Shown: piece after piece, positions 1 through 64,000 of the stretch
Layout: each line of letters begins with the position of its first letter
Numbering within the stretch: position 1 is the stretch's first letter
NCBI RefSeq assembly: GCF_000007705.1
Contig: NC_005085.1
Location: forward strand, 1,054,001-1,118,000
Direction of reading: 5' to 3'
Origin: Chromobacterium violaceum ATCC 12472
GTDB taxonomy: Bacteria; Pseudomonadota; Gammaproteobacteria; Burkholderiales; Chromobacteriaceae
Length of the DNA: 64,000 bases
Position numbers and translations under genes: made by a program
Notes under the pieces: model-generated
Database searches by the model: none
Told to the model about the DNA's origin: nothing
What the model saw: the letters and a program-made list of their open reading frames with translations, nothing else

Positions 1-1407
1 ATTGCCCTGGGCCGGCTTGCCGTTCGCCTGGCGGACGGCGGTGGGCTCGATGCCGTGGTCGATGGCGTTGCGCACGATGTGCAGCAGCGGATCGCCCAGT
101 TTTTCCACCATCGACTTGTCCAGCTCGGTTTCCGCGCCGACGATGCGCAACTGGATTTCCTTGCCCAGCTCGCGCGAGACGTCGCGCACCACGCGCGGGA
201 AACGGTGGAAGATCTCGCCTATCTGCACCATGCGCATCGATAGCGTGCCGGTGCGGATCTGCTCGATCAGGTTGGCGATGCCAAGCGTCGCCTCCACCAG
301 CTGGGTCTGCTGCGAACGGCGCGCGATCAGGTTGGCCGACGCGCCGGCGATCACCAATTCGCCTATCAGATTGATCAGGCTGTCCAGCTTGCCGGCCTCC
401 ACCTTGATGAAGCGGCTTTCGCCGCCGCGCCCGCCGCGGGTCTCGCCTGCCGCGGCATGGATTTCCGGATGAGGCTCGGCGTCGGCTTGCCGCGGCGGCG
501 GCTGCGCGGGGCCGGGAGCGTCGGCCTCGGCCGGCGGCGGCGGGCTGCCGGGCGCTGGGTCGCTTGCGGCGGCCGGGGCGTTCTCCGGCCCAGACGAAGG
601 ATCCGGCGCGCCGAACTGCCGCCACGCCAGCGCCACCTCCTGCGCCTCGTCCGGCTCCGCGGTGGCGCAAGCCTCGCGCAGGCTGACGGCGGCGGCTTGC
701 AGCGGCAGGATGAACAGCTCGCTGTCCTCGCGGACGAATTCGAAGACTTCGTGCAGCGCCTGCGCGCCGATGTCCGAGCGATACAGCAGCTCGAAGCGCA
801 GGTAGTTGGTTTCGGCGTCGAAGTCGCCGCCGCGAGGCAGGCGGCAAGCGATCGCGCGGATCCGCTCCACCGTGCCCAGCGTCGACAGGTAGCGGATGAA
901 GGACGAGGGGTCGAGGCCGTTGCGCAGCACGTCTGGGCCGAAGCGCAGCGACAGCAGCCAGCGCTCCGTCCGGAGCGCGGCGGCGGCGGGGGCTTCCTCT
1001 CGGGGCGGCGGCATGGCCTGCTGGGGCGCCGCCAGGTAGGCGAGCAGCGCCGCTTCCAGCGGCTCGTCGCGCAGCGCCTCCAGCGGGTCCCCCGCGGCCA
1101 GCGCCTGGATCAGCATCTTGACGTGGTCGTGGCAACGCAGCAGCAGGCCGACCAGCTCGTCGTCCAGCTTGAGCTTGCCGTCTCGCAGCTGGTCGAGCAG
1201 GTTTTCCGCCTGGTGGGTGAAGCGGACGATGGCGTCCAGGCCGAACAAGCCGGCCGAACCCTTGATGGTGTGCATGGTCCGGAACAGCGCGTTCAGCTGC
1301 TCCGCGCTGGTCTGTTCGGCTTCCACGTCCAGCAGGATGCTTTCCATCTCGTCCAGCAGTTCGCGGGACTCCTCCAGAAAGGTCTGCAACGCCTGTTCAA
1401 GATCCAT
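1..1407 (-). CDS. cheA: Chemotaxis histidine kinase CheA, 3' part beyond window
   Basis: Cytoplasmic kinase that autophosphorylates on an Hpt histidine and passes phosphate to CheY. The ATG is at 1407 and 469 codons are visible before the window edge. The N-terminal Hpt domain carries MHTIKGSAG (His46). A Pro/Ala-rich linker follows (about residues 270-330), then the dimerization domain (SLINLIGELVIA) and the start of the ATPase with the N box HIVRNAIDHGIEP. The rest of the ATPase and the CheW-like domain lie outside. The start codon overlaps the end of the STAS gene by 11 bases, so the two are probably translationally coupled. Family assignment is firm. Which chemosensory pathway it serves cannot be told from this fragment. 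Confidence 0.93.
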   Translation of the reverse strand, partial: MDLEQALQTFLEESRELLDEMESILLDVEAEQTSAEQLNALFRTMHTIKGSAGLFGLDAIVRFTHQAENLLDQLRDGKLKLDDELVGLLLRCHDHVKMLIQALAAGDPLEALRDEPLEAALLAYLAAPQQAMPPPREEAPAAAALRTERWLLSLRFGPDVLRNGLDPSSFIRYLSTLGTVERIRAIACRLPRGGDFDAETNYLRFELLYRSDIGAQALHEVFEFVREDSELFILPLQAAAVSLREACATAEPDEAQEVALAWRQFGAPDPSSGPENAPAAASDPAPGSPPPPAEADAPGPAQPPPRQADAEPHPEIHAAAGETRGGRGGESRFIKVEAGKLDSLINLIGELVIAGASANLIARRSQQTQLVEATLGIANLIEQIRTGTLSMRMVQIGEIFHRFPRVVRDVSRELGKEIQLRIVGAETELDKSMVEKLGDPLLHIVRNAIDHGIEPTAVRQANGKPAQGN

Positions 1408-1693
1408 CGCCGCCCCCGCCGCGCGTGAATGCCAGTTCGTCTTCCATGCCCATCAGCAGCAGGAACGCTCCCAGCGCGCGGCTGGGAGACAGCAACTCAA
1501 CCCGCCTCTCCAGCCTGGCGCCTTCCCGCTGCAGCCACAGCAGCACCTGGGCGCCGGCGCAGTCGATCTCCTCGATCGCGGACAAGTCCAGCAGAATGTC
1601 CTCGCCGCTTCGCAGGGCGGCGTCCAGCTCGGCCCGCCATTGGGCGGCCTGGTAGATGGTCTGCTCGTGGCCGGCGATGATGGAAAGCGCCAT
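1397..1693 (-). CDS. STAS-domain protein of chemotaxis cluster
   Basis: A 98-residue protein starting MALSIIAGHEQ. It has the STAS fold signature: a central segment ILLDLSAIEEIDCAGAQVLL where anti-sigma-factor antagonists carry D-S-x-G. Here the phosphorylatable serine position reads E-I-D-C-A-G, so classical Ser phosphorylation may be absent. Small STAS proteins encoded between cheY and cheA occur in other proteobacterial chemosensory clusters and are thought to be scaffold or regulatory partners. That role is inference. The gene overlaps cheA by 11 bases and lies 26 bases after cheY on the same strand, so it is probably cotranscribed. Confidence 0.8.
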   Translation of the reverse strand: MALSIIAGHEQTIYQAAQWRAELDAALRSGEDILLDLSAIEEIDCAGAQVLLWLQREGARLERRVELLSPSRALGAFLLLMGMEDELAFTRGGGGDGS

Positions 1694-1719
1694 GTCCGCT
1701 CCTGGGAGGTTGCGCCGGC

Positions 1720-2088
1720 TCAGGGCAGGATCAGCTTGGACACCGCGGTCAGCAGCACCGGCGGCTGGAAGGGCTTGACCACCCAGGCCTTGGCGCCGGC
1801 CTCCTTGCCTTCGCGCTTCTTGTCCTCCGCCGACTCCGTCGTCAGCATGATCACCGGCGTGAACTTGTAGTGCGGCAGCTGCTTGATGTTCTTCAGCAAG
1901 GCGAGGCCGTCCATCTGCGGCATGTTGACGTCCGAGATGATCAGGTGGATCTTGCGGCCGTCCAGTATGTCCAGCGCCTCCTTGCCGTTGCCGGCTTCCA
2001 GCACCTCGTAGCCGGCGCCGGCCAGCGTCATGCGCACCACCTGTCGCAAGGTGGTCGAGTCGTCGACGATCAATATGGTTTTGCCCAT
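1720..2088 (-). CDS. cheY: CheY-like single-domain response regulator
   Basis: A 122-residue receiver domain with nothing attached, the usual CheY length. The acidic pocket is D9/D10, the phospho-acceptor is Asp53 (ISDVNMPQMDG), the switch Thr lies in MLTTES (residues 81-86) and the conserved lysine is K105 (VVKPF). It sits between a CheZ-like membrane protein and the STAS/cheA pair, 18 bases after the former, as one minus-strand operon. The likely phosphodonor is the CheA encoded downstream. Whether it binds the flagellar motor or another output is unknown. Confidence 0.92.
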   Translation of the reverse strand: MGKTILIVDDSTTLRQVVRMTLAGAGYEVLEAGNGKEALDILDGRKIHLIISDVNMPQMDGLALLKNIKQLPHYKFTPVIMLTTESAEDKKREGKEAGAKAWVVKPFQPPVLLTAVSKLILP

Positions 2089-2106
2089 CTGCGACTACCC
2101 CGTCAT

Positions 2107-3033
2107 TCAGAAAAAAGTGATATCGCTCGGCCCCGGCGCCTTGTCGTTGCCTTCCCGGCCGTGGAGCGCGCGTTGCTCGTGCGTGGTATAGCTGTTCTTC
2201 AGCGCGGACAGCCAGGCGTCGGTGTCCGGCGGCGGCGGCAATTCGCCGTCGCAGTTCAGGGCCTCGTGCAGCGAGGCCTCCAGCTGCCAGATGTCGTTCT
2301 GCACATGGGACAGGATCTGGCTGACCCGGTCCTGGAACTGGAGATGGGTCAGGACGTCTTCCACGGTGGCCGCCAGGTCGAAGCCGGGAATGTCGGCGGG
2401 CGCGCCCAGCTTGCAGGCGTGGCAGCTGGCGCCGATCTCCTGGTCCAAGGCCTGCAGCCGCTGCGCCAGCGAGCGCGCCTGCTCGGCGATCTGCCCAGTG
2501 TGGGGCGAGTCGCCGCCAGCCTGTGCCAGCGCGTCGAGCTGCAGGCTGGACTGGCGCAGTTGCTGCAGTTCGGCGGAAAGCTTGCGTTGCAAGCCGGCGG
2601 GCTGCTGCAGCGCGTCCAGCGTGTCGCTCATGCGGGTTTCGGCGGAGTCGATCGGGTAGGGGCCGTTTTCCTGGTCCGGCTGGTGGCCCAGCAGGCGCAG
2701 CATGCCGTCGAAACGCTGGGTCAGGTGGCTGGCGGCCTCGTCTATCTGTTCGCGGCTGAGCGCGATATGCCCGGCCCACAGCGGCAGCAGCGCGTAGACG
2801 TGGCTGGCATAGTCGCGCCAGTAGCTCTCGTCGCCGCCGCCGGAGGGGGCGGGGTGAGGGGCGGCGATGGCGGGGACGGGCCACAGCAGCAGCAGCGCGA
2901 TCAGCAGCGAGGTCAGGCCCAGTGCGGGCCAGAACAGGGGGTGGTTGATCAGCAGCGTGTATTGGATTCCCCCGTTGACGGCCAGGCCGATTTGCAGCCG
3001 GATCCAGCGCCAGGGTTGAACAGGGGCGATCAT
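2107..3033 (-). CDS. Membrane-anchored CheZ-like protein (putative CheY-P phosphatase)
   Basis: 308 residues with one hydrophobic segment at about 33-55 and a long helical cytoplasmic region. Near the C terminus is LQFQDRVSQIL (residues 231-241). It aligns with the CheZ active-site helix FQDLTGQ and keeps the D-x-x-x-Q pair (D235, Q239) used for phosphatase chemistry. The protein ends in SDITFF, resembling the short C-terminal CheY-binding peptide of CheZ. There is no MCP signalling hairpin. A CxxC (C204, C207) lies ahead of the catalytic helix. First gene of the cheY-STAS-cheA operon. The phosphatase role is inferred from these motifs; the similarity outside them is weak. Confidence 0.55.
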   Translation of the reverse strand: MIAPVQPWRWIRLQIGLAVNGGIQYTLLINHPLFWPALGLTSLLIALLLLWPVPAIAAPHPAPSGGGDESYWRDYASHVYALLPLWAGHIALSREQIDEAASHLTQRFDGMLRLLGHQPDQENGPYPIDSAETRMSDTLDALQQPAGLQRKLSAELQQLRQSSLQLDALAQAGGDSPHTGQIAEQARSLAQRLQALDQEIGASCHACKLGAPADIPGFDLAATVEDVLTHLQFQDRVSQILSHVQNDIWQLEASLHEALNCDGELPPPPDTDAWLSALKNSYTTHEQRALHGREGNDKAPGPSDITFF

Positions 3034-3228
3034 GCAAGGGTCTCGTCGATCGGTGCGTATTCTTCCTACTGTTTGTAGCCGCTGCGCTGTGGGGATGCAA
3101 ACAGGCAGTCAATTGTCTTAAACCGGCGGAGGCGGGATGCGGCGCCCAATTCCGCCTTGCATTTATCGACATTCTGTGGTCAGAATCGAAGTTCGATATT
3201 TCAACCTTTCTCAATACAAGAAGCACGT

Positions 3229-4455
3229 ATGGCACTCATCGTACAGAAGTACGGCGGCACCTCGGTCGGGACAACCGAGCGCATCAAGAATGTGGCCCGC
3301 CGCGTCGCCAAGTGGAAGGCTCAGGGGCATGATGTGGTGGTGGTGGTATCCGCGATGAGCGGCGAAACCAATCGCCTGATCGCTTTGGCCAAGGAGATTC
3401 AGGACTATCCCGATCCGCGCGAGCTGGACGTGGTGGTCTCCACCGGCGAACAAGTCACCATCGGCCTGCTGGCGATGGCGTTGAAGGAAATCGGCGTGCC
3501 GGCCAAGAGCTATTGCGGCTGGCAGGTGAAAGTGGTGACCGACCAGGCGCATACCAAGGCGCGCATCCAGTCGATAGACGACGAAGCGATGCGCGGCGAC
3601 CTGAAGGAAGGCCGCGTGGTCATCGTCGCCGGCTTCCAGGGCGTGGACGAGGAGGGCAGCATCACCACGCTGGGCCGCGGCGGCTCCGACACCTCGGCCG
3701 TGGCGCTGGCCGCCGCGCTGAAAGCCGACGAGTGCCAGATCTACACCGACGTCGACGGCGTCTACACCACCGATCCGCGCGTGGTGCCCGAGGCGCGCCG
3801 CCTGAAGACCGTGACCTTCGAAGAAATGATCGAGATGGCGTCGCTCGGTTCCAAGGTATTGCAGATCCGCTCGGTGGAATTCGCCGGCAAGTACAAGGTA
3901 CGCTTGCGCGTGCTCTCCAGCTTCGAGGACGAAGGCGAGGGCACCCTGATTACGTTTGAGGAAGATGAAAGCATGGAAAAGGCGGTAGTGGCAGGCATCG
4001 CGTTCGATCGCAACGAGGCCCGCATCAATGTCAAGGGAGTGCCGGACAAGCCGGGCATCGCCTACCAGATCCTGGGCCCGATTGCCGACGCCAACATCGA
4101 AGTCGACATGATCATCCAGAATGTCGGCGAGAACGGCACCACCGACTTCTCGTTCACGGTGCCGCGCGGCGAGTTCAACCGCGCGCTGACCATCCTGCGC
4201 GAAGTACAGACCCATATCGGCGCCGCCAAGATCGACGCCGACGACAAGGTGGCCAAGATCTCCATCGTGGGCGTCGGCATGCGGTCGCACTGCGGCATCG
4301 CCTCCACCATGTTCCGCACACTGGCGGAAGAGGGCATCAACATCCAGATGATTTCCACCTCGGAAATCAAGGTGTCGGTGCTGGTGGACGAGAAGTACCT
4401 GGAGCTGGCCGTTCGCGTTTTGCATAAGGCTTTCGGCCTGGATCAGGCGGCGTAA
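3229..4455 (+). CDS. lysC: Aspartate kinase
   Basis: Phosphorylates L-aspartate as the first step towards lysine, methionine, threonine and diaminopimelate. 408 residues, typical of monofunctional class enzymes. The kinase domain begins KYGGTS (residues 7-12), with a glycine-rich STGEQV and TLGRGGSDTSAV further on. Two ACT domains fill the C-terminal third and normally give lysine/threonine feedback inhibition. The ATG at 3229 (MALIVQKYGGTS) is chosen because it matches family N termini; an in-frame upstream ATG at 3157 would add 24 unconserved residues. It stands alone, divergent from the chemosensory cluster, with the tRNA operon following. Confidence 0.97.
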   Translation: MALIVQKYGGTSVGTTERIKNVARRVAKWKAQGHDVVVVVSAMSGETNRLIALAKEIQDYPDPRELDVVVSTGEQVTIGLLAMALKEIGVPAKSYCGWQVKVVTDQAHTKARIQSIDDEAMRGDLKEGRVVIVAGFQGVDEEGSITTLGRGGSDTSAVALAAALKADECQIYTDVDGVYTTDPRVVPEARRLKTVTFEEMIEMASLGSKVLQIRSVEFAGKYKVRLRVLSSFEDEGEGTLITFEEDESMEKAVVAGIAFDRNEARINVKGVPDKPGIAYQILGPIADANIEVDMIIQNVGENGTTDFSFTVPRGEFNRALTILREVQTHIGAAKIDADDKVAKISIVGVGMRSHCGIASTMFRTLAEEGINIQMISTSEIKVSVLVDEKYLELAVRVLHKAFGLDQAA

Positions 4456-4474
4456 ATATTTTTGCGCCGGATGC

Positions 4475-4503
4475 TTGACAGAGAGGGAGGCCATAATTAA
4501 TAT
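4475..4503 (+). promoter_or_regulatory. Sigma-70 promoter of tRNA-Ser/Arg/Glu operon
   Basis: TTGACA at 4475-4480, a 17-base spacer, then TAATAT at 4498-4503. This is a near-consensus sigma-70 promoter 14 bases ahead of the first tRNA. A GC-rich stretch (GGCGCTC) follows the -10 box, as in stringently controlled stable-RNA promoters. Confidence 0.85.
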
Positions 4504-4517
4504 GGCGCTCTCTGAAC

Positions 4518-4611
4518 GGAGAAATGGCCGAGTGGTCGAAGGCACTTCCCTGCTAAGGAAGCATACGGGCTTAAACCTGTATCGAGGGTTCGAATCCCTC
4601 TTTCTCCGCCA
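4518..4611 (+). tRNA. tRNA-Ser (GCT)
   Basis: Class II tRNA with a long variable arm. Acceptor GGAGAAA pairs with TTTCTCC, the T loop is GGTTCGAATCC, and CCA is encoded (4609-4611). The anticodon loop places GCT at 4552-4554, reading AGC/AGU serine codons. First gene of the plus-strand tRNA operon. Confidence 0.96.
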
Positions 4612-4617
4612 GATAAC

Positions 4618-4694
4618 GCACCCGTAGCTCAGTTGGATAGAGTATCTGGCTACGAACCAGAGGGTCGGGCGTTCGAATCGCTCCGGGTGCGCCA
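4618..4694 (+). tRNA. tRNA-Arg (ACG)
   Basis: 77 bases including encoded CCA. Acceptor GCACCCG pairs with CGGGTGC. The anticodon stem TCTGG/CCAGA holds loop CTACGAA, giving ACG at 4652-4654 (normally edited to ICG). Identical to the two minus-strand copies at 7819-7895 and 7983-8059. Confidence 0.97.
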
Positions 4695-4697
4695 GCT

Positions 4698-4772
4698 GTC
4701 CCTATAGTTTAGCGGTTAGAACACCGCCCTTTCACGGCGGTAGCCGGGGTTCGATTCCCCGTGGGGACGCCA
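4698..4772 (+). tRNA. tRNA-Glu (TTC)
   Basis: 75 bases including CCA. Acceptor GTCCCTA pairs with TGGGGAC allowing one wobble. The anticodon stem CCGCC/GGCGG encloses CTTTCAC, anticodon TTC at 4731-4733. Identical copies lie on the minus strand at 7741-7815 and 7903-7977. Three bases separate it from tRNA-Arg. Confidence 0.97.
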
Positions 4773-4780
4773 GGATTCAG

Positions 4781-4814
4781 AAAAAAGCCTCGCATGAAAA
4801 TGCGGGGCTTTTTT
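4781..4814 (+). terminator. Rho-independent terminator of plus-strand tRNA operon
   Basis: GCCTCGCAT pairs with ATGCGGGGC (one T-G wobble) around a short AAA-type loop, with six A before and six T after. It could act in both directions, so it may also stop transcription leaving the TonB receptor gene. Confidence 0.9.
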
Positions 4815-4882
4815 CGTTTCTGTCAATCGGTGGAGTGGGCCGTGAAAACGGGATGCCTTGGCATCCCGTTCGCGTTTCCGAC

Positions 4883-7567
4883 TTAGAACTTATGGTTCAG
4901 TTCCAGCCAGGCCTGCCGGCCGTAGGGCGTGTAACTGCCCACCGGGTAGTACGGCCAGCCTCCCGTATAGTCTTTCTTGATGAAGTCCTGCAGGTTGTTG
5001 ACGATCACGCCTATCGAGGTTTTCTTGCTGGCCTGGTAGGTCACGCTCAGGTTGGCGAGCACGGTCGGCGTCAGGTAGCCGGTGCCGGCGCCGTTCGGGA
5101 TCTTGCCGTAGCGGGTCAGCAGCAGCGTGGACGACCAGTCGCCGATATTCCAGGTGGTGGTGAAATCCAGCTTGTCCGGCCAGTCGGTGTTGCTCATGTC
5201 GGTCAATTCGTTCTGGGCCGGATCGCTGGCGAATTGCTGGTAGGTGTGGGTCAGCACCTTGGTGTAGGCGGCCTTGAACAGGAAATCGCCCAGTCTGGCG
5301 GTGCGCAACCGGTATTTGCCGCTCAGGTCGATGCCGCTGGTACGTTCGCTGGCGGCGTTGATCGGGTTGACGATGATGGTGTTGATCGCGCCAGGATCCA
5401 CCAGCGCGTTGGCCGGATTGCGCACGATGCGGGACAGCGCGTCGCGGCACAGCGCCGAGCCGCCGTCGTAGCCGCCGGCGCGGCAGCGGGCCTCGTCCTG
5501 CAGCAGCTTGTCCGCGCTGAGGGTGGTGACCAGATCGTCTATCGTGATGTTCCAGTAGTCGAGCGAGAGGTCGGCGTCGCGGCTGGGAGACCAGACGAAG
5601 CCGAAGCCGTACGACTTGCCGCTTTCCGGCTTCAGGCCGGGGTTGCCGTTGCTGACGTAGTTGGAGCCGGGCGAGACGCCGGCGTACTGGCAGCTGGCCA
5701 GCGGTTGGCCGGATTGCGCGCAGCGCCAGTAGTCGGTGGTCGACGAGTAGTAGCCGCGGGTCTGGGTTTGGAACAGGTAGCTCATGTCCGGCGCGCGGAA
5801 GCTGGTGGCGTAGTTGCCGCGCAGCAGCAGGCTGCCGATGGGGCGGTATTCCAGGCCTGCGCCGTAGGTGAATTTCCCCTCGTTGTTGCCGGTGATCTGG
5901 TAGCGGTCATAGCGGCCGGACAGCGTCAGGTTGAGCGGCTTGGCCAGCGGCAGCAGCAACTCGGCGCCGGCCGCCTCGCGCGAGCGGGAGCCGCTGGCGC
6001 CGATGGCGGGGTTGGCGTTGTAGAACACGCCCTGATTCAGCCGCTGGTCGGGATCGTTGCTGAAGCCCTGGCTGCCCCATTCCAGCAGGCCCGCCAATTT
6101 GGCGGGGCCGGCCGGCAATTGGAAGGCCTCGCCGCTGGCGCTCAGGCTGAGCACTTGCAGCCAGGATTTGTTGTGGCTGTTGCTGTCGCCGATCAGTCCG
6201 GAGGCCTGGGCCGGCGTCAGCGGCTGATAGAAGCGGGCGAGGTTGGGCGCGTAGATGGGGATGCCGCTGCCGTCGGCGCCCAGCTGCGGGCCGAGAAAGT
6301 AGGCGTTGACGCCGGACAGCAGCATCGGCGTGGTGGCGCGGCTGGTGTAGAGCGATGCGTTGTACGCCGCTTCGTAATTCCAGCTGCCCGTCAGCTCGCC
6401 GCGCGCGCCCAGCGTCAGGTTGGCGGCGAGATCATCCCACTTGCGGTTGTAGTTGCTGGTCCCGCCCAGCTCTTCGGGGGCGAAGCGCTTGTTCCAGATT
6501 TCGTAATTGCCGGTGTTCTGGTTCCGGAAGTAGTTGCCTTGGCCGGCGGCGGCGGTCCAGTTGGGGCCGCGGGTGTTGTTTTCCGTGTGGTTGAGTCCAA
6601 TCATCGCGTCGCTGAACAGTTCGACATGCGGATTGGCCAGATAGCTGAGGCTGAGGAAGCCGCTCTGGCTCTGATTGGCGGTCTGTATCGTCCAGTATGA
6701 CGGCTTCAGCAGTCCGCTGGCGCAGTAGCCCTTCTGGCTGTTGCCTACGGTGGAGACGCTGCCGGCGAACATGCCCGAGAAGTTGCCGCAGGCGCTGCCG
6801 GCGTCCAGATAGCCGCCGCCGGCGATGCGCCGGGCCAGGATGGGAGACGGCGCTTCGCCCTGGGCGGTGGAGTCGGACATGAAGCCGCGTTGGCGGGACC
6901 AGATCGGGTTGCGCTGGCTGATTTCCAGTCCGTAGATCGCGCTGAGCTGGTCCCAGCTCTTGCCGCCGGTCAGCTGCAGCCGCGCGTTTTCGCCGCCGTG
7001 ATGCTCGGCGCCGCCGATCTTGACGTTGATCGAGGCGCCGTCGGTTTTCTTCTTCAGGATGATGTTGACCACGCCGGCGATGGCGTCCGAGCCGTAAATG
7101 GCGGATGCGCCGCCATTCAGGATCTCGATGCGGTCGATCAGCGCCGACGGGATGTTGGCCAGATTGACGAAATTGACCTGGCCTTCGTAAGCGATGGGGT
7201 AGTCCGCCATCCGGCGGCCGTTGATCAGCGTCAGCGTGTGGTTGGGGCCGAGGCCGCGCAGGCTGATGGCGTTGGCGGCCGGGGTGAAGGTGTTGCCGAA
7301 GTCGGCGCCTTGGGTGAAGCCGGTGTTCTGCGTCAGATTGTTCAGCGCGTCGTAGACGTTGGTGTAGCCCTGCTTTTCTATGTCCGCGCCGGTGATTACC
7401 GTCACGCTGGTCGGGCCTTCCTTGGCGGAGCGGGCGATGCGCGAGCCGGTGACGGTCACGCTCTCCAGCGATTCGGCGGATGGGGTGTCGGCCAGGGTCG
7501 GCAGGGCGGCGAGCAGCAGCAGGGCGGGCAGCAGCTTGAGTGGGAGGGGGATGGGCGCGGAATGCAC
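4883..7567 (-). CDS. TonB-dependent outer-membrane receptor
   Basis: 894 residues. A signal peptide covers about residues 1-26 (LLPALLLLAALPTLA). The plug domain follows with VTVTGSRI, LRGLGPNHTLTLINGRR and IEILNGGASAIYGSDAIAGV. A long beta barrel ends in the terminal aromatic WLELNHKF expected for Bam-dependent insertion. This subclass (LINGRR, GASAIYGSDAIAGVVNI) is common in proteobacteria and imports varied ligands; the substrate cannot be told. The start codon is GTG at 7567 with no strong ribosome site. No TonB/ExbBD or regulator is adjacent. The gene lies alone in the loop between two convergent tRNA operons and must have its own promoter upstream (7568-7697). Confidence 0.9.
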   Translation of the reverse strand: MHSAPIPLPLKLLPALLLLAALPTLADTPSAESLESVTVTGSRIARSAKEGPTSVTVITGADIEKQGYTNVYDALNNLTQNTGFTQGADFGNTFTPAANAISLRGLGPNHTLTLINGRRMADYPIAYEGQVNFVNLANIPSALIDRIEILNGGASAIYGSDAIAGVVNIILKKKTDGASINVKIGGAEHHGGENARLQLTGGKSWDQLSAIYGLEISQRNPIWSRQRGFMSDSTAQGEAPSPILARRIAGGGYLDAGSACGNFSGMFAGSVSTVGNSQKGYCASGLLKPSYWTIQTANQSQSGFLSLSYLANPHVELFSDAMIGLNHTENNTRGPNWTAAAGQGNYFRNQNTGNYEIWNKRFAPEELGGTSNYNRKWDDLAANLTLGARGELTGSWNYEAAYNASLYTSRATTPMLLSGVNAYFLGPQLGADGSGIPIYAPNLARFYQPLTPAQASGLIGDSNSHNKSWLQVLSLSASGEAFQLPAGPAKLAGLLEWGSQGFSNDPDQRLNQGVFYNANPAIGASGSRSREAAGAELLLPLAKPLNLTLSGRYDRYQITGNNEGKFTYGAGLEYRPIGSLLLRGNYATSFRAPDMSYLFQTQTRGYYSSTTDYWRCAQSGQPLASCQYAGVSPGSNYVSNGNPGLKPESGKSYGFGFVWSPSRDADLSLDYWNITIDDLVTTLSADKLLQDEARCRAGGYDGGSALCRDALSRIVRNPANALVDPGAINTIIVNPINAASERTSGIDLSGKYRLRTARLGDFLFKAAYTKVLTHTYQQFASDPAQNELTDMSNTDWPDKLDFTTTWNIGDWSSTLLLTRYGKIPNGAGTGYLTPTVLANLSVTYQASKKTSIGVIVNNLQDFIKKDYTGGWPYYPVGSYTPYGRQAWLELNHKF

Positions 7568-7698
7568 GGGAGCCTGTTCTCGTCTGGATGTTGGGAAGAA
7601 CAGGATATCTCTTTGTCATTTTTGCGGTGCGAAGAAAAATGGCAATGCAAATGACGCAGCGGGATATGGCGGAACTTGGCAGGCGATGCTGGGGAATG

Positions 7699-7732
7699 AA
7701 AAAAGCCCCGCATTTTCATGCGAGGCTTTTTT
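7699..7732 (-). terminator. Rho-independent terminator of minus-strand tRNA operon
   Basis: The same hairpin as at 4781-4814 in the opposite orientation, with A and T runs on either side. It ends the Arg-Glu-Arg-Glu transcript facing the TonB receptor gene. Confidence 0.9.
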
Positions 7733-7740
7733 CTGCATCC

Positions 7741-7815
7741 TGGCGTCCCCACGGGGAATCGAACCCCGGCTACCGCCGTGAAAGGGCGGTGTTCTAACCG
7801 CTAAACTATAGGGAC
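7741..7815 (-). tRNA. tRNA-Glu (TTC)
   Basis: Reverse complement of the 4698-4772 gene, identical over 75 bases, CCA encoded. Last tRNA of the minus-strand operon. Confidence 0.97.
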
Positions 7816-7818
7816 AGC

Positions 7819-7895
7819 TGGCGCACCCGGAGCGATTCGAACGCCCGACCCTCTGGTTCGTAGCCAGATACTCTATCCAACTGAGCTACGGGTGC
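7819..7895 (-). tRNA. tRNA-Arg (ACG)
   Basis: Identical to 4618-4694 on the opposite strand, 77 bases with CCA. Third gene of the minus-strand operon. Confidence 0.97.
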
Positions 7896-7902
7896 GTATT
7901 GT

Positions 7903-7977
7903 TGGCGTCCCCACGGGGAATCGAACCCCGGCTACCGCCGTGAAAGGGCGGTGTTCTAACCGCTAAACTATAGGGAC
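7903..7977 (-). tRNA. tRNA-Glu (TTC)
   Basis: Second minus-strand copy, identical over 75 bases including CCA. It is separated from the next Arg gene by a 7-base spacer that differs from the other units. Confidence 0.97.
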
Positions 7978-7982
7978 ATGCC

Positions 7983-8059
7983 TGGCGCACCCGGAGCGAT
8001 TCGAACGCCCGACCCTCTGGTTCGTAGCCAGATACTCTATCCAACTGAGCTACGGGTGC
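7983..8059 (-). tRNA. tRNA-Arg (ACG)
   Basis: First gene of the minus-strand Arg-Glu-Arg-Glu operon. 77 bases with CCA, identical to the other Arg copies. Confidence 0.97.
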
Positions 8060-8096
8060 GCTGTTTCGCGAGACGTTGTGTCTTGCGAGAGGTCGG

Positions 8097-8124
8097 ATAT
8101 TACAGATGGGGTTTGCCCTGTCAA
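8097..8124 (-). promoter_or_regulatory. Sigma-70 promoter of tRNA Arg-Glu-Arg-Glu operon
   Basis: On the minus strand TTGACA (8124-8119) is followed after 16 bases by TAATAT (8102-8097), then a GC-rich discriminator CCGACCTC. Near-consensus stable-RNA promoter about 37 bases before the first tRNA. Confidence 0.83.
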
Positions 8125-8246
8125 CACTTCGTAGGATTTTTTTGCAAGCCGGTAAACTCGGCGGCTGTCCCTGTCGCGGCTGGCCAACATTTTCAACCAT
8201 ATGGCATGTTGGCGGCGCAGCCGCAAGACACGAAAGCGAAGCGAGA

Positions 8247-9701
8247 TTGAATACCTTGTTTGCGCAGCCTTGCGCCATCATCGATCTGGAAACCACCGGC
8301 GGCAACATCGCGCGCGACCGCATCACCGAAGTCGGCATGGTGCTGATAGACGGCGAGCGGGTCGAGCGCCTGTCATGGCTGGTCAACCCCGGCCAGCCCA
8401 TTCCGCCCTTCATCGAGAACATGACCGGCATCAGCAACGAGATGGTGGCCGGCGCGCCGCCGTTTTCCGCGCAGGCCGACGAATTGCTGGACCGTTTGCA
8501 GGGGCGCTTGCTGCTGGCGCACAACGCCCGCTTCGATTACGGCTTCCTGAAGAACGAATTCCGCCGCCACGGCCTGCGCTTCCAGGCGCGTGCGCTGTGC
8601 ACGGTCAAGCTGTCGCGCCGGCTGTACCCGCAGCATTTCAAGCACAGCCTGGACAGCCTGATCGCCCGCCACGGCATCGACATGCCGGAGCGCCACCGCG
8701 CGCTGGCGGACGCGGAGGCGGTTTACCGCTTCATCCGGATCGCCGAGGCCGAGCTGGGCGAAGACCGGGTGGCGCATGAGGCGGCGCAATTGTTGTCGCA
8801 GCCGGCAGAGCTATCCAGCCTGCCGGCCGAACTGCAGCAGCAGATCGAGGACATGCCGGACTCGGCCGGCGTCTACGCGCTGTTCGGGGCGGACGGCCGC
8901 GCGCTCTACGTCGGCCGCGCGCCCAATCTGTACCGCAAGGCGCTGGGCCATTTCGCCGAGCGCAAGCCCGGGCACAAGAGCCACGAGGTCCGGATAGACG
9001 AACCGGTGGCGCGCGTGGAATGGCGGGAGTGCCTGGGCGAGTTCGGCGCCCGGCTGCAGGAGCTGCAGTGGCTGGGCAGGCTGCAGCCGCTGCACAATCC
9101 CCGCGCCAGGATGATGGGCGAGATCTGCACGCTGCAGGTGCAGGCCGGCGACGACGGCTACGTTCGGCCGCTGCCGGTCTCGGCGCGCGACATCGACTTC
9201 AGCCGCACCGCCGATCTATATGGTCTGTTCCGACACGCGCGCGAGGCGCGCAAGGCGCTGGCGCAGATCGCGCTGGCCCAGGGCCTGTGCCAGTCGGTGC
9301 TGGGCGTGGAGCAGGTGACCAGCCGCAAGGGCGCGCCCTGCGCGGCCTACCGGATCCGCCGCTGCCGCGGCGCCTGCGTCGGCGACGAGGGCGCCGACAG
9401 CCATAACGCCAGGCTGCTGGCCGCGCTGCAGCGGCTCAAGGTCAAGCCCTGGCCGTTCGACGGCGAGGTGGCGGTGGTGGAGCGCGACGAGGTATGCGGC
9501 GACGTGACCGAGCACCTGTTCGACCGCTGGTGCTATCTGGGCAGCCGTCGCAACGGCGGCGAGCTGGAGGGGACGCCGGCTTTCGACCTCGATTACTACA
9601 AGCTGCTGGAAGGCTGGCTGCGCCGGCCGGAGCCGGGCGGCGAGCTCAGGGCGCCGGCTGAGCCGGCGCCAGCGGCCGCGCGCGCAGCAGGCCGTATTTG
9701 A
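8247..9701 (+). CDS. DnaQ-like 3'-5' exonuclease fused to GIY-YIG (UvrC/Cho-like) nuclease
   Basis: 484 residues from a TTG start at 8247 (LNTLFAQPCAIIDLETTG). The same frame is open upstream to an ATG at 8076, but that part overlaps the tRNA promoter and is unconserved-looking. Residues about 10-170 are a DEDDh exonuclease: IIDLETTG, AHNARFDYGFL, HRALADAEAVY. Residues about 200-285 are a GIY-YIG domain (GVYALFG, ALYVGRA) as in the 3'-incision half of UvrC and in Cho. A C-terminal part contains a Cys cluster (RRCRGACVG). Such fusions are known in beta- and gammaproteobacteria and presumably act in DNA repair. The last 56 bases overlap the convergent glycosyltransferase gene. Confidence 0.85.
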   Translation: MNTLFAQPCAIIDLETTGGNIARDRITEVGMVLIDGERVERLSWLVNPGQPIPPFIENMTGISNEMVAGAPPFSAQADELLDRLQGRLLLAHNARFDYGFLKNEFRRHGLRFQARALCTVKLSRRLYPQHFKHSLDSLIARHGIDMPERHRALADAEAVYRFIRIAEAELGEDRVAHEAAQLLSQPAELSSLPAELQQQIEDMPDSAGVYALFGADGRALYVGRAPNLYRKALGHFAERKPGHKSHEVRIDEPVARVEWRECLGEFGARLQELQWLGRLQPLHNPRARMMGEICTLQVQAGDDGYVRPLPVSARDIDFSRTADLYGLFRHAREARKALAQIALAQGLCQSVLGVEQVTSRKGAPCAAYRIRRCRGACVGDEGADSHNARLLAALQRLKVKPWPFDGEVAVVERDEVCGDVTEHLFDRWCYLGSRRNGGELEGTPAFDLDYYKLLEGWLRRPEPGGELRAPAEPAPAAARAAGRI

Positions 9702-11298
9702 GCAGCCAGGCCAGCTGGTAGCAGACATAGTCGGGCGCGATGGCCGGACAGTGCTCCAGCACCTCGCTCAGCCCGCAGGCGCCCAGCTGCGAGACCACCT
9801 GCAGCACGTGGGCGAGCAGGGGGGCGCTGGACAGCAGCGAGACATCGGCATAGGTGGCCGGCATCGGCAGCTTGCCGGCGACGATGTCCTCCGCCAGCGG
9901 AGTGAGCTGCAGCGTCACATCGCTCGCCAGCCAGCGGCTGGGATAGCTTTGAAACGCGCTCAGCGGCGGCAGGGGCGCCGCGGCCGGCTTGGCCAGGCCC
10001 GCGCCGAGCGCCTCCCGCTTGAGCGTTCTCCACCACGCGTCGTAGCGCGCCATCACTTTGCGCCAGCTGAAATGCGCCTGCGCCCGCCTGCGGCCGGCCT
10101 CCCCCTGCGCGCGGCAGAGGCCGGGGCTGCGCGCCAGCTCGCGCAGCCGCTGCGCCAGGCATTCCATGTCCACGGCCACGCCCTGGGCGCAGCACAGCGA
10201 CACCAGATTGGCATCCAGCACCGGCAGCAAGGCGTCGATCAGGGCTGGCGGGGGGCAGGCCAGCGTGGGAATCAGGTAGCCGGTTTCGCCGTCGACGACC
10301 AGGTCGCGGTAGCCGTCGAAGTCCGAGGCGAGCACCGGCAGGCCGGCGGCCATCGCTTCGACGATGGAAAGGCCGAAGGTTTCCTGATAGTTGTCGACCG
10401 GCGAGACGAAGACGTCGGCGGCGGCGAGCAAGTCGCGCTTGGCCTCGTCCTCGACGTTGTCGCACAGCCGCACGCATGTCTGCAAACCCAGTTCGCCTAT
10501 GGTCTGGCGCAGGCTGGCGATCTCGCCGGCGCTGCCGCCGCCCGCCAGCAGCAGCCGCCACTCCAGCGGCGGCGTATCCGGGCCGGCCGGCTCCGCGCGC
10601 AGACGGGCGAGGGTGTAGAGCAGCGGCGTCAGGTCGGCCTTGGTGACCGGCGAAAAACGGCCCAGATAGAGCAGGCAGAACGCCCGTTCGGGCAGGCCCA
10701 GCTTTTTTCGGCAGGCTGCGCGGGCCCGCGGGATGAAATAGCTTTCGTCTATGCCTAGCGGCACCCACTCCGTGCGCGGCGGCCGGCCCGGCTCGCGGTG
10801 AAGCGCCAGATAGTGCCGCATCACGTCCTCGCCGGCGCGGGAGGTGCAGAAGATCGCGTCTCCCTCCCTGAGGGGGGCCTGGCACAGGCGGCGTATCTTG
10901 TCGCCCAGATCGACGTCGTTCAGGCTGTGGGTGGGCGCGGTGAGCGGAAAGGGATGGGCCGCGTGGCGGGCGCGCAGCTCGGCCATCTTGGGCAGATAGA
11001 AAAACGCGTCGCCGAGATGGAAGGCGTCGAAGTCGGTGGCGGCCAGCGCGTCCGGCAGGTTCAGGTGGTGGGACAGCACCACCCGGTTCAGCGTGTCTTC
11101 ATCCAGCGAATTTTCCAGCTGTTGCCTGAGCAATTGCAGATTGCCCATCGTCGGGCAGAACAGCTGGATCTGATCGAATTCGCCGAAACGCAGCAGCGCT
11201 TGCAAAAAACCGAAATTGCCGACCAGCCGGCCGATTTTCAGACTGCTGTCCGCGGACTCGACAAAGGAGTCTATGCTGCCGAAAACACGCTGTCTCAT
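9646..11298 (-). CDS. GT4-type glycosyltransferase next to flagellar genes
   Basis: 550 residues, longer than a plain GT4 enzyme. The middle and C-terminal Rossmann half carries LLYLGRFSPVTKADL, LLLAGGG, ADVFVSPVDNYQETFGLSIVEAMAAGLPVLAS (read at about residues 190-330), the nucleotide-sugar binding E-x7-E region. About 120 extra residues at the C terminus are helical and unrecognised. It starts 24 bases after motC on the same strand, so cotranscription with flagellar genes is likely and flagellin glycosylation is a reasonable guess, not shown. Its 3' end overlaps the convergent exonuclease gene. Confidence 0.8.
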   Translation of the reverse strand: MRQRVFGSIDSFVESADSSLKIGRLVGNFGFLQALLRFGEFDQIQLFCPTMGNLQLLRQQLENSLDEDTLNRVVLSHHLNLPDALAATDFDAFHLGDAFFYLPKMAELRARHAAHPFPLTAPTHSLNDVDLGDKIRRLCQAPLREGDAIFCTSRAGEDVMRHYLALHREPGRPPRTEWVPLGIDESYFIPRARAACRKKLGLPERAFCLLYLGRFSPVTKADLTPLLYTLARLRAEPAGPDTPPLEWRLLLAGGGSAGEIASLRQTIGELGLQTCVRLCDNVEDEAKRDLLAAADVFVSPVDNYQETFGLSIVEAMAAGLPVLASDFDGYRDLVVDGETGYLIPTLACPPPALIDALLPVLDANLVSLCCAQGVAVDMECLAQRLRELARSPGLCRAQGEAGRRRAQAHFSWRKVMARYDAWWRTLKREALGAGLAKPAAAPLPPLSAFQSYPSRWLASDVTLQLTPLAEDIVAGKLPMPATYADVSLLSSAPLLAHVLQVVSQLGACGLSEVLEHCPAIAPDYVCYQLAWLLKYGLLRARPLAPAQPAP

Positions 11299-11322
11299 GC
11301 TTCCGTCCCGGGCGGTTTGAGA

Positions 11323-12072
11323 TTATTCGTGCATCGCCAGGAAGCCGCGCAGCCGGCTCTCGATGATGCGCGGGTTCTCGCCGTTGGCGATCGCCACCAC
11401 GCCTTCCACCACCAGCTCCTTCATCGCCAGTTCCGACGCCACCAGGTGCTTGAGCTTGTTGGCCATGGGCAGGAAGAACAGGTTGGCCGAGCCGACGCCG
11501 TAGACGGTAGCGACGAAGGCCACCGCGATGCCGCCGCCCAGCTTGGACGGGTCGGACAGGTTCTCCATCACGTGGATCAGGCCCAGCACCGCGCCCAGGA
11601 TGCCCATGGTCGGCGCGTAGCCGCCGGCCGACTCCCAGATGCGCGCCGCCTGCCTGCGGGCGTGCTCGAACATGCTGATCTCCACCTCCATCACCGCGCG
11701 CAGCGTGTCCGGCTCGGTGCCGTCCACCAGCATCTGCATCGCCTTCTTGGTGAACGGGTCGCGCTGGGTGGCGATCAGGCCTTCCAGCGCCAAGAGGCCG
11801 CCCTTGCGCGAGGTCTGGCTCCAGTTGATGACCTCGCGGATCATTTTCTCGTGGTCGAAGTTGGGCGGGCGGAAGATCCAGCGCAGCATGCGCAGGCCGG
11901 CCATGAACTGCTTGGGCGTGCTTTGCAGCATCACCGCGCTGGTGGTGCCGCCGATCACGATCATGAAGGCGGTCAGCTGCATCAGCGAGCCAATGCTGCC
12001 CCCCTCGATGGCCTGGCCTGCGATGATGGCGGTCAGGCCCATTACAATGGCGATAAGACTGATCTTGTCCAC
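11323..12072 (-). CDS. motC: MotA/MotC-type flagellar stator subunit
   Basis: 249 residues with GTG start at 12072. Inner-membrane stator channel protein. There are four membrane segments: about residues 5-22, 30-50 and, after the cytoplasmic loop, about 150-170 and 180-200. The conserved loop and TM3/TM4 features are present: GGYAPTMGILGAVLGLIHVM and GGGIAVAFVATVYGVG. In Pseudomonas the homologue motC is followed by motD (MotB-like). Here a glycosyltransferase follows and no MotB-like gene is present in the window, so the plug subunit must be encoded elsewhere. Last recognisable motility gene of the flhB-motC block. Confidence 0.9.
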   Translation of the reverse strand: MDKISLIAIVMGLTAIIAGQAIEGGSIGSLMQLTAFMIVIGGTTSAVMLQSTPKQFMAGLRMLRWIFRPPNFDHEKMIREVINWSQTSRKGGLLALEGLIATQRDPFTKKAMQMLVDGTEPDTLRAVMEVEISMFEHARRQAARIWESAGGYAPTMGILGAVLGLIHVMENLSDPSKLGGGIAVAFVATVYGVGSANLFFLPMANKLKHLVASELAMKELVVEGVVAIANGENPRIIESRLRGFLAMHE

Positions 12073-12125
12073 AAGAAGGTTCCGTTATCGATCTGGTCTG
12101 AGACCCGTTGCCGGGCCCTCCCTTA

Positions 12126-12168
12126 GAGCCTGTTTACGATCTCTTGCTCGTAAAAAGATCACAGGCTC
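12126..12168. repeat. Composite hairpin between fliA and motC
   Basis: Outer arms GAGCCTG (12126-12132) and CAGGCTC (12162-12168), with inner arms TTTACGA (12133-12139) and TCGTAAA (12148-12154). The result is a 14-bp stem with a 7-base bulge. It begins directly after the fliA stop codon and lacks a T run on the minus strand. It may protect or process the fliA mRNA, or be a dispersed repeat. Confidence 0.5.
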
Positions 12169-12915
12169 CTACAGCCAGTCTTTCAGTTTTGCGCGCAGAC
12201 GGGCGATGGCCTGGCTGTGCAGTTGGCAGACGCGGGACTCGGTGACGCCGAGCACCGCGCCGATTTCCTTCAGGTTCAGCTCCTGCTCGTAATACAACGC
12301 CATCACCAGTTGGTCGCGCTCAGGCAGGAACTTGATCGCGCTGACCAGCTGCCGGCGGAAACTGTCGTCGGACAGGGCGGCCAGCGGATCCGGGGAGTCG
12401 TCGTCGGCGATATTGGTCACCGGATTGTGGCTGCCCTCGTCGTCGCCGCCGCCGAAGTCTTCGAAATGCAGCAGCGTGGTGCCCTTGCAGTCTCCCAGCA
12501 TGTCCTGGTATTGCTCCAGCTCCACGCCCATTTCCGCGGCGATTTCCGACTCCAGCGGCGCGCGGCCCAGCCTCTGTTCCAGCTTGGAAATCGCTTCCTC
12601 GATCTGGCGCGAGTTGCGGCGCGCCTGGCGCGGCAGCCAGTCTTCGCGGCGCAGCTCGTCCAGCATCGCGCCGCGGATGCGCTGGCTGGCGAAGGTCTCG
12701 AACTGCACCCCCTGCGCCGGATCGAACTGGCGGGCGGCCTCGATCAGGCCGATCATGCCGACCTGGACCAGATCGCCCAGCTCCACCGACGCCGGCAGCC
12801 GCGCGATCATGATGCTGGCCAGCTTGCGCACCAGCGGGGCATAGGCTTCCACGTCGATCTCGACGCTGGGGGCCGCTGCCGCGTAGCCCGATCGGCGGAA
12901 GGACGGAAAGGTCAT
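12169..12915 (-). CDS. fliA: Flagellar sigma factor FliA (sigma-28)
   Basis: Directs RNA polymerase to late flagellar and chemotaxis promoters. 248 residues from ATG at 12915 (MTFPSFRRS). Region 2 holds LVRKLASIMIARLP, GDLVQVGMIGLIEAARQFDP and FETFASQRIRGAMLDELR. Region 4 holds LPERDQLVMALYYEQELN and the helix-turn-helix LKEIGAVLGVTESRVCQLH. Start choice rests on the 4-base ATGA overlap with the fleN stop codon, which suggests translational coupling; a longer frame upstream only repeats fleN sequence out of frame. Confidence 0.96.
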   Translation of the reverse strand: MTFPSFRRSGYAAAAPSVEIDVEAYAPLVRKLASIMIARLPASVELGDLVQVGMIGLIEAARQFDPAQGVQFETFASQRIRGAMLDELRREDWLPRQARRNSRQIEEAISKLEQRLGRAPLESEIAAEMGVELEQYQDMLGDCKGTTLLHFEDFGGGDDEGSHNPVTNIADDDSPDPLAALSDDSFRRQLVSAIKFLPERDQLVMALYYEQELNLKEIGAVLGVTESRVCQLHSQAIARLRAKLKDWL

Positions 12916-13796
12916 AAGGGTTTGGCTCCATCCGCCTCGGCCCAATCGCGCGAGGCGGCAATCAGCAAGTCCATGTATCCGGTACTGTCGCGGCTGGTTT
13001 CCGGCGCGTCCCATTGCGGCAGCACCGCCGACAGCTGCGAGAAGGCCGCGGCCGCCTCGCTGTCCGGGAAGGCCTCCATCAGCGGCCGGCGCAGCGTCTG
13101 GCTGCGGCGCACCGCGTTGTCGTGCGGCACGAAGCCGACCCAGCGCAGCGAGACGGTCAGAAACTCGCTGGCGACCGCCGACAGCCGGGTGAACAGCTCG
13201 TGCGCCTCCTCCAGGTGCCGCGCCCGGTTGATCAGCACATTGAAGCGCTGGCGGCCGAAGCGGCTGGCCAGGCGCTTGATATTAGCGTAGGCGGCGGTCA
13301 GCGAGTCGGCATCCGGTGTTAATACCAAGACCAGATTGTCGGCCACGCTGGCCGGTATCGGATCGCGCACCGGATCGGGCGCGTCGATCAGCAGCGCCGA
13401 GGCGTCCCGTTCCTGGGCGCCGAATTCGCTGCCCAGCCGCAGCCACAGCTGGGTGGAGAATAGCGCGCGCTGCTCCGGCTGCGCATAGAGATTGATCAAC
13501 TGCACGCCTTGCCGCGACCCCACCATCATCTCGTCCAGGCCGCCCACGCTGACCACCTGGCTTTCCAGCGTGGCGGTGGCGGGCACGCCCAGGCGGCGGG
13601 TCTGCACCTGGCCCAGGCAGCAGTCCACCACGATGGGGCGCAGGCCGGCGTAGGCCAGGCCCAGGGACAGCTCGGTCACCACGGTGCTGGTGCCGGCGTG
13701 CTCGGAGCCGATGAAGGCGAAGCTGGGCGCGCGCTGCCGCTGGGCGGCGAGCCGGCGGAGACTGGCGGCCTGGTCCTGCATGGCGTTCATAGCCAT
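12912..13796 (-). CDS. flhG: FleN/FlhG-like MinD-family protein with degenerate Walker A
   Basis: FlhG/FleN is a MinD-type ATPase that limits flagellar number and partners FlhF. 294 residues. The position of the deviant Walker A (KGGVGKT) reads GSEHAGTST (residues 30-38), so both signature lysines are missing. The later MinD-like positions IVVDCCLG and LLIDAPD (residues 55-62, 136-141) keep the aspartates. ATP hydrolysis is therefore doubtful. Gene position between flhF and fliA fixes the orthology. The start may be 13796 or the ATG at 13790, which overlaps the flhF stop as ATGA. Confidence 0.85.
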   Translation of the reverse strand: MAMNAMQDQAASLRRLAAQRQRAPSFAFIGSEHAGTSTVVTELSLGLAYAGLRPIVVDCCLGQVQTRRLGVPATATLESQVVSVGGLDEMMVGSRQGVQLINLYAQPEQRALFSTQLWLRLGSEFGAQERDASALLIDAPDPVRDPIPASVADNLVLVLTPDADSLTAAYANIKRLASRFGRQRFNVLINRARHLEEAHELFTRLSAVASEFLTVSLRWVGFVPHDNAVRRSQTLRRPLMEAFPDSEAAAAFSQLSAVLPQWDAPETSRDSTGYMDLLIAASRDWAEADGAKPL

Positions 13797-15226
13797 CCGG
13801 CCTGCGCCGCCTGCATGATGGACATCTCATCGGCCTGCAGCGCGAACGGCGAGGCGATCTGCTGGGCGCGCATCGCGCGGTCGACCAAGAAGGCGGCGTT
13901 GGCGGAATGCAGGTCTTCCGGCACGCGCTGGCCGTTGGTGACGTAGTAGAGCTTGAGCCGGTTGCGGATGATCACGTCCAGGCTGGGCCCCTGGGCCACC
14001 GCCTCGTCTATCTTGGACAGGATGCAGCCGGCGAGGCCGTCGCCGCGGTAGCGCTTCACCACGTCCTCCAGCGTGTGGCCGTCGGTGTTGGCGGCCAGCA
14101 GCAGCAGCCGCTCGATCGGGCGGCCGGCGGTGCGCAGCATGTCGATCTGCGCCAGCACGCGCGCGTCGCGCTGGCCCATGCCCACGGTGTCGATGAACAC
14201 GATGTGGCGGTTGGACAGGTCGGCCAGCGTCAACTGCAGATCGCCCTCGTTCTGGATGGAGAACACCGGCACGCCAAGGATCTTGCCGTAGATGCGCAGC
14301 TGGTCCTGCGCGCCGATCCGGTAGCTGTCGGTGGTGATCAGCGCCACGTGCTGGGCGCCGAAGCGCATCGTCGCGCGCGCGGCCAGCTTGGCCACGGTGG
14401 TGGTCTTGCCGACGCCGGTGGGGCCGACCAGCGCGAAGATGCCGCCGCGGTCCATCACCTCGCGGTCGGCGTCCGCGCACTTCAGATTGTGCGCCAGCGC
14501 CGAGCGCGCCCATTTCACCGCGACCTCGGCTTGGTACTGCGCCGGCATCTTTTCTATCAGCTGGCGGATCAGTTGGGCGGAGAAGCCCATGGCCAGCAGG
14601 TGCTTGAACAATTCCAGCCGGTTGGGCGCCTTGCCTTCCATGTCCGACCAGGCGAAGCTGGCCAGCTGGCTTTGCAGCAGGCTCCTGAGCAGCTTGATCT
14701 CGTCGCCGATCTGCCTGAGTTCCTGGGCCATCTGTTCCTGCTCCTCGCCGTTGGCGTGAGGCGCGGCGGGCTCCGGCGCCGGCGGGCGCGGCGCGGCGCG
14801 GGGAATGGGCTGCGCCGCCGGCTGCATGAGGGGCTGGGCGACGGGTTGCGGCGGGGCGTAGGTCGGCTCCACGCGCGGCGGCGCGGCGTCCAGCCGCGGC
14901 GGGGCCGGGCTTTCCAGCGGCTCCACCGGCATCGCGTAAGTGCGGGCGATGGCGCGGTTCATCGCGCTGCCGTTGGCCTGGGGAATGGGCGCCGGCTGCT
15001 GCGGCCGGTTGACCGCCGGCGGCGCGTTGCGCGGCGGATGCTTGCTGCTGGAGGTGGACAGCGTGCTGGCCAGGTTGGCGACGTCGGCGTCCGCCACCGC
15101 CATGATTTCCACGCCGCCGCCCATGGTCGGGCGATTGGACAAAATGAGGGCGTCCGCACCCAGTTCTTCGCGAACTTGCCGGAGTGCGTCTCGAGTGGTT
15201 TTCCCGAAGAACTTTTTCACCACCAT
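13787..15226 (-). CDS. flhF: Flagellar SRP-type GTPase FlhF
   Basis: SRP-family GTPase that places the flagellum at the pole. 479 residues. The basic N-terminal B domain (MVVKKFFGKTTRDAL) is followed by a Pro/Ala-rich linker (about 65-160), an N domain, and the G domain. The G domain shows the P-loop GPTGVGKTT (268-276), TTDSYRIGAQDQL (298-310), the G3 motif DTVGM (346-350) and later SKIDEA. It lies 13 bases after flhA, and its stop overlaps the start region of flhG. Confidence 0.96.
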   Translation of the reverse strand: MVVKKFFGKTTRDALRQVREELGADALILSNRPTMGGGVEIMAVADADVANLASTLSTSSSKHPPRNAPPAVNRPQQPAPIPQANGSAMNRAIARTYAMPVEPLESPAPPRLDAAPPRVEPTYAPPQPVAQPLMQPAAQPIPRAAPRPPAPEPAAPHANGEEQEQMAQELRQIGDEIKLLRSLLQSQLASFAWSDMEGKAPNRLELFKHLLAMGFSAQLIRQLIEKMPAQYQAEVAVKWARSALAHNLKCADADREVMDRGGIFALVGPTGVGKTTTVAKLAARATMRFGAQHVALITTDSYRIGAQDQLRIYGKILGVPVFSIQNEGDLQLTLADLSNRHIVFIDTVGMGQRDARVLAQIDMLRTAGRPIERLLLLAANTDGHTLEDVVKRYRGDGLAGCILSKIDEAVAQGPSLDVIIRNRLKLYYVTNGQRVPEDLHSANAAFLVDRAMRAQQIASPFALQADEMSIMQAAQAGWL

Positions 15227-15239
15227 TGTCGATTAGCCC

Positions 15240-17324
15240 TTAGCCCTTGCTGCCGCCGATTACCGCAATTATACGAATGGATTTATTGTCCGGAATCTCA
15301 TTATGCGAAATCACGCGCAACTGCGGCAATGCCCGGCGCAGGAAACGCGCCAGCAGCGGCCGCAGCCCCGGCGCCGTGAGCAGCACCGGATTGTATCCCT
15401 GGATCTCCACTTGTTCCGTCTGCTGGGCGGCGCTGGACAGCAGATTTTCCGCCAGCCCGGGCTCCAGCCCGCCCCCGGCCTTGGACTGCACCGCCTGCAT
15501 CAGCACGTTCTCCAGCGCCGGCTCCAGCGTCATCAGCGGCAGTTCCGCCTCGCCGGGGAACAGCTGCTGGACGATCACGCGCGACAGCGCGGTGCGCACC
15601 GCGCTGGTCAGCTCGTCGATGTCCTGGTTTTGAGGCACATGGTCTGCCAGCGTTTCGACGATGGTGCGGAAGTCGCGGATGTGTATGCCTTCCGACAGCA
15701 GCTGCTGCAGCACTTTCTGCAATATGCTCACCGGCACCACCTTGGGCACCAGGTCCTCGATCAGCTTCGGCGATTCCTTGGCCTGGTGGTCGATCAGCGC
15801 CTGCACTTCCTCGCGTCCCAGCAGCTCGGCGGAGTGGGTCTGCAGCAGGTTGGAGATGTGGGTGGCGACCACGGTGCTGGCGTCGACCACGGTATAGCCC
15901 AGGCTTTGCGCCTCTTCGCGCTTGCCGGCGTCTATCCACACCGCCGGCAGGCCGAAGGCGGGATCGGTGGTGGCGGCGCCGGCGATCTCCTTGCTGACCA
16001 TGCCCGGATTGATGGCCAGGAACTGGCCGATGAAGGCTTCGCCCTTGCCCAGCTCCACGCCCTTGAGCAGGATGCGGTAGGCATTGGGCTTGATTTCCAG
16101 ATTGTCGCGGATATGGACCGGCGGCACCAGGAAGCCCAGATCCTGGGCGATCTTCTTGCGGATGCCGCGGATGCGGCGCAGCAACTCGCCGTCCTGGGTG
16201 CGGTCCACCAGCGGGATCAGACGGTAGCCGACTTCCATCCCCAACTGGTCGACGTGCTGCACGTCGTGCCAGCCGACCTCGGCCGCCTGCTGCTCGGGCG
16301 CCGCCGCGGGCTGGACGGCGGCCTGCAGCTCCTTCTCCCGGCGCAGGCGGTTGCGGCGCTCCATGCCGCGCGCCAGCGCCAGCAGCGAGCCGGCGATCAG
16401 CAGGAAGGCGAAATGCGGCATGTTGGGGATCAGGCCTATCATGCCGATCACCGCCGAGGTGATGTACAGCACCTGCGGCTTGGTGAACAGCTGGCCCAGG
16501 AACTGCTCCGACATGTCCTGGTCGGTGCCGACGCGGGTCACCACGATGCCGGCGGCGGTGGAGATGATCAGCGCCGGGATCTGCGCGACCAGGCCGTCGC
16601 CTATGCTCAGCAGGGTGTAGGTTTCCGCCGCCTGTCCCACTGGCAGGTCGTGCTGGACCACGCCGACGATCAGGCCGCCTATCACGTTGATCAGGATGAT
16701 CAGGATGCCGGCCATCGCGTCGCCGCGCACGTATTTGGAGGCACCGTCCATCGCGCCGAAGAAGTTGGCTTCCTCGGCGATGGTGGAGCGGCGCTTGCGG
16801 GCCTCGTCCTCGCCGATCAGGCCGGCGTTGAGGTCGGCGTCGATCGCCATCTGCTTGCCGGGCATCGCGTCCAGGGTGAAGCGCGCCGACACTTCGGCGA
16901 TCCGGCCGGCGCCCTTGGTGATCACCACGAAGTTGATGATGGTGATGATGATGAACACCACGATGCCGATGGCGACGTTGCCGCCCACCAGAAAGTGGGA
17001 GAACGATTCGATCACCTTGCCGGCGGCGTCCGGCCCGGTATGGCCTTCCAGCAGCACCACCCGGCTGGAGGCGACGTTCAGCGACAGCCGCAGCATGGTG
17101 GTGATCAGCAGCACCGACGGAAAGGACGAGAAGTCCAGCGGTTTGCGCACATTGATGCCGACCAGCAGCACGATCACCGACACCGCGATGTTGAAGGTGA
17201 AGAAGATGTCCAGCAGCACCGGCGGCAGCGGCAGGATCATCATCATCAAAATGAGGATGATCAGCAGCGGCCCGGCGAGCTGGGTGATCTTCATGGTGCG
17301 CAATATCTGGAGGATGGAGTCCAT
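15240..17324 (-). CDS. flhA: Flagellar type III export gate protein FlhA
   Basis: 694 residues. The N-terminal half has about eight membrane helices and the FHIPEP-family signature around NVASSRVVLLEGHTG and KGAGRIAEVSARFTLDAMPG. Residues about 340-694 are the cytoplasmic domain that docks chaperone-substrate complexes. It forms the proton-driven export gate with FlhB and FliPQR. Six bases separate it from flhB upstream; same operon. Confidence 0.97.
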   Translation of the reverse strand: MDSILQILRTMKITQLAGPLLIILILMMMILPLPPVLLDIFFTFNIAVSVIVLLVGINVRKPLDFSSFPSVLLITTMLRLSLNVASSRVVLLEGHTGPDAAGKVIESFSHFLVGGNVAIGIVVFIIITIINFVVITKGAGRIAEVSARFTLDAMPGKQMAIDADLNAGLIGEDEARKRRSTIAEEANFFGAMDGASKYVRGDAMAGILIILINVIGGLIVGVVQHDLPVGQAAETYTLLSIGDGLVAQIPALIISTAAGIVVTRVGTDQDMSEQFLGQLFTKPQVLYITSAVIGMIGLIPNMPHFAFLLIAGSLLALARGMERRNRLRREKELQAAVQPAAAPEQQAAEVGWHDVQHVDQLGMEVGYRLIPLVDRTQDGELLRRIRGIRKKIAQDLGFLVPPVHIRDNLEIKPNAYRILLKGVELGKGEAFIGQFLAINPGMVSKEIAGAATTDPAFGLPAVWIDAGKREEAQSLGYTVVDASTVVATHISNLLQTHSAELLGREEVQALIDHQAKESPKLIEDLVPKVVPVSILQKVLQQLLSEGIHIRDFRTIVETLADHVPQNQDIDELTSAVRTALSRVIVQQLFPGEAELPLMTLEPALENVLMQAVQSKAGGGLEPGLAENLLSSAAQQTEQVEIQGYNPVLLTAPGLRPLLARFLRRALPQLRVISHNEIPDNKSIRIIAVIGGSKG

Positions 17325-17330
17325 GCTGGC

Positions 17331-18497
17331 TTATCGGCTTTCTTCTGGCGCCGAATCTTGCGGACGTTTGCTGTACGGGTCAAGCTCGTCGGGCACGTCC
17401 AATTGGTCCGGATACACCGGGGCCACGCCGCCGACCGACTGATATTGCCGCAGCTGGAACACGTAGGCCAGCACCTGCGCCGCCGCGGCGTACAGCTGGG
17501 CCGGGATGTCCTGGCCCAGTTCGGCGTGGAAGTACAGCGCCCGGGCGAAGCGCGGCGAGCGCATGATGGGCACGCGGCTTTCCTTGCCGGTGTCGATGAT
17601 CTTTTCCGCCAGGATCAGCGATCCCTTGGCCACCACCTGCGGCGCGCGCATGGTGTCGTCGTATTTCAGCGCGACCGCGAAGTGGGTCGGGTTGGTGACG
17701 ATCACATTGGCCTTGGGCACTTCTTGCATCATCCGCTTGCGCGCGGCCTCGCGCTGCATCTGGCGGATGCGGCCCTTCACCTCGGGCGAGCCTTCGGCTT
17801 CCTTGTATTCCTGCTTGACCTCTTCCTTGGTCATCCTGAGCTTCTTGTAGTAGCTCCACAGCTGGTAGGGCACGTCCAGCGCCACCAGCAGGATCAGCGC
17901 GGAGGTGACGATGAAGAAGGTGCGGATCATCAGGTCGGTCATCTTCAGGATGCCGGCTTCCAGCGGCATGGCCAGCAGGCCGATGATCTCGCCGCGCTCC
18001 CGCCAGATATACCAGGTGGCGATGCCGCCTATCAGCAGGCTTTTCAGTATCGCCTTCAGGCCCTCGGTGGCGGCGTTCAGCGAGAACAGGCGCTTGATGC
18101 CGGGCAGCGGGTTCAGCTTGCCGAAATTGGGCTCCAGTGCCTTGAAGGTCATGTTCCAGCCGCCGACCAGCATCGGCGCGAGCAGGGCGGCCAGGGCGAG
18201 CCCGCCGAAGAACGGCGCTAGCGCGCCCAGCGCCTGGAACAGGCTTTCCTTGAACCGTATCAGCGCGGGCTCGGTGTTCTGCACCGTGGCCTGGTCGAAG
18301 GTGAACAGGTGGCGCATGATCTCGCCGAGCGCATGGCCGAGCTGGCCACCCATCGCCATCAGCAGCGCGACCCCGGTCATGGTGACGGCGAAGGTCGACA
18401 GCTCCTTGGAGCGGGGGATGTTGCCATCTTCCCGGGCCATCGACAGCCGTTTGGCTGACGCGGGTTCGGTGCGTTCGAGGTCTGAGTCTTCTGCCAT
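17331..18497 (-). CDS. flhB: Flagellar export switch protein FlhB
   Basis: 388 residues. Four membrane helices (about 35-55, 90-112, 145-163, 185-210) precede a cytoplasmic domain with the autocleavage motif NPTH at residues 269-272 within VIVTNPTHFAVALKYD. Cleavage there switches export from rod/hook to filament substrates. The N terminus (DLERTEPASAKRLSMAREDG) is typical. First gene of the flhB-flhA-flhF-flhG-fliA-motC block, divergent from thyA. Confidence 0.97.
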   Translation of the reverse strand: MAEDSDLERTEPASAKRLSMAREDGNIPRSKELSTFAVTMTGVALLMAMGGQLGHALGEIMRHLFTFDQATVQNTEPALIRFKESLFQALGALAPFFGGLALAALLAPMLVGGWNMTFKALEPNFGKLNPLPGIKRLFSLNAATEGLKAILKSLLIGGIATWYIWRERGEIIGLLAMPLEAGILKMTDLMIRTFFIVTSALILLVALDVPYQLWSYYKKLRMTKEEVKQEYKEAEGSPEVKGRIRQMQREAARKRMMQEVPKANVIVTNPTHFAVALKYDDTMRAPQVVAKGSLILAEKIIDTGKESRVPIMRSPRFARALYFHAELGQDIPAQLYAAAAQVLAYVFQLRQYQSVGGVAPVYPDQLDVPDELDPYSKRPQDSAPEESR

Positions 18498-18606
18498 GGG
18501 CTCGCTTTAGATAAATGCTTTTGTCTTGATTTTAAACTGAATGGTAGCGTATGCCGGTAGGTCTCGGCCAGCCCCGCGCCTCGCGCGGCAGCGCCGCTAG
18601 CGGTAC

Positions 18607-18621
18607 AATAATCTGATTATT
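18607..18621. promoter_or_regulatory. Perfect 7-1-7 palindrome ahead of thyA
   Basis: AATAATC-T-GATTATT, a perfect inverted repeat 15 bases before the thyA start and within the flhB/thyA divergent region. TACAAT at 18604-18609 overlapping it resembles a -10 box for thyA, though no clear -35 is seen. Operator status is inference. Confidence 0.45.
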
Positions 18622-18636
18622 GACGGAATCGCCCAC

Positions 18637-19431
18637 ATGCAACAGTACCTCGACCTGATGCGCCATGTGCTGGAACATGGACACGACAAGGCAGACCGCA
18701 CCGGAACCGGCACCCGCTCGGTGTTCGGCTACCAGATGCGCTTCGATTTGGCGGCCGGCTTCCCGCTGGTCACCACCAAGAAATGCCATCTGCGCTCCAT
18801 CATTCATGAACTGCTGTGGTTCCTGTCGGGCGACACCAATATCCGCTACCTGAAGGAAAACGGCGTGTCGATCTGGGACGAGTGGGCCGACGAGAACGGC
18901 GACCTGGGGCCGGTCTACGGCTACCAGTGGCGCAGCTGGCCGGCGCCGGACGGCCGCCACATCGACCAGATCAGCCAGCTCTTGGACATGATCAAGAAGA
19001 ATCCGGACTCGCGCCGGCTGATCGTGTCGGCGTGGAATCCGGCGCTGGTGGACCAGATGGCGCTGCCGCCGTGCCACAGCCTGTTTCAGTTCTACGTCGC
19101 CAATGGGCGCCTGTCCTGCCAGCTGTACCAGCGTTCGGCCGACATCTTCCTCGGCGTGCCGTTCAACATCGCCAGCTACGCGTTGCTGACCATGATGGTG
19201 GCCCAGGTGTGCGGCCTGCAGCCCGGCGATTTCGTCCACACGCTGGGCGACGCCCACCTGTACAGCAACCACCTGGAGCAGGCCCGGCTGCAACTGACGC
19301 GCGATCCCCGCCCGCTGCCGACGATGAAGCTGAACCCGGAGGTGAAGGATCTGTTCGCGTTCACCTTCGACGACTTCGCGCTGGAAGGCTACGATCCGCA
19401 TCCGCACATCAAGGCGCAGGTGGCGGTATGA
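18637..19431 (+). CDS. thyA: Thymidylate synthase
   Basis: Methylates dUMP to dTMP using methylene-tetrahydrofolate. 264 residues, the length of E. coli ThyA. N terminus [15 protein letters not shown]; folate/phosphate region [12 protein letters not shown]; the active-site cysteine lies in [12 protein letters not shown]; dUMP contacts lie in [19 protein letters not shown]. The stop overlaps the folA start (ATGA), pairing the enzyme that makes dihydrofolate with the one that reduces it. Confidence 0.98.
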
Positions 19432-19925
19432 GCGAAGCGAAAAAGCCGACGCTGACGCTGGTGGCCGCGATGGCCGCCAACCGCACCATAGGCGTGGACA
19501 ACAAGCTGCCCTGGCATCTGCCGGAGGACCTCAAGCACTTCAAGGCGGCCACGCTGGGCAAGCCGGTGATCATGGGCCGCAAGACCTGGGATTCGATCGG
19601 CCGGCCGCTGCCGGGCCGCCGCAACATCGTGGTGACCCGCCAGGCCGCTTGGCGCGCGGACGGCGCGGAAACCGCGCATTCGCTGCAGGAGGCGCTGGCG
19701 CTGGCCGGCGCGGTGGAGGAGGCCTGCCTGATCGGCGGCGCCGATCTGTACCGCCAGGCCATGGCGCTGGCCGACCGCCTGTGCCTGACCGAGATCGCCC
19801 GCGACTACGACGGCGACGCCCATTTTCCGGCCTTCGCCGCCGACGAGTGGCGCGAGGTTTCGCGCGAGCAGGCGGTCAGCGCAGCGGGGCTGCCCTACGC
19901 CTTCGTCGAATACCGCCGCCGCTGA
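19428..19925 (+). CDS. folA: Dihydrofolate reductase
   Basis: Reduces dihydrofolate to tetrahydrofolate with NADPH. 165 residues from ATG at 19428 ([19 protein letters not shown]). Family motifs are [19 protein letters not shown] (substrate pocket with the catalytic acid E after P), [15 protein letters not shown] (NADPH site) and [13 protein letters not shown]. Four-base overlap with thyA shows one operon. Confidence 0.97.
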
Positions 19926-19940
19926 CGGCGCGCGCCAATG

Positions 19941-19968
19941 AAAAAGGCTGCCTCGGCAGCCTTTTTTT
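19941..19968. terminator. Bidirectional terminator between folA and the FadR-type regulator
   Basis: AGGCTGCC pairs with GGCAGCCT across a TC loop, with A5 before and T7 after. It serves the convergent thyA-folA and gntR-type genes. Confidence 0.92.
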
Positions 19969-19984
19969 ATCAGGGAAACGGGAG

Positions 19985-20653
19985 TCAGGCGCCGCCTTCC
20001 AGCGCCTCGGCCGCGCTTTGCGCGAGCAGGCTGTAATCCTGGCCGAACTCGGCGATCATCTGCTTCAGGCGGCTGGTGTCGCGCGCGATCAGCGTTTTCA
20101 GCAGGGTTTCCAGGAACTGGTGGGTGCGGTCCATCTGGCTCTTGCCGGCGCGCAGGATCGCGTACAGGCAGCGCTGGGTCAGCGGCAGCATGTCTGTCAG
20201 GGTGTCGGTCAGGTAGCGGTTGTCGGCGTGGCGGTACAGCGCGGACAGGAATTCGATGCCGTGCTCGTAGAAGGCCTGCAGGTCGTCGCGGCGGTTGTCT
20301 TCCTCCAGCAGCGCCATCAGCTCGATGAAGCGGGCCAGGTCGTCGTTCTGCCAGCCGGCGGCCAGGTTCTGCGCCACGCGGTCCAGCAGCAGGAACCACA
20401 GGTCGAAGAAGTCGCGCACGTCGCGCGCGCTGATGCTGGACACCATCGCGCCGCGGCGCGGGAAGATGTCCACCAGGTGGCGGCGCTGCAGAATCAGCAA
20501 GGCCTCTCGCACCGAACCGCGGCTGACTTCCAGTTCGGAAGCGATGCGCAGTTCCTGGATCCGCTCGCCCGGTTTCATTTCGCCCTGAATGATCTGTCTG
20601 CCTAAATATTGGGCGATCTGCTCGGTCAAGAGGTCATTGGCCTTGAATGTCAT
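19985..20653 (-). CDS. GntR-family regulator, FadR (FCD) subfamily
   Basis: 222 residues. The N-terminal winged helix-turn-helix (about residues 8-70) has IIQGEMKPGERIQELRIASELEVSRGSVREALLIL, here identified by its parts GERIQE and SRGSVREAL. The C-terminal all-helical FCD ligand domain (about 85-210) has the metal/ligand residues typical of the family (DLWFLLLD, FLSALYRHADNRYL). Such proteins respond to carboxylic acids; the ligand is not predictable. Ribosome site GGAG precedes the ATG. It stands alone, so targets are probably itself and remote genes. Confidence 0.88.
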   Translation of the reverse strand: MTFKANDLLTEQIAQYLGRQIIQGEMKPGERIQELRIASELEVSRGSVREALLILQRRHLVDIFPRRGAMVSSISARDVRDFFDLWFLLLDRVAQNLAAGWQNDDLARFIELMALLEEDNRRDDLQAFYEHGIEFLSALYRHADNRYLTDTLTDMLPLTQRCLYAILRAGKSQMDRTHQFLETLLKTLIARDTSRLKQMIAEFGQDYSLLAQSAAEALEGGA

Positions 20654-20691
20654 GAATCATCTCCGGAAATTGATTTTCTCGTTCTCTTGAT

Positions 20692-20722
20692 ATTGTACGG
20701 CATTGTGCCGGATTGTCCGGCA
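20692..20722 (-). promoter_or_regulatory. Promoter and operator of the FadR-type gene
   Basis: On the minus strand TACAAT (20697-20692) lies 39 bases before the gene. The -35 position falls inside a perfect 17-bp palindrome, TGCCGGA-TTG-TCCGGCA (20706-20722). A palindrome over the -35 box suggests autorepression by this GntR protein; that is inference. Confidence 0.5.
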
Positions 20723-20930
20723 GTATCCTGTCTGTCTGCCTGTTTGTATCCAGCCTGGACGCGCGCGGCGCGGCACTGCCATGCCGGCCGCGCGCATCAT
20801 GCGCGTCGGCGTTGAGGGCGGCTATGATATCAATCAGATGATTAAAACGCATGTTTTCGTGTTGTGTTGACTTGGGCAGTGGGCGTTTTCTGCCATTTTT
20901 CACAAGTCGTGCGAAACAAGCGTGCGGAAA
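20723..20930. other. Intergenic stretch without a recognisable gene
   Basis: About 210 bases between the FadR-type regulator's promoter and the ubiG terminator. I see no coding potential. An AT-rich patch near 20825-20850 (ATATCAATCAGATGATTAAAAC) could hold a promoter element but none matches a consensus. Confidence 0.4.
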
Positions 20931-20956
20931 ACGAAAGGCCCGGCATGGCCGGGCCT
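20931..20956 (-). terminator. Terminator of ubiG
   Basis: On the minus strand AGGCCCGGC pairs with GCCGGGCCT around a 3-base loop and is followed by TTCGTTTT. It lies 80 bases past the ubiG stop. Confidence 0.75.
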
Positions 20957-21035
20957 CATGGGCAGGGCAGCCGCCGGGAGACCTTCCTTCCCCGGCCGGG
21001 CGGTCCGCAAGGCGCGCGGGGCCGGGGCGGGGGGC

Positions 21036-21734
21036 TCAGTCGGCGCGGCGGGTCGCCATCAGGTAGTTGACGGCGGTGTCGTCGTTCAGCGAGTAGATGC
21101 GGGTGACGGGGTTGTAGCCCATGCCGCTCAGCGTCTGCAGGCCGAGGCCGGCGTGGCGGGCCATGCGGCCCAGCTCCGACGGCTTCAGAAAACGCGCGTA
21201 TTCATGGGTGCCGCGCGGCAGCATGTTCAACACGTATTCGGCACCGACCACGGCCAGCAGATAGGCCTTGGCGTTGCGGTTCAGCGTGGAGAAGAACACC
21301 CAGCCGCCCGGCTTCACCAGCGTGGAGCAGGCGCGCACCACGCTTTCCGGGTCCGGCACGTGTTCCAGCATCTCCATGCAGGTCACCGCATCGAAGGCGC
21401 CCGGCATTTCGGCCGCCAGATCCTCCACCGCCACGCAGCGGTAGTCGATGGGCACGCCGGACTCCAGGCTGTGCAGCTGCGCCACCTTCAGCGATTTTTT
21501 AGCCAGGTCGATGCCGGTCACCTGCGCGCCTCTCAGCGCCATGCTCTCGGCCAGGATGCCGCCGCCGCAGCCGACGTCCAGCACCTTCTTGCCGGCGATG
21601 GACGCGTGGCGGTCGATGAAGTCCAGGCGCAGCGGGTTGATCTCGTGCAGCGGCTTGAATTCGCTGTCCTTGTCCCACCACTTGTGCGCCAGCTGGCTGA
21701 ATTTGTCGATTTCGAGTTCGTCTACGTTGCTCAT
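21036..21734 (-). CDS. ubiG: Ubiquinone biosynthesis O-methyltransferase
   Basis: SAM-dependent methyltransferase for the two O-methylations of ubiquinone. 232 residues. The N terminus [20 protein letters not shown] is typical of UbiG. The SAM-binding motif I is [16 protein letters not shown], followed by GIDLAKKSL, and the post-motif [15 protein letters not shown]. It follows mtaD by 4 bases, so both are likely one transcript. The pairing links a methyltransferase that produces SAH with an enzyme that can remove it. Confidence 0.96.
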
Positions 21735-21738
21735 GCTA

Positions 21739-23058
21739 TCACTTTGCCAGAATGCGGTTGCGCCAGTCGCCGGCGCGGGCCTTCAGGTCGCTTTCGTCCA
21801 GCGTGGTCAGCTTGCGCTCGCGCATCAGCGCGCGGCCCTTGACCCAGACGTGGCTGACCTGTTCGCGACCGGCAGCGTACACCACATGGGAGATCGGGTC
21901 GAATGCCGGCGCGGTTTCCAGTTGGGCCAGGTCGAGGGCGATCAGGTCGGCCTGCTTGCCCACCTTGACCGAGCCGACCTTGTCGGCGATGCCCAGCGCG
22001 CGCGCGCCGTTCAGCGTGGCCATGCGGATGGCGGCGGCGGCCGGCACCGAGGTCGGGTCCAGGGTGCCCACCTTGGCCAGCAGCGCGGCCAGGCGGGTTT
22101 CCGCCAGCATGTCCAGCTTGTTGTTGGACGCGGCGCCGTCGGTGCCGATGCCCACGGCGACGCCGGCGTCCATCAGCTTGCTCACCGGCGAGATGCCCGA
22201 AGCCAGCTTCATGTTCGAGGCGGGGTTGTGCGCGGTGGACAGGCCGTGCCTGGCCGCCAGTTCGACTTCGGCGTCGTTCAGGTGCACCATGTGCGCCGCC
22301 ACCAGGCGCGGGGACAGCAGGCCCAGCCGCTGCAGGCGGGCCAGCGGGCGCTGGCCGTGCTCCTTGACGCTGTTGTTCACCTCGTCCGCGGTTTCGTGGA
22401 TGTGGCAGTGGATCAGCATGTCCTCCTGCTCGGCCAGCGTCACAACCTTGCGGAAGGTATCGTCCGATACGGTGTAGGGCGCGTGCGGCGCCAGCGTGAA
22501 GGTCAGCAGGTCTTCCCCCAGGAACTGGCTGCGCTCGGCCATGCCCTTGGCGATGTAGTCATCGGCGTTGGACGCGTAATTGGTCGGGAATTCCAGGATG
22601 GAACAGCCGACGAAGGTGCGCATGCCGGAAGCCAGGCCGGCGCGGGCGACGGCGGCATTATAGAAATACATGTCGTTGATGGTGGTGGTGCCGCCGCGGA
22701 TCATTTCGCCCATCGCCAGCAGCGAGCCGTCGAACACGAAGTCGTCGTGGACGTGCTTGCCTTCGGTGGGCCAGATGTAATTGGTCAGCCAGTCCATCAG
22801 CGCCTTGTCGTCGGCCAGGCCGCGCAGCAGCGACATCGCGGAGTGGCCGTGCAGGTTGATCAGGCCGGGCATCAGCACATGGTCGGGCAGCTCCAGCCTT
22901 TCATCCGCCTCTAGCCCGGCGGCGTCGGCTGCTGGAATAATGGCGGCTATCTTGCCGTCCCGAATGGCGATCGCGTGGTTTTCCAGGACTTCGCCGTCAG
23001 TTTCCACGGTGATGATCCAGCGGGCGGAGATAATCTTTTCATAACGGGACTGCGGCAT
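21739..23058 (-). CDS. mtaD: Amidohydrolase, probable MTA/SAH deaminase (MtaD/TrzA group)
   Basis: 439 residues, ATZ/TRZ amidohydrolase family. Metal ligands are visible as [13 protein letters not shown] (HxH), [11 protein letters not shown] and the aspartate in [15 protein letters not shown]. The family deaminates 5'-methylthioadenosine or S-adenosylhomocysteine, or related ring amines. Placement 4 bases upstream of ubiG favours a role in clearing methylation by-products. Exact substrate is inference. Confidence 0.85.
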
Positions 23059-23322
23059 GGCTGATATCCTGATGATCCGTTGTCTTAAGTGTCGTGGATT
23101 TTAGGCCCTGCGATTGCGGCAAGGCAATGAGCTGCTGTGCTCTCTTTATATTTCACCGATTTGTGCTGAAGATATGCTTGAAAATGATAAGGGTGGATGA
23201 CTGGTGAATATTCCGGCGAAAAGCCGACGGCGGCCGGTGTATACTGCTGATTGCACATGTGAATTATTGACTCGGGGCATTCGATCTGCCGCAACCCGCG
23301 GCGAACCAAAGACTAGCGCGAC

Positions 23323-26133
23323 ATGGCTCAACAAGCAGACGAAAAATCCACTGCCAGCACTGGCCTGAATTTGAGGGATGTGTTTCTCATCGCCGTGATA
23401 CTCGGCTTGTTGATTCCCGCCTCCATCATCAGCTATCTCAGCTTCAATATTCAGAAGGACAACCTGACCACCCAGCTGGAGACCGATCAGCGCCGCCTGC
23501 TCGACATCGTCGCGCTCGGCATGCAGGAGCCGCTGTGGAATCTGAGCCGGCAGGCCGGCAATCCGCTGATCGCGTCGGTGATGGAAGACCCGCGCGTGAT
23601 TTCCATCCGCGTCACCGATACCCAGTCCAATCAGGTTTTCCTGTCCGCGGTGCGCAGCGAGCGCCGCATCGGCAGCGTGTCCTACGTGGAAAAACCGGTG
23701 ATCTACCGCGGCGAGGCCATCGGCCAGGTGACGATGGAGTTCGACAACGAGAACCTGGCCATCGCGCTCAGCAACCAGGTGAAGAACATCCTGATGATCC
23801 TGGCGGCGCAGCTGGTGCTGTCCATCATGCTGATCATGAGCATCCTGCACTCGCGCTTCCTCAGCCCGATGAAGCTGCTGACCGAGCAGGCGCGGCTGCT
23901 GGCCGAACTGAAGCTGGACTCGCCGTTCGAGTGGTCGCGCCGCGACGAGCTGGGCCGGCTCGGCACCCACCTGGAGTGGACCCGTTCCGAGCTCAAGCGC
24001 CTGGTGGACGAGCTCAGGGCCAAGACGCTGGCGCTGGAGGCGGACATCGCCCGCCGCCGCGAGGTGGAGGACGCGCTGCGCCGCTCCGAGAACAAATACC
24101 GCGAGCTGTTCTGGTCCAACCTGGACGGCATCGTGATCAGTTCGCTGGACGGGCAAGTCATCGACGCCAACCCGGCCTTTCTCAACCTGATGTGCTACAG
24201 CCTGGACCAGCTCAAGCAGCAGAACTTCTGGAGCCTGGTGGCGGAGGAGAGCGAGGCGCTGGAGCGCTTCAATCTGGACAACAAGGTGCTGCGCTTCGGC
24301 TATTGCGACGAGTTCGAGGCCACTTACCTGAACCGTTTCGACAACCAGGTGCCGGTCAGCGTCAAGACGGTGGCGATGCGCGACGCCTTCGGCCGCATCA
24401 ACGCGGTGTGGCGCATGGTGCGCGACATTTCCGAGAAGCGCGCGGCCGAGGAGCGGGTGCAGCTGGCGGCCAAGGTGTTCGAGAACACCGTCGAGGGCAT
24501 CATGATCACCGACGCCGACCGCCGCATCCGCAGCGTCAACCGCGCGTTCACCGAGATCACCGGCTACACCCAGCACGAGGTGCTGGGACAGAAGACCAGC
24601 ATCCTGTCGTCCGGCCGCCACGACGAGCCGTTCTACGAGCAGATGTGGCAGTCCATCGCCGAACACGGCTCCTGGCAGGGCGAGCTGTGGAACCGCCGCA
24701 AGAACGGCGAAGTGTACCCGGAATGGCTGGCGATCAACGCGGTGCGCAACAGCCTGGGCGAGATCACCCATTACGTCGCCATCTTCAGCGACCTCACCGA
24801 GCGCAAGGCCGCCGACGAGCGCATCCAGTTCCTGGCCCACTTCGACGTGCTGACCAGCCTGCCCAACCGCATCCACATGCAGGACCGCGTCGAGCTGGCC
24901 ATCCACAACGCGGTGCGCGACAACCAGCGGCTGGCGCTGCTGCTGCTGGACCTGGACCGTTTCAAGACCGTCAACGAGTCGCTGGGCCATTCGGCCGGCG
25001 ACACGCTGCTGCAGGTGGCCGCCGACCGCATCAAGTCGGTGATGGCGCCGGGCGAGATGCTGGCGCGCCAGGGCGGCGACGAGTTCATCATCCTGCTGCC
25101 GGTGATTTCCGATCCGGGCGAGGCGGCGCTGGCGGCGGAGCGGGTGCGCGACGTGTTCGCCAATCCGATCGAGCTGCACAACCACGTGCTGACCATCACG
25201 CCGTCGATCGGCATCAGCGTCTACCCCGACGACGGCCGCGACTATGAAACCTTGGTCCGCAACGCCGACGCGGCGATGTACCACGCCAAATCGTCCGGCC
25301 GCAACAGCTACAAGTTCTACACCGCCGACCTCAACGCCCGCGCCCGCGAAATCCTGGCCATCGAGAGCCAGCTGCGCTTCGCGCTCGAGCGCGACGAGTT
25401 CGTGCTGCACTACCAGCCGCAGGTGGAGATGGAAAGCGGACGCATCGTCGGCGCCGAGGCGCTGATCCGCTGGAACCACCCATCGCTGGGCCTGCTGGGA
25501 CCGGTGCGCTTCATCCAGGTGGCCGAGGAGCGCGGCTTCATCGTGCAGATCGGCAACTGGGTGATCGCCGAGGCCACCCGCCAGCTGGTGGAATGGCGCC
25601 GGGCCGGCCTGCCGGAGCTGACGCTGGCGATCAACCTGTCGGCGCTGCAGTTCCGCCAGCCGGACCTCGCCCTGCAGGTCAAGCAGGCGCTGGAATCCAG
25701 CGGCCTGCCCGGCCACGCGCTGGACATCGAGGTGACCGAAAGCATCATCATGGAAGACGCCCAGGCCACGATCCAGACCATAGACAATATGAAGAACATG
25801 GGGCTCCGGCTGTCCATCGACGACTTCGGCACCGGTTATTCCAGCCTGTCCTATCTGAAGCGCTTCAAGGCGGACAAGCTGAAGATCGACCGCTCCTTCG
25901 TCCGCGACATCCCGCAGGACGCCGACGACAGCGCGATCGCCCGCGCCATCATCAACATGGCAAAGAACCTCAACATGCAGGTGGTGGCCGAGGGCGTGGA
26001 GACGATGGAGCAATGGCAGTTCCTGGAGCAGGAGGGCTGCGATTTCGTCCAAGGCTATCTGATTGCCAAGCCGCTGCCGGCCGACGATTTCGCCGAACTG
26101 CTGCACAAGGACAGCCTGCTGCCCCAGAGTTGA
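23323..26133 (+). CDS. Membrane PAS-GGDEF-EAL cyclic-di-GMP protein
   Basis: 936 residues. There is one membrane helix at about 19-41, a periplasmic sensor region, and a second helix at about 150-172. HAMP follows, then two PAS domains (about 245-365 and 370-495), GGDEF and EAL. The cyclase motif is intact (RQGGDEF, GGDEF at 584-588), with no RxxD inhibitory site just before it. The EAL domain keeps GAEALIRWNH, EVTES, DDFGTGYSS, KIDRSFV and VVAEGVET, so phosphodiesterase activity is expected. Dual-domain proteins of this kind make and/or degrade c-di-GMP. Monocistronic, with a terminator 20 bases after the stop. Confidence 0.92.
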   Translation: MAQQADEKSTASTGLNLRDVFLIAVILGLLIPASIISYLSFNIQKDNLTTQLETDQRRLLDIVALGMQEPLWNLSRQAGNPLIASVMEDPRVISIRVTDTQSNQVFLSAVRSERRIGSVSYVEKPVIYRGEAIGQVTMEFDNENLAIALSNQVKNILMILAAQLVLSIMLIMSILHSRFLSPMKLLTEQARLLAELKLDSPFEWSRRDELGRLGTHLEWTRSELKRLVDELRAKTLALEADIARRREVEDALRRSENKYRELFWSNLDGIVISSLDGQVIDANPAFLNLMCYSLDQLKQQNFWSLVAEESEALERFNLDNKVLRFGYCDEFEATYLNRFDNQVPVSVKTVAMRDAFGRINAVWRMVRDISEKRAAEERVQLAAKVFENTVEGIMITDADRRIRSVNRAFTEITGYTQHEVLGQKTSILSSGRHDEPFYEQMWQSIAEHGSWQGELWNRRKNGEVYPEWLAINAVRNSLGEITHYVAIFSDLTERKAADERIQFLAHFDVLTSLPNRIHMQDRVELAIHNAVRDNQRLALLLLDLDRFKTVNESLGHSAGDTLLQVAADRIKSVMAPGEMLARQGGDEFIILLPVISDPGEAALAAERVRDVFANPIELHNHVLTITPSIGISVYPDDGRDYETLVRNADAAMYHAKSSGRNSYKFYTADLNARAREILAIESQLRFALERDEFVLHYQPQVEMESGRIVGAEALIRWNHPSLGLLGPVRFIQVAEERGFIVQIGNWVIAEATRQLVEWRRAGLPELTLAINLSALQFRQPDLALQVKQALESSGLPGHALDIEVTESIIMEDAQATIQTIDNMKNMGLRLSIDDFGTGYSSLSYLKRFKADKLKIDRSFVRDIPQDADDSAIARAIINMAKNLNMQVVAEGVETMEQWQFLEQEGCDFVQGYLIAKPLPADDFAELLHKDSLLPQS

Positions 26134-26155
26134 GCCCAAGTGGATCCGATTCCCG

Positions 26156-26181
26156 AAAGCCCGCGCTCGCGCGGGCTTTTT
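26156..26181 (+). terminator. Terminator after the PAS-GGDEF-EAL gene
   Basis: AAAGCCCGCGC pairs with GCGCGGGCTTT around a 2-base loop and runs into TTTTT. Confidence 0.92.
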
Positions 26182-26295
26182 GCTTGCTTGCCGGCCGATA
26201 TCGGCTCGACATGGCGCAATCGCCGGCCATACTGAAGCAATAAGGGCAATACGGCATCCGCATCGAATGGCGGGGAGTTTCTCCGCGGGGGGCGC

Positions 26296-29200
26296 ATGGA
26301 GGCAGATAGACGGCGTTTGCATTGGATCATCGTGTCGGCGTACGCGCTGATCGCATCGGCCTGGATCATCGTGCCCGATCTGATGATGGACCAATGGGGG
26401 AGGCCGGGCAATCCGCTCGGCGGCATGGCCTGGGACAGCTTGTTCGCTTTCGTTTCTTCAGCCTTCCTGTATCTGTTGCTGAGCGGCATGGGGCTGGAGC
26501 GACTGGCCGGGTTGCGCAAGCTGGGACCGCTTGGGCTAGGCCTGTTGGCGCTGGCCCGTCGCGGCATGGGCTGGCTGGTGCTGCTGTATCTGATGTCCGT
26601 GCTGGCGGCGATGGCCATGCCGGATGTGCTGTGGGTCTATTTGGCGAGTCCGCGGATCTATGCCTGGCTGGTGGCCGGGTGGGATTCGGCGTTCATCCTG
26701 GGCTGCGCCGCAGTGTTGAAGCTTTGTTTGAACCAGCTGGACGATGATTGCGTGCTGCTGCAGCCCAGGCACGGCCAGGCGCTGGCGTATCTTTTCGCCG
26801 TCTGCGGCTCTCTGCTGGTGCTGGTGCTGCGCTTCCAATTGCGATTCCAGCACCACCTGATGCTGCTGTTCCTGATTCCCATCGGTCTGAGCGCCTTGCT
26901 GGGCGGGCTGGGGCCGGGGCTGCTGTCCATCGCCCTGATTTTCTCCATTGTCGCCTCCTTGTCGCTTACCTCCTTTTCCGGCGTGCCGGCAGATCCGGCT
27001 TCGCAGCTGCTGTCGCTCAGCCTGCTGGTTCTCATCGGCGTGCTGTTCAGCGTGATGGGCGAGGTGCAGCTGCGCGCCCGCGCCAGGCTGGCCATGGTAT
27101 TGGCACGGCGGCAGGCGGCGCTGGAATCATTGCGGCACAGCGACGAGCGTTTCCGCGTGCTGTTCTCCGACAGCCCGGTGGCGATGGCGATTTCCAGAAT
27201 GGAAGACGGCGCGCTGGAAGAGGTGAACCAGGCCTTCCTGGATCTGCTGCAACTGACACGAGAGCGGGCGCTGGGTCATACCACGCTCGAGCTGGGCATC
27301 TGGAAGGACGCCGCGGACAGGAGCAGGTTGATGGAGGCGCTCCGGAGCGAAGGCGAGGTGAGGGGCGTGCCGGTGACCTTGCTGCGCGATGATGGAAGCG
27401 TTTTGCAGGGATTGTTGTCGTTTCGCCTGATCCATTTCGACGGCGAAGCCCATGTGCACGGAGTGGTGCTGGACGTGACCGAGCGGCACCGCGCCCAGAT
27501 GGCGCTTAGGGAAAGCGAGGCGCGGCTCGCCGGCATGGTGAGCTCGGCGATGGACGGCATCATCACGCTGGACGCCGATCAGCGCATCACGCTGTTCAAC
27601 GCCGCCGCGGAGCGGATGTTCGGCCGGCGGGCGCAGGACATGCTGGGGCAGCCGCTGGATTGCCTGCTGCCGCCCACCATGCGGGCAGCACACCGCCAGA
27701 AGGTGCAGCGATTCGGAGAGAGCGGGGCCAGCCCGCGCCATATGGGGCGGCTGGGCAAGGTCCAGGGCATGCGGGCGGGAGGCGGCATCTTCGACCTGGA
27801 GGCCTCCATCGCCACCCAGGACGTGGACGGCAGGCGCAGCTACACGGTGATCCTGCGCGACATCAGCGAGCGCGAGCGGACGCAGGCGGAGATGACGCAA
27901 CGCATGCAGCAGCTGGAGGCGCTCAACGACCTGAACCGGGCGATCCTGGCCGCCAGCGACGCCGAGCAGATCGCGCAGATAGGCTTGCGCAGCCTGCGGC
28001 GGCAAGTGCCGTTCTGGGGCGCGACGGCGATGCTGATCGACTGGGAGAGCAGCTGCGCCAGGGTGCTGGCCATCGAGCGGGCGCCCGGCGCCAGCTACGA
28101 TCCCGGCCAGCGGCTGAGCCTGGTCAGCTACGGCATGGAGGACCTGGAGCGGATGAAGCGGGGCGAAACCTGCGTGGTGACCGATCTGGGCCAGATCCCG
28201 CGGCGCGCGTTGACGCTGGAGCGGCTGTACCAGCAGGGCATTCAATCCTACGCCCGCATCCCGCTGCTGGCGGAAGGCCGGCTGCTAGGCATGCTTAACC
28301 TGGCCTCGGACGCCGTGGGCGCTTTCGATGCCGCACAGTTGGACGTGGCGCAGGCCTATGCCCGGCATCTGGCGGTTTCGTTGCAGCAGTCGCTGCTGCG
28401 GCAACGGGTGGCGCGGCTGGGCCGGGTGTACGAGGTGCTGAGCAGGATCAACGCGCTGGTGGCTCGCTGCCATGAGCGGGAGGAGCTGTTCGACGGCATC
28501 TGCCGAGTCACGGTGGAAGTGGGCACTTACCGGATGGCCTGGGTTGGGGTCATCGATCCGGAAACGCTGAACGGCACCGTGGTCGCCTTCCGCGGCGAGG
28601 ACAGCGATTACCTGCGGCAGATCCGCCTGAGCGCGAAGGAGGATTCGCCGTACCGGGATAGGCCGGCCTGCAAGGCGGTGCGGCAGAAGGAAATCGTGGT
28701 GTGCAACGATGTGCAGGAGGATGCCTCGCTGAAGGGGCTGGCCCCGCACCTGATCAGCTATGGCGTGCGCTCCGTCGCCTGCCTTCCCGTCATGCTGGAT
28801 GGCCGCGCCTTCGCGGTGCTGGCGCTGTTCGCCGGCGATGTCGGCGCTTTCGACCGCCAGGAGATGGGCTTGCTGCGCGAGCTGGCCAGCGATATCGGTT
28901 TCGCGCTGGATCATATCCAAAAAGAAGAGCGGCTGGATTACCTGGCCTATTACGACAGCCTGACCGGCCTCGCCAATCGCAGCCTGCTGGGCGAGCGGCT
29001 GGCCCAGCGGATGGCGGATTCGGCCCAGGAGGGGAGGCGTTTCGCGCTGGCGGTGTTCGATATCGAGAATTTCAAGTCCATCAACGACGTGTTCGGCCGC
29101 AACGAGGGCGACCAGGTGCTGACGCTGCTGACGCAGCGCCTGCTGCGCCATACGCAGGACGCGTCGCTGCTGGCCAGGATAGGCGCGGACCAGTTCGCGC

Positions 29201-30252
29201 TGGTGTTGCCGCAGGCGGCGGGCGAGGACGAGGCCGCGCTCGGCATCGAGCAGATGCGGCGCGAATGCCTGGATTCGCCGCTTGTCCTGAATGGCGACGA
29301 ACTGAGGCTGTCGGCGAAGTTCGGCCTCTCCATGCATCCGGACGACGGGTCCACGGCGATGGGCTTGCTGGAGCGCGCGGAGTCGGCGGTCAAGCGGGCC
29401 AAGGCCGGCAAGGAACAGTTCCTGTTCTACCGCCAGGAAATGACCGATCGCGCGGCCGCGGCGCTGGAGATGGGCAGCCGTTTGCGCCAGGCGCTGGAAT
29501 TGCAGCAGTTCGAGCTTCATTACCAGCCCAAGTTCGCCGCGGAGGGGCATGCCATCGTCGGCGCGGAGGCGCTGCTGCGCTGGCGCTGTCCGGGACGGGG
29601 CATGGTGCCGCCCGCGCAGTTCGTGCCGATGCTGGAAGAGCTGGGCCTGATCTCCGAGGTGGGAGACTGGGTGTTGAGGCAGGCGGCGCGGGATTATCAG
29701 TCTTGGCGCGCGGCGGGATTGCCTGCGCCCAGGATAGCGGTCAATGTGTCGCCTTTGCAGCTGCGGCGGTCGGACTTCGCGCAGTCTCTTGCCGCGGTCC
29801 TGGCCCTGCATCCGCAGCATGCGGGCATAGACATAGAGATCACCGAAAGCCAGATCATGGCCGATGTCGACAGCAGCATCGCCACGCTGCGCCAAGTGAG
29901 GGAGCTGGGCGTCTCCATCGCGCTGGACGATTTCGGCACCGGCCATTCCTCGCTGGCCTATCTCGCCCGGCTGCCGGTGCAGGCGCTGAAGATAGACCGC
30001 TCCTTCGTCAGCCGCATGCTGGACGAGGAGGAGGCGATGACGCTGGTGGGAATGATCGTTTCCCTCGCCCATTCCATGGGCCTGGAAACGGTGGCCGAGG
30101 GCGTGGAGACGGAGCCGCAGGCCCGGGTGCTGGCGGAACTGGGCTGCGACACGCTGCAGGGCTTCTGGCTGGGCCGGCCCATGCCTGGCGACGCGTTCGC
30201 CGCCAGGCTGGCGGATGATGCGGCGCTGGCCGGACTCAATGCGGGCCAGTAG
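26296..30252 (+). CDS. Very large MASE-like/PAS/GAF/degenerate GGDEF/EAL protein
   Basis: 1318 residues. About eight hydrophobic segments fill the first 260 residues (a membrane sensor module). Two PAS domains follow (about 275-405 and 410-535), then two GAF domains (about 545-705 and 715-875), GGDEF (about 890-1050) and EAL (about 1060-1305). The cyclase motif reads GADQF (near 963) instead of GGDEF, so cyclase activity is unlikely and the domain may be regulatory. The EAL domain looks active: GAEALLRW, DIEITESQIM, DDFGTGHSS, KIDRSFV, VAEGVET. Expected role is a sensory c-di-GMP phosphodiesterase. It lies 114 bases after the previous gene's terminator and is probably separately transcribed. 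Confidence 0.9.
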   Translation: MEADRRRLHWIIVSAYALIASAWIIVPDLMMDQWGRPGNPLGGMAWDSLFAFVSSAFLYLLLSGMGLERLAGLRKLGPLGLGLLALARRGMGWLVLLYLMSVLAAMAMPDVLWVYLASPRIYAWLVAGWDSAFILGCAAVLKLCLNQLDDDCVLLQPRHGQALAYLFAVCGSLLVLVLRFQLRFQHHLMLLFLIPIGLSALLGGLGPGLLSIALIFSIVASLSLTSFSGVPADPASQLLSLSLLVLIGVLFSVMGEVQLRARARLAMVLARRQAALESLRHSDERFRVLFSDSPVAMAISRMEDGALEEVNQAFLDLLQLTRERALGHTTLELGIWKDAADRSRLMEALRSEGEVRGVPVTLLRDDGSVLQGLLSFRLIHFDGEAHVHGVVLDVTERHRAQMALRESEARLAGMVSSAMDGIITLDADQRITLFNAAAERMFGRRAQDMLGQPLDCLLPPTMRAAHRQKVQRFGESGASPRHMGRLGKVQGMRAGGGIFDLEASIATQDVDGRRSYTVILRDISERERTQAEMTQRMQQLEALNDLNRAILAASDAEQIAQIGLRSLRRQVPFWGATAMLIDWESSCARVLAIERAPGASYDPGQRLSLVSYGMEDLERMKRGETCVVTDLGQIPRRALTLERLYQQGIQSYARIPLLAEGRLLGMLNLASDAVGAFDAAQLDVAQAYARHLAVSLQQSLLRQRVARLGRVYEVLSRINALVARCHEREELFDGICRVTVEVGTYRMAWVGVIDPETLNGTVVAFRGEDSDYLRQIRLSAKEDSPYRDRPACKAVRQKEIVVCNDVQEDASLKGLAPHLISYGVRSVACLPVMLDGRAFAVLALFAGDVGAFDRQEMGLLRELASDIGFALDHIQKEERLDYLAYYDSLTGLANRSLLGERLAQRMADSAQEGRRFALAVFDIENFKSINDVFGRNEGDQVLTLLTQRLLRHTQDASLLARIGADQFALVLPQAAGEDEAALGIEQMRRECLDSPLVLNGDELRLSAKFGLSMHPDDGSTAMGLLERAESAVKRAKAGKEQFLFYRQEMTDRAAAALEMGSRLRQALELQQFELHYQPKFAAEGHAIVGAEALLRWRCPGRGMVPPAQFVPMLEELGLISEVGDWVLRQAARDYQSWRAAGLPAPRIAVNVSPLQLRRSDFAQSLAAVLALHPQHAGIDIEITESQIMADVDSSIATLRQVRELGVSIALDDFGTGHSSLAYLARLPVQALKIDRSFVSRMLDEEEAMTLVGMIVSLAHSMGLETVAEGVETEPQARVLAELGCDTLQGFWLGRPMPGDAFAARLADDAALAGLNAGQ

Positions 30253-30261
30253 GCGCCAAGA

Positions 30262-30696
30262 TCAGTGCTCGTGGCGGTCGCCGTGCCACTCGTCGCCGTG
30301 CCACTCGTCTCGGTGGTCGTCGTGGCGCTCGTGCTTCCATCCCTCATGCCGGCCGTTGTCGTGATGGTATTCGCGGTAGTGCGGCACGTAGACGCGGTTG
30401 TACCAGTCGTCGCGGACGAAATAGACCTGGCGGCCGCAGGCGCCGTAGCCGCGGCAGTAACGGTCCCAGTGTTTGATGTGCCCCGGCGGCACGCGCAGAT
30501 ACAAGGGCGGCAGGACGGTGACGGCCGGCTGGACGATAACCGGCTGCGGGTAGACGAGCTGCGGCTGGGGATAGCCGCCTATGTCTATCTGGCCGTAGAA
30601 GCCGGGCTCGCCGACGCTGATGGATACGCCGGCCTGGCTGGGCAGGCTGGTCAGGGAGGCGGCGACCAGCGCCGCCGCGGTCATCACGTGTTTCAT
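30262..30696 (-). CDS. Secreted protein with His/Asp-rich tail
   Basis: 144 residues from ATG at 30696 (MKHVMTAAALVAASLTSLPSQA), with a clear Sec signal peptide of about 22 residues. An upstream in-frame start would put 16 non-signal residues ahead. The mature part is Pro/Tyr/Val-rich (GYPQPQLVYPQPVIVQP), has two Cys (CRGYGACG), and ends in a His/Asp/Glu/Trp tail with DEWHGDEWHGD repeats. I do not recognise a named family. A metal-binding tail is possible. It converges on the large EAL gene with a 9-base gap. Confidence 0.7.
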   Translation of the reverse strand: MKHVMTAAALVAASLTSLPSQAGVSISVGEPGFYGQIDIGGYPQPQLVYPQPVIVQPAVTVLPPLYLRVPPGHIKHWDRYCRGYGACGRQVYFVRDDWYNRVYVPHYREYHHDNGRHEGWKHERHDDHRDEWHGDEWHGDRHEH

Positions 30697-30834
30697 GGCA
30701 GTCTTCCTTTTACATAAACGAGCAGGCATCGCCCATGCTTGCACTATGGCCCCGTTTTGTTTCGCAAGCGCAAAGGAAAGATAGCTACTGATTGCGATTT
30801 GTATCTGTTCACAACCGTAACGACATGTACGGTG

Positions 30835-32442
30835 TCAGCCTCCGTCAGGCAGGGTGCCCTCCTTGCGCAAGGTTTGCCAGCTGAGGCCGAAGCGCGCCAG
30901 ATATTTGCGCAGCCGGTCGGCGTCGTTGGGATGGGTTTTGCCTTGGCGTGAAACGGCGAATAAGCGACGACCAGCATCGGATAAGCTGGCCGATTGGCGG
31001 CAGACGCGAAGCACCGTTTCCAGCTGCGCGCGGTCGAACAGGTCCAGGCCTTCCCATTGCTCGCTACTCAGCGGGCAAGGGGGAGCGTCGGTTTGCCGCT
31101 CCCCGCCCCAGTCCTCCCGTAGGCGGCCAATCTCTTCGTTCACCAGGCCGTTGTCGATGCGTCCGGCATCCGCCAGCGTGGCCATACGCGTGACCGAAGC
31201 CGACAGCTCGCGGAAATTGCCTAGCCATAGGGCATCCTGCGACAGCGCGAAATCCAGGTAAGCGCGGCGGGCTTCGGCGTTGAAGCGCACGTGCCGGCCT
31301 TGTTCGCCGGCGTGTCTGGCCAGTTCGAATTCCAGATTGGGCTCTATGTCTTCGCGGCGGGCGGCTAGGCCGGGCAACTCAAAGTGCCATAGATTGATGC
31401 GGGCATAAAGATCCTCGCGGAACTTTCCCTCGCGCACCCACTGCCGCAGATTGCGCATGGTGCCGCATACCAGCTGGAAATCGCTGCTGGCTTCGCGGTC
31501 GCCGCCAAAGGGGAGAAAGCGTTTCTCCTCTATGGCCTTTAACAGCATGGCCTGTTCGTCCAAGCCCAGTTCGCCGACCTCGTCCAGAAACAGCAGCCCG
31601 CCGTCGGCGCTGCGCAGCAAGCCTGCGCGTTCGTTCAGCGCGCCTGTGAACGCGCCCTTGACGTGGCCGAACAGCGCGGACATCGCGCTGTCCCCGCGCA
31701 GGGTGGCACAGTTGACTTCAACGAAACGGCCGGACAATTGGCGACGCGCCTTTTTCAATTCATACAGCCGCCGGGCCAGCTGACTTTTGCCCGCGCCAGT
31801 CGGGCCGCGCAGCAGGATGGGGGCCGATGAGCGCGTAGCCACTCGTTCGATCTGCTCTATCATCCGGTTGAAGCCCGGATTGAGCGTGGCGATGCCGGAC
31901 TTGAGAAAGGCCACCGTGTCTTCGCTCTGCTGCGCGAAACGGCTGGCGATGTGGTCGTATCGGGCGAGATCGAGATCGATCACGCTGACTCGGCCGGCGA
32001 AGTCGTTGGCCTGCCGCGTCGGCGAGCTTTGCAGCAATCGGGCCGGAATGCGGCGAGACTCGGCCAGCAGGAACCAGCAGATCTGCGCGACGTGGGTGCC
32101 GGTTGTGATGTGAAGCAGGTAGTCCTCCTGCTCGGTGTCGAAGGCGTAGCCGGCTGCGAAGTCGTCCAGCGCCGAATACACCTCGCCGAAATCCCATGGA
32201 TCTTCCAGATTGACTGCATGCAGCCTCACCTCGGTTTCCGGAGATATCTCGGCGATGTCGCGTGCGGTCAGTTCTGCCAACTGATGGTGATGGTTGTCGT
32301 GCAGCAATTCCAGCCGCGCTAGCGGCAACTGCGGCTGCCGGCAGATGCCGATGCTGGGGCGCCATTTTTGCCAGCGTGCCTGGCCGTAGCCCCCCTTGTC
32401 CAGCACCGTGCCCAGGAATCCTATTGCGACCTTGTTTTTCAT
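30835..32442 (-). CDS. rtcR: RtcR, sigma-54 activator of RNA repair genes
   Basis: 535 residues. Residues 1-180 are the RtcR N-terminal CARF-like ligand domain (VAIGFLGTVLDKG, HITTGTHVAQ). An AAA+ sigma-54 activation domain follows with Walker A GPTGAGKS (213-220), the sigma-54 contact loop GAFTGA (263-268) and Walker B GGLLFLDEVGEL. The C terminus holds a DNA-binding helix region. In E. coli RtcR is known to activate rtcBA in response to RNA-damage ligands. It is divergent from rtcB, whose upstream region has a sigma-54 promoter. Confidence 0.96.
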   Translation of the reverse strand: MKNKVAIGFLGTVLDKGGYGQARWQKWRPSIGICRQPQLPLARLELLHDNHHHQLAELTARDIAEISPETEVRLHAVNLEDPWDFGEVYSALDDFAAGYAFDTEQEDYLLHITTGTHVAQICWFLLAESRRIPARLLQSSPTRQANDFAGRVSVIDLDLARYDHIASRFAQQSEDTVAFLKSGIATLNPGFNRMIEQIERVATRSSAPILLRGPTGAGKSQLARRLYELKKARRQLSGRFVEVNCATLRGDSAMSALFGHVKGAFTGALNERAGLLRSADGGLLFLDEVGELGLDEQAMLLKAIEEKRFLPFGGDREASSDFQLVCGTMRNLRQWVREGKFREDLYARINLWHFELPGLAARREDIEPNLEFELARHAGEQGRHVRFNAEARRAYLDFALSQDALWLGNFRELSASVTRMATLADAGRIDNGLVNEEIGRLREDWGGERQTDAPPCPLSSEQWEGLDLFDRAQLETVLRVCRQSASLSDAGRRLFAVSRQGKTHPNDADRLRKYLARFGLSWQTLRKEGTLPDGG

Positions 32443-32588
32443 TTCTTATCTAATTGGATAATTTAATAGATGATTTTATCGCTTTTTTCAGGGTGGTGCC
32501 GGGCGTGAGTTTGAGTGATTGATTGGTGTTGATTTTTTTTGTTTTTAATTTCAATGCCTTGAATGGTTTTTGGTTTTGGGCGTCCAGG
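32443..32588. other. rtcR/rtcB divergent regulatory region
   Basis: AT-rich, no gene. A near-perfect palindrome TTATCTAATTGGATAA (32446-32461, 14 of 16 symmetrical) lies just before the rtcR start and may hold its promoter. The rest probably contains RtcR upstream activating sites for the rtcB promoter, which I cannot delimit. Confidence 0.4.
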
Positions 32589-32604
32589 CTGGCACGTTTC
32601 TGGC
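32589..32604 (+). promoter_or_regulatory. Sigma-54 promoter of rtcB
   Basis: CTGGCACGTTTCTGGC: the -24 GG and -12 GC are 10 bases apart, with the conserved TGGCACG. Only the -12 element deviates (TGGC for TTGC). It sits 140 bases before rtcB and opposite the RtcR activator gene. Confidence 0.85.
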
Positions 32605-32619
32605 GTTAAGGAAAAGCAG

Positions 32620-32705
32620 GATGGCAGCCTCCTTCATGGGAGAACCGGTGCCAGCCTCCCCGCGGCGCCAGTCGCAAGGGCGGGCTAGGGTTATGGCCGC
32701 TAGCC
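32620..32705 (+). other. Structured 5' leader of rtcB mRNA
   Basis: Downstream of the sigma-54 promoter are two foldable units. One is TGGCA/TGCCA (32622-32626, 32649-32653) enclosing CTCC/GGAG (32629-32632, 32639-32642). The other is GGCTAG/CTAGCC (32683-32688, 32700-32705). The leader is about 130 bases long and has no coding sign. It might be only a UTR, or a small RNA of the repair operon. Confidence 0.35.
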
Positions 32706-32746
32706 AAGCGTCAACATCAAACCATTACACAATAAGAAAGCAAGAC

Positions 32747-33967
32747 ATGAATCATTATCAAACCCTGCAGGGCGAGAACGGTGCGCCGATCAAGATGTGG
32801 ACACAGGGCGTGCCTGTGGAGCCGGCCGCGCGCGATCAACTGCTGCGTACCGCGCAAATGCCCTTCATCTACAAACACCTGGCGGTGATGCCGGACGTGC
32901 ACCTGGGCAAGGGTTCGACCATAGGCAGCGTGATTCCCACCCGGGGCGCGATCATCCCGGCCGCGGTGGGGGTGGACATAGGCTGCGGCATGATGGCCGT
33001 GCGCACCACGCTGACGGCGGCCGACCTGCCGGATAATCTGTTCGGCCTGCGTAGCGCGATCGAGGCCGCGGTGCCGCACGGCCGTACCAGCACCCGCAGC
33101 GGGCGCGACAAGGGCGCCTGGGGCGCGCCGCCGGAGACGGTGGACGCCGCCTGGGGCAAGCTGTTTCCTGGTTTCCAATCCATCGTCGCCAAGCATCCGC
33201 AGCTGGAGAAAACCAATAACCGCAGCCATCTGGGTACGCTGGGAACCGGCAACCACTTTGTCGAAGTGTGCCTGGACGAGGCCGGCCGCGTCTGGTTCAT
33301 GCTGCACTCGGGCTCGCGTGGTGTAGGCAACGCCATCGGCAATCTGTTCATTGAGTTGGCCCAGGCTGATATGCGGCAGCACATTGCCAATTTGCCGCAC
33401 CGTGAATTGGCGTATTTCCAACAGGGTAGCCGGCATTTCGACGACTATGTGGAAGCAGTGGGCTGGGCGCAGGAGTTTGCGCGGCAGAACCGCATGCTGA
33501 TGATGCAGCACGTGGTGGCCGCGGCGCGCAAGGTGATCGTCAAACCGTTCTCCGCCGACGTCGAGGCAGTCAACTGTCACCACAACTATGTGCAGGAGGA
33601 AAACCACTTCGGCCAACAAGTGCTGGTGACGCGCAAGGGCGCGGTGGCTGCGCACAAGGGGCAATTGGGTATCATCCCCGGCTCCATGGGGGCCAAGAGC
33701 TTCATCGTTCGCGGCCTGGGCAACGAGGAGGCGTTCTGTTCCTGCAGCCATGGCGCCGGTCGCACGATGAGCCGCGCCGAAGCCAAGCGCCGGTTCAGCG
33801 TCGACGATCAGGCGCGCGCCACCGCCCACGTCGAGTGCCGCAAGGATGCCGATGTGATCGACGAGATTCCTATGGCCTACAAGGATATCGATGCGGTAAT
33901 GGCTGCACAGAACTCCTTGGTGGAAGTGGTGCACACGCTGCGCCAGGTGGTGTGCGTGAAGGGCTAG
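32747..33967 (+). CDS. rtcB: RNA-splicing ligase RtcB
   Basis: Joins 2',3'-cyclic phosphate or 3'-phosphate RNA ends to 5'-OH ends using GTP and Mn2+. 406 residues from ATG at 32747 (MNHYQTLQGENG). Metal ligands include D77 and C80 in GVDIGCGMM, His residues in HLGTLGTGNHF and NCHHNYVQEENHF, and the guanylylated nucleophile His335 in CSCSHGAGR (H337 in E. coli). Under a sigma-54 promoter with RtcR opposite. No rtcA (RNA cyclase) follows; a nucleotidyltransferase gene does. Confidence 0.97.
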   Translation: MNHYQTLQGENGAPIKMWTQGVPVEPAARDQLLRTAQMPFIYKHLAVMPDVHLGKGSTIGSVIPTRGAIIPAAVGVDIGCGMMAVRTTLTAADLPDNLFGLRSAIEAAVPHGRTSTRSGRDKGAWGAPPETVDAAWGKLFPGFQSIVAKHPQLEKTNNRSHLGTLGTGNHFVEVCLDEAGRVWFMLHSGSRGVGNAIGNLFIELAQADMRQHIANLPHRELAYFQQGSRHFDDYVEAVGWAQEFARQNRMLMMQHVVAAARKVIVKPFSADVEAVNCHHNYVQEENHFGQQVLVTRKGAVAAHKGQLGIIPGSMGAKSFIVRGLGNEEAFCSCSHGAGRTMSRAEAKRRFSVDDQARATAHVECRKDADVIDEIPMAYKDIDAVMAAQNSLVEVVHTLRQVVCVKG

Positions 33968-34009
33968 CAATGTGGATGAAGCCGGTCCGCGGGCCGGCGA
34001 AAGGGCAAT

Positions 34010-34837
34010 ATGCATAGATTCAAATATGATCATCCGCTGGACGACGGTGTGCGTCGGCGGGTGATGGAGGAATTGGCGGCGCTGGAGCGCAGGCACCACG
34101 TTCGGGTGCTTTATGCCTGCGAGTCCGGCAGTCGCGCCTGGGGCTTTGCCTCGCCGGATAGCGACTACGATGTGCGCTTTCTCTACGTGCACCGACCGCA
34201 GTGGTATCTGCAGGTGGAGCCGCAGCGTGACGTGATCGAGCTTCCGCTGGATGATGAGCTGGATATCAGCGGCTGGGAGCTGCGCAAGGCGCTGCAACTG
34301 TTGAATCGTTCCAACCCGACTATGTTCGAGTGGCTGCAGTCTCCGCTGGTGTACCGAGCCGACGAGAAAGCGGCAGCGGCGCTGCGCGAGCTGATGGCGG
34401 ACTTCCATTCCCTTGGGCGTTGCCGGTGGCATTATTTGTCCATGGCGCGCAAAAACCACCGCGTTCATTTGCAGGGAGAAACGGTCCGGCTGAAGAAGTA
34501 CTTGTACGTGCTGCGGCCGTTGCTGGCGGTGCGCTGGCTGGATGCGGGAAAGGGCTTGCCGCCGATGCGTTTCGCCGACCTGGCTGCGGCGACGGTGGAG
34601 GATGATGGACTGGCTGCCGAGATCAATCATCTGCTGGCTATCAAGATGGCGGCCGGTGAGGCGCAGCTGGGGGGCCGGCTGCCCAAGCTGGACGCTTTTA
34701 TCGCCTCCATGCTAGCGGAGCCGGTGCCGCCGCTGCCGGGACGCCATGACGGCGATGTCAGGCGGCTGGATCGTCTGTTGCAGGAATGGGTGATGGGGAG
34801 CGTGCGCGAAGATGGGTCAGCGGCTTGCGAAATTTAA
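34010..34837 (+). CDS. Predicted nucleotidyltransferase linked to rtcB
   Basis: 275 residues of the pol-beta-superfamily group often encoded with rtcB (COG3541-like). Residues 35-58 hold ESGSRAWGFASPDSDYDVRF: the GS motif and paired carboxylates D52 and D54, the classic metal-binding nucleotidyltransferase site. The C-terminal half is helical. It lies 42 bases after rtcB with a ribosome site AAAGGG, so it is probably in the same sigma-54 operon. The substrate is not established; RNA-end or tRNA modification is inference from context. Confidence 0.82.
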   Translation: MHRFKYDHPLDDGVRRRVMEELAALERRHHVRVLYACESGSRAWGFASPDSDYDVRFLYVHRPQWYLQVEPQRDVIELPLDDELDISGWELRKALQLLNRSNPTMFEWLQSPLVYRADEKAAAALRELMADFHSLGRCRWHYLSMARKNHRVHLQGETVRLKKYLYVLRPLLAVRWLDAGKGLPPMRFADLAAATVEDDGLAAEINHLLAIKMAAGEAQLGGRLPKLDAFIASMLAEPVPPLPGRHDGDVRRLDRLLQEWVMGSVREDGSAACEI

Positions 34838-34884
34838 ATGACATAATTGATTCATCGTTAGTGGTATATTGAACCCATTGTCAT

Positions 34885-34911
34885 CGAATGGCCGGCTTGT
34901 CCGGCCATTCG
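34885..34911. repeat. Strong hairpin after the nucleotidyltransferase gene
   Basis: CGAATGGCCGG and CCGGCCATTCG form a perfect 11-bp stem with a CTTGT loop. There is no T run, so it is not a canonical terminator. It lies between the RNA-repair operon and the cytochrome gene and may end or stabilise a transcript. Confidence 0.55.
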
Positions 34912-34966
34912 CGCTTGAGGCGCCGCAGGCGCGCCATCGCAACATCCCGACACATGAGGAGACGGC

Positions 34967-35365
34967 ATGGAAGCAGGCAGGAAGACGATGGGGGGCCGGC
35001 ATTGGCGCGGCATGGTCTTGGCCGGGCTGGCGGTCTTGGCTGCCTGCGGGCGGGAGGTGGCCAAGCCGCAGGCGGCCGACCTGCAAAGGGCGGAGACGCT
35101 GCGTCCCGCCGACGCGCAACTGGCGCGCAAGTACGAGCGTTCCTGCCTGATCTGCCATGGCAACCAGGCCAGCCAGGCGCCGCTGGCCGGTTTTGCGCCG
35201 GCTTGGGAGGCCAGGCTGGAGAAGGGCATGCCCTTGTTGCTGTCCCATGTCCGCGACGGCCTGAACGCGATGCCGCCGCGCGGTTATTGCAATGACTGCA
35301 GCGACGAGGAGTTCGCCCGGCTGATCGCCTTCATGTCCGATAGCGGACAAGGAGGCGCGCGATGA
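34967..35365 (+). CDS. Lipoprotein c-type cytochrome (c5-like)
   Basis: 132 residues. The lipobox LAAC puts the lipidated Cys at 27. Mature part has one haem site C60-LI-C63-H64, a Met axial ligand candidate M102 in NAMPPRG, and a Cys pair C108/C111 (CNDC) followed by SDEEFARLIAFM, all as in cytochrome c5. It would be anchored in the periplasm and carry electrons. GAGGAGA precedes the ATG. Its stop overlaps the next start (ATGA), so it is coupled to the FAD oxidase, for which it is the likely electron acceptor. Confidence 0.88.
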   Translation: MEAGRKTMGGRHWRGMVLAGLAVLAACGREVAKPQAADLQRAETLRPADAQLARKYERSCLICHGNQASQAPLAGFAPAWEARLEKGMPLLLSHVRDGLNAMPPRGYCNDCSDEEFARLIAFMSDSGQGGAR

Positions 35366-36753
35366 AGCCGGTTTTGAATCGCCGAGCCTTGCTGCGGCTG
35401 GGCGGCGGCGCGCTGCTGGGCGCCTGGGCAGCGCGCTCCGCCGGGCCGCGGGCCGCCGCGACTGCCGGCGGCTACCGCTGGTGCAACTGGAGCGGCCTGC
35501 AGCGCTGCGCCGCGCAGGCGCTGGCGACGCCCGGCGACGAGGCCGAACTGGCGCGGCTGCTGCGCGAGGCATCGCGCTCCGGCACGCCGCTGCGCTGCGT
35601 CGGCGCCGGCCATTCCTTCACCCCGCTGGTGCCCACGCCGGGGACTATCGTGTCGCTGGACCGGATGTCCGGCCTGCTGTCTTATGACGCAGCCGCTGGC
35701 GAGGCCATCTTGCAGGCCGGCACCCGCATCGGCCAGCTGGCGCGCTTGCTGGATGCGCAGGGCATGGCGCTGCGCAACCAGCCCGACGTCGATGTCCAAT
35801 CTTTCGCCGGCGCGATCAGCACCGCCACCCATGGCACCGGCGCCGGCCTGCCGGCCCTGCATGCCGACGCGCGCGCGTTGCGGCTGCTGACGCCGTCCGG
35901 CGAGACGCTGGACTGCGGCCAGGGCCGCGACGACGATCTGCTGCAGGCGGCGCGGGTGTCGCTGGGCAGCCTGGGCGTGATCGCCCGCGCCACGGTGGCG
36001 ACGCTGCCCGCTTATTATCTGCAGCGCAGGCTGTGGCTGCTGCCGGCTGGGCAAATGCTGGACGCCGCGCCGGAACTGGCGCGGCGGCACCGTCATTTCG
36101 AGTTCTACCACCTGCCGTTCACCGGCTACGCCGCCGCGATCACCCACGACATCCGCCCGCCGGGGCCGGCGTCGCGGCCAGCGTCCGGCGACGAGGACAT
36201 GCTGCGCGAGCTGCGCCGGCTGCGCGACTGGCTGGGCGGCATGCCGGCGCTGCGGCGCTGGACCGCGCAGAAGCTGATCGACCCGAAGCTGAGCGAGCAG
36301 GCCTTCGACAAATCCTGGCGGCTGCTGTCCACCGCGCGGCCCACCCGCTTCAACGAGAGCGAGTGGCATGTGCCGCGGGAAGCGGGCATCGCCTGCGTGC
36401 GCGAAGTGATCGAACGCCTGGAGCGGCGCGACGATGTGTTCTTCCCGCTGGAATTCCGCTTCGTGCGGGCCGACGACGCCTGGCTCAGCCCTTTCTACCG
36501 CCGCGACTCCTGCTCGATCGCCGTCCATGCCGCCGCCGGCGAGCCGCATGATTACCTGCTGACCGAATTGGCGCCGGTTTTCCGCAAATACGAGGGCCGG
36601 CCGCACTGGGGCAAGCTGCACCCCTACGGCGCGGCCGAGCTGGCCGCGCTCTATCCGCGCTGGAACGATTTTTTGAAGCTGAGGCGGGAGCTGGATCCCA
36701 AGGGCGTGCTGCTCAACCCCCATCTGCGCCGCGTGCTCGGCGTGCCGGCATGA
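35362..36753 (+). CDS. Tat-exported FAD oxidoreductase, aldonolactone oxidase family
   Basis: 463 residues. A twin-arginine signal (NRRALLRLGGG, then a hydrophobic Ala-rich stretch to about residue 33) predicts folded export. The VAO/PCMH FAD domain has RCVGAGHSFTPLVPT with His84 at the position that binds FAD covalently in relatives, and ISTATHGTG. The C-terminal ALO domain ends with GRPHWGKLH and LNPHLRRVLG. Family members oxidise sugar-1,4-lactones or polyols. The coupling to a cytochrome gene upstream suggests a dehydrogenase rather than an O2-using oxidase here; substrate unknown. ATGA overlaps at both ends. Confidence 0.88.
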   Translation: MKPVLNRRALLRLGGGALLGAWAARSAGPRAAATAGGYRWCNWSGLQRCAAQALATPGDEAELARLLREASRSGTPLRCVGAGHSFTPLVPTPGTIVSLDRMSGLLSYDAAAGEAILQAGTRIGQLARLLDAQGMALRNQPDVDVQSFAGAISTATHGTGAGLPALHADARALRLLTPSGETLDCGQGRDDDLLQAARVSLGSLGVIARATVATLPAYYLQRRLWLLPAGQMLDAAPELARRHRHFEFYHLPFTGYAAAITHDIRPPGPASRPASGDEDMLRELRRLRDWLGGMPALRRWTAQKLIDPKLSEQAFDKSWRLLSTARPTRFNESEWHVPREAGIACVREVIERLERRDDVFFPLEFRFVRADDAWLSPFYRRDSCSIAVHAAAGEPHDYLLTELAPVFRKYEGRPHWGKLHPYGAAELAALYPRWNDFLKLRRELDPKGVLLNPHLRRVLGVPA

Positions 36754-38036
36754 GCGGCCCGTCCCAGGGGCGGCGCCGCCTGCTGGCGGCCTTGGGCGCG
36801 GGCGCGGCGGCAAGCCTGGTGTGGCTGGCCAGGCCATCCGCGCGCGGCGAGCCGCACGACGCCTATTTCCGCCAGCTGCAGGCGGCGCTGCGCCAGGCCG
36901 GCATCGCCGAGCCGACGCTGGTGTTGGACCGCCAGCGCCTGCGCGCCAATATCCGGCGGATCTCGGATCACCTTGCCGGCAAGATGGCGCTCCGGGTGGT
37001 GGTGAAGTCGCTGCCGTGCCCCGCCTTGCTGGCCGAGGCGGCTTTGCTGGCCGGCAGCCGGCGGCAGATGCTGTTCAGCCTGCCGCAGCTGGAGGCGATG
37101 GCCAAGGGCGAGCGCGACATCCTGCTGGGCAAGCCGCTGCCTGCCGCCGCCGCGCTGGCCTTTTACCGCCAGTTTTCCGACGCGGCCTTCCGGCCGGAGC
37201 GGCAATTGCAATGGCTGGTGGACACGCCGGAGCGGCTGGCGCAGTACCGCGAGCTGGCGCGCGGGCAGCATCTGCATCTGCGCCTCAATTTCGAGATCGA
37301 CGTCGGCCTGCACCGCGGCGGCGTCGCCGACATCGCCACGCTGCGGCGCATGCTGGACATGGCGGCCGAGGAGCCGCGGCTGCAGTGGTCCGGCCTGATG
37401 GGCTACGACGCGCACGTCGCCAAGATTCCGGATCTGCCGGGCTTGAGGGCCAAGGCGCTTCGCCACGCGCGCGCCCGCTATGCCGCCTTCGCCGCCGCCG
37501 CGCGGGCGCATCCGGCCGCACGGACGGCAAGCGGGCCGTGTTTCAACGCCGCCGGTTCGCCTACTTACCGGCTCTACCACGGCGACGGCCCGGAAAACGA
37601 AGTCGCGGTGGGCTCGGCCATGGTCAAGCCCGCCGATTTCGATCTTCCCCTGCTGGACGACCTGCTGCCGGCCTGCTTCATCGCCACGCCGGTGCTGAAG
37701 ACGCTGCCGCGATTCGAGTTGCCCTACGGCGTGGAGTGGCTGGGCGGGTTGGTGGGCGGTTGGGATGCCAACGCGCGGCGCGGCTACTTCATCTATGGCG
37801 GCAACTGGCTGGCCGATCCGGCATCGCCGTCGGGCCTGGAGAGCAGCGGCCTGTACGGCCATTCGTCCAACCAGCAACTGCTGGTCGGTTCAGGCCGTCA
37901 GGCGCTGGCGGTGGACGACATGGTGTTCTTCCGCCCGCGCCAGAGCGAGGCGGTGCTGCAGCAGTTCGGCGACATCGCGGTGTACGAGGGCGGCCGCATC
38001 GTAGCCAGCTGGCCGGTGCTGCCGGCCGCGGGTTGA
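36750..38036 (+). CDS. Exported PLP enzyme, alanine-racemase/DSD1-like fold
   Basis: 428 residues with a twin-arginine signal (GRRRLLAALGAGAAAS, about 1-32). The N-terminal alanine-racemase-type barrel has TLVLDRQRLRANI and VVVKSLPCP, where K86 is the probable PLP lysine. A later segment (NFEIDVGLHRGG, SGLMGYDAH) also fits DSD1/D-threonine-aldolase relatives. The C-terminal part lacks an obvious HxC zinc pair (it reads FFRPRQSEAVLQQ). Possible activities are aldolase, dehydratase or racemase on a D-amino or hydroxyamino acid. Start overlaps the FAD gene stop (ATGA), so the three genes form one tightly coupled operon. Confidence 0.75.
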   Translation: MSGPSQGRRRLLAALGAGAAASLVWLARPSARGEPHDAYFRQLQAALRQAGIAEPTLVLDRQRLRANIRRISDHLAGKMALRVVVKSLPCPALLAEAALLAGSRRQMLFSLPQLEAMAKGERDILLGKPLPAAAALAFYRQFSDAAFRPERQLQWLVDTPERLAQYRELARGQHLHLRLNFEIDVGLHRGGVADIATLRRMLDMAAEEPRLQWSGLMGYDAHVAKIPDLPGLRAKALRHARARYAAFAAAARAHPAARTASGPCFNAAGSPTYRLYHGDGPENEVAVGSAMVKPADFDLPLLDDLLPACFIATPVLKTLPRFELPYGVEWLGGLVGGWDANARRGYFIYGGNWLADPASPSGLESSGLYGHSSNQQLLVGSGRQALAVDDMVFFRPRQSEAVLQQFGDIAVYEGGRIVASWPVLPAAG

Positions 38037-38446
38037 GGTTGGCCGCAGCCGATGTCGCCCCCTATCCGCGCGGGATACCGCCCATCGACGGAGAAGAGAG
38101 CGGCGTAGACCGGGTCGCCGCGTCAGGGCGGCGGCGGTGTGGAGTCGTTGGATCGCGCTGCCTTCGATTCAGGCGTCGTCCGAGACGATCAGGGGCACGC
38201 CTTCAGACCGCTGCTGAAGGCATGCCGATGGCGTTCCAGATCAGGCCAGTCTGAAAAGGCAGGCGGGCTGGGGGGGATGCGAAAGGCGCGCGTCAGCGCG
38301 GGAATGAAACGATCACCCTCGCAGGCCTGCAGCGGCGGAAAGCCGAACGGCGCGTCGCATGATTTTCCTCCCTGGTAGCAAGGGGGGATGCATGATGAGG
38401 CCGGATGCTAGCGCGCGATGCATGACGGCATGCAAGGCCGATGCGG
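38037..38446. other. Intergenic stretch, possibly gene debris
   Basis: About 410 bases with no convincing intact gene. On the minus strand a frame of roughly 60 codons between about 38393 and 38195 reads protein-like (for example FIPALTRAFRIPPSPPAF) but has no start codon and is closed upstream by TAG, so it may be a remnant. A 79-codon plus-strand frame (38139-38378) lacks a ribosome site and any recognisable feature. Confidence 0.3.
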
Positions 38447-38472
38447 GAAAAAGGCCGCGCGGGCGCGCGGCC
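38447..38472 (-). terminator. Terminator of the DUF2076 gene
   Basis: On the minus strand GGCCGCGC pairs with GCGCGGCC around a 4-base loop and is followed by TTTTTCC, 10 bases past the stop. Confidence 0.85.
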
Positions 38473-38481
38473 TGGAGCCGT

Positions 38482-39303
38482 TCAGGCTGAGGCGTTGTCG
38501 TCCTCGCTGTACTCGTCGCTGGCGTAGTCGGAGTCGGCCACGGTCTGGTAGTCGTCGCGCGGGTGCGCGTCCTCCCGGTAGCCGGCATCGTCCTGGGCGT
38601 CGGATTCGTAGTAGTTGTTGATGGTGATGTGCTGCTCCACCGGCTGTTCCGCCTCGTATCCGGCATTGCCCTGTCCGCCGCCGTGGCTGGGCTTGTCGTC
38701 GCTGAACAGGCTTTCTATGCCTTGGACCAGGAAGGTGCCGGCGGCGACGCCGGCGGCCGTGGTGGCGACATTGCCGAGGAAGCTGCCCACGCCGCTGGCG
38801 AAACCGCCGGTGCCGCCGCCGCCGAAGAAGCTCTGGCGCGGCGCCGGTGCAGGCTGTTGGTAGGCTGGCGCGGCTTGTTGATAGGCGGGCGCTGCCGGCG
38901 GATAAGCCGGAGGCGCCGCTTGGTAGGCGGGCGCGGGCTGTTGATAGGCCGGAGCCGGCGCAGCCTGGCGCGGAGCGGCGAAGGCGGGCGCCGCGGGCGC
39001 GCCGCCCCAGGCCGCGGAACCGGCGTTGGGATCCAGGAAGGTGCCGGGCGCGCCGGCGGGGGCGGGGACCGGCGCGCTGCGCGCGGCTTGCAGGTCGGAC
39101 TGCAGCTTGGCGATTTGCGCGTTGGCGGCGTTCAGCGCCTGGTCCTGCTGCATGCAGCGCAGCACCAGCAGGTAGACGGCGTCCGGCTGTTGGGCGGCGG
39201 CCTGCATGATAGCGGCGTTGGCCTGCGGGTCCTTGGCCATGCCGCGGACTTGCACCAGTTGATTCAGGAAGTTTTGCAGCGCTTGGGTTTCTTGCGGAGT
39301 CAT
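38482..39303 (-). CDS. DUF2076-family protein
   Basis: 273 residues from ATG at 39303 (MTPQETQALQNFLNQLVQVRG), the usual DUF2076 N terminus. Residues 1-75 are helical and include DPQANAAIMQAAAQQPDAVY. A Pro/Ala/Tyr/Gln low-complexity middle (about 105-165) has repeats such as PAYQQ and APAYQ. A Gly-rich hydrophobic stretch follows (GVGSFLGNVATTAAGVAAG). The tail is acidic. Members are found in proteobacterial periplasm or membrane fractions with unknown role. Longer upstream frame to 39435 lacks a ribosome site. Confidence 0.8.
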   Translation of the reverse strand: MTPQETQALQNFLNQLVQVRGMAKDPQANAAIMQAAAQQPDAVYLLVLRCMQQDQALNAANAQIAKLQSDLQAARSAPVPAPAGAPGTFLDPNAGSAAWGGAPAAPAFAAPRQAAPAPAYQQPAPAYQAAPPAYPPAAPAYQQAAPAYQQPAPAPRQSFFGGGGTGGFASGVGSFLGNVATTAAGVAAGTFLVQGIESLFSDDKPSHGGGQGNAGYEAEQPVEQHITINNYYESDAQDDAGYREDAHPRDDYQTVADSDYASDEYSEDDNASA

Positions 39304-39436
39304 ATCTTGGTTTTCCGGGGGAAGGGTAGAGACGGGGCGGCTGGCGTCCATCTCGACTGAGCATGTCGCTTTAATTTGTAAATGAATTGTATATGCGTTT
39401 GGCGTGGATGGGGAAGGCTCGCATGGCCAAAGCATG

Positions 39437-39467
39437 AATAAAAAGGGCGGCCAGGGCGGGCCGCCCT
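39437..39467 (-). terminator. Terminator after the CARDB-like gene pair
   Basis: On the minus strand AGGGCGGC pairs with GCCGCCCT around an 8-base loop, followed by TTTTTAT. It ends the 41897-39514 operon. Confidence 0.85.
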
Positions 39468-39513
39468 ACGTTTGCCGGCATGGGCGATCAGGCGATGTCC
39501 AGCCGGCGCGGCC

Positions 39514-41013
39514 TCAGACCACGGTGATCGTCGACTGGGCCTTGAGCGGGCAAGGCAGGCTGTCGTCGAAGGTGATCTCGATCGCGCTGGCCACGAAGAA
39601 GCCGCCGATGTGCTGGGCCGCGATGTGCGGCGGCGTGCCCGGCTTGGTCAGGTTCACATCCTGGGCGAAGACGAACACCCGCCAGACGCCGTGCACGTCC
39701 TGGTGCTGCTGCAGCAGCAGCCGGTAGGCGCGCTCCAGGTCCAGGCTGCCGGCATAGGTGCCGTCGTTGGCGCCAGGATCGAAGCCCAGGCCGTCGTCGG
39801 TCAGCGGCGCGACGAAGTACAACCCCTGCGGCGCTTCGAACAGGGCGAAGGAATACAGGTCGCTGCCCTTGAACAGCGAGCCGTCCTGGCGCTGGAAAGC
39901 GGCCCGCACCCACAAGGGCTGGAAGGCGTGGACCACGTCGGGGGTCTCCACTTTCACCGGGCCGGCGGCATGCACGTTGACCTGGGTTTCCGTCACCGAA
40001 TGGTGATAGGTCTTGCCGGTGGTGAAGCGCTCGTAAGTCCAGGACACGTCGGTCTTGTACGCTTTGCCCGCCACCGGCGCTTCCAGCATTTTCCACTTGG
40101 CGACCACCCGCTCCGCCACCGTGGTCTCGCCGGCCGCCGGCGGCGTGGCCGCCTGCCCGCGCCAGAACGGATCGGCTTCGTCCGAGCAGGCCACCGCGAT
40201 CGCGCCGGAGGCGATGGCGGAAGCCACGCCGGCGACGGTGAATTCCGGCGCGCCCGATCCCGCCCCTTTCAGCGAGCAGCAGTGAACGCTGGGGTCGGTC
40301 TCCTCCACCGAGCCGCCGACGCTGAAATTGGCCTTGCCCCCGCCGACTGCCGCCGCGATCACGGCCACCAGCGCGGCGATGACGGCGACGATGATGGCCA
40401 GCACCTTCCACCAAGGATCGGAGAACGGCAGCTCGGCGTGCGTGCCGGTATAGGCCGGGTTCGGTTTCCAGGCCATGGTCAGGCCGGTGGGCACCATCGG
40501 GCCGAATCGGGGCGGGCAGCGGCATTCCTTGCCGTTGCCTGTCGGCTCTCCCCAGGCTTTGCCTGGCGAGTGGCCCTGGAGGTTGGAAATGGTCAGCGTG
40601 CCTTCCTCGACGGTGCAGGTATAGGTGTTGCTGGCGCTGTCGAAGCGGGTTTGCGACACGAATATCTGCTGGATGGAGCGTTGGGCCGCGAAGCCGTCCG
40701 CGCGCGCGACGAAGCTCACCAGCGGTTTGCCCGGCGCCGCGTGCTGGAAGTCCGCGTCCCAGGCCAGCATCACGGTGCCGCCGGCGGGAATGGCGGGGAA
40801 GGTGAAGGTGTGCGCCGTCGGGGCGATGCCGGGATCGCCGACGCTTTCCAGATAGACGGTGACGTTGCTCAGCGCACTGGCCGAGGTGTTGGTGAAATGC
40901 GCGGCGATGCGCAAATGGTAGATCGCGTTGTCGAAGATCCCGTCGGGCAGCATGACGCTGGTCACCGGCTCGATCGCGAACGGGCGCGTCAGCACCTGGA
41001 GCGGCGTGTTCAT
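39514..41013 (-). CDS. Large unrecognised protein with adhesion-like beta domains
   Basis: 499 residues, no signal peptide. Residues about 10-110 look like a CARDB/Ig-type beta domain (HFTNTSASALSNVTVYLESVG). One strong hydrophobic helix lies at about 200-225 (VLAIIVAVIAALVAVIAAAVG), followed by a Cys-containing segment (VHCCSLKG). The C-terminal part resembles repeat domains of secreted proteins (LTDDGLGFDPGANDGTYAG). It is translationally coupled (ATGA) to the preceding gene. I do not recognise a function; a surface, toxin-delivery or contractile-system accessory role is speculation. Confidence 0.6.
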   Translation of the reverse strand: MNTPLQVLTRPFAIEPVTSVMLPDGIFDNAIYHLRIAAHFTNTSASALSNVTVYLESVGDPGIAPTAHTFTFPAIPAGGTVMLAWDADFQHAAPGKPLVSFVARADGFAAQRSIQQIFVSQTRFDSASNTYTCTVEEGTLTISNLQGHSPGKAWGEPTGNGKECRCPPRFGPMVPTGLTMAWKPNPAYTGTHAELPFSDPWWKVLAIIVAVIAALVAVIAAAVGGGKANFSVGGSVEETDPSVHCCSLKGAGSGAPEFTVAGVASAIASGAIAVACSDEADPFWRGQAATPPAAGETTVAERVVAKWKMLEAPVAGKAYKTDVSWTYERFTTGKTYHHSVTETQVNVHAAGPVKVETPDVVHAFQPLWVRAAFQRQDGSLFKGSDLYSFALFEAPQGLYFVAPLTDDGLGFDPGANDGTYAGSLDLERAYRLLLQQHQDVHGVWRVFVFAQDVNLTKPGTPPHIAAQHIGGFFVASAIEITFDDSLPCPLKAQSTITVV

Positions 41014-41897
41014 AGTCTGTTCTCCTTGCCTTGCGGAATGACCACATAGCTGACGCCGCCCAGCGGCTTGCCGGCGTCGTCATGCTCGACGATGTGCAGC
41101 AGCTGGTAGTGGTCGGGATGCAGCTGGCTGGCCTGGATGTCGAGGTAGACCGGCACCGTCGCGCCGCGCGGCACGCTGACAGCCAGGCTGGGCACGCGGG
41201 CATCGCTCGCCTTCTCCCCGGCGCTTTTGCCGCCGCAGGACGGCTCCAGGCTCAGGCGCACTTGCACTTCCGGCTTGGGCGCGGGCCGCAGCTGCAGCCG
41301 GGCGAGTCCCAGGCGCTGCAGCTGGCGTTGGTCCAGCTCTCCGCCGAACTCCGCTGTCAGCCTCACCCGCTTGTCCTGGCGCGGCAGGCCATTGACCGCG
41401 ATGCGCAGCATCGGCGCCATCTTGCTGGCGTCCAGCACGGTGAGGTTTCGCTGGGCGATCTGGTCGTGGGCCGGCGGATCGAAGCTGAAGGAGGCCGGCA
41501 GCGGGTCGGGAATCGGATTGCTGTCGCCCGTCCCATGCGCCACGGCCAGCAGGCACTCGTGGCCATCGTTGACGATCTGCACCTGCCAGGGCACCAGGCA
41601 CAGCACGTCCTGGCCCATCGCTTCCTTCGGGTCCGCGGGCAGGTCGGCGTAGCCGGCGCCGATGTAGTTGACCGCGCCGGCCGTCATCTGCCCGGCCGGA
41701 TTGGCCCAGTAGAAATCGATGCGGACGTTTTGCGCGTCCGCGTCGCCGATATTGTCGACATGGGCCCAGACATAGGCTTTCTGGCCGGAAAGCGGCGCGC
41801 CGGGCGCGCCGTTGGGGTCGTTGCCGGGCACGACCCAGACATCGGTGCTGAGCCACCAGTGGGGAGAGCCGTCCCGTATCAGGATATGAGCAGACAT
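41010..41897 (-). CDS. CARDB-like beta-rich protein of unknown function
   Basis: 295 residues, no signal peptide. The first 120 residues (SPHWWLSTDVWVVPG, YVWAHVDNIGDADAQNVRI) resemble a CARDB-type beta sandwich, in which D-N-I-G-D and A-x-N-V are recurring features. The C-terminal half is a second beta-rich domain ending VSYVVIPQGKENRL. Its stop overlaps the next start (ATGA), so the products are probably made in fixed ratio. Function unknown. Confidence 0.6.
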   Translation of the reverse strand: MSAHILIRDGSPHWWLSTDVWVVPGNDPNGAPGAPLSGQKAYVWAHVDNIGDADAQNVRIDFYWANPAGQMTAGAVNYIGAGYADLPADPKEAMGQDVLCLVPWQVQIVNDGHECLLAVAHGTGDSNPIPDPLPASFSFDPPAHDQIAQRNLTVLDASKMAPMLRIAVNGLPRQDKRVRLTAEFGGELDQRQLQRLGLARLQLRPAPKPEVQVRLSLEPSCGGKSAGEKASDARVPSLAVSVPRGATVPVYLDIQASQLHPDHYQLLHIVEHDDAGKPLGGVSYVVIPQGKENRL

Positions 41898-42265
41898 GGT
41901 TGTCCTTTCGCGCTCAAAAGATGGATGGAAACATCCCCTCTGAAATCGGCGCGTAAAGGAACGCGTCAGGCTATCGCGGAATGGAAGGCGGCTCAGGCGC
42001 GCCGCCCTGTTATGGTGAGCCCGTCGCTTGCGGCGGCGGCATGGCGGACGGAAAAGAAAGCGTAGCTTTCCGTCGCGTGCGCGGTTAGTAATTTAGACCA
42101 GTTGTTTTTCGATGCAATTGGATTATGCGGTCGTAGTGGTTTTTGCGGAGGAAAAGACGCCACACTCTCGCGCCGAACGCTTCCGGCGGATTGGCAAGAA
42201 TCGGGTCGCCGCCCGCGGCGCCTTGTTCCAGACTTTGCCGGTCTTCAGGAAAACGCGGAGGGAAT
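41898..42265. other. Divergent intergenic region, no gene seen
   Basis: 368 bases between the CARDB-like operon and the SDR gene. It contains an inverted repeat GACGGAAA / TTTCCGTC (42047-42054, 42067-42074) and an AT-rich patch at 42085-42150 likely to hold the SDR promoter. No gene is supported. Confidence 0.4.
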
Positions 42266-43030
42266 ATGGGACAGCTTGAGGGAAAAGTCGCCATCATCAC
42301 CGGCGCCAGCGCCGGCATCGGATACGAAGCGGCGAAATTGTTCGCGCGCGAGGGCGCGCAGGTGGTCGCGGTGGCGCGGCGCGCGCGGGAGTTGGGGCAG
42401 CTGGCGGCCGCCATCCGGCAGGATGGAGGGGACGTCGCCATCGTCGTCGGCGACGCGCGCGAGGAATCCATCGCGAAGCAAGCGGTGGAGACCGCGCAGC
42501 GGCGCTACGGCGGGCTGGACATCGCTTTCAACAATGCCGGCGCGACCGGGGAGTCCGCGCCGGTGCACGAGATCACGCCGGAAGCCTGGCATTTCGCGCT
42601 GGACACTAATCTGACCAGCGCCTTCCTGGCGGCGCGCCAGCAGATTCCCGCCATGCTGCAGCGCGGCGGCGGCTCCCTCATCTTCACCTCCACCTTCGTC
42701 GGCCATACCGCCGGTTTCCCCGGCATGGGCGCCTACGCCGCCAGCAAGGCCGGGCTGATCGGCCTGACGCAGGTGATCGCCGCCGAGTACGGCGCGCGCG
42801 GCATCCGCGCCAACGCCTTGCTGCCGGGCGGCACCGACACCGAGATGGGCCGCGCCGCCGCGCCCACGCCGGAGGCACGCGGCTTCGTCGAGGGACTGCA
42901 CGCGCTGAAACGCCTGGCCCGCCCCGAGGAAATCGCGCGCGCCGCCTTGTTCCTGGCGTCGGACGCCGCCAGCTTCGTCACCGGCAGCGCGATGCTGGCG
43001 GACGGCGGGGTGTCGATTCAGCGGACTTAG
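42266..43030 (+). CDS. Short-chain dehydrogenase/reductase
   Basis: 254 residues from ATG at 42266 (MGQLEGKVAIITGASAGIG) with ribosome site GCGGAGGGA. Classical SDR: cofactor motif TGASAGIG, NNAG, the catalytic Ser in IFTSTFVGH, and Y-x3-K in YAASKAGLIG. Residue R after VAVA (VAVARRAREL) favours NADP(H). C terminus ends in the family's LADGGVSIQ. Substrate unknown. Stands alone on the plus strand. Confidence 0.92.
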   Translation: MGQLEGKVAIITGASAGIGYEAAKLFAREGAQVVAVARRARELGQLAAAIRQDGGDVAIVVGDAREESIAKQAVETAQRRYGGLDIAFNNAGATGESAPVHEITPEAWHFALDTNLTSAFLAARQQIPAMLQRGGGSLIFTSTFVGHTAGFPGMGAYAASKAGLIGLTQVIAAEYGARGIRANALLPGGTDTEMGRAAAPTPEARGFVEGLHALKRLARPEEIARAALFLASDAASFVTGSAMLADGGVSIQRT

Positions 43031-43091
43031 CTTCGATGGGAACGGCTGCGGACGGATGCCTGCCCGCAGCCGGTGGCGCGGCGTCCTGCCA

Positions 43092-43697
43092 TCAGTTCGC
43101 TCCCGGACACGCCGTGCTTTGTCCGTTCAGGCCCTGCGCCCGGAGCGAGAACGACGCGGTGCGATGGCTGCCGGAGCCGTTGATGGTGATCACGTAGAGG
43201 CTGTCGTAGTCCGAATCGGACCAGGACGGGATGTTGGCCGACTGCTTGAGGTTGGCGAAGATCTGCTTGGCCAGCGTGACGATCTTCTTGTGTTCCCAGG
43301 CGACGAACACGGTGGCGTTGGCGTAGTCCGCATCCAGCAGTCTGGCGGCCAGATCGGATGTCTGGGTGAAGCCGTAGGCGGTGTTGACCGGCATGCCCAG
43401 GCGGATGGCGGTGGGCTCTATCGTCGCCAGCGGGCGCACATAATAATAGCTGTTGCCCGAGTCCGATACCTGGGTGGCGGGATCGGGCGCGAAGATCGCG
43501 TCCGGCGCGCCGAAGGCGCTGCTCAGCACCTGCGGCAGCGCGAGCGCGCGGTTCAATCCCTGGCAGCTGATTTGCCCCAGGCCCTGGGCCGGTTTCTCGC
43601 CGTGGCGGAGCAGCACGATGGTTTCGCTGGCGGCGTGGGCCTGTGCCGACAGCAGGAGCGCGATCAGCGCCGGCCATTTCGATAACGATAGCTTCAC
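43092..43697 (-). CDS. Secreted histidine-phosphatase-like protein
   Basis: 201 residues with a Sec signal peptide (about 1-22, LIALLLSAQAHA). Just after it comes VLLRHGEKPAQG, the RHG(E) motif of the histidine phosphatase superfamily. A second catalytic His normally in a VxHG-type motif is not obvious; VFVAWEHKKIV is the best candidate. An extracytoplasmic phosphatase or an inactive relative. Stand-alone gene. Confidence 0.72.
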   Translation of the reverse strand: MKLSLSKWPALIALLLSAQAHAASETIVLLRHGEKPAQGLGQISCQGLNRALALPQVLSSAFGAPDAIFAPDPATQVSDSGNSYYYVRPLATIEPTAIRLGMPVNTAYGFTQTSDLAARLLDADYANATVFVAWEHKKIVTLAKQIFANLKQSANIPSWSDSDYDSLYVITINGSGSHRTASFSLRAQGLNGQSTACPGAN

Positions 43698-43928
43698 GTC
43701 GATTCTCTCTATATGGATGGGATGTTCGCAGCCGGTCGTCGGCGCGCGCTAGCGGTTATAGTCGATCGACATGACAATGGCGTGTATGGCGCGGCCTGGC
43801 GCGCAGCCAGCACGGACTTGGCCGCGACGCGAGGCCGGCAAGGGCGGGGTCAAGGGCGAAAGCGCAGGCGTTAGCCTGAGGAGGATGCTGTGGCTGCGCG
43901 CTTGCCGCAGCCTTGCCATGCTTGCGCG

Positions 43929-44384
43929 TCAGGCCGGCAGGTCGCAGGCGTAGATGATGAAGCCCTGATGTTCCGCCAGCTTGTCGTACAGCGCGCGAGC
44001 GGTGTGGTTGGTTTCGTGTGTTTGCCAATACACGCGGCGGCAGCCGGCCGCCGCCGCGCGCTGATAGACGGCCTGGATCAAGGCGCGGGCCACGCCTTGC
44101 CCCCTGGCTTCCGGCACGGTGAACAGGTCCTGCAGATAGCACACGTCGGCCAGGCGGGTGGTGCTGAGGTGGGTGACGGTATGGGCCAGGCCGACGATCT
44201 TCCCATCCCGCTCGGCAACCAGCGCTTTCACCGGCGAGCCGTGATCGAGAAAGCGAGACCAGGTCTGCCGGGTGATGTCCTCGGGCAGCGCCGTTTCGCC
44301 CGCGCGCCCGTAAAATGCGTTGTAACCGTCCCACAATGGTCGCCAGGCCGCCAAGTCATTCTGCTCAACCGATCTGATAAGCAT
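43929..44384 (-). CDS. GNAT-family N-acetyltransferase
   Basis: 151 residues. The acetyl-CoA motif A reads LFTVPEARGQGVARALI (R/Q-x-x-G-x-G/A). The substrate-side strand and C-terminal YWQTHETNHTARALYDKLA are typical. Small-molecule or protein substrate unknown. Alone on the minus strand; its promoter lies in 44385-44630. Confidence 0.88.
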   Translation of the reverse strand: MLIRSVEQNDLAAWRPLWDGYNAFYGRAGETALPEDITRQTWSRFLDHGSPVKALVAERDGKIVGLAHTVTHLSTTRLADVCYLQDLFTVPEARGQGVARALIQAVYQRAAAAGCRRVYWQTHETNHTARALYDKLAEHQGFIIYACDLPA

Positions 44385-44631
44385 GTTTTTCCAATCCGTG
44401 TTTTATTCATTCGACAGGGGTAGCCGTGCCTTGGCGCGGGAAGAGGCGTTTCTGCCGGCGCGAGGGCAAGACTGCGGGAAGCGGGGATAGCATGCCCGTT
44501 CTCATTCAGAATGGATAGTTTCGGACAATGATCGGCCAGGAGCAGGGCGGCATGTCAGCGGAGAACGGGCGATGCCGCAAGCCGCATGGCCATACCCATT
44601 CCGCGGCTGGGCAGGGGAGCCGGCGAGGCGC
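44385..44631. other. Divergent intergenic region upstream of the GNAT gene
   Basis: No gene seen. With the promoter that follows it separates the GNAT gene from the zinc-ribbon gene by 308 bases. Confidence 0.4.
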
Positions 44632-44662
44632 TTGACCCTCTAGCGGCTACAGGCCTTTTCAT
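44632..44662 (+). promoter_or_regulatory. MerR-family-type promoter (19-bp spacer)
   Basis: TTGACC (44632-44637), a 19-base spacer and TTTCAT (44657-44662). The spacer contains an imperfect dyad, CCCTCTAG-CGG-CTACAGG. Long spacers with such a dyad are the hallmark of promoters twisted by MerR-family activators (CadR, PbrR, ZntR, CueR). The sequence is close to the CadR/PbrR form as I recall it. No merR gene is in the window, so the regulator would be remote. Confidence 0.55.
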
Positions 44663-44692
44663 TGCTCCATCCACATGAAAAGGAGACGGGCA

Positions 44693-44947
44693 ATGAGCCA
44701 CTTCGGAAAATGGTTTGGCGGCCATCACGGCAGCCGCAAGCATGATGGCCACGGGCGCGACGATGCCGCCCATCGGCAAGAGAGGGCGGCGGTCCTATGC
44801 CCGGGCTGCCGGCAAGCGAATGATGCCGCCGCGCGCTTTTGCCAGCATTGCGGAACGGGCCTGCTGCCGCGCCGTTGCGGACAATGCGGACAGGAAGCGG
44901 CCGCCGCGGCGAAATTCTGCGCCGCCTGCGGCACGGGTTTGAGGTGA
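44693..44947 (+). CDS. Cys/His-rich double zinc-ribbon microprotein
   Basis: 84 residues from ATG at 44693, ribosome site AGGAG. The N-terminal 35 residues are rich in His, Gly, Lys and Asp (FGGHHGSRKHDGHGRDD). The rest holds two zinc-ribbon units made of CPGC/CQHC and CGQC/CAAC pairs, each knuckle in a CxxCG-type setting. No other domain is present. Likely a metal-binding protein in the cytoplasm. The preceding promoter looks metal-regulated, which fits a metal-buffering role; that is inference. Confidence 0.8.
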   Translation: MSHFGKWFGGHHGSRKHDGHGRDDAAHRQERAAVLCPGCRQANDAAARFCQHCGTGLLPRRCGQCGQEAAAAAKFCAACGTGLR

Positions 44948-45146
44948 GGCGCGGACTGGCAAAATGGCCGGTGATAGGAATAGGCGTTTGATATTTATTT
45001 TCATTTCTAATAGGTATATTAACCAGTTGTGGGGTTAGGCATCGCGGCCTATGCTGGGCTTGTCATGATGTAGGCATTGTTTGGCGCAGGTTTTTACCGA
45101 GAGATGGTATAGGCGCTGCCAGACAGGCAAGCTGCGGAGAACCCCC

Positions 45147-45557
45147 ATGTCGATTTTGTCCATGCACCCGTCGCATGAAGCCGCTGAACGCATTCCCATC
45201 CTGCAGCGCCTGCGCGGCTGGCTGAAGCGGGGGGCCCGCATGGAGGAGACGCGGCCTGCGGCCGACAAGCCAGATCTGGGCAATGTCACCGCGGCCGAGG
45301 CCAAGGCCGCGATCGGCGCGCTGCTGAAGGCAGGCCTGCTCAGCCGCGAACAGAGCCGCTGCCTGGGATTGGCGGTGGATGTCAGGATGCTCAATATCCG
45401 CTACGGCGATCCCGTTCCCGAGCATTTCGATCTGCTGGCGGAAGCGCGCAGCGCGATAGAAAACGGCAAGAACATGGGCTGCTGGGACCAGGTGCAGTCG
45501 CTGACGCGCAGCCTGGAAGTGATGCAGGCGTATCAGCGGGAAACTGAATCCGTCTGA
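45147..45557 (+). CDS. Hypothetical helical protein
   Basis: 136 residues from ATG at 45147 (MSILSMHPSHEAAERIP) with CGGAGA upstream; an earlier in-frame ATG at 45081 is less well placed. It is predicted helical, basic at the start (LRGWLKRGARMEE), with no signal peptide or membrane segment. Not recognised. GC-rich codon use like the core genome suggests a real gene. Followed by a terminator. Confidence 0.6.
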   Translation: MSILSMHPSHEAAERIPILQRLRGWLKRGARMEETRPAADKPDLGNVTAAEAKAAIGALLKAGLLSREQSRCLGLAVDVRMLNIRYGDPVPEHFDLLAEARSAIENGKNMGCWDQVQSLTRSLEVMQAYQRETESV

Positions 45558-45591
45558 ATATGCGCCATTCCTTTACGGATGGCGGTCTGAG

Positions 45592-45627
45592 CAGCCAGCC
45601 CCCCCTTCCGGCGGCCTGGCTGTTTTT
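45592..45627 (+). terminator. Terminator after the helical hypothetical gene
   Basis: CAGCCAG pairs with CTGGCTG across a C-rich loop and leads into TTTTT, 35 bases past the stop. Confidence 0.75.
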
Positions 45628-45950
45628 CATGCGCGCTGCGCGGCTTGTCCATTTTCCCCTGCGGCTTATCGTCGAGCTTTGAACAGCGGAGTGGATATCT
45701 GCCCGGCTGTCCATCCCGCCACGGATACGTCCCATGGCGGCTGATCTTATGTCCTCGCCGGCGGGAGGCATGGGCGGGATGCCCGCGCTGCGCTTTGGTC
45801 CTGCGCGCCCAGCAGCCGGAATGGATGGGCGCTGCGCTTGGCATGGAGCAGGAGAGCCATGCGCAGCCACACTATTGGTTTTTTGTTCTCTACGGATGTG
45901 CCAAGTCTGCTATGTGAAAACCACAGGATTATGGCTTTACCTGACTTTTA
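45628..45950. other. Intergenic stretch without a supported gene
   Basis: About 320 bases upstream of the lectin leader. Frames on both strands exist but lack ribosome sites and recognisable sequence. AT content rises towards 45890-45950, where the lectin promoter probably lies. Confidence 0.35.
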
Positions 45951-46019
45951 GTCCTAAAGCACGGGGTTGAGCGCCATTTTCCGTCCTAAAGTGGCGGAAC
46001 TCGGACATGACTGTCGAGT
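45951..46019 (+). promoter_or_regulatory. Repeats in the lectin upstream region
   Basis: A direct repeat GTCCTAAAG occurs at 45951-45959 and 45983-45991, 32 bases apart (about three helical turns). A near-palindrome ACTCGGACATGACTGTCGAGT follows at 45999-46019. GCCATTTT/AAAGTGGC can also form a stem around the second repeat. They lie within 120 bases of the lectin start and are candidate regulator or RNA-structure sites. Confidence 0.4.
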
Positions 46020-46067
46020 GCTGAGCTAGCAGGTCGCATGCATGTTTCAACTCAAGGAGTGAGCAAT

Positions 46068-47159
46068 ATGTCATCGCAATTTCATGGTTTGGCTATTGGA
46101 AACGGCAACAGCAATTATCTTCAGGTACTGGGACTCGCCAATATCACGGATACCGCTTATCTGACTGACTGGCAGGACTCTGGCGGCAACTGGCATGCGG
46201 GCTTCGCCCTGCCGGTTCCGTCCGATTATCCGAAAGGGCACTTCTTCCAGCTGACCACCGGCGTCGGCAACAGCAATTATCTGCAGGTGCTGGGCGCTGG
46301 AGAGGATGGCAATCCCTATCTGGTGTCGTGGCAGGATGGCAGCGGCAAGTGGCACGGCGGCATGCCGCTTCCCAAACCGAGTGGCTACAGCGGCGGTCCC
46401 TTGGTGACCGGGATCGGCAACAGCAATTACCTGCAGGTGATCGGCGCCAGAGTGGAGTCCTCGCCGTATCTGGTCGCTTGGCAGGACAATGGCGGCAACT
46501 GGCATGCCGGCATGCCGTTGCCGAATCCCAGCGGGTACGCGGGGGGCTTCCAGCAGCTGGCGACCGGGAACGGCAACGACCACTTCCTGCAAGTTGTGGG
46601 CGTGGGCAATGACGGCAACGCCTACCTGGTGACTTGGCAAAACGCCCAGGGCCAATGGAGTCCGGGCTTCGCGCTGCCCAAGCCCAGCGGCTACAGCGGC
46701 ACCTTCACGCAGCTGGCCACCGGCGTCGGCAACGGCAACTTCCTGCAAGTGCTGGGCATCGGCACCGACGGCAACGCCTATCTCGTCGCCTGGCAGGATA
46801 ACGGCGGCAACTGGCACCCCGGCTTCGCGCTGCCCAAGCCCAGCGGATACAACGGTACTTTCGCCAAGCTGGTCACCGGCATTGGCAACAGCAACTACTT
46901 GCAGGTATTCGGCATCGGCAGCAATGGCGTGGCCTACCTCGTCTCGTGGCAAGACAGCGGCGGAAATTGGCATGGCGGCCTGACGCTGCCGCAGCCGTCC
47001 GGCTACAACGGCAGTTTCTCGCAATTGGCTGCCGGCAATGGCAACAGCCACTATCTGCAGGTAGTCGGCACCGACGCGCAGGGCAATGTCTACCTGGTGT
47101 CGTGGCAAGACTCCGAAGGCAAGTGGCACGCCGGTTTCGAGTTGCCCAGGGCATCATGA
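46068..47159 (+). CDS. Seven-repeat PLL-type lectin (beta-propeller)
   Basis: 363 residues from ATG at 46068 with a strong ribosome site AAGGAG. It is built almost entirely of seven tandem units of about 50 residues. Each unit has the pattern GxGNSNYLQVxG...AYLVxWQDxGGNWHxGxxLPxPSGY. Seven such W-repeats match the Photorhabdus PLL/PHL lectins, seven-bladed propellers that bind fucosylated or O-methylated sugars. No signal peptide is present, as in that family. A role in host-surface or biofilm recognition is inferred. Stand-alone gene with its own terminator. Confidence 0.85.
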   Translation: MSSQFHGLAIGNGNSNYLQVLGLANITDTAYLTDWQDSGGNWHAGFALPVPSDYPKGHFFQLTTGVGNSNYLQVLGAGEDGNPYLVSWQDGSGKWHGGMPLPKPSGYSGGPLVTGIGNSNYLQVIGARVESSPYLVAWQDNGGNWHAGMPLPNPSGYAGGFQQLATGNGNDHFLQVVGVGNDGNAYLVTWQNAQGQWSPGFALPKPSGYSGTFTQLATGVGNGNFLQVLGIGTDGNAYLVAWQDNGGNWHPGFALPKPSGYNGTFAKLVTGIGNSNYLQVFGIGSNGVAYLVSWQDSGGNWHGGLTLPQPSGYNGSFSQLAAGNGNSHYLQVVGTDAQGNVYLVSWQDSEGKWHAGFELPRAS

Positions 47160-47212
47160 TGCCAAGATGAAGCATGGATTCCGGCCTGCGCCAGCCGGGC
47201 GGATTCGAAGCC

Positions 47213-47244
47213 AGGCCCTCCACGGCAAGGAGGGCCTGTTTTTT
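47213..47244 (+). terminator. Terminator of the lectin gene
   Basis: AGGCCCTCC pairs perfectly with GGAGGGCCT around a 7-base loop, followed by G and six T. Confidence 0.93.
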
Positions 47245-47310
47245 GCCGGCGATCAGGGGTTTGTGAATGGAAAAAAGGAGACCCGCTGAATGCCTTGCGA
47301 TGCGCCCAGC

Positions 47311-47370
47311 CTGGGCCGCGCCCTGTTTCTCGGGGAGCTGGGAATGCATGCCGTCCCAAGCGGCGGCCTG
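47311..47370 (-). pseudogene. Remnant of a second GFA-family gene (C-terminal end)
   Basis: Read on the minus strand this gives AAAWDGMHSQLPEKQGAAQ, matching the end of the intact GFA gene (AAGWDFMDPQLPKKQGAAQG, 48478-48891) at about 15 of 19 positions. The DNA is similar too. Nothing upstream continues the GFA domain and the frame runs on without the expected stop, so it is a decayed fragment. Confidence 0.55.
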
Positions 47371-47439
47371 GCTTCCGGCCCTTGGCAAACGGCAGGTGTT
47401 TGCGGGCGCTTCGGCGCCTGGACCGAGGCTGTCATCCGG

Positions 47440-48114
47440 TCAGAAATTCAATACCCAGTCCGAACGACGCGTCTTGATCATGCCCGCAGGCAGCACTTTG
47501 CCCTCGTCCCGCAAGGTGCAGGAGATGGAGAACTTGTTCTTGTCGTCCTGGAAAATCATGCGCTGCAGATAGGGCTTATCGACAAGTTGTCCCGCTTTCA
47601 CCGCTTGCCATTTTCCATTGATGGGCTGTTGGAAGAACAGGCAGCTTCTGTCCTCGCACTTGTTCCATTTGATATTGCCATCCAGTTTGGCAATATCCTG
47701 GTAGCTCATGTTCTTTTTGGATTCAACATGAAACGTCCAGCTATAGACTTCGCCTACGCCCTCAATCCATTGCTTGTTGAATTTGGAATGGGATTCATTG
47801 TATTGCGTCAGGGTCCATTGAGGGCTCAGCGAGACCGGGCTGAAATTCCCGGTTCTGGCAAATTCTTTGGATCCCTTGGAACTGCCAGGCATGGCCTCTT
47901 CCATGGCCAGAGCGTTATTTACCGGCTTATCCATTTTCAGCTGGGCAATGCCGCCATTGACCGCGGTGATTTGCTTGGGATGCTGGGCTTGCAGGCTGGC
48001 AAGCTGGCGGAAAAAACTCTCATCGCAGGACATGATCTTGCGGATAGGGTCGTGGTCATCGGCGTGCGCGGCATGAGCGGCCAGGAGCAAGGCAAGCGGC
48101 AGAATCTTTTTCAT
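47440..48114 (-). CDS. Secreted protein of unknown function
   Basis: 224 residues from ATG at 48114 (MKKILPLALLLAAHAAHADD), a clear Sec signal peptide of 18 residues. In-frame starts further upstream would bury it. The mature part has Cys residues at MSCDES, KCEDRSC and ISCTL that could form disulfides, and no recognised domain. The upstream region is AT-rich with TTCATT-17-TAAAAT as a possible promoter. Its 3' end lies beside the GFA remnant. Confidence 0.68.
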   Translation of the reverse strand: MKKILPLALLLAAHAAHADDHDPIRKIMSCDESFFRQLASLQAQHPKQITAVNGGIAQLKMDKPVNNALAMEEAMPGSSKGSKEFARTGNFSPVSLSPQWTLTQYNESHSKFNKQWIEGVGEVYSWTFHVESKKNMSYQDIAKLDGNIKWNKCEDRSCLFFQQPINGKWQAVKAGQLVDKPYLQRMIFQDDKNKFSISCTLRDEGKVLPAGMIKTRRSDWVLNF

Positions 48115-48477
48115 ATCAAGTAAATCAATTGTCATTAATGTGTTTATTTTATCATGAATAAAGAATTGAATGAATGCCATACCTTGTTTCTGCTCGCGGA
48201 TTGCATGAATCCGGTTTCCAGGCATAGGCGGGATGTCGCCGAGTAAGGTATTGGGAGCGAATTGCCGCGCATCGTTAGACGGATGCGCTGCGATGCGTGG
48301 ATGTCGCTTTTGCCAGGCGCCGGCGACTAGAAATGGAATCGCTCTGTCGGCGCCTACCGTCTGGCGAACTGATAAAAGCGGAACCCGCCGCTCCGCAGAG
48401 GCAGGGTAACTTGGATTTGGCCTGATTCAGGCAGGCGCGTGGCCTGCGCCTGCTGATTGAATGGCCAGGCAATGCCG
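48115..48477. other. Intergenic stretch between secreted-protein and GFA genes
   Basis: 363 bases. The part nearest 48115-48180 is AT-rich and probably promoter. On the minus strand, just past the GFA stop in another frame, 48490-48358 reads protein-like (LPLRSGGFRFYQFARR before a stop), which may be debris of another gene. No intact gene is supported. Confidence 0.35.
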
Positions 48478-48891
48478 CTAACCTTGAGCCGCGCCTTGCT
48501 TCTTGGGGAGCTGGGGATCCATGAAGTCCCAGCCCGCGGCGCTGGCCACATGGAAATCCAGCTTGGGCGCGTAGAGCGAGGTTTCGTCCAGCGTGCCTGC
48601 CTTGATGCCCAGCATGCCGGGAAAGTTGCCGAACTTGGCGAACAGCTGAGAGCCGCAGTTCGGACAGAAGCCCCGGCTGTGGGTCTTGCCGCTGTCTGCG
48701 GTTGTCTCGAAATATTTGGCCTTGCCTGAAACCTCGACATTCTGTTCCGGGAACAGCATGGCCGGAATATAAGCGCTGCCGGAGCTGCGCTGGCAGTCCT
48801 TGCAGTGGCAGTTGCCGGCAAACAAGGGCTCGACATCGACCGAGTAGCGGATTTCGCCGCACAGGCATTGTCCGGTGTATTTTGCAGTCAT
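48478..48891 (-). CDS. GFA-family (glutathione-dependent formaldehyde-activating-like) protein
   Basis: 137 residues. Zinc ligands of the GFA/CENP-V fold are visible: GQCLCGEI, NCHCKDCQ and FCPNCGSQLF. The length is normal for the family, most of whose members have unknown substrates rather than formaldehyde. A GGAG ribosome site precedes the ATG at 48891. A remnant of a second copy lies 1.1 kb away at 47311-47370. Confidence 0.9.
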   Translation of the reverse strand: MTAKYTGQCLCGEIRYSVDVEPLFAGNCHCKDCQRSSGSAYIPAMLFPEQNVEVSGKAKYFETTADSGKTHSRGFCPNCGSQLFAKFGNFPGMLGIKAGTLDETSLYAPKLDFHVASAAGWDFMDPQLPKKQGAAQG

Positions 48892-49091
48892 CTCATCTCC
48901 GTATGGATTGCTGATGGGGATCGCGTTGAAGCGGCCGCTTGCCTGGCCTGAGTAGTCCGTTGGTTATCGCTGTTGAGGTGGCAAGGCAATAGCTAAGCAA
49001 GGAGCGCGCATCGTGACGCGGCGGGGAATGGATATGCGACAAGACTATATCCATTTGAAATCGGAGTGTGAAGCCTTGTGGCTGGAATGGA
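48892..49091. other. Intergenic, no gene seen
   Basis: Start of a 687-base stretch without a supported gene (48892-49578) that also holds the dispersed element at 49092-49314 and a large inverted repeat at 49446-49504. Confidence 0.4.
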
Positions 49092-49314
49092 GTCCGCTGC
49101 GCGGACGATGTTTAAGTGCAGGTTCCGTCCGGCAGGCGGGAAAGGGGCTGCGCGGCCAGCCCCCTTTCAACCCCAGGCCGCCCCTGCAGCCCGCGAAACC
49201 CCGGCAAAAAAGCGCCGAACGAGGAGCTGCCGGAACTACATGCGTGCGAAGCTTTGATTCGCTCAGCGGTACGCGCTAGCGTCGCGCGGCGTCGAACAGC
49301 CGGCGTCTTAAAAC
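49092..49314 (-). repeat. Dispersed element, copy 1
   Basis: Read on the minus strand it starts GGTTTTAAG (49314-49306), continues to GCGACGCTAGCGC (49284-49272), has GGGGTTTCGCGGGCTGC, and ends in a hairpin GTCCGCGCAGCGGAC (49106-49092). The same landmarks in the same order occur at 51179-51381 on the plus strand. The middle is diverged with small length changes. Confidence 0.6.
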
Positions 49315-49445
49315 CTCGCCCGGCGCTTTGTTCCCGGCGCGTGCTGAAGGGGAAGAGGGTGTGTCGTATTCATTCCAATGTTTGTGTCCAGATGTTCTTG
49401 CAATTCCTGATGCGGCAGAAAGGCAAGTGGACGTCATAAGCGTAG

Positions 49446-49504
49446 GGTGCAATACCCGGCTTGAAACGATTGGACGCAGCCATTTTCCAGCCGGGCATTG
49501 CACC
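49446..49504. repeat. 15-bp inverted repeat, possible palindromic element
   Basis: GGTGCAATACCCGGC (49446-49460) and GCCGGGCATTGCACC (49490-49504) match at 14 of 15 positions around a 29-base loop. There is no T run. It looks like an intergenic repeat element rather than a terminator. Confidence 0.6.
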
Positions 49505-49523
49505 GCATGTTAGCACCCCAATC

Positions 49524-49558
49524 AAAAACAGCCTGCCGCTGGGAAGCGGACAGGCTGT
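49524..49558 (-). terminator. Terminator of the 49579-49995 gene
   Basis: On the minus strand CAGCCTG(T)CCGC pairs with GCGG(C)AGGCTG and is followed by TTTTTGAT. It lies 21 bases after the stop. Confidence 0.85.
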
Positions 49559-49578
49559 TGGTGTTTATGGAGCAGGGC

Positions 49579-49995
49579 TTACAGCACGTGGGTGAGGAGC
49601 GTCAGCGACTCGCCCAGGCGCTTGTCCAACGGCGCCAGCAACTCGGTGATGCGGCTGGAGGGTAGGCGGACGTCATCGCCCAGGCAAACCAGCAGCTCGA
49701 TAACCGACTGCAAACCCAACTGGCCATGGGCGAGGTGGCAGATGGACTCCACCACCGCCTGCTCGATGTCCTGGCACACATGCGCGACGCGCGCGGCCGG
49801 CTCTCTGACTTTGGCTTGATCCTTGCCGGCCAATTGCTCTTGCAAGGCGGCAAAGGCTTCATGCAGCCGAGTCATGGCCAGCAGGCTGGGCGGATGGGTG
49901 GGGACTTGCTTGTTCAGCAGCCAGCGGCTGCGGGCGGGATGATGGTTGCTCAGGGAAAACGCGAGATGAGACGAACTGCGGGTGATGCTAGGCAT
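49579..49995 (-). CDS. Hypothetical helical protein
   Basis: 138 residues from ATG at 49995 (MPSITRSSSHLAFSLSNHH), ribosome site GAGGG. The C-terminal 90 residues are helical (ALQEQLAGKDQAKVREPAARVAHV as a run of heptad-like segments) with Leu-rich LLTHVL at the end. No signal peptide, membrane segment or recognised motif. Similar small proteins occur in Ralstonia/Chromobacterium genomes as I recall (possibly DUF1484), but I cannot confirm it. Confidence 0.55.
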   Translation of the reverse strand: MPSITRSSSHLAFSLSNHHPARSRWLLNKQVPTHPPSLLAMTRLHEAFAALQEQLAGKDQAKVREPAARVAHVCQDIEQAVVESICHLAHGQLGLQSVIELLVCLGDDVRLPSSRITELLAPLDKRLGESLTLLTHVL

Positions 49996-50265
49996 GGCAA
50001 AACCCTCATTGTGTTTGAACCTTGCGATGGTTGGGCGGACAAGGCTCTGGATATGGTCAAGGCAGAGCGGTAGCGGGAAAACGCCGTAGATCACGGAATG
50101 GGAATTTTCTGCATAAGCACCTCCATGTGTGGCCGTCAGAGCAGCGCATAGCACATAATGAGTGTCATGAAGATATCAATAAAAATCAAAAAGTCACTTA
50201 TAGTTAACATTTTGCAAATCATACCGCGTGGCTTGAGCGCTAGCAAGCGCTGATGCTATCGGGGT

Positions 50266-50529
50266 ATGGAAAACACAACGAAACCCCTGACCGCCCGCGC
50301 GGTTTTCGCCCGCAACCTGCGGATTGCCAGACGCCTGCATGATGTGTCGCAGGAGGCGTTGGCATTGCAGGCGGGGATGAGCCGAACCTATGTGTCAGAG
50401 ATCGAGCGCGGCGAGCGCAATGTCTCCATCGACAACATGGGCGCATTGGCCGACGCCCTGGGCGTGGCGCTGAGAGACTTGGTGGACCCTGAGATGTTTG
50501 GCGGCTTGCTGGACAAGGCGAATAAATAG
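50266..50529 (+). CDS. Xre-family transcriptional regulator
   Basis: 87 residues, essentially one helix-turn-helix domain: LRIARRLHDVSQEALALQAG, then SRTYVSEIERGERNVSIDN, with recognition helix SRTYVSEIER. The C-terminal LADALGVALRDLVD closes the fold. No ligand or toxin domain. Located at the GC-to-AT transition of the island and 79 bases before the next plus-strand gene, which it could control. Confidence 0.9.
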   Translation: MENTTKPLTARAVFARNLRIARRLHDVSQEALALQAGMSRTYVSEIERGERNVSIDNMGALADALGVALRDLVDPEMFGGLLDKANK

Positions 50530-50608
50530 TCGTGCAAGGTGGATAGCTAGTGAGGTTCGCCCACTCTGCTGCTATGTTTGGTTATTAATTTATATATATT
50601 TAAAAGTC

Positions 50609-51061
50609 ATGTTTAACCCCCGTGAGGAACTTGCTGACCTCGAGTCAAAAATGGATATTGCTCGTGATTGTGGCTGTGTACGGCTATTAGAAATTTACTC
50701 GTCGAAGCTGATAAATGAGGTAGGTTGGTTGTTTAGTCAGCTTCCAATGCATGGAATTAACCAATCAATTAAATTGCATAAGATTGATGAGGGCGAGGCT
50801 AAAGAACAGTTCGTTTATCTGATGACTCATGATATGGCTCATTCGATCGATTTAATGCCCATGAAAATGGCAGAATTTTTCTGGGGGGAAATTTTAGATA
50901 GAATAATAGAGCCTGCTGAATTCTTAACGAACACAAAAGGTATGCATAATTTTAATTGGGCAGGGAGTTATGATCCCGCAACAAGCGCAACATTTGATAG
51001 CTGTTTGATTATAAAAAATAGTCGAAAGGCTGTAATTGTAGTGATTGAGGATGAGGATTAG
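50609..51061 (+). CDS. Orphan AT-rich hypothetical protein
   Basis: 150 residues from ATG at 50609 (MFNPREELADLESKMDIARD). Codon use is markedly AT-rich compared with the core genes, a sign of recent acquisition. Mixed alpha/beta, no signal peptide, no membrane segment; ends in a beta strand and acidic tail (AVIVVIEDED). Not recognised. Size and context would fit an orphan immunity protein or island passenger, but nothing shows this. No good ribosome site is visible. Confidence 0.55.
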   Translation: MFNPREELADLESKMDIARDCGCVRLLEIYSSKLINEVGWLFSQLPMHGINQSIKLHKIDEGEAKEQFVYLMTHDMAHSIDLMPMKMAEFFWGEILDRIIEPAEFLTNTKGMHNFNWAGSYDPATSATFDSCLIIKNSRKAVIVVIEDED

Positions 51062-51178
51062 ATGGAAATTCTTGGTCGCTCTGTTACGGCTTATATTTGT
51101 ATTGATTTTCATTGGGGTATAATCGAACCGACTTGCCCCTGTCCCATCAGCGCAAGCCGATTCCGAAGCCCTTTCCAA

Positions 51179-51381
51179 GGTTTTAAGCCGCCGCTTGTTT
51201 GAGCGGGGCGACGCTAGCGCCCCGCGAGTTCGGCGGCGCCTTGGAATGGGCTTTGGAGGCGGGGTTTCGCAGCGCTGCTGGGGCGCCTTTTCTTTCGTCC
51301 ATTTCTTTTGGCGAGGCAAAAGAAATGGACCCGTCCAGCCGGGCGGAACCGGCGCCTAAATATTTGTCCGCGAAGCGGACA
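51179..51381 (+). repeat. Dispersed element, copy 2
   Basis: Starts GGTTTTAAG (51179-51187), then GCGACGCTAGCGC (51208-51220), GGGGTTTCGCAGCGCTGCTG, the internal hairpin at 51297-51330, and the end hairpin GTCCGCGAAGCGGAC (about 51366-51380). It is the inverted partner of 49092-49314. GC-rich, unlike the AT-rich genes on both sides. It fills most of the 374-base gap 51062-51435; no gene is seen there. Confidence 0.6.
51297..51330. repeat. Perfect 14-bp stem in dispersed element copy 2
   Basis: GTCCATTTCTTTTG and CAAAAGAAATGGAC flank a 6-base GCGAGG loop. The stem is perfect. It is not present in recognisable form in copy 1. Confidence 0.85.
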
Positions 51382-51435
51382 CAACACTAATTGGTATTGC
51401 GTAGTAAACTTTGGGCTTTACGTGGTTCAGCTGAC

Positions 51436-52800
51436 TTACAGCCAAGGTGGGTGATGATATTCTAAAAGTGGATTTTCTTTTAATCGCTGTACAACTTTTT
51501 CTGCATGGCGATATGACTCATCATTCTTTGTGAGTGAGTGAATTTTTTCTTTGTAATGCTCGATATCAGTAATACTTGGGCTATTTTCACTTTCTGAAAA
51601 ATGAAAGTACATTGGGATGTCATTTTCCGTAAATTTTTCATGCTCATAAATGGCGACTAGTCCATTAATATAGCCTTCAATATATGCAATGTCTTCGAAA
51701 ATGCCACGATTAATTATTTTATTTTTTATATCTTCGTATTTGTTTATAATTTCTTTTAGTTCGCATGCATGAGAGTATTCAGAGTTCCCACTCATATTAA
51801 TTGCACGTTCTAGAGAGTGTTTTAATCCATCTTGATAACATGCCGAATAGATTGCATCAGGTTGATTGAGAAAATTAATTTCACTATGAAGTCTGTTGTG
51901 TTGAATGTTTGTTTTATATAAAAGCCGAGCGGAAAATTCTATAAATGAATCTTTTATAAAATGGCTGGCTATTTTAGGGTGTTGCTTTAATTTTTTAATA
52001 AAATACGTTCCATCCGTAATAATCGGAATTAGCCCAATTTTTCTAAACTTTTCTATCTCATTTTCAAATGGCGTTACTATATATGCTTGCTTGTGTAAAC
52101 CTCGCATTTGTTTTCTAACAAAAGTATATATGCTGTTAAAGTCATAATCGGATAATGAGTATCCAATGAATATTATTGTTTGCGTTGCAAGAATGTCTTT
52201 TAGTTTGCTTCCTATTATTCCCTTGCTTAAATTTTTTGTGCATTTTTTGTAATCATCGGCGTCTGCAATAATCGATCCAAAATTGGTTTCTGATCCGTGT
52301 ATTTTTAATACTCTTCTCTTTGCGGCTTCCCAGAATGCTATGTCTTGGTCAAATACAAATGGGGTTGCCTTACATTCCTCCTCAAAAAATGTATCCCAAT
52401 TGGTTGTGATGATATTCTTGATAGGGAAGAATGTTCCTAATTCTCTATGGAATCTTGTTGCCATTTTACGGAGTTCTGGAAATGATTTTATTAGAGAGAA
52501 TCTTTTAGTTATCATTTCCAATAATTTTATCCTGCCATTAGGCTGTGATTTTAGAGCTTGCATTAGATTTGGAAATGTAAGTTCTTTGACCCTTAAGTGG
52601 GGATTGATTTTGTAAAGTTCTAGTGCTACATCATCATAAAATGTATTTTTGAGAACGATGCGAGATTCTGTGCTAATGCCTGCACCTGCAAATATCGTAA
52701 CCTTTTGTGAGTTAATTTCGTCAATAAGTGCTTCTGATATCTCAAAATCTTTTTCATTTTTACAAATAGCACATTCGCAGGTTAGGGCGTGATTTTCCAT
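51436..52800 (-). CDS. SIR2-domain protein, candidate anti-phage NAD hydrolase
   Basis: 454 residues. An N-terminal CxCxxC (C8, C10, C13) precedes a SIR2-like domain (about 30-270). The NAD site is IFAGAGIS (37-43), with TTNWDTFF (N134, D136), KIHGS (H169 in the catalytic-His position) and IGYSLSDYDF (212-221). The C-terminal 200 residues are helical and unrecognised. The family (SIR2_2-like) includes bacterial defence effectors that deplete NAD during phage infection. Codon use is strongly AT-rich, so the gene is acquired. No partner gene (HerA, Argonaute, TIR) is adjacent. Defence role is inference. Confidence 0.82.
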   Translation of the reverse strand: MENHALTCECAICKNEKDFEISEALIDEINSQKVTIFAGAGISTESRIVLKNTFYDDVALELYKINPHLRVKELTFPNLMQALKSQPNGRIKLLEMITKRFSLIKSFPELRKMATRFHRELGTFFPIKNIITTNWDTFFEEECKATPFVFDQDIAFWEAAKRRVLKIHGSETNFGSIIADADDYKKCTKNLSKGIIGSKLKDILATQTIIFIGYSLSDYDFNSIYTFVRKQMRGLHKQAYIVTPFENEIEKFRKIGLIPIITDGTYFIKKLKQHPKIASHFIKDSFIEFSARLLYKTNIQHNRLHSEINFLNQPDAIYSACYQDGLKHSLERAINMSGNSEYSHACELKEIINKYEDIKNKIINRGIFEDIAYIEGYINGLVAIYEHEKFTENDIPMYFHFSESENSPSITDIEHYKEKIHSLTKNDESYRHAEKVVQRLKENPLLEYHHPPWL

Positions 52801-52850
52801 GTTATTCCATTTCTGATGGATAAATAGGACAGGCTACGTTTAAAGGTCGC

Positions 52851-52883
52851 AAAAAAGCCGCTCACCTTGCAGTGAGCGGCTTT
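52851..52883 (-). terminator. Terminator of lysS
   Basis: AAAGCCGCTCAC pairs with GTGAGCGGCTTT around a 6-base loop, followed on the minus strand by TTTTTT. It marks the border between core genome and the AT-rich island. Confidence 0.93.
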
Positions 52884-52913
52884 CTCTTTAGCCCAATGTA
52901 AGCTTGCTACAGC

Positions 52914-54422
52914 TTACTCCGGACGCATATGCGGGAACAAGATCACATCCCGGATAGAAGGCGCATCCGTCAACAACATCACCAAGCGGTCGATGCCGAT
53001 GCCGCAACCGCCGGTCGGCGGCAGGCCGTATTCCATCGCGCGGATGTAGTCGGCGTCGTAGTGCATCGCCTCGTCGTCGCCGGCGTCCTTCTGGGCGACT
53101 TGCGCCTGGAAGCGCGCGGCCTGGTCTTCCGGATCGTTCAACTCCGAGTAGCCGTTGGCGTGCTCGCGGCCGACGATGAACAGTTCGAAACGCTCGGTCA
53201 GGCCCGGCTGGGTGTCGGAGCCGCGCGCCAGCGGGGACACTTCCACCGGGTAGTCGATGATGAAGGTCGGGTTCCACAGCAGCGATTCGGCGCATTCCTC
53301 GAACAGCGCCAGCTGCAGGCTGCCCAGGCCCGGGGCCGGGGGCAGCTTGCCGCCCAGGCGCTTGATCTCGCTGGCCACCCAGGCGGCGTCGGACAGTTGC
53401 GCGTCGGTGTATTGCGGGTTGTAGTGCTTGATCGCCTGCACGATGGTGAAGCGGTCGAACGGCTTGCCCAGGTCCACTTCCTTGCCTTGGTAGGTCACGG
53501 TGGTGGAGCCGCAGGCAACCAGCGCGCACTCGCGGATGATGGTTTCGGTCATCTCCATCATGCGCTGGTAGTCGCTATATGCTTCGTAGAACTCGATCAT
53601 GGTGAACTCGGGGTTGTGGCGCGTGCTCATCCCCTCGTTGCGGAAGTTGCGGTTGATCTCGAACACGCGTTCCAGGCCGCCGACCACCAGGCGCTTCAGG
53701 TACAGCTCCGGGGCGATGCGCAGGTAGAGCGGCATGTCCAGCGCGTTGTGGTGGGTGACGAAGGGTTTGGCCGACGCGCCGCCCGGGATCGGGTGCATCA
53801 TCGGGGTTTCCACTTCCAGGTAGCCTTCGCCCACCATCACGTCGCGCACCTTCTGCACGATCTTGGAGCGCTTGATGAAGGTTTCGCGGCTTTCCTCGCT
53901 CATGATCAGGTCGGCGTAGCGCTGGCGGTACTTTGTTTCCTGGTCGGCGATGCCGTGGAATTTCTCCGGCAGCGGACGGATGTTCTTGGACAGCATGCGC
54001 ACTTCGGTCGCCTGCACCGTCAGTTCGCCGGTCTTGGTCTTGAACAGCATGCCCTTGACGGCGACGATGTCGCCCAGGTCCCAGCGCTTGAAGTCGGCGT
54101 AGACGTCTTCGCCCACGTTGTCGCGGGAGATGAAGGCCTGGATGCGGCCGCTGACGTCCTGCAGGGTGGCGAAGCTGGCTTTGCCCATCACACGTTTAAG
54201 CATCATGCGGCCGGCGACGGCGACTTCGATTTTCTCGGCTTCCAGCGCCTCTGCCTCTTTGGCGGCGTGGTCGTCCTGCAGCGGTTTGGCGAAGTGGCTG
54301 CGTTTGAAGTCGTTGGGGTAGGCGATGCCTTTTTCGCGGATCGCCTGCAGTTTCTGGCGGCGTTCCGCCATGATCTGGTTTTCGTCTTGGCTTTGCGCCT
54401 GTGCTTGTTCGTGATCAGACAT
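52914..54422 (-). CDS. lysS: Lysyl-tRNA synthetase, class II
   Basis: Charges tRNA-Lys. 502 residues from ATG at 54422 ([16 protein letters not shown]), the usual size. The OB-fold anticodon domain (about 60-150) has [16 protein letters not shown]. Class II motifs follow: motif 2 with [20 protein letters not shown] and motif 3 [16 protein letters not shown] terminus [11 protein letters not shown]. Downstream of prfB on the same strand, the same order as the E. coli prfB-lysS operon. Confidence 0.98.
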
Positions 54423-54511
54423 GATGACTCCGTGCCGGGTAGGGTTCCTTCGGCAATTAACTAAAAGTACAACGCGAAGGCCGGCCCCGATGGGAGCCGG
54501 CCCGATATGGC

Positions 54512-55619
54512 TTAGACGCCGTGCTTGAGGCTGGCTTCGATGAAGCCGTCCAGGTCGCCGTCCATGACGCCCTTGATGTTGCCCACTTCGTAGCTGGTGC
54601 GCAAATCCTTGATGCGGGATTGGTCGAACACGTAGGAGCGGATCTGGTGGCCCCAGCCCACGTCGGTCTTGGTGTCTTCCAGCGCCTGCTTGGCTTCGTT
54701 GCGCTTCTTCAGCTCCAGCTCGTACAGCTTGGCGCGCAGCATCTGCCAGGCCTCGTCGCGGTTGCGGTGCTGGGAACGGTCGTTCTGGCACTGCACGACG
54801 ATGCCGGTGGGGATGTGGGTCAGACGCACGGCGGAGTCGGTCTTGTTGATGTGCTGGCCGCCGGCGCCGGAGGCGCGATAGGTGTCGGTGCGCACGTCCG
54901 CCGGGTTGATGTCGATCTCGAAGCTGTCGTCCACTTCCGGATACACGAACACCGACGAGAACGAGGTGTGGCGGCGGGCGTTGGAGTCGAACGGCGACAC
55001 GCGCACCAGGCGGTGCACGCCCACTTCGGTGCGCAGCAGGCCGTAGGCGTACTCGCCCTCGATCTTCAGCGTGGCGCTGGTGACGCCGGCCACTTCGCCC
55101 TCGGACAGTTCCAGCACGTCCACCTTGAAGCCCTTGCGCTCGGCGTAGCGGGTATACATGCGCAGCAGCATGCCGGCCCAGTCCTGGGCTTCGGTGCCGC
55201 CGGCGCCGGCCTGGATGTCGATGAAGCAGTTGGTGGGGTCCATCGGATCGTGGAACATGCGGCGGAATTCCAGCTGCGCCACTTTGGCTTCCACTTCTTC
55301 CAGATCGGCCTGCACCGCGAGGATGGTGTCGTCGTCTTCCTCGCTCTTGCCCATGTCGAACAGTTCGCGGCTGTCGCCGATGGTGGCGTTGATGCCGTCC
55401 AGCACCAGCACCACGTCTTCCAGCTGCTTGCGCTCGCGGCCCAGCTCCTGCGCCTTTTTCGGCTCGTTCCAGATATCCGGGTCTTCGGTCAGACGGCTAA
55501 CTTCTTCCAGACGGTCTTTTTTACCGTCGTAGTCAAAGATACCCCCGAATGTCGGCGGCGCGGGCGGCCAGGTCTTCGATTTTGGCCGCGATTTGGTTCA
55601 GAACTTCAACTTCAATCAT
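54512..55619 (-). CDS. prfB: Peptide chain release factor 2 (with +1 programmed frameshift)
   Basis: Recognises UGA and UAA stop codons. Translation starts at ATG 55619 ([16 protein letters not shown]), meets an in-frame TGA after 28 codons, and continues in the +1 frame as complement(join(54512..55534,55536..55619)). The joined product is 368 residues. The stop-codon tripeptide region SPF ([14 protein letters not shown]) and the GGQ motif ([18 protein letters not shown]) are intact. The downstream frame alone would start at an internal codon and lack the N terminus, so the frameshift is required. Confidence 0.97.
55532..55547 (-). promoter_or_regulatory. prfB programmed frameshift site
   Basis: On the minus strand CGGGGGTATCTTTGAC: a Shine-Dalgarno-like GGGGG, slippery CTT, then TGA C. 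This is the classic autoregulatory arrangement: when RF2 is scarce the ribosome slips one base forward at CTT-TGA and makes more RF2. Confidence 0.96.
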
Positions 55620-55685
55620 GCTTGCGCTCCAAATGGCAGTCTGTATTAGTAAATTCAAATGTTCATTCGCGGTTTGACCAAAGAC

Positions 55686-55710
55686 AAAAAGCGCACCGTT
55701 TGGTGCGCTT
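55686..55710 (-). terminator. Terminator of mdh
   Basis: AAGCGCACC pairs with GGTGCGCTT around GTTT; on the minus strand the stem is followed by TTTTTGTC. It lies 20 bases after the mdh stop. Confidence 0.92.
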
Positions 55711-55730
55711 CTCTTCGGTCAGGCCGGCAA

Positions 55731-56711
55731 TCAGCCAAACAGGTGGGCGATGGCTGCGCGCTCTTCTTCCAGCTCGGCCAGGGTCAGGTCCATCCGCTCG
55801 CGGCTGAACGCGTCGATCTCCAGGCCTTCTACACGTTTGTATTCGCCATTTTCGCATACAACCGGTACGCCGTACATCACGCCTTCCGGGATGCCGTAGG
55901 AACCGTCGGAGGGCACGCCCATGGTCACCCACTTGCCATTGGTGCCCAGCACCCAGTCGCGGATGTGGTCGATGGCGGCGTTGGCGGCGGAGGCGGCGGA
56001 GGACAGGCCGCGCGCTTCGATGATGGCGGCGCCGCGCTTGCCCACGGTGGGCAGGAACACGTCGCGGTTCCACACGTCGTCGTTGATCATGGCCTTCACC
56101 GACTGGCCGTCGATGGTGGCGAAGCGGTAGTCGGCGTACATGGTCGGCGAGTGGTTGCCCCACACGGCCAGCTTCTCGATGGAGGCCACCGGCTTGCCGG
56201 TCTTGGCGGCGATTTGCGACAGCGCGCGGTTGTGGTCAAGACGCAACATGGCGGTGAAGTTTTTCGGATCCAGGTCCGGAGCGGACTTCATCGCGATCCA
56301 GGCGTTGGTGTTGGCCGGGTTGCCCACCACCAGCACCTTGACGTCGCGGGCGGCGTGGTCGTTCAGAGCCTTGCCCTGAACGGTGAAGATGGCGCCGTTG
56401 GCTTCCAGCAGGTCCTTGCGCTCCATGCCCTTGCTGCGCGGGCGGGCGCCGACCAGCAGGGCGACCTTCACATCCTTGAATGCCACGTTCGGGTCGTCGG
56501 TGGCGACCATGCCGGCCAGCAGCGGGAAGGCACAGTCTTCCAGCTCCATCATCACGCCCTTCAGCGCGGTTTGAGCCTGCGGCAGGTCCAGCAGATGAAG
56601 AATGACGGGTTGATCTTTGCCCAGCATTTCACCACTGGCAATGCGGAACAGCAGGCTGTAGCCGATCTGGCCGGCAGCGCCGGTAACGGCAACGCGAACG
56701 GGGGCTTTCAT
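55731..56711 (-). CDS. mdh: Malate dehydrogenase
   Basis: Oxidises malate to oxaloacetate with NAD. 326 residues from ATG at 56711 ([20 protein letters not shown]) with AAGGAGA ribosome site; the longer frame upstream is not conserved-looking. NAD motif TGAAGQIG, substrate-loop Arg in [26 protein letters not shown] and the catalytic His in [13 protein letters not shown]. The long-type (Thermus/Burkholderia-like) MDH. Divergent from the gntR-sdh-gltA-sucA genes of the same cycle. Confidence 0.97.
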
Positions 56712-56745
56712 TGGCGGACTCTCCTTTGATGTATCCGATAATGAG

Positions 56746-56765
56746 CTGCAGATGTTGCTCTGCAG
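56746..56765. promoter_or_regulatory. Inverted repeat upstream of mdh
   Basis: CTGCAGA-TGTTGC-TCTGCAG, 7-bp arms, 35 bases upstream of the mdh start. Could be a leader hairpin or a regulator site; unassigned. Confidence 0.4.
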
Positions 56766-56853
56766 TATAGGTGTGTTGCGAGTGTAACACGGTTGCCCGT
56801 GAATTTGGATTGGGACGATGGAATATCCGACCAAACAGACGTTTGAGTCTTAT

Positions 56854-56867
56854 GTCTTATATAAGAC
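56854..56867. promoter_or_regulatory. Palindromic operator between mdh and gntR
   Basis: GTCTTATATAAGAC, a perfect 14-bp palindrome 41 bases before the gntR start, with a further GTCTTAT half-site beside it (56847-56853) in an extended (AGTCTTAT)(GTCTTATATAAGAC)TTAT array. Position and symmetry fit a binding site for the adjacent GntR regulator acting on itself and perhaps on mdh. Confidence 0.6.
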
Positions 56868-56908
56868 TTATCTTTACGCTTGATTTGTTTGGTGTTAAAA
56901 CACAGACC

Positions 56909-57643
56909 ATGACAGCCAATACGCTGAGAAGACAGCCGCTTTATGCCCAGGTCAAACAGCTGCTGCTGCAGCGGATGGGCGCCGGCGAATGGGAGGCGCA
57001 CGACGCGCTGCCCAGTGAATGGGAGCTGGCCGACGAGCTGGGCGCGAGCCAGGGCACGGTGAGAAAGGCGTTGTCGGAACTGGTGGATGCGGGGCTGTTG
57101 TACCGCCAGCAGGGCAGGGGCACTTACGTGGCGCCGGTGCCGGGCGACTGGGGCGAGGCCGCGCTGCTGACGCCGGGCCTGTTTTTCGAGCGGCCGGACG
57201 AATTGGTCAGGGAGTTTCTCGGCATGTCCCGGCTGAACGCCAGCGAGGACATCGCCGAGGCTTTGCAATTGCGGCGCCTTGCGCCTTTATTGAGAATTCG
57301 CCAGCTGTGGCGTTGGCACGGCGCCCCGGTGGCGCTGGACGACGCGCTGCTGCCCGCGGAGGCGTTCGACGGCATGGACGCGCGCTGGCTGCGCAACTCC
57401 GCCGGCGTGTACGCGACGCTGCAGCAACGCTTCGGCGTGCGGGTGAAGGTGGTGTGCGAGCAGTTCCGCGCCGAGATGCTGCCGCGCGAGGAGGCGGCGC
57501 TGCTGGGCGTGACCGGCATGGTGGCCGATGTGCCGGCGCTTTGCCTGCTGCGGCTGTCGGCGGACATGGATGGCCGCCCGCTGGAGTGGCGGCAGCGCTA
57601 CTGCCTGACGCACCAGCTGGCCTATACAGTGAAACACGGCTGA
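56909..57643 (+). CDS. GntR-family regulator, HutC (UTRA) subfamily
   Basis: 244 residues from ATG at 56909 (MTANTLRRQPLYAQVKQLL). Winged helix-turn-helix at about 10-75 with PSEWELADELGASQGTVRKAL and QQGRGTYVA. The C-terminal UTRA ligand domain (about 95-240) includes LRRLAPLLRIRQLW and EQFRAEMLP. It lies between mdh and sdhCDAB, so a TCA-cycle intermediate is a plausible ligand and these operons plausible targets, but this is inferred from position. Confidence 0.88.
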   Translation: MTANTLRRQPLYAQVKQLLLQRMGAGEWEAHDALPSEWELADELGASQGTVRKALSELVDAGLLYRQQGRGTYVAPVPGDWGEAALLTPGLFFERPDELVREFLGMSRLNASEDIAEALQLRRLAPLLRIRQLWRWHGAPVALDDALLPAEAFDGMDARWLRNSAGVYATLQQRFGVRVKVVCEQFRAEMLPREEAALLGVTGMVADVPALCLLRLSADMDGRPLEWRQRYCLTHQLAYTVKHG

Positions 57644-57718
57644 GCGCCGCTGTCCTTGACGCAGATTAAACGGCGCGCGGCCAGCGGGATAGACCAACAT
57701 TTGTTAGAATCCCCGGCG

Positions 57719-57747
57719 CATATTGCAGACGAATTTCGCAATATGCC
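57719..57747 (+). promoter_or_regulatory. Inverted repeat in the sdh leader
   Basis: GCATATTGC and GCAATATGC, 9-bp perfect arms with an 11-base loop, about 115 bases before sdhC. TAGAAT just upstream (57706-57711) could be a -10 box. It may be a regulator site or an mRNA hairpin, for example for small-RNA control of sdh, as known elsewhere. Confidence 0.45.
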
Positions 57748-57861
57748 AGGTAAAGGCGGATACCGCTCCCAGGAAAAAGGACGGGTTCGCCAGGCGCTTC
57801 GCCCGCGGTGGGCGGGCGTCATGTAAAACCACTTGGTCACAAAACATCCAAGGAAAGCCTT

Positions 57862-58239
57862 ATGCAGAAGCAAAGACCGAAGCATCTGGACTTGGCCAGG
57901 ATCAGACTGCCCGTTCCGGGTTTCGTCTCCATCCTGCACCGGGTCAGTGGTGTGGCGTTGTTCTTTTCCCTCCCGCTGTTGATCTATCTGCTGCACGGTT
58001 CGCTCAGCTCCGCCGAATCGTTCGACACCTACAAGGCGGTCGTGTCCCACCCGCTGATGAAGCTGGCATTGCTGGGCCTGATCTGGGCCTATCTGCATCA
58101 CTTCTGCGCCGGCATCCGCTTCCTGTTTCTCGACATTCACAAGGGTCTCGAACTCGAGACCGCCCGCGGCACCGCCAAGACCGTGCTGGTCGTCAGCCTG
58201 GTGCTGACCGCGGTTCTGGGAGGTATCGCTCTATGGTAA
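57862..58239 (+). CDS. sdhC: Succinate dehydrogenase cytochrome b556 subunit
   Basis: 125 residues from ATG at 57862 (MQKQRPKHLDLARIRLP) after AAGGAAAG. Three membrane helices at about 30-50, 65-88 and 105-124. SILHRVSG (quinone-site Ser/Arg) and HHFCAGIR with the haem-ligand His are typical of SdhC. Anchors SdhAB with SdhD in the inner membrane. Overlaps sdhD by 7 bases. Confidence 0.95.
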   Translation: MQKQRPKHLDLARIRLPVPGFVSILHRVSGVALFFSLPLLIYLLHGSLSSAESFDTYKAVVSHPLMKLALLGLIWAYLHHFCAGIRFLFLDIHKGLELETARGTAKTVLVVSLVLTAVLGGIALW

Positions 58240-58577
58240 ACCGTCATGTCGTCGGCGCCGGCTACGGCCTGCGCGATTGGATCATGCAGCGCGTCACCGC
58301 CGTGGTGATGGTGCTCTACACCGTGGCCCTGGCGCTGTTCCTGCTGGCGCTGCCGGCCGGCTACGAAGGCTGGAAGTCTCTGTTCAGCCATACCTGGGTC
58401 CAGCTGTTCACCCAGGTGACCTTGCTGGCGCTGTTCCTGCACGTATGGGTGGGCATCCGCGACGTCTGGATGGACTACGTGAAGCCGGTGGGCATCCGCC
58501 TGGCCCTGCACGTGTTCACCATCGTCTGGCTGGTTTCCTGTTTCATCTATTCCGTTAAAGTGGTCTGGGGGCTGTAA
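58233..58577 (+). CDS. sdhD: Succinate dehydrogenase membrane anchor subunit
   Basis: 114 residues from ATG at 58233. Three hydrophobic helices (about 15-40, 52-75, 88-112). LRDWIMQRVTAVVMVLY and HVWVGIRDVWMDYVKP, with the His and the Asp-Tyr pair of the quinone site, identify SdhD. Starts inside sdhC and its stop shares a base with the sdhA start (TAATG), so it is translationally coupled at both ends. Confidence 0.94.
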   Translation: MVNRHVVGAGYGLRDWIMQRVTAVVMVLYTVALALFLLALPAGYEGWKSLFSHTWVQLFTQVTLLALFLHVWVGIRDVWMDYVKPVGIRLALHVFTIVWLVSCFIYSVKVVWGL

Positions 58578-60352
58578 TGGGCGTAGCTGTTCGTCATTTT
58601 GATGCGGTAGTCGTGGGCGCCGGCGGTGCCGGCATGCGCGCCGCGCTGCAACTGTCGGAAGCTGGTCTGAAGACCGCCGTGCTGTCCAAGGTGTTCCCGA
58701 CCCGTTCCCACACCGTGGCCGCCCAGGGCGGCGTGTCCGCCTCGCTCGGCAACTCCGAGCCGGACAACTGGCACTGGCACATGTACGACACCGTCAAGGG
58801 GTCGGACTGGCTGGGCGACCAGGACGCCATCGAATTCATGTGCCGCGAGGCGCCGAAGGTGGTGGTGGAGCTTGAGCATTTCGGCATGCCGTTCGACCGC
58901 AACCCGGACGGCACCATCTACCAGCGTCCGTTCGGCGGCCACATGTCCGAATTCGGCGAAGGCAAGCCGGTCCGCCGCGCCTGCGCCGCCGCCGACCGCA
59001 CCGGCCACGCGATGCTGCACGCGCTGTACCAGCGCAATGTGCGCGCCAACACCCACTTCTTCGTGGAGTGGATGGCGCTGGACCTGATCCGCGACGCCGA
59101 AGGCCGCGTGCAGGGCGTGGTGGCGATGGAAATGGAAACCTCGGAAATCGTCGTGTTCCAGGCCAAGGCCACCCTGTTCGCCACCGGCGGCGCCGGCCGC
59201 ATCTTCGCCTCGTCCACCAATGCCTTCATCAATACCGGCGACGGCCTGGGCATGGCCGCCCGCGCCGGCATCCCGCTGGAAGACATGGAGTTCTGGCAGT
59301 TCCACCCGACCGGCGTGGCCGGCGCGGGCGTGCTGATCACCGAAGGCGTGCGCGGCGAAGGCGGCATTCTGCGCAACAGCTCCGGCGAGCGCTTCATGGA
59401 GCGCTACGCGCCGAACGCCAAGGACCTGGCCTCCCGCGACGTGGTATCGCGCGCGATGGTGTCCGAGATCAACGAAGGCCGCGGCTGCGGCCCGAACAAG
59501 GACCACGTGCTGCTGGACATCACCCACCTCGACCCCGAGGTGATCATGTCCAAGCTGCCGGGCATCCGCGAGATCTCGATCAAGTTCGCCGGCGTGGACC
59601 CGATCAAGGCTCCGATCCCGGTGGTGCCGACCTGCCACTACCAGATGGGCGGCATCCCCACCAACTACCACGGTGAAGTGGTGGTGCACGGGGCGCCGGT
59701 GCACGGCTTCTACGCCGCCGGCGAAGTGGCCTGCGCGTCGGTGCACGGCGCCAACCGCCTGGGCACCAACTCGCTGCTGGACCTGCTGGTCTTCGGCAAG
59801 AGCTCGGCCAACTCGATGATCGAGTTCATCAAGCAGCAGCCGGAAGACCTGCCGCCGCTGGCGATGGCCGACGTAGAGCGTTCGGTCGCCCGCGTCGCGC
59901 GTCTGGACAATCAGACCAATGGCGTGCAGGTGCACGACGCCCGCGCCGAGATGCAGCGCGTGATGCAGACCCACTGCGGCGTGTTCCGCTTCAAGGACAT
60001 GCTGGCCGAGGGCGTGGAGAAGATCCTGGAAGTGGCGGACATGGTCGCCAAGACCGAGATCGGCGACAAGTCCAAGGTGTTCAACACCGCGCGCATCGAG
60101 GCGCTGGAGCTGGAGAACCTGATCGAAGTGGCCAAGGCCACCATGGTTTCGGCCAATGCCCGCACCGAGAGCCGCGGCGCCCACGTGCGCGACGACGCGC
60201 CGGACACCCCGGACACCCCGAACGGCCGCGACGACGCGAACTGGCTGAAGCACACGCTGTGGTTCCGCGACGGCAACCGTCTGGAGTACAAGCCGGTGAA
60301 CATGAAGCCGCTGACCGTTGACACGATCAAGTTGAAGGCCCGCTCCTACTAA
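58577..60352 (+). CDS. sdhA: Succinate dehydrogenase flavoprotein subunit
   Basis: 591 residues. Oxidises succinate to fumarate with covalent FAD. FAD motif VVGAGGAGMRAALQLSEAG; the FAD-linking His in SHTVAAQGGVSASLGN; active-site region HPTGVAGAGVLITEGVRGEGG; and RxH...ANRLGTNSLLDLLVFG. Fourth piece of the complex in the order CDAB, standard for proteobacteria. Confidence 0.98.
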   Translation: MGVAVRHFDAVVVGAGGAGMRAALQLSEAGLKTAVLSKVFPTRSHTVAAQGGVSASLGNSEPDNWHWHMYDTVKGSDWLGDQDAIEFMCREAPKVVVELEHFGMPFDRNPDGTIYQRPFGGHMSEFGEGKPVRRACAAADRTGHAMLHALYQRNVRANTHFFVEWMALDLIRDAEGRVQGVVAMEMETSEIVVFQAKATLFATGGAGRIFASSTNAFINTGDGLGMAARAGIPLEDMEFWQFHPTGVAGAGVLITEGVRGEGGILRNSSGERFMERYAPNAKDLASRDVVSRAMVSEINEGRGCGPNKDHVLLDITHLDPEVIMSKLPGIREISIKFAGVDPIKAPIPVVPTCHYQMGGIPTNYHGEVVVHGAPVHGFYAAGEVACASVHGANRLGTNSLLDLLVFGKSSANSMIEFIKQQPEDLPPLAMADVERSVARVARLDNQTNGVQVHDARAEMQRVMQTHCGVFRFKDMLAEGVEKILEVADMVAKTEIGDKSKVFNTARIEALELENLIEVAKATMVSANARTESRGAHVRDDAPDTPDTPNGRDDANWLKHTLWFRDGNRLEYKPVNMKPLTVDTIKLKARSY

Positions 60353-60366
60353 GGGTTGAACCAGAG

Positions 60367-61077
60367 ATGACTACCGAAAACGTCAAATTCCGCATCTACC
60401 GCTACGACCCGGACAAGGATGCCAAGCCGTACATGCAGGACATCAGCGTCGACATGGACGCCACCGAGCACAAGCTGCTGGACGCGCTGGTCAAGCTGAA
60501 GACCAAGGACGACACGCTGTCCTTCCGCCGCTCCTGTCGCGAAGGCGTCTGCGGCTCCGACGCGATGAACATCAACGGCAAGAACGGCCTGGCCTGCCTG
60601 ACCGACTTCCGCACGCTGAAACAGCCGATCGAGCTGCGTCCGCTGCCGGGCCTGCCGGTGGTGCGCGACCTGATCGTGGACATGGCGCAGTTCTTCAAGC
60701 AGTACCACTCGATCAAGCCGTACGTGATCAACGACACGCCGCCGCCGGAACGCGAGCGCCGCCAGTCGCCGGAAGACCGCAAGGAGCTGGACGGCCTGTA
60801 CGAGTGCATCCTGTGCGCGTGCTGCTCGACGTCCTGCCCGTCGTTCTGGTGGAACCCGGACAAGTTCGTCGGCCCGGCCGGCCTGCTGGCCGCCTACCGT
60901 TTCATCGCGGACACCCGCGACGAGGCGACCAACGAGCGTCTGGACAACCTGGAAGACCCGTACCGGCTGTTCCGCTGCCACACCATCATGAACTGCGTCG
61001 ACGTGTGCCCGAAGGGTCTGAACCCGACCAAGGCCATCGGCAAGATCAAGGACCTGATGGTCAAGCGTGCGGTATGA
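60367..61077 (+). CDS. sdhB: Succinate dehydrogenase iron-sulfur subunit
   Basis: 236 residues. The [2Fe-2S] domain has CREGVCGSDAMNINGKNGLAC read as C-x4-C-x2-C...C; the [4Fe-4S] and [3Fe-4S] ligands are in CILCACCSTSCPSFWW and CHTIMNCVDVCPKGLNP. Carries electrons from SdhA to quinone. Stop overlaps the sdhE start (ATGA). Confidence 0.98.
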   Translation: MTTENVKFRIYRYDPDKDAKPYMQDISVDMDATEHKLLDALVKLKTKDDTLSFRRSCREGVCGSDAMNINGKNGLACLTDFRTLKQPIELRPLPGLPVVRDLIVDMAQFFKQYHSIKPYVINDTPPPERERRQSPEDRKELDGLYECILCACCSTSCPSFWWNPDKFVGPAGLLAAYRFIADTRDEATNERLDNLEDPYRLFRCHTIMNCVDVCPKGLNPTKAIGKIKDLMVKRAV

Positions 61078-61322
61078 CGGCTTACGATCCGATCGAACTG
61101 AAACGGATCCGCTGGCGGTCGCGGCGGGGCCTGCTGGAGCTGGACCTGGTGCTGGAGAAGTTTTTCGCCGGCCCCTTCGACCAGCTGGCGCCCGCCCAGA
61201 TCGACGCGTACCGGCGGCTGCTGGACCTGCCGGACACCGATTTTCTGGATGTCGTCAACGGCAAGGCCGATCTCGACGATTCGGAATTGATGGCCATCGT
61301 GGCGATCCTGCGATCGCTGTGA
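61074..61322 (+). CDS. sdhE: FAD assembly factor SdhE
   Basis: 82 residues from ATG at 61074. The conserved RRGLLELDLVLEKFF contains the RGxxE motif needed for covalent flavinylation of SdhA. Four-base overlap with sdhB couples assembly factor to complex. Confidence 0.95.
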   Translation: MTAYDPIELKRIRWRSRRGLLELDLVLEKFFAGPFDQLAPAQIDAYRRLLDLPDTDFLDVVNGKADLDDSELMAIVAILRSL

Positions 61323-61373
61323 CGGCCGGCCCCAAACCATTACAACAACGAAATAATGACTGGGAGTATTGCT

Positions 61374-62663
61374 GTGGAAACTAATCGCAAAGTCACGCTC
61401 AGCTACAACGAGGGCAAGGAAACCCTGGACCTGCCGGTCCTGGGGGGCACGCTGGGTCCGGATGTCGTCGACATCCGCGGCTTCGGCAAAACAGGCATGT
61501 TCACCTTCGACCCGGGCTTCCTGGCCACCGCCAGCTGCGAGTCCAAGATCACCTTCATCGACGGCGACCTGGGCCATCTGTACTACCGCGGCTACCCGAT
61601 CGAGCAGCTGGCCGAGAAGAGCGACTACCTGGAAGTCTGCTACCTGCTGCTGAACGGCGAGCTGCCGACCGCGGCGCAGCGCAAGGAATTCGAACGCGGC
61701 GTGATGCGCCACAACATGCTGCACGACCAGCTGATGAGCCTGTTCAAGGGCTTCCGCCGCGACGCGCACCCGATGGCGGTGATGGTGGGCGTGGTGGGCG
61801 CGCTGTCCGCCTTCTACCATGACTCGCTGGACATCTCCAATCCGGAGCACCGCCGCATCTCGGCCCACCGCCTGATCGCCAAGCTGCCGACCATCGCCGC
61901 CCAGGCTTACCGCTACAACAAGGGCCTGCCGTTCTCCTATCCGAAGAACGGCCTGACCTATGCGGAAAACTTCCTGCACATGATGTTCTCCACCCCGTGC
62001 GAGGAGTACAAGGTGAACCCGGTGCTGGCGCGCGCGCTGGACCGCATCTTCACCCTGCACGCCGACCACGAGCAGAACGCCTCCACCTCCACCGTCCGTC
62101 TGGCCGGCTCCTCCGGCGCCAACCCGTTCGCGTGCATCGCCGCCTGCATCGCCTGCCTGTGGGGCCCGTCCCACGGCGGCGCCAACGAGGCCGTGCTGAA
62201 GATGCTGGACGAGATCGGTTCCGTGGACAATGTGGCCGACTTCATGCAGGGCGTGAAGGACAAGCGCTACAAGCTGATGGGCTTCGGCCACCGCGTGTAC
62301 AAGAACATGGACCCGCGCGCCGCCATCATGAAGCAGACCTGCGACGAAGTGCTGAACGAGCTGGGCCTGCATAACGATCCGAAATTCAAGCTGGCCATGG
62401 AGCTGGAAAAGATCGCGCTGTCCGACCCGTACTTCATCGAGCGCAAGCTGTACCCGAACGTGGACTTCTACTCCGGCATCGTGCTGTCCGCGATCGGCAT
62501 CCCGGTTTCCATGTTCACCCCGATCTTCGCGCTGGCCCGCACCGTGGGCTGGATCGCGCACTGGAACGAGATGATCGGCGATCCGGGCATGAAGATCGGC
62601 CGTCCGCGCCAGCTGTACACCGGCGCCGCGCGCCGCGACTTCGTGGAAGTCGCCAAGCGCTGA
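61374..62663 (+). CDS. gltA: Citrate synthase
   Basis: Condenses oxaloacetate and acetyl-CoA. 429 residues if started at GTG 61374 ([20 protein letters not shown]), which has a GGGAG ribosome site 7 bases before it. An ATG at 61356 in frame would add 6 residues and has no ribosome site. Type II citrate synthase: [23 protein letters not shown], the catalytic His in [24 protein letters not shown] and the final Asp region VDFYSGIVL. Between sdhE and sucA. Confidence 0.97.
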
Positions 62664-62676
62664 TTTGACTGAATCG

Positions 62677-62714
62677 GGGTTGGTTGAAGCGGGGGCTTCG
62701 ACCAGCCCTTTTTT
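62677..62714 (+). terminator. Strong terminator between gltA and sucA
   Basis: GGGTTGGTTGAAGC pairs with GCTTCGACCAGCCC (14 bp with two G-T wobbles) around GGGG, then TTTTTT. It should separate gltA from sucA transcription unless read through. Confidence 0.92.
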
Positions 62715-62795
62715 CAGAGCGCTGGGGCAAGGCCGCCTTGCCCAAGCGCTTTGAGTGAATGCTGCAACATCCAAGACCAAAGGGTAGCCAGACCA

Positions 62796-64000
62796 TGATG
62801 CAATCCATGTACAGCCATTCCTATCTGTTCGGTGGGAATGCCCCGTTCATCGAGGAGCTGTACGAACAGTACCTCGTTGACGCCAACTCCGTTCCGCAGG
62901 AATGGCGCGACTACTTCGACAAGCTGGCCCAGGCGCCGGGCGCCGCCGAGCGCGACGTGCCGCACCTGCCTATCCAGGAGTCCTTCATCCAGCTGGCCAA
63001 GAAGCCGGTGATCGGCCAGCGCAGCGCCGCCGCCACCGACTGGGAAGCCATGCGGAAGCAGGTGGGCGTGCTGAAGCTGATCTCCGCCTACCGCGTGCTG
63101 GGCGCGCGCCAGGCCAACCTGGACCCGCTGAAGCGCATGGACCAGGCCATCGTGCGCGAACTGGACCCGGCTACCCACGGTCTGACCGACGCCGACATGG
63201 CGGTGCAGTTCAACGTGGGTTCGCTGGCCGGCCCGCAGAAGCTGCCGCTGTCCGACATCCTGTCGCGCCTGAAGCAGACCTACTGCGGCAACATCGGCGT
63301 CGAATACATGCACATCACCCAGTCCGACGAAAAGCACTGGGTGCAAAAGCGCTTCGAGGGCGACCTGTCCACCCCGCGCTACGACGCCGACAAGAAAAAG
63401 CGCATCCTGAAGCAGATCACCGCGGCCGAGACGCTGGAACGCTACTTGCACACCAAATACGTCGGCCAGAAGCGCTTCTCGCTGGAAGGCGGCGAGTCCG
63501 CGATCGCGGCGCTGGACCACCTGATCCAGAACGCCACCGAGCAGGGCGTGCAGGAACTGATCATCGGCATGGCCCACCGCGGCCGCCTGAACGTGCTGGT
63601 CAACACCCTGGGCAAGCTGCCGCGCGACCTGTTCGCCGAATTCGAAGGCAAGGCCGCCCAGCAGATGGCTTCCGGCGACGTGAAGTACCACATGGGCTTC
63701 TCGTCCGACATCCCGACCGCCAACGGCCCGATGCACGTGTCGCTGGCGTTCAACCCGTCCCACCTGGAAATCGTCAACCCGGTGGTGGAAGGCTCGGTCC
63801 GCGCCCGCCAGGAGCGCCGCAAGGACACCGAGCGCAAGACCGCCGTCCCGGTGCTGATCCACGGCGACTCCGCCTTCGGCGGCCTGGGCGTCAACCAGGG
63901 CACCTTCAACCTGTCGCAGACCCGCGGCTACGGCACCGGCGGCACCATCCACATCGTCATCAACAACCAGGTGGGCTTCACCACCTCGGACACTCGCGAC
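62796..64000 (+). CDS. sucA: 2-oxoglutarate dehydrogenase E1, 5' part
   Basis: Thiamine-diphosphate E1 of the 2-oxoglutarate dehydrogenase complex. 401 codons are visible from ATG at 62796 (MMQSMYSHSYLFGGNAPFIE). N-terminal E2-binding stretch, then TTDW..., YCGNIGVEYMHI, IGMAHRGRLNVLVNTLGK, AFNPSHLEIVNPVVEG and HGDSAFGGLGVNQG. The cofactor-binding parts are typical. The gene continues past the window edge. Confidence 0.97.

What the first reader, a model, noticed from the sequence alone, without database searches (positions are those of the whole stretch)
34967..38036. Coupled operon for an exported cytochrome c, FAD oxidase and PLP enzyme
Three genes overlap by ATGA at both junctions. The products are a lipoprotein c5-like cytochrome (lipobox, CxxCH), a VAO/ALO-family flavoenzyme and an alanine-racemase-fold PLP protein. 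The last two start with twin-arginine signals, so folded flavin and PLP proteins would work in the periplasm. Seen directly: overlaps, signals, motifs. Known: ALO-family enzymes oxidise lactones or polyols and DSD1-like enzymes act on D-amino acids. Inference: a periplasmic pathway in which the PLP enzyme makes or uses the oxidase substrate and electrons leave through the cytochrome. I know of no characterised pathway of this composition.
Basis: partly seen in the sequence, partly recalled or inferred. Interest (0 to 1): 0.75.

Follow-up and report, generated by a model that had tools for sequence, protein, structure and literature searches.

The report
Periplasmic sphingosine-breakdown operon, sphBCD type
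Three overlapping genes in a Chromobacterium genome match a partly understood bacterial system (sphBCD) that detoxifies sphingosine, an antimicrobial lipid, so the find is a new member of a known kind rather than an unknown pathway, though what its third enzyme does is still an open question.

Summary
Cytochrome c, FAD enzyme and PLP enzyme lie at 34967-38036 with two ATGA overlaps, a lipobox and two twin-arginine signals. The composition is not uncharacterised: it is the sphBCD operon of Pseudomonas, where sphBC are needed for sphingosine metabolism (2014 and 2025 papers). Identity to the Pseudomonas locus is 50% (SphB), 40% (SphC) and 47% (SphD). SphC sits directly upstream of SphD in 76 of 80 named loci. 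A neutral ceramidase, which releases sphingosine, lies in the same cluster in 11 of 80 and occurs in 7 of 9 SphD genomes against 7 of 360 others. Most likely SphC oxidises the C1 alcohol of sphingoid bases in the periplasm, SphB takes the electrons, and SphD acts on the product. That last step is unproven: SphD keeps the PLP lysine but lacks the metal ligands and base of D-threonine aldolase. Three relatives lack Tat signals and cytochrome and carry an oxidase-type glycine beside the flavin, suggesting an oxygen-using cytoplasmic variant. No ceramidase was found in this genome, nor an adjacent sphR or sphA.

The parts
34967..35365 (+). sphB-like lipoprotein c5-type cytochrome c, 132 aa
   Evidence: PF13442 48.5 bits; 50.5% over 97 aa, E 1.5e-23 to the cytochrome of the Pseudomonas sph locus L202
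35036..35047 (+). lipobox L-A-A-C (residues 24-27)
   Evidence: read from sequence; a lipobox regex matched upstream of the heme motif in 46 of 58 homologues
35144..35158 (+). heme c motif CLICH (residues 60-64)
   Evidence: read from sequence; CxxCH in 58 of 58 homologues
35270..35299 (+). M102-P-P-x-G-x-C108-x-x-C111: candidate axial Met and second Cys pair of c5-type cytochromes (roles recalled)
   Evidence: read from sequence; MPxxGxCxxC in 58 of 58 homologues
35362..35365 (+). ATGA stop/start overlap sphB/sphC
   Evidence: 4-base overlap also in L014 (coordinates)
35362..36753 (+). sphC-like FAD enzyme (VAO/ALO family) with Tat signal, 463 aa
   Evidence: TIGR01679 488 bits; the only match of that family found in this genome; 40% over 427 aa, E 8.5e-102 to Pseudomonas SphC
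35380..35394 (+). twin-arginine motif RRALL of SphC
   Evidence: read from sequence; motif in 69 of 74 assessable homologues
35611..35613 (+). His84, predicted covalent FAD attachment (GHSF)
   Evidence: aligned to AldO 2vfr; His in 78 of 79 rows, the other a gap
35782..35784 (+). Pro141 at the oxygen-gatekeeper position (Ala113 of GalDH)
   Evidence: aligned to 8qmy and its A113G variant 8qnc; P in 73 of 79 rows, G in 3, A in 2, one gap
36457..36459 (+). Arg366, equivalent of the catalytic Arg of the ALO family
   Evidence: 79 of 79 rows
36613..36615 (+). Lys418, equivalent of the catalytic Lys of the ALO family
   Evidence: 79 of 79 rows
36750..36753 (+). ATGA stop/start overlap sphC/sphD
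   Evidence: 4-base overlap also in L014 (coordinates)
36750..38036 (+). sphD-like fold-III PLP enzyme with Tat signal, 428 aa
   Evidence: PF01168 74.6 bits; 47% over 404 aa, E 7.5e-111 to Pseudomonas SphD
36771..36785 (+). twin-arginine motif RRRLL of SphD
   Evidence: read from sequence; motif in 77 of 78 assessable homologues
37005..37007 (+). Lys86, predicted PLP Schiff-base lysine
   Evidence: aligned to Lys59 of D-threonine aldolase 4v15 (paper passages); 83 of 83
37404..37406 (+). Tyr219, equivalent of the PLP-stacking Tyr187 of D-threonine aldolase
   Evidence: aligned; 83 of 83
37941..37949 (+). Q398-S-E400, at the place of the metal ligands His347/Asp349 of D-threonine aldolase
   Evidence: hhalign against four relatives, three of them with GHCDPT; Q 80 of 83, E 83 of 83

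Best explanation
The operon is the Chromobacterium form of sphBCD, a periplasmic route that oxidises and detoxifies sphingoid bases (sphingosine, sphinganine, phytosphingosine). SphC, exported folded with covalent FAD, oxidises the primary C1 alcohol; SphB, a lipoprotein cytochrome c, takes the electrons toward the respiratory chain; SphD, a PLP enzyme with its own Tat signal, then acts on the 2-amino-3-hydroxy product, most likely by a retro-aldol split to a long-chain aldehyde plus glycine (or aminoacetaldehyde). Shown here: homology and gene order, signals, catalytic residues, and linkage to ceramidase in relatives. Shown by others in Pseudomonas: the need for sphBC, and sphingosine remaining in the sphBCD deletion. 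Inferred: the direct substrate of SphC, the electron path, and the SphD reaction. Stereochemistry fits (my deduction): oxidising C1 of natural 2S,3R sphinganine to a carboxylate swaps the priorities at C2 and gives a 2R, that is D-configured, 3-hydroxy amino acid, the class that D-threonine-aldolase relatives cleave. The retro-aldol step on its own I put at about 0.45.
For: Homology of all three proteins in the same order to a Pseudomonas locus that also holds an amino-acid kinase gene (argB by my reading; PF00696), an AraC regulator (PF12625+HTH_18) and an SphA-type outer membrane protein (PF13557), matching the published argB-sphR-sphA-sphD-sphC-sphB map. Its SphC start agrees at 28 of 30 positions with the SphC signal printed for PA5327. 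sphBCD is induced by sphingosine through SphR; deletion of sphBCD, or of sphC alone, impairs growth with three sphingoid bases, and sphingosine remains in cultures of the sphBCD deletion. Linkage: neutral ceramidase (four tested proteins match PF04734 with 453-615 bits and PF17048) on the same strand in 11 of 80 loci, 5 of them with the match beginning 32-144 bp after sphD. Co-occurrence: ceramidase in 7 of 9 SphD genomes against 7 of 360 without, Fisher p 7e-10, and in 38 of 79 named SphD genomes searched (23 of 50; 15 of 29). TIGR01679 over cut-off in 7 of 369 class genomes, all 7 with SphD. SphC keeps the family Arg-Lys pair in 79 of 79 rows. The four best PDB matches of the SphD profile are D-3-hydroxyaspartate or D-threonine aldolases.
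Against: In PAO1 sphD was dispensable for growth with sphingosine, no product was identified, and direct action of SphBC on sphingosine is unproven. Deleting sphBC in P. fluorescens WCS365 had no phenotype, deleting Caulobacter sphC had a small effect in a narrow range, and Caulobacter sphBC did not significantly complement. SphD lacks the D-threonine aldolase metal ligands (Q398/E400 for His347/Asp349) and its base (K225, variable, for His193). In this genome no ceramidase was found, only a distant SphA relative (34%), no SphR half-site in the operon or its upstream gap, and no SphR homologue in the window (the rest of the genome was not searched for it). SphC without SphD exists in other species by the literature, and SphD without SphC over cut-off in 9 of 12 chosen genomes. 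SphB was not found in 22 of 80 loci: in 15 with room upstream no CxxCH frame of 70 residues or more was seen, in 3 a contig end cuts the view, and 4 lack SphC as well. In two Alcanivoracaceae loci (L097, L099) another PLP enzyme (PF00291 in L097) follows sphD, which this scheme does not explain.
Confidence: 0.78

Rival explanations
1. SphB and SphC alone detoxify sphingoid bases; SphD is accessory, does another PLP reaction (dehydration, racemisation, scavenging of a reactive amino-aldehyde) or matters only when the base is used as a carbon source.
For: sphD dispensable in PAO1 and sphBC-only species exist; aldolase metal ligands and base not conserved in SphD; SphD also occurs without SphC.
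Against: SphD sits directly behind SphC in 76 of 80 loci, is present in all 7 of 369 class genomes with SphC over cut-off, and its own active-site residues are invariant in the set (K86, Y219, N374, Q375, E400 in 83 of 83). The 80 loci were found with SphD, so they cannot show how often SphC lacks it. The authors also note that the two tested organisms with sphBC only show little or no effect of its deletion.
Confidence: 0.3
2. One reading: a lactone, polyol or hydroxy-acid oxidation pathway in which a D-amino-acid PLP enzyme makes or uses the oxidase substrate, unrelated to sphingolipids.
For: SphC is an ALO/alditol-oxidase relative; the 2025 authors say that some co-occurrence hits are likely unrelated to sphingosine; no ceramidase found in this genome; a second, PALP-type PLP enzyme follows sphD in L097 and L099.
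Against: Homology and gene order with sphBCD and the ceramidase linkage and co-occurrence. Among the 26 neighbour clusters whose sequences I looked at I recognised no sugar or lactone catabolic gene.
Confidence: 0.1
3. The flavoenzyme works as an H2O2-forming oxidase even here, and the cytochrome serves another process.
For: In 15 loci with SphC and room upstream no CxxCH frame was seen, 13 of them with Pro or Ala at the gatekeeper; Pro there is not the Ala known for dehydrogenases.
Against: 4-base overlap of the two genes here; only plasmids with both sphB and sphC complement the triple deletion in PAO1; the three Gly rows have no cytochrome beside them.
Confidence: 0.12

Closest known systems
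sphBCD of Pseudomonas aeruginosa (PA5328-PA5326)
   Same: Same three families, order and strand; lipoprotein cytochrome, Tat signal on SphC; in the Pseudomonas locus L202 SphD also starts with a twin-arginine stretch.
   Different: No adjacent sphR/sphA, no SphR half-site at the operon, 4-base overlaps, Pro instead of Ala at the gatekeeper position, no ceramidase found in the genome.
L-galactono-1,4-lactone dehydrogenase and the aldonolactone oxidoreductases
   Same: Fold family, catalytic Arg-Lys pair, and in GalDH delivery of electrons to cytochrome c.
   Different: Covalent-FAD His present (GalDH binds FAD noncovalently); substrate predicted to be an amino diol, not a lactone.
Alditol (xylitol) oxidase AldO, PDB 2vfr
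   Same: Aligns over nearly the whole mature length (query 41-459), covalent-FAD His, oxidation of a terminal CH2OH (the last recalled).
   Different: AldO is recalled as an oxygen-using oxidase without export; SphC is exported and paired with a cytochrome.
D-threonine aldolase (4v15) and D-3-hydroxyaspartate aldolase BhcC (6qkb)
   Same: Fold-III PLP enzymes on D-3-hydroxy amino acids; PLP Lys and stacking Tyr conserved.
   Different: Metal ligands His/Asp replaced by Gln/Glu and base His193 replaced by a variable residue; BhcC model score 27 bits against a cut-off of 690.

Membership tests
SphBCD operon (Pseudomonas type) | cytochrome c, TIGR01679-type FAD enzyme and Ala-racemase-fold PLP enzyme consecutive on one strand, homologous to PA5328-PA5326 | tested here: met
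   (compared with the G679 locus, which I take for a very near relative of the PA genes)
SphBCD operon (Pseudomonas type) | periplasmic targeting signals: lipoprotein SphB, Tat signal on SphC | tested here: met
   sequence motifs only; localisation itself not testable here
SphBCD operon (Pseudomonas type) | SphR control (sphR/sphA adjacent, SphR half-sites upstream) | tested here: not met
   no adjacent sphR or sphA; no TGNCCSNNRNNSNCC in the operon or its upstream gap, 8 in the window against 12 expected. A sphR elsewhere in the genome was not searched for
SphBCD operon (Pseudomonas type) | needed for sphingosine metabolism | not testable with these tools
   requires a deletion and sphingosine assay
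TIGR01679 bact_FAD_ox / aldonolactone oxidoreductase fold | curated score cut-off; covalent-FAD His; catalytic Arg-Lys pair | tested here: met
   488 bits against 292; His84, Arg366, Lys418
D-threonine aldolase | PLP lysine and stacking Tyr (Lys59, Tyr187) | tested here: met
   K86 and Y219, 83 of 83
D-threonine aldolase | metal ligands His347 and Asp349 and base His193 | tested here: not met
   Q398, E400 and K225 by sequence alignment (residues defined in PMC4401734 passages); no structure model could be made
DSD1-like D-serine dehydratase | His-Cys metal pair | tested here: not met
   Q398-S-E400 at that place; His-Cys pair as described
c5-type monoheme cytochrome c | CxxCH, distal Met and C-terminal Cys pair | tested here: met
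   the Cys pair as a c5 mark is recalled; the 2025 paper calls SphB c5-like

The most novel reading that the evidence does not exclude
The family exists in two forms that differ in where the electrons go. The exported form (Tat signals, Pro or Ala at the gatekeeper, usually a cytochrome) is a dehydrogenase in the periplasm. A cytoplasmic form (L019, L090, L094) has neither Tat signals nor the cytochrome, carries Gly at the gatekeeper and an SphR-like regulator beside it, and would be an oxygen-using sphingoid-base oxidase; it sits at two places of the SphD tree, so it probably arose twice. In both forms SphD would be a new kind of metal-free D-3-hydroxy-amino lyase with a Gln/Glu pair where aldolases hold a metal.
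Probability: 0.3. Interest if true: 0.62.

Novelty: new member of a known kind. Interest (0 to 1): 0.42.

Why it matters
Sphingoid bases are antimicrobial lipids on epithelia and are released by plant roots. How bacteria break them down is poorly known: the 2025 paper leaves the substrate of SphC and the biochemical mechanism open. The ceramidase-sphBCD clusters of Ralstonia, Massilia and Aquabacterium relatives give independent genomic support that the pathway serves sphingolipids. The stereochemical argument, the changed SphD site and the gatekeeper residue turn the open steps into single-enzyme tests.

Tried and rejected

Rows dropped and limits of counts: 17 of 369 genomes matched at E <= 0.001; I count 9 as SphD (E 1.7e-29 or better; one, G289, is an 82-residue fragment) and drop 8 partial matches (E 6.7e-11 to 6.5e-4) as other PLP relatives. 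In one search one of 15 matching genomes (G236) is under the family cut-off and was not counted as ceramidase-bearing. Species are not independent, so the Fisher value overstates the evidence. The 80 named loci are the best 80 of 548 and were found with SphD. One search covered 50 of the 80, one search was given the other 30 and searched 29; L051 was not held. The 11 ceramidase loci were counted only within the fetched flanks (at most 8 kb a side, less at contig ends). Gene clusters mix in shadow frames and served only to find neighbours; of them I looked at 26 in more detail.
Full report
What is there. The products are a lipoprotein c-type cytochrome (PF13442), an FAD enzyme that clears the TIGR01679 cut-off with ease (488 bits against 292) and an alanine-racemase-fold PLP protein (PF01168). 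Proteins 2 and 3 begin with RRALL and RRRLL in front of a hydrophobic stretch. The genome (G000, one contig of 4,751,080 bases) has the size that I recall for Chromobacterium violaceum ATCC 12472; its nearest named relatives by SphD are Chromobacterium piscinae, vaccinii and subtsugae. The neighbours are an RNA-repair set (RtcR, RtcB, RlaP) upstream and a DUF2076 gene downstream, with no obvious link.

How conserved. In the genus, SphD is in 7 of 19 genomes, the window's own included. SphC is next to it in all 7; SphB in 6, the seventh contig ending too soon. A scan of bacterial and archaeal genomes returned the best 80 of 548 related loci. SphC is directly upstream in 76 of 80; of the other four, two are cut by a contig end and two (L054, L079) lack it, their genomes having no TIGR01679 match over cut-off. 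SphB is found in 58 of 80; in 15 others with room upstream no CxxCH frame was seen within 1.2 kb. In an even sample of 369 genomes of the class, TIGR01679 over cut-off occurs in 7, and all 7 carry SphD. Results against strict linkage: of 12 genomes that I picked because SphC seemed missing or doubtful beside SphD, 9 have no SphC over cut-off (7 of the 9 Pseudomonadales among them, plus G443 and G692), and in G515 SphC lies on another contig.

What it is. The same three families form sphBCD of Pseudomonas aeruginosa. [quoted passage not shown] Okino and Ito 2016 (PMC5150637, passages) saw the same genes rise with sphingomyelin, together with neutral ceramidase. DiGianivittorio et al. 2025 (PMC11893366, abstract, sections 17-20 and 22 and passages) report that sphB and sphC, but not sphD, are needed for full growth with sphingosine, that sphinganine and phytosphingosine behave alike, and that sphingosine remains in the sphBCD deletion; they state that direct action and the product are unknown. 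They also report no phenotype for sphBC in P. fluorescens WCS365 and little for Caulobacter. SphC (PA5327) stands in a table of Tat substrates (PMC6085387, one passage). I obtained a matching locus from a Pseudomonas genome (G679, L202): an amino-acid kinase gene (argB by my reading), an AraC regulator and a PF13557 outer membrane protein, then SphD, SphC and SphB in the published map. The window proteins are 47% (SphD), 40% (SphC) and 50% (SphB) identical to those three. The word Chromobacterium does not occur in the main text of the 2025 or the 2016 paper. Paper searches listed none that by title or abstract start treats sphingosine metabolism in Chromobacterium, but one search listed only 15 of 2,270 papers and only 20 of 45.

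Independent genomic evidence for the substrate. A recurrent neighbour of the triple in Burkholderiales is a neutral ceramidase: four tested proteins match PF04734 (453-615 bits) and PF17048. A match lies on the same strand in 11 of 80 loci: in five it begins 32-144 bp behind sphD, in four 1.5-1.8 kb behind it, and in two it stands upstream of sphB. In the class sample, 7 of 9 SphD genomes have a ceramidase, against 7 of 360 without SphD (Fisher p 7e-10); among named SphD genomes it is 23 of 50 and 15 of 29. The window's own genome has no match, so here sphingoid bases would have to come from outside or through another enzyme.

Mechanism. SphC keeps the Arg-Lys pair that acts on the substrate hydroxyl in the aldonolactone oxidoreductases (79 of 79 rows) and the His to which FAD is bound covalently in related enzymes (78 of 79, one gap). 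SphB has CxxCH and MPxxGxCxxC in 58 of 58. So SphC oxidising an alcohol and handing electrons to SphB is well supported by anatomy; the sphingoid C1 alcohol as the group oxidised is inference. If C1 becomes a carboxylate, C2 of natural sphinganine changes its descriptor from S to R, because the priorities of its two carbon neighbours swap; the product is D-configured. That suits a relative of D-3-hydroxyaspartate and D-threonine aldolases, the four best solved-structure matches of the SphD profile. This deduction is mine; the term D-threonine does not occur in the main text of the 2025 paper.

A caution on SphD. In D-threonine aldolase Lys59 binds PLP, Tyr187 stacks on it, His347 and Asp349 hold the metal and His193 is the likely base (PMC4401734, passages). 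SphD keeps the first two (K86 and Y219, 83 of 83) but has Q398 (80 of 83) and E400 (83 of 83) at the metal site and a variable K225 (K in 52 of 83) at the base; H222 (82 of 83), N374 and Q375 (83 of 83) are its own conserved polar residues. It is therefore not a D-threonine aldolase by its defining residues, though it may still work like one. The Pseudomonas phenotype, too, leaves room for another role. In L097 and L099 a PALP-type PLP enzyme (PF00291 tested in L097) follows sphD, which I cannot place.

Two electron routes. At the position of Ala113 in galactonolactone dehydrogenase, Ala blocks oxygen and Gly admits it (PMC11099136, passages). SphC rows have Pro in 73 of 79, Ala in 2 (the Pseudomonas locus and L100), Gly in 3 and a gap in 1. 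The three Gly rows (L019, L090, L094) have no twin-arginine signal before SphC and no cytochrome beside it. L019 has an MFS transporter between SphC and SphD and an aldehyde dehydrogenase behind them; L090 and L094 have an aldehyde dehydrogenase nearby (tested in L090; same cluster). In L094 an RR match before SphD passed the regex, but no such motif stands near the conserved start. All three have an SphR-like regulator beside SphC, the best three matches to SphR among the frames compared (33-34% over 321-339 aa); in L090 regulator and SphC share one open frame, whereas in L094 a stop separates them. L019 groups with the Pseudomonas row and the two Dyella rows stand apart in the SphD tree, though within an open fork and on rather long branches. 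The pattern suggests an oxygen-using cytoplasmic form, but it rests on three loci, other loci lack the cytochrome while keeping Tat signals and Pro, and what Pro does at this place was not settled by what I read.

Verdict. The claim of an uncharacterised composition is wrong: this is an sphBCD homologue, a new member of a known, partly solved kind. The remaining interest lies in the open SphD reaction, the ceramidase clusters and the possible second form.

Noticed in passing
window 30835-34837: RNA-repair set rtcR (-), rtcB (+) and rlaP (+) directly upstream of sphB (PF06956, PF01139, PF10127).
   Followed up: partly
window 4518-4772 and 7741-8059: Two clusters of tRNA genes: Ser-Arg-Glu on + and Glu-Arg-Glu-Arg (in coordinate order) on -, with repeated anticodons.
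   Followed up: no
window 38482-39435 (-): DUF2076 protein (PF09849) follows the operon; a DUF2076 gene lies on the far side of sphD in L014 too, and genes with a similar start in L016 and L017.
   Followed up: partly
L156, L157, L158, L159, L160: Pseudomonadales SphD homologues with an N-terminal hydrophobic anchor instead of a twin-arginine signal and no SphB or SphC found in the 11-12 kb fetched.
   Followed up: partly
L019 5790-11082; L090 and L094 around 6700-9160: SphC-SphD pairs without SphC Tat signal or cytochrome, with Gly at the gatekeeper and an SphR-like AraC regulator beside them; in L090 regulator and SphC share one open frame.
   Followed up: partly
L097 9265-10260; L099 9275-10243: A PALP-type PLP enzyme (PF00291 tested in L097) directly behind sphD in two Alcanivoracaceae loci; reads to me like the D-cysteine desulfhydrase/ACC deaminase group.
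   Followed up: partly
L067, L089: Contigs labelled Acidobacteria whose SphD sits on short branches inside Hyphomonadaceae: probably misbinned MAG contigs.
   Followed up: partly
L084, L091, L093, L098: In Caulobacteraceae a Mla/MCE-type lipid transporter set lies on the opposite strand next to sphD (gene clusters; ABC_tran and MlaD tested in L093, MlaE in L091, ABC_trans_aux in L098).
   Followed up: partly
L049: Massilia sp. H-1: ceramidase match split over several frames and a shortened SphD start, perhaps assembly errors.
   Followed up: no
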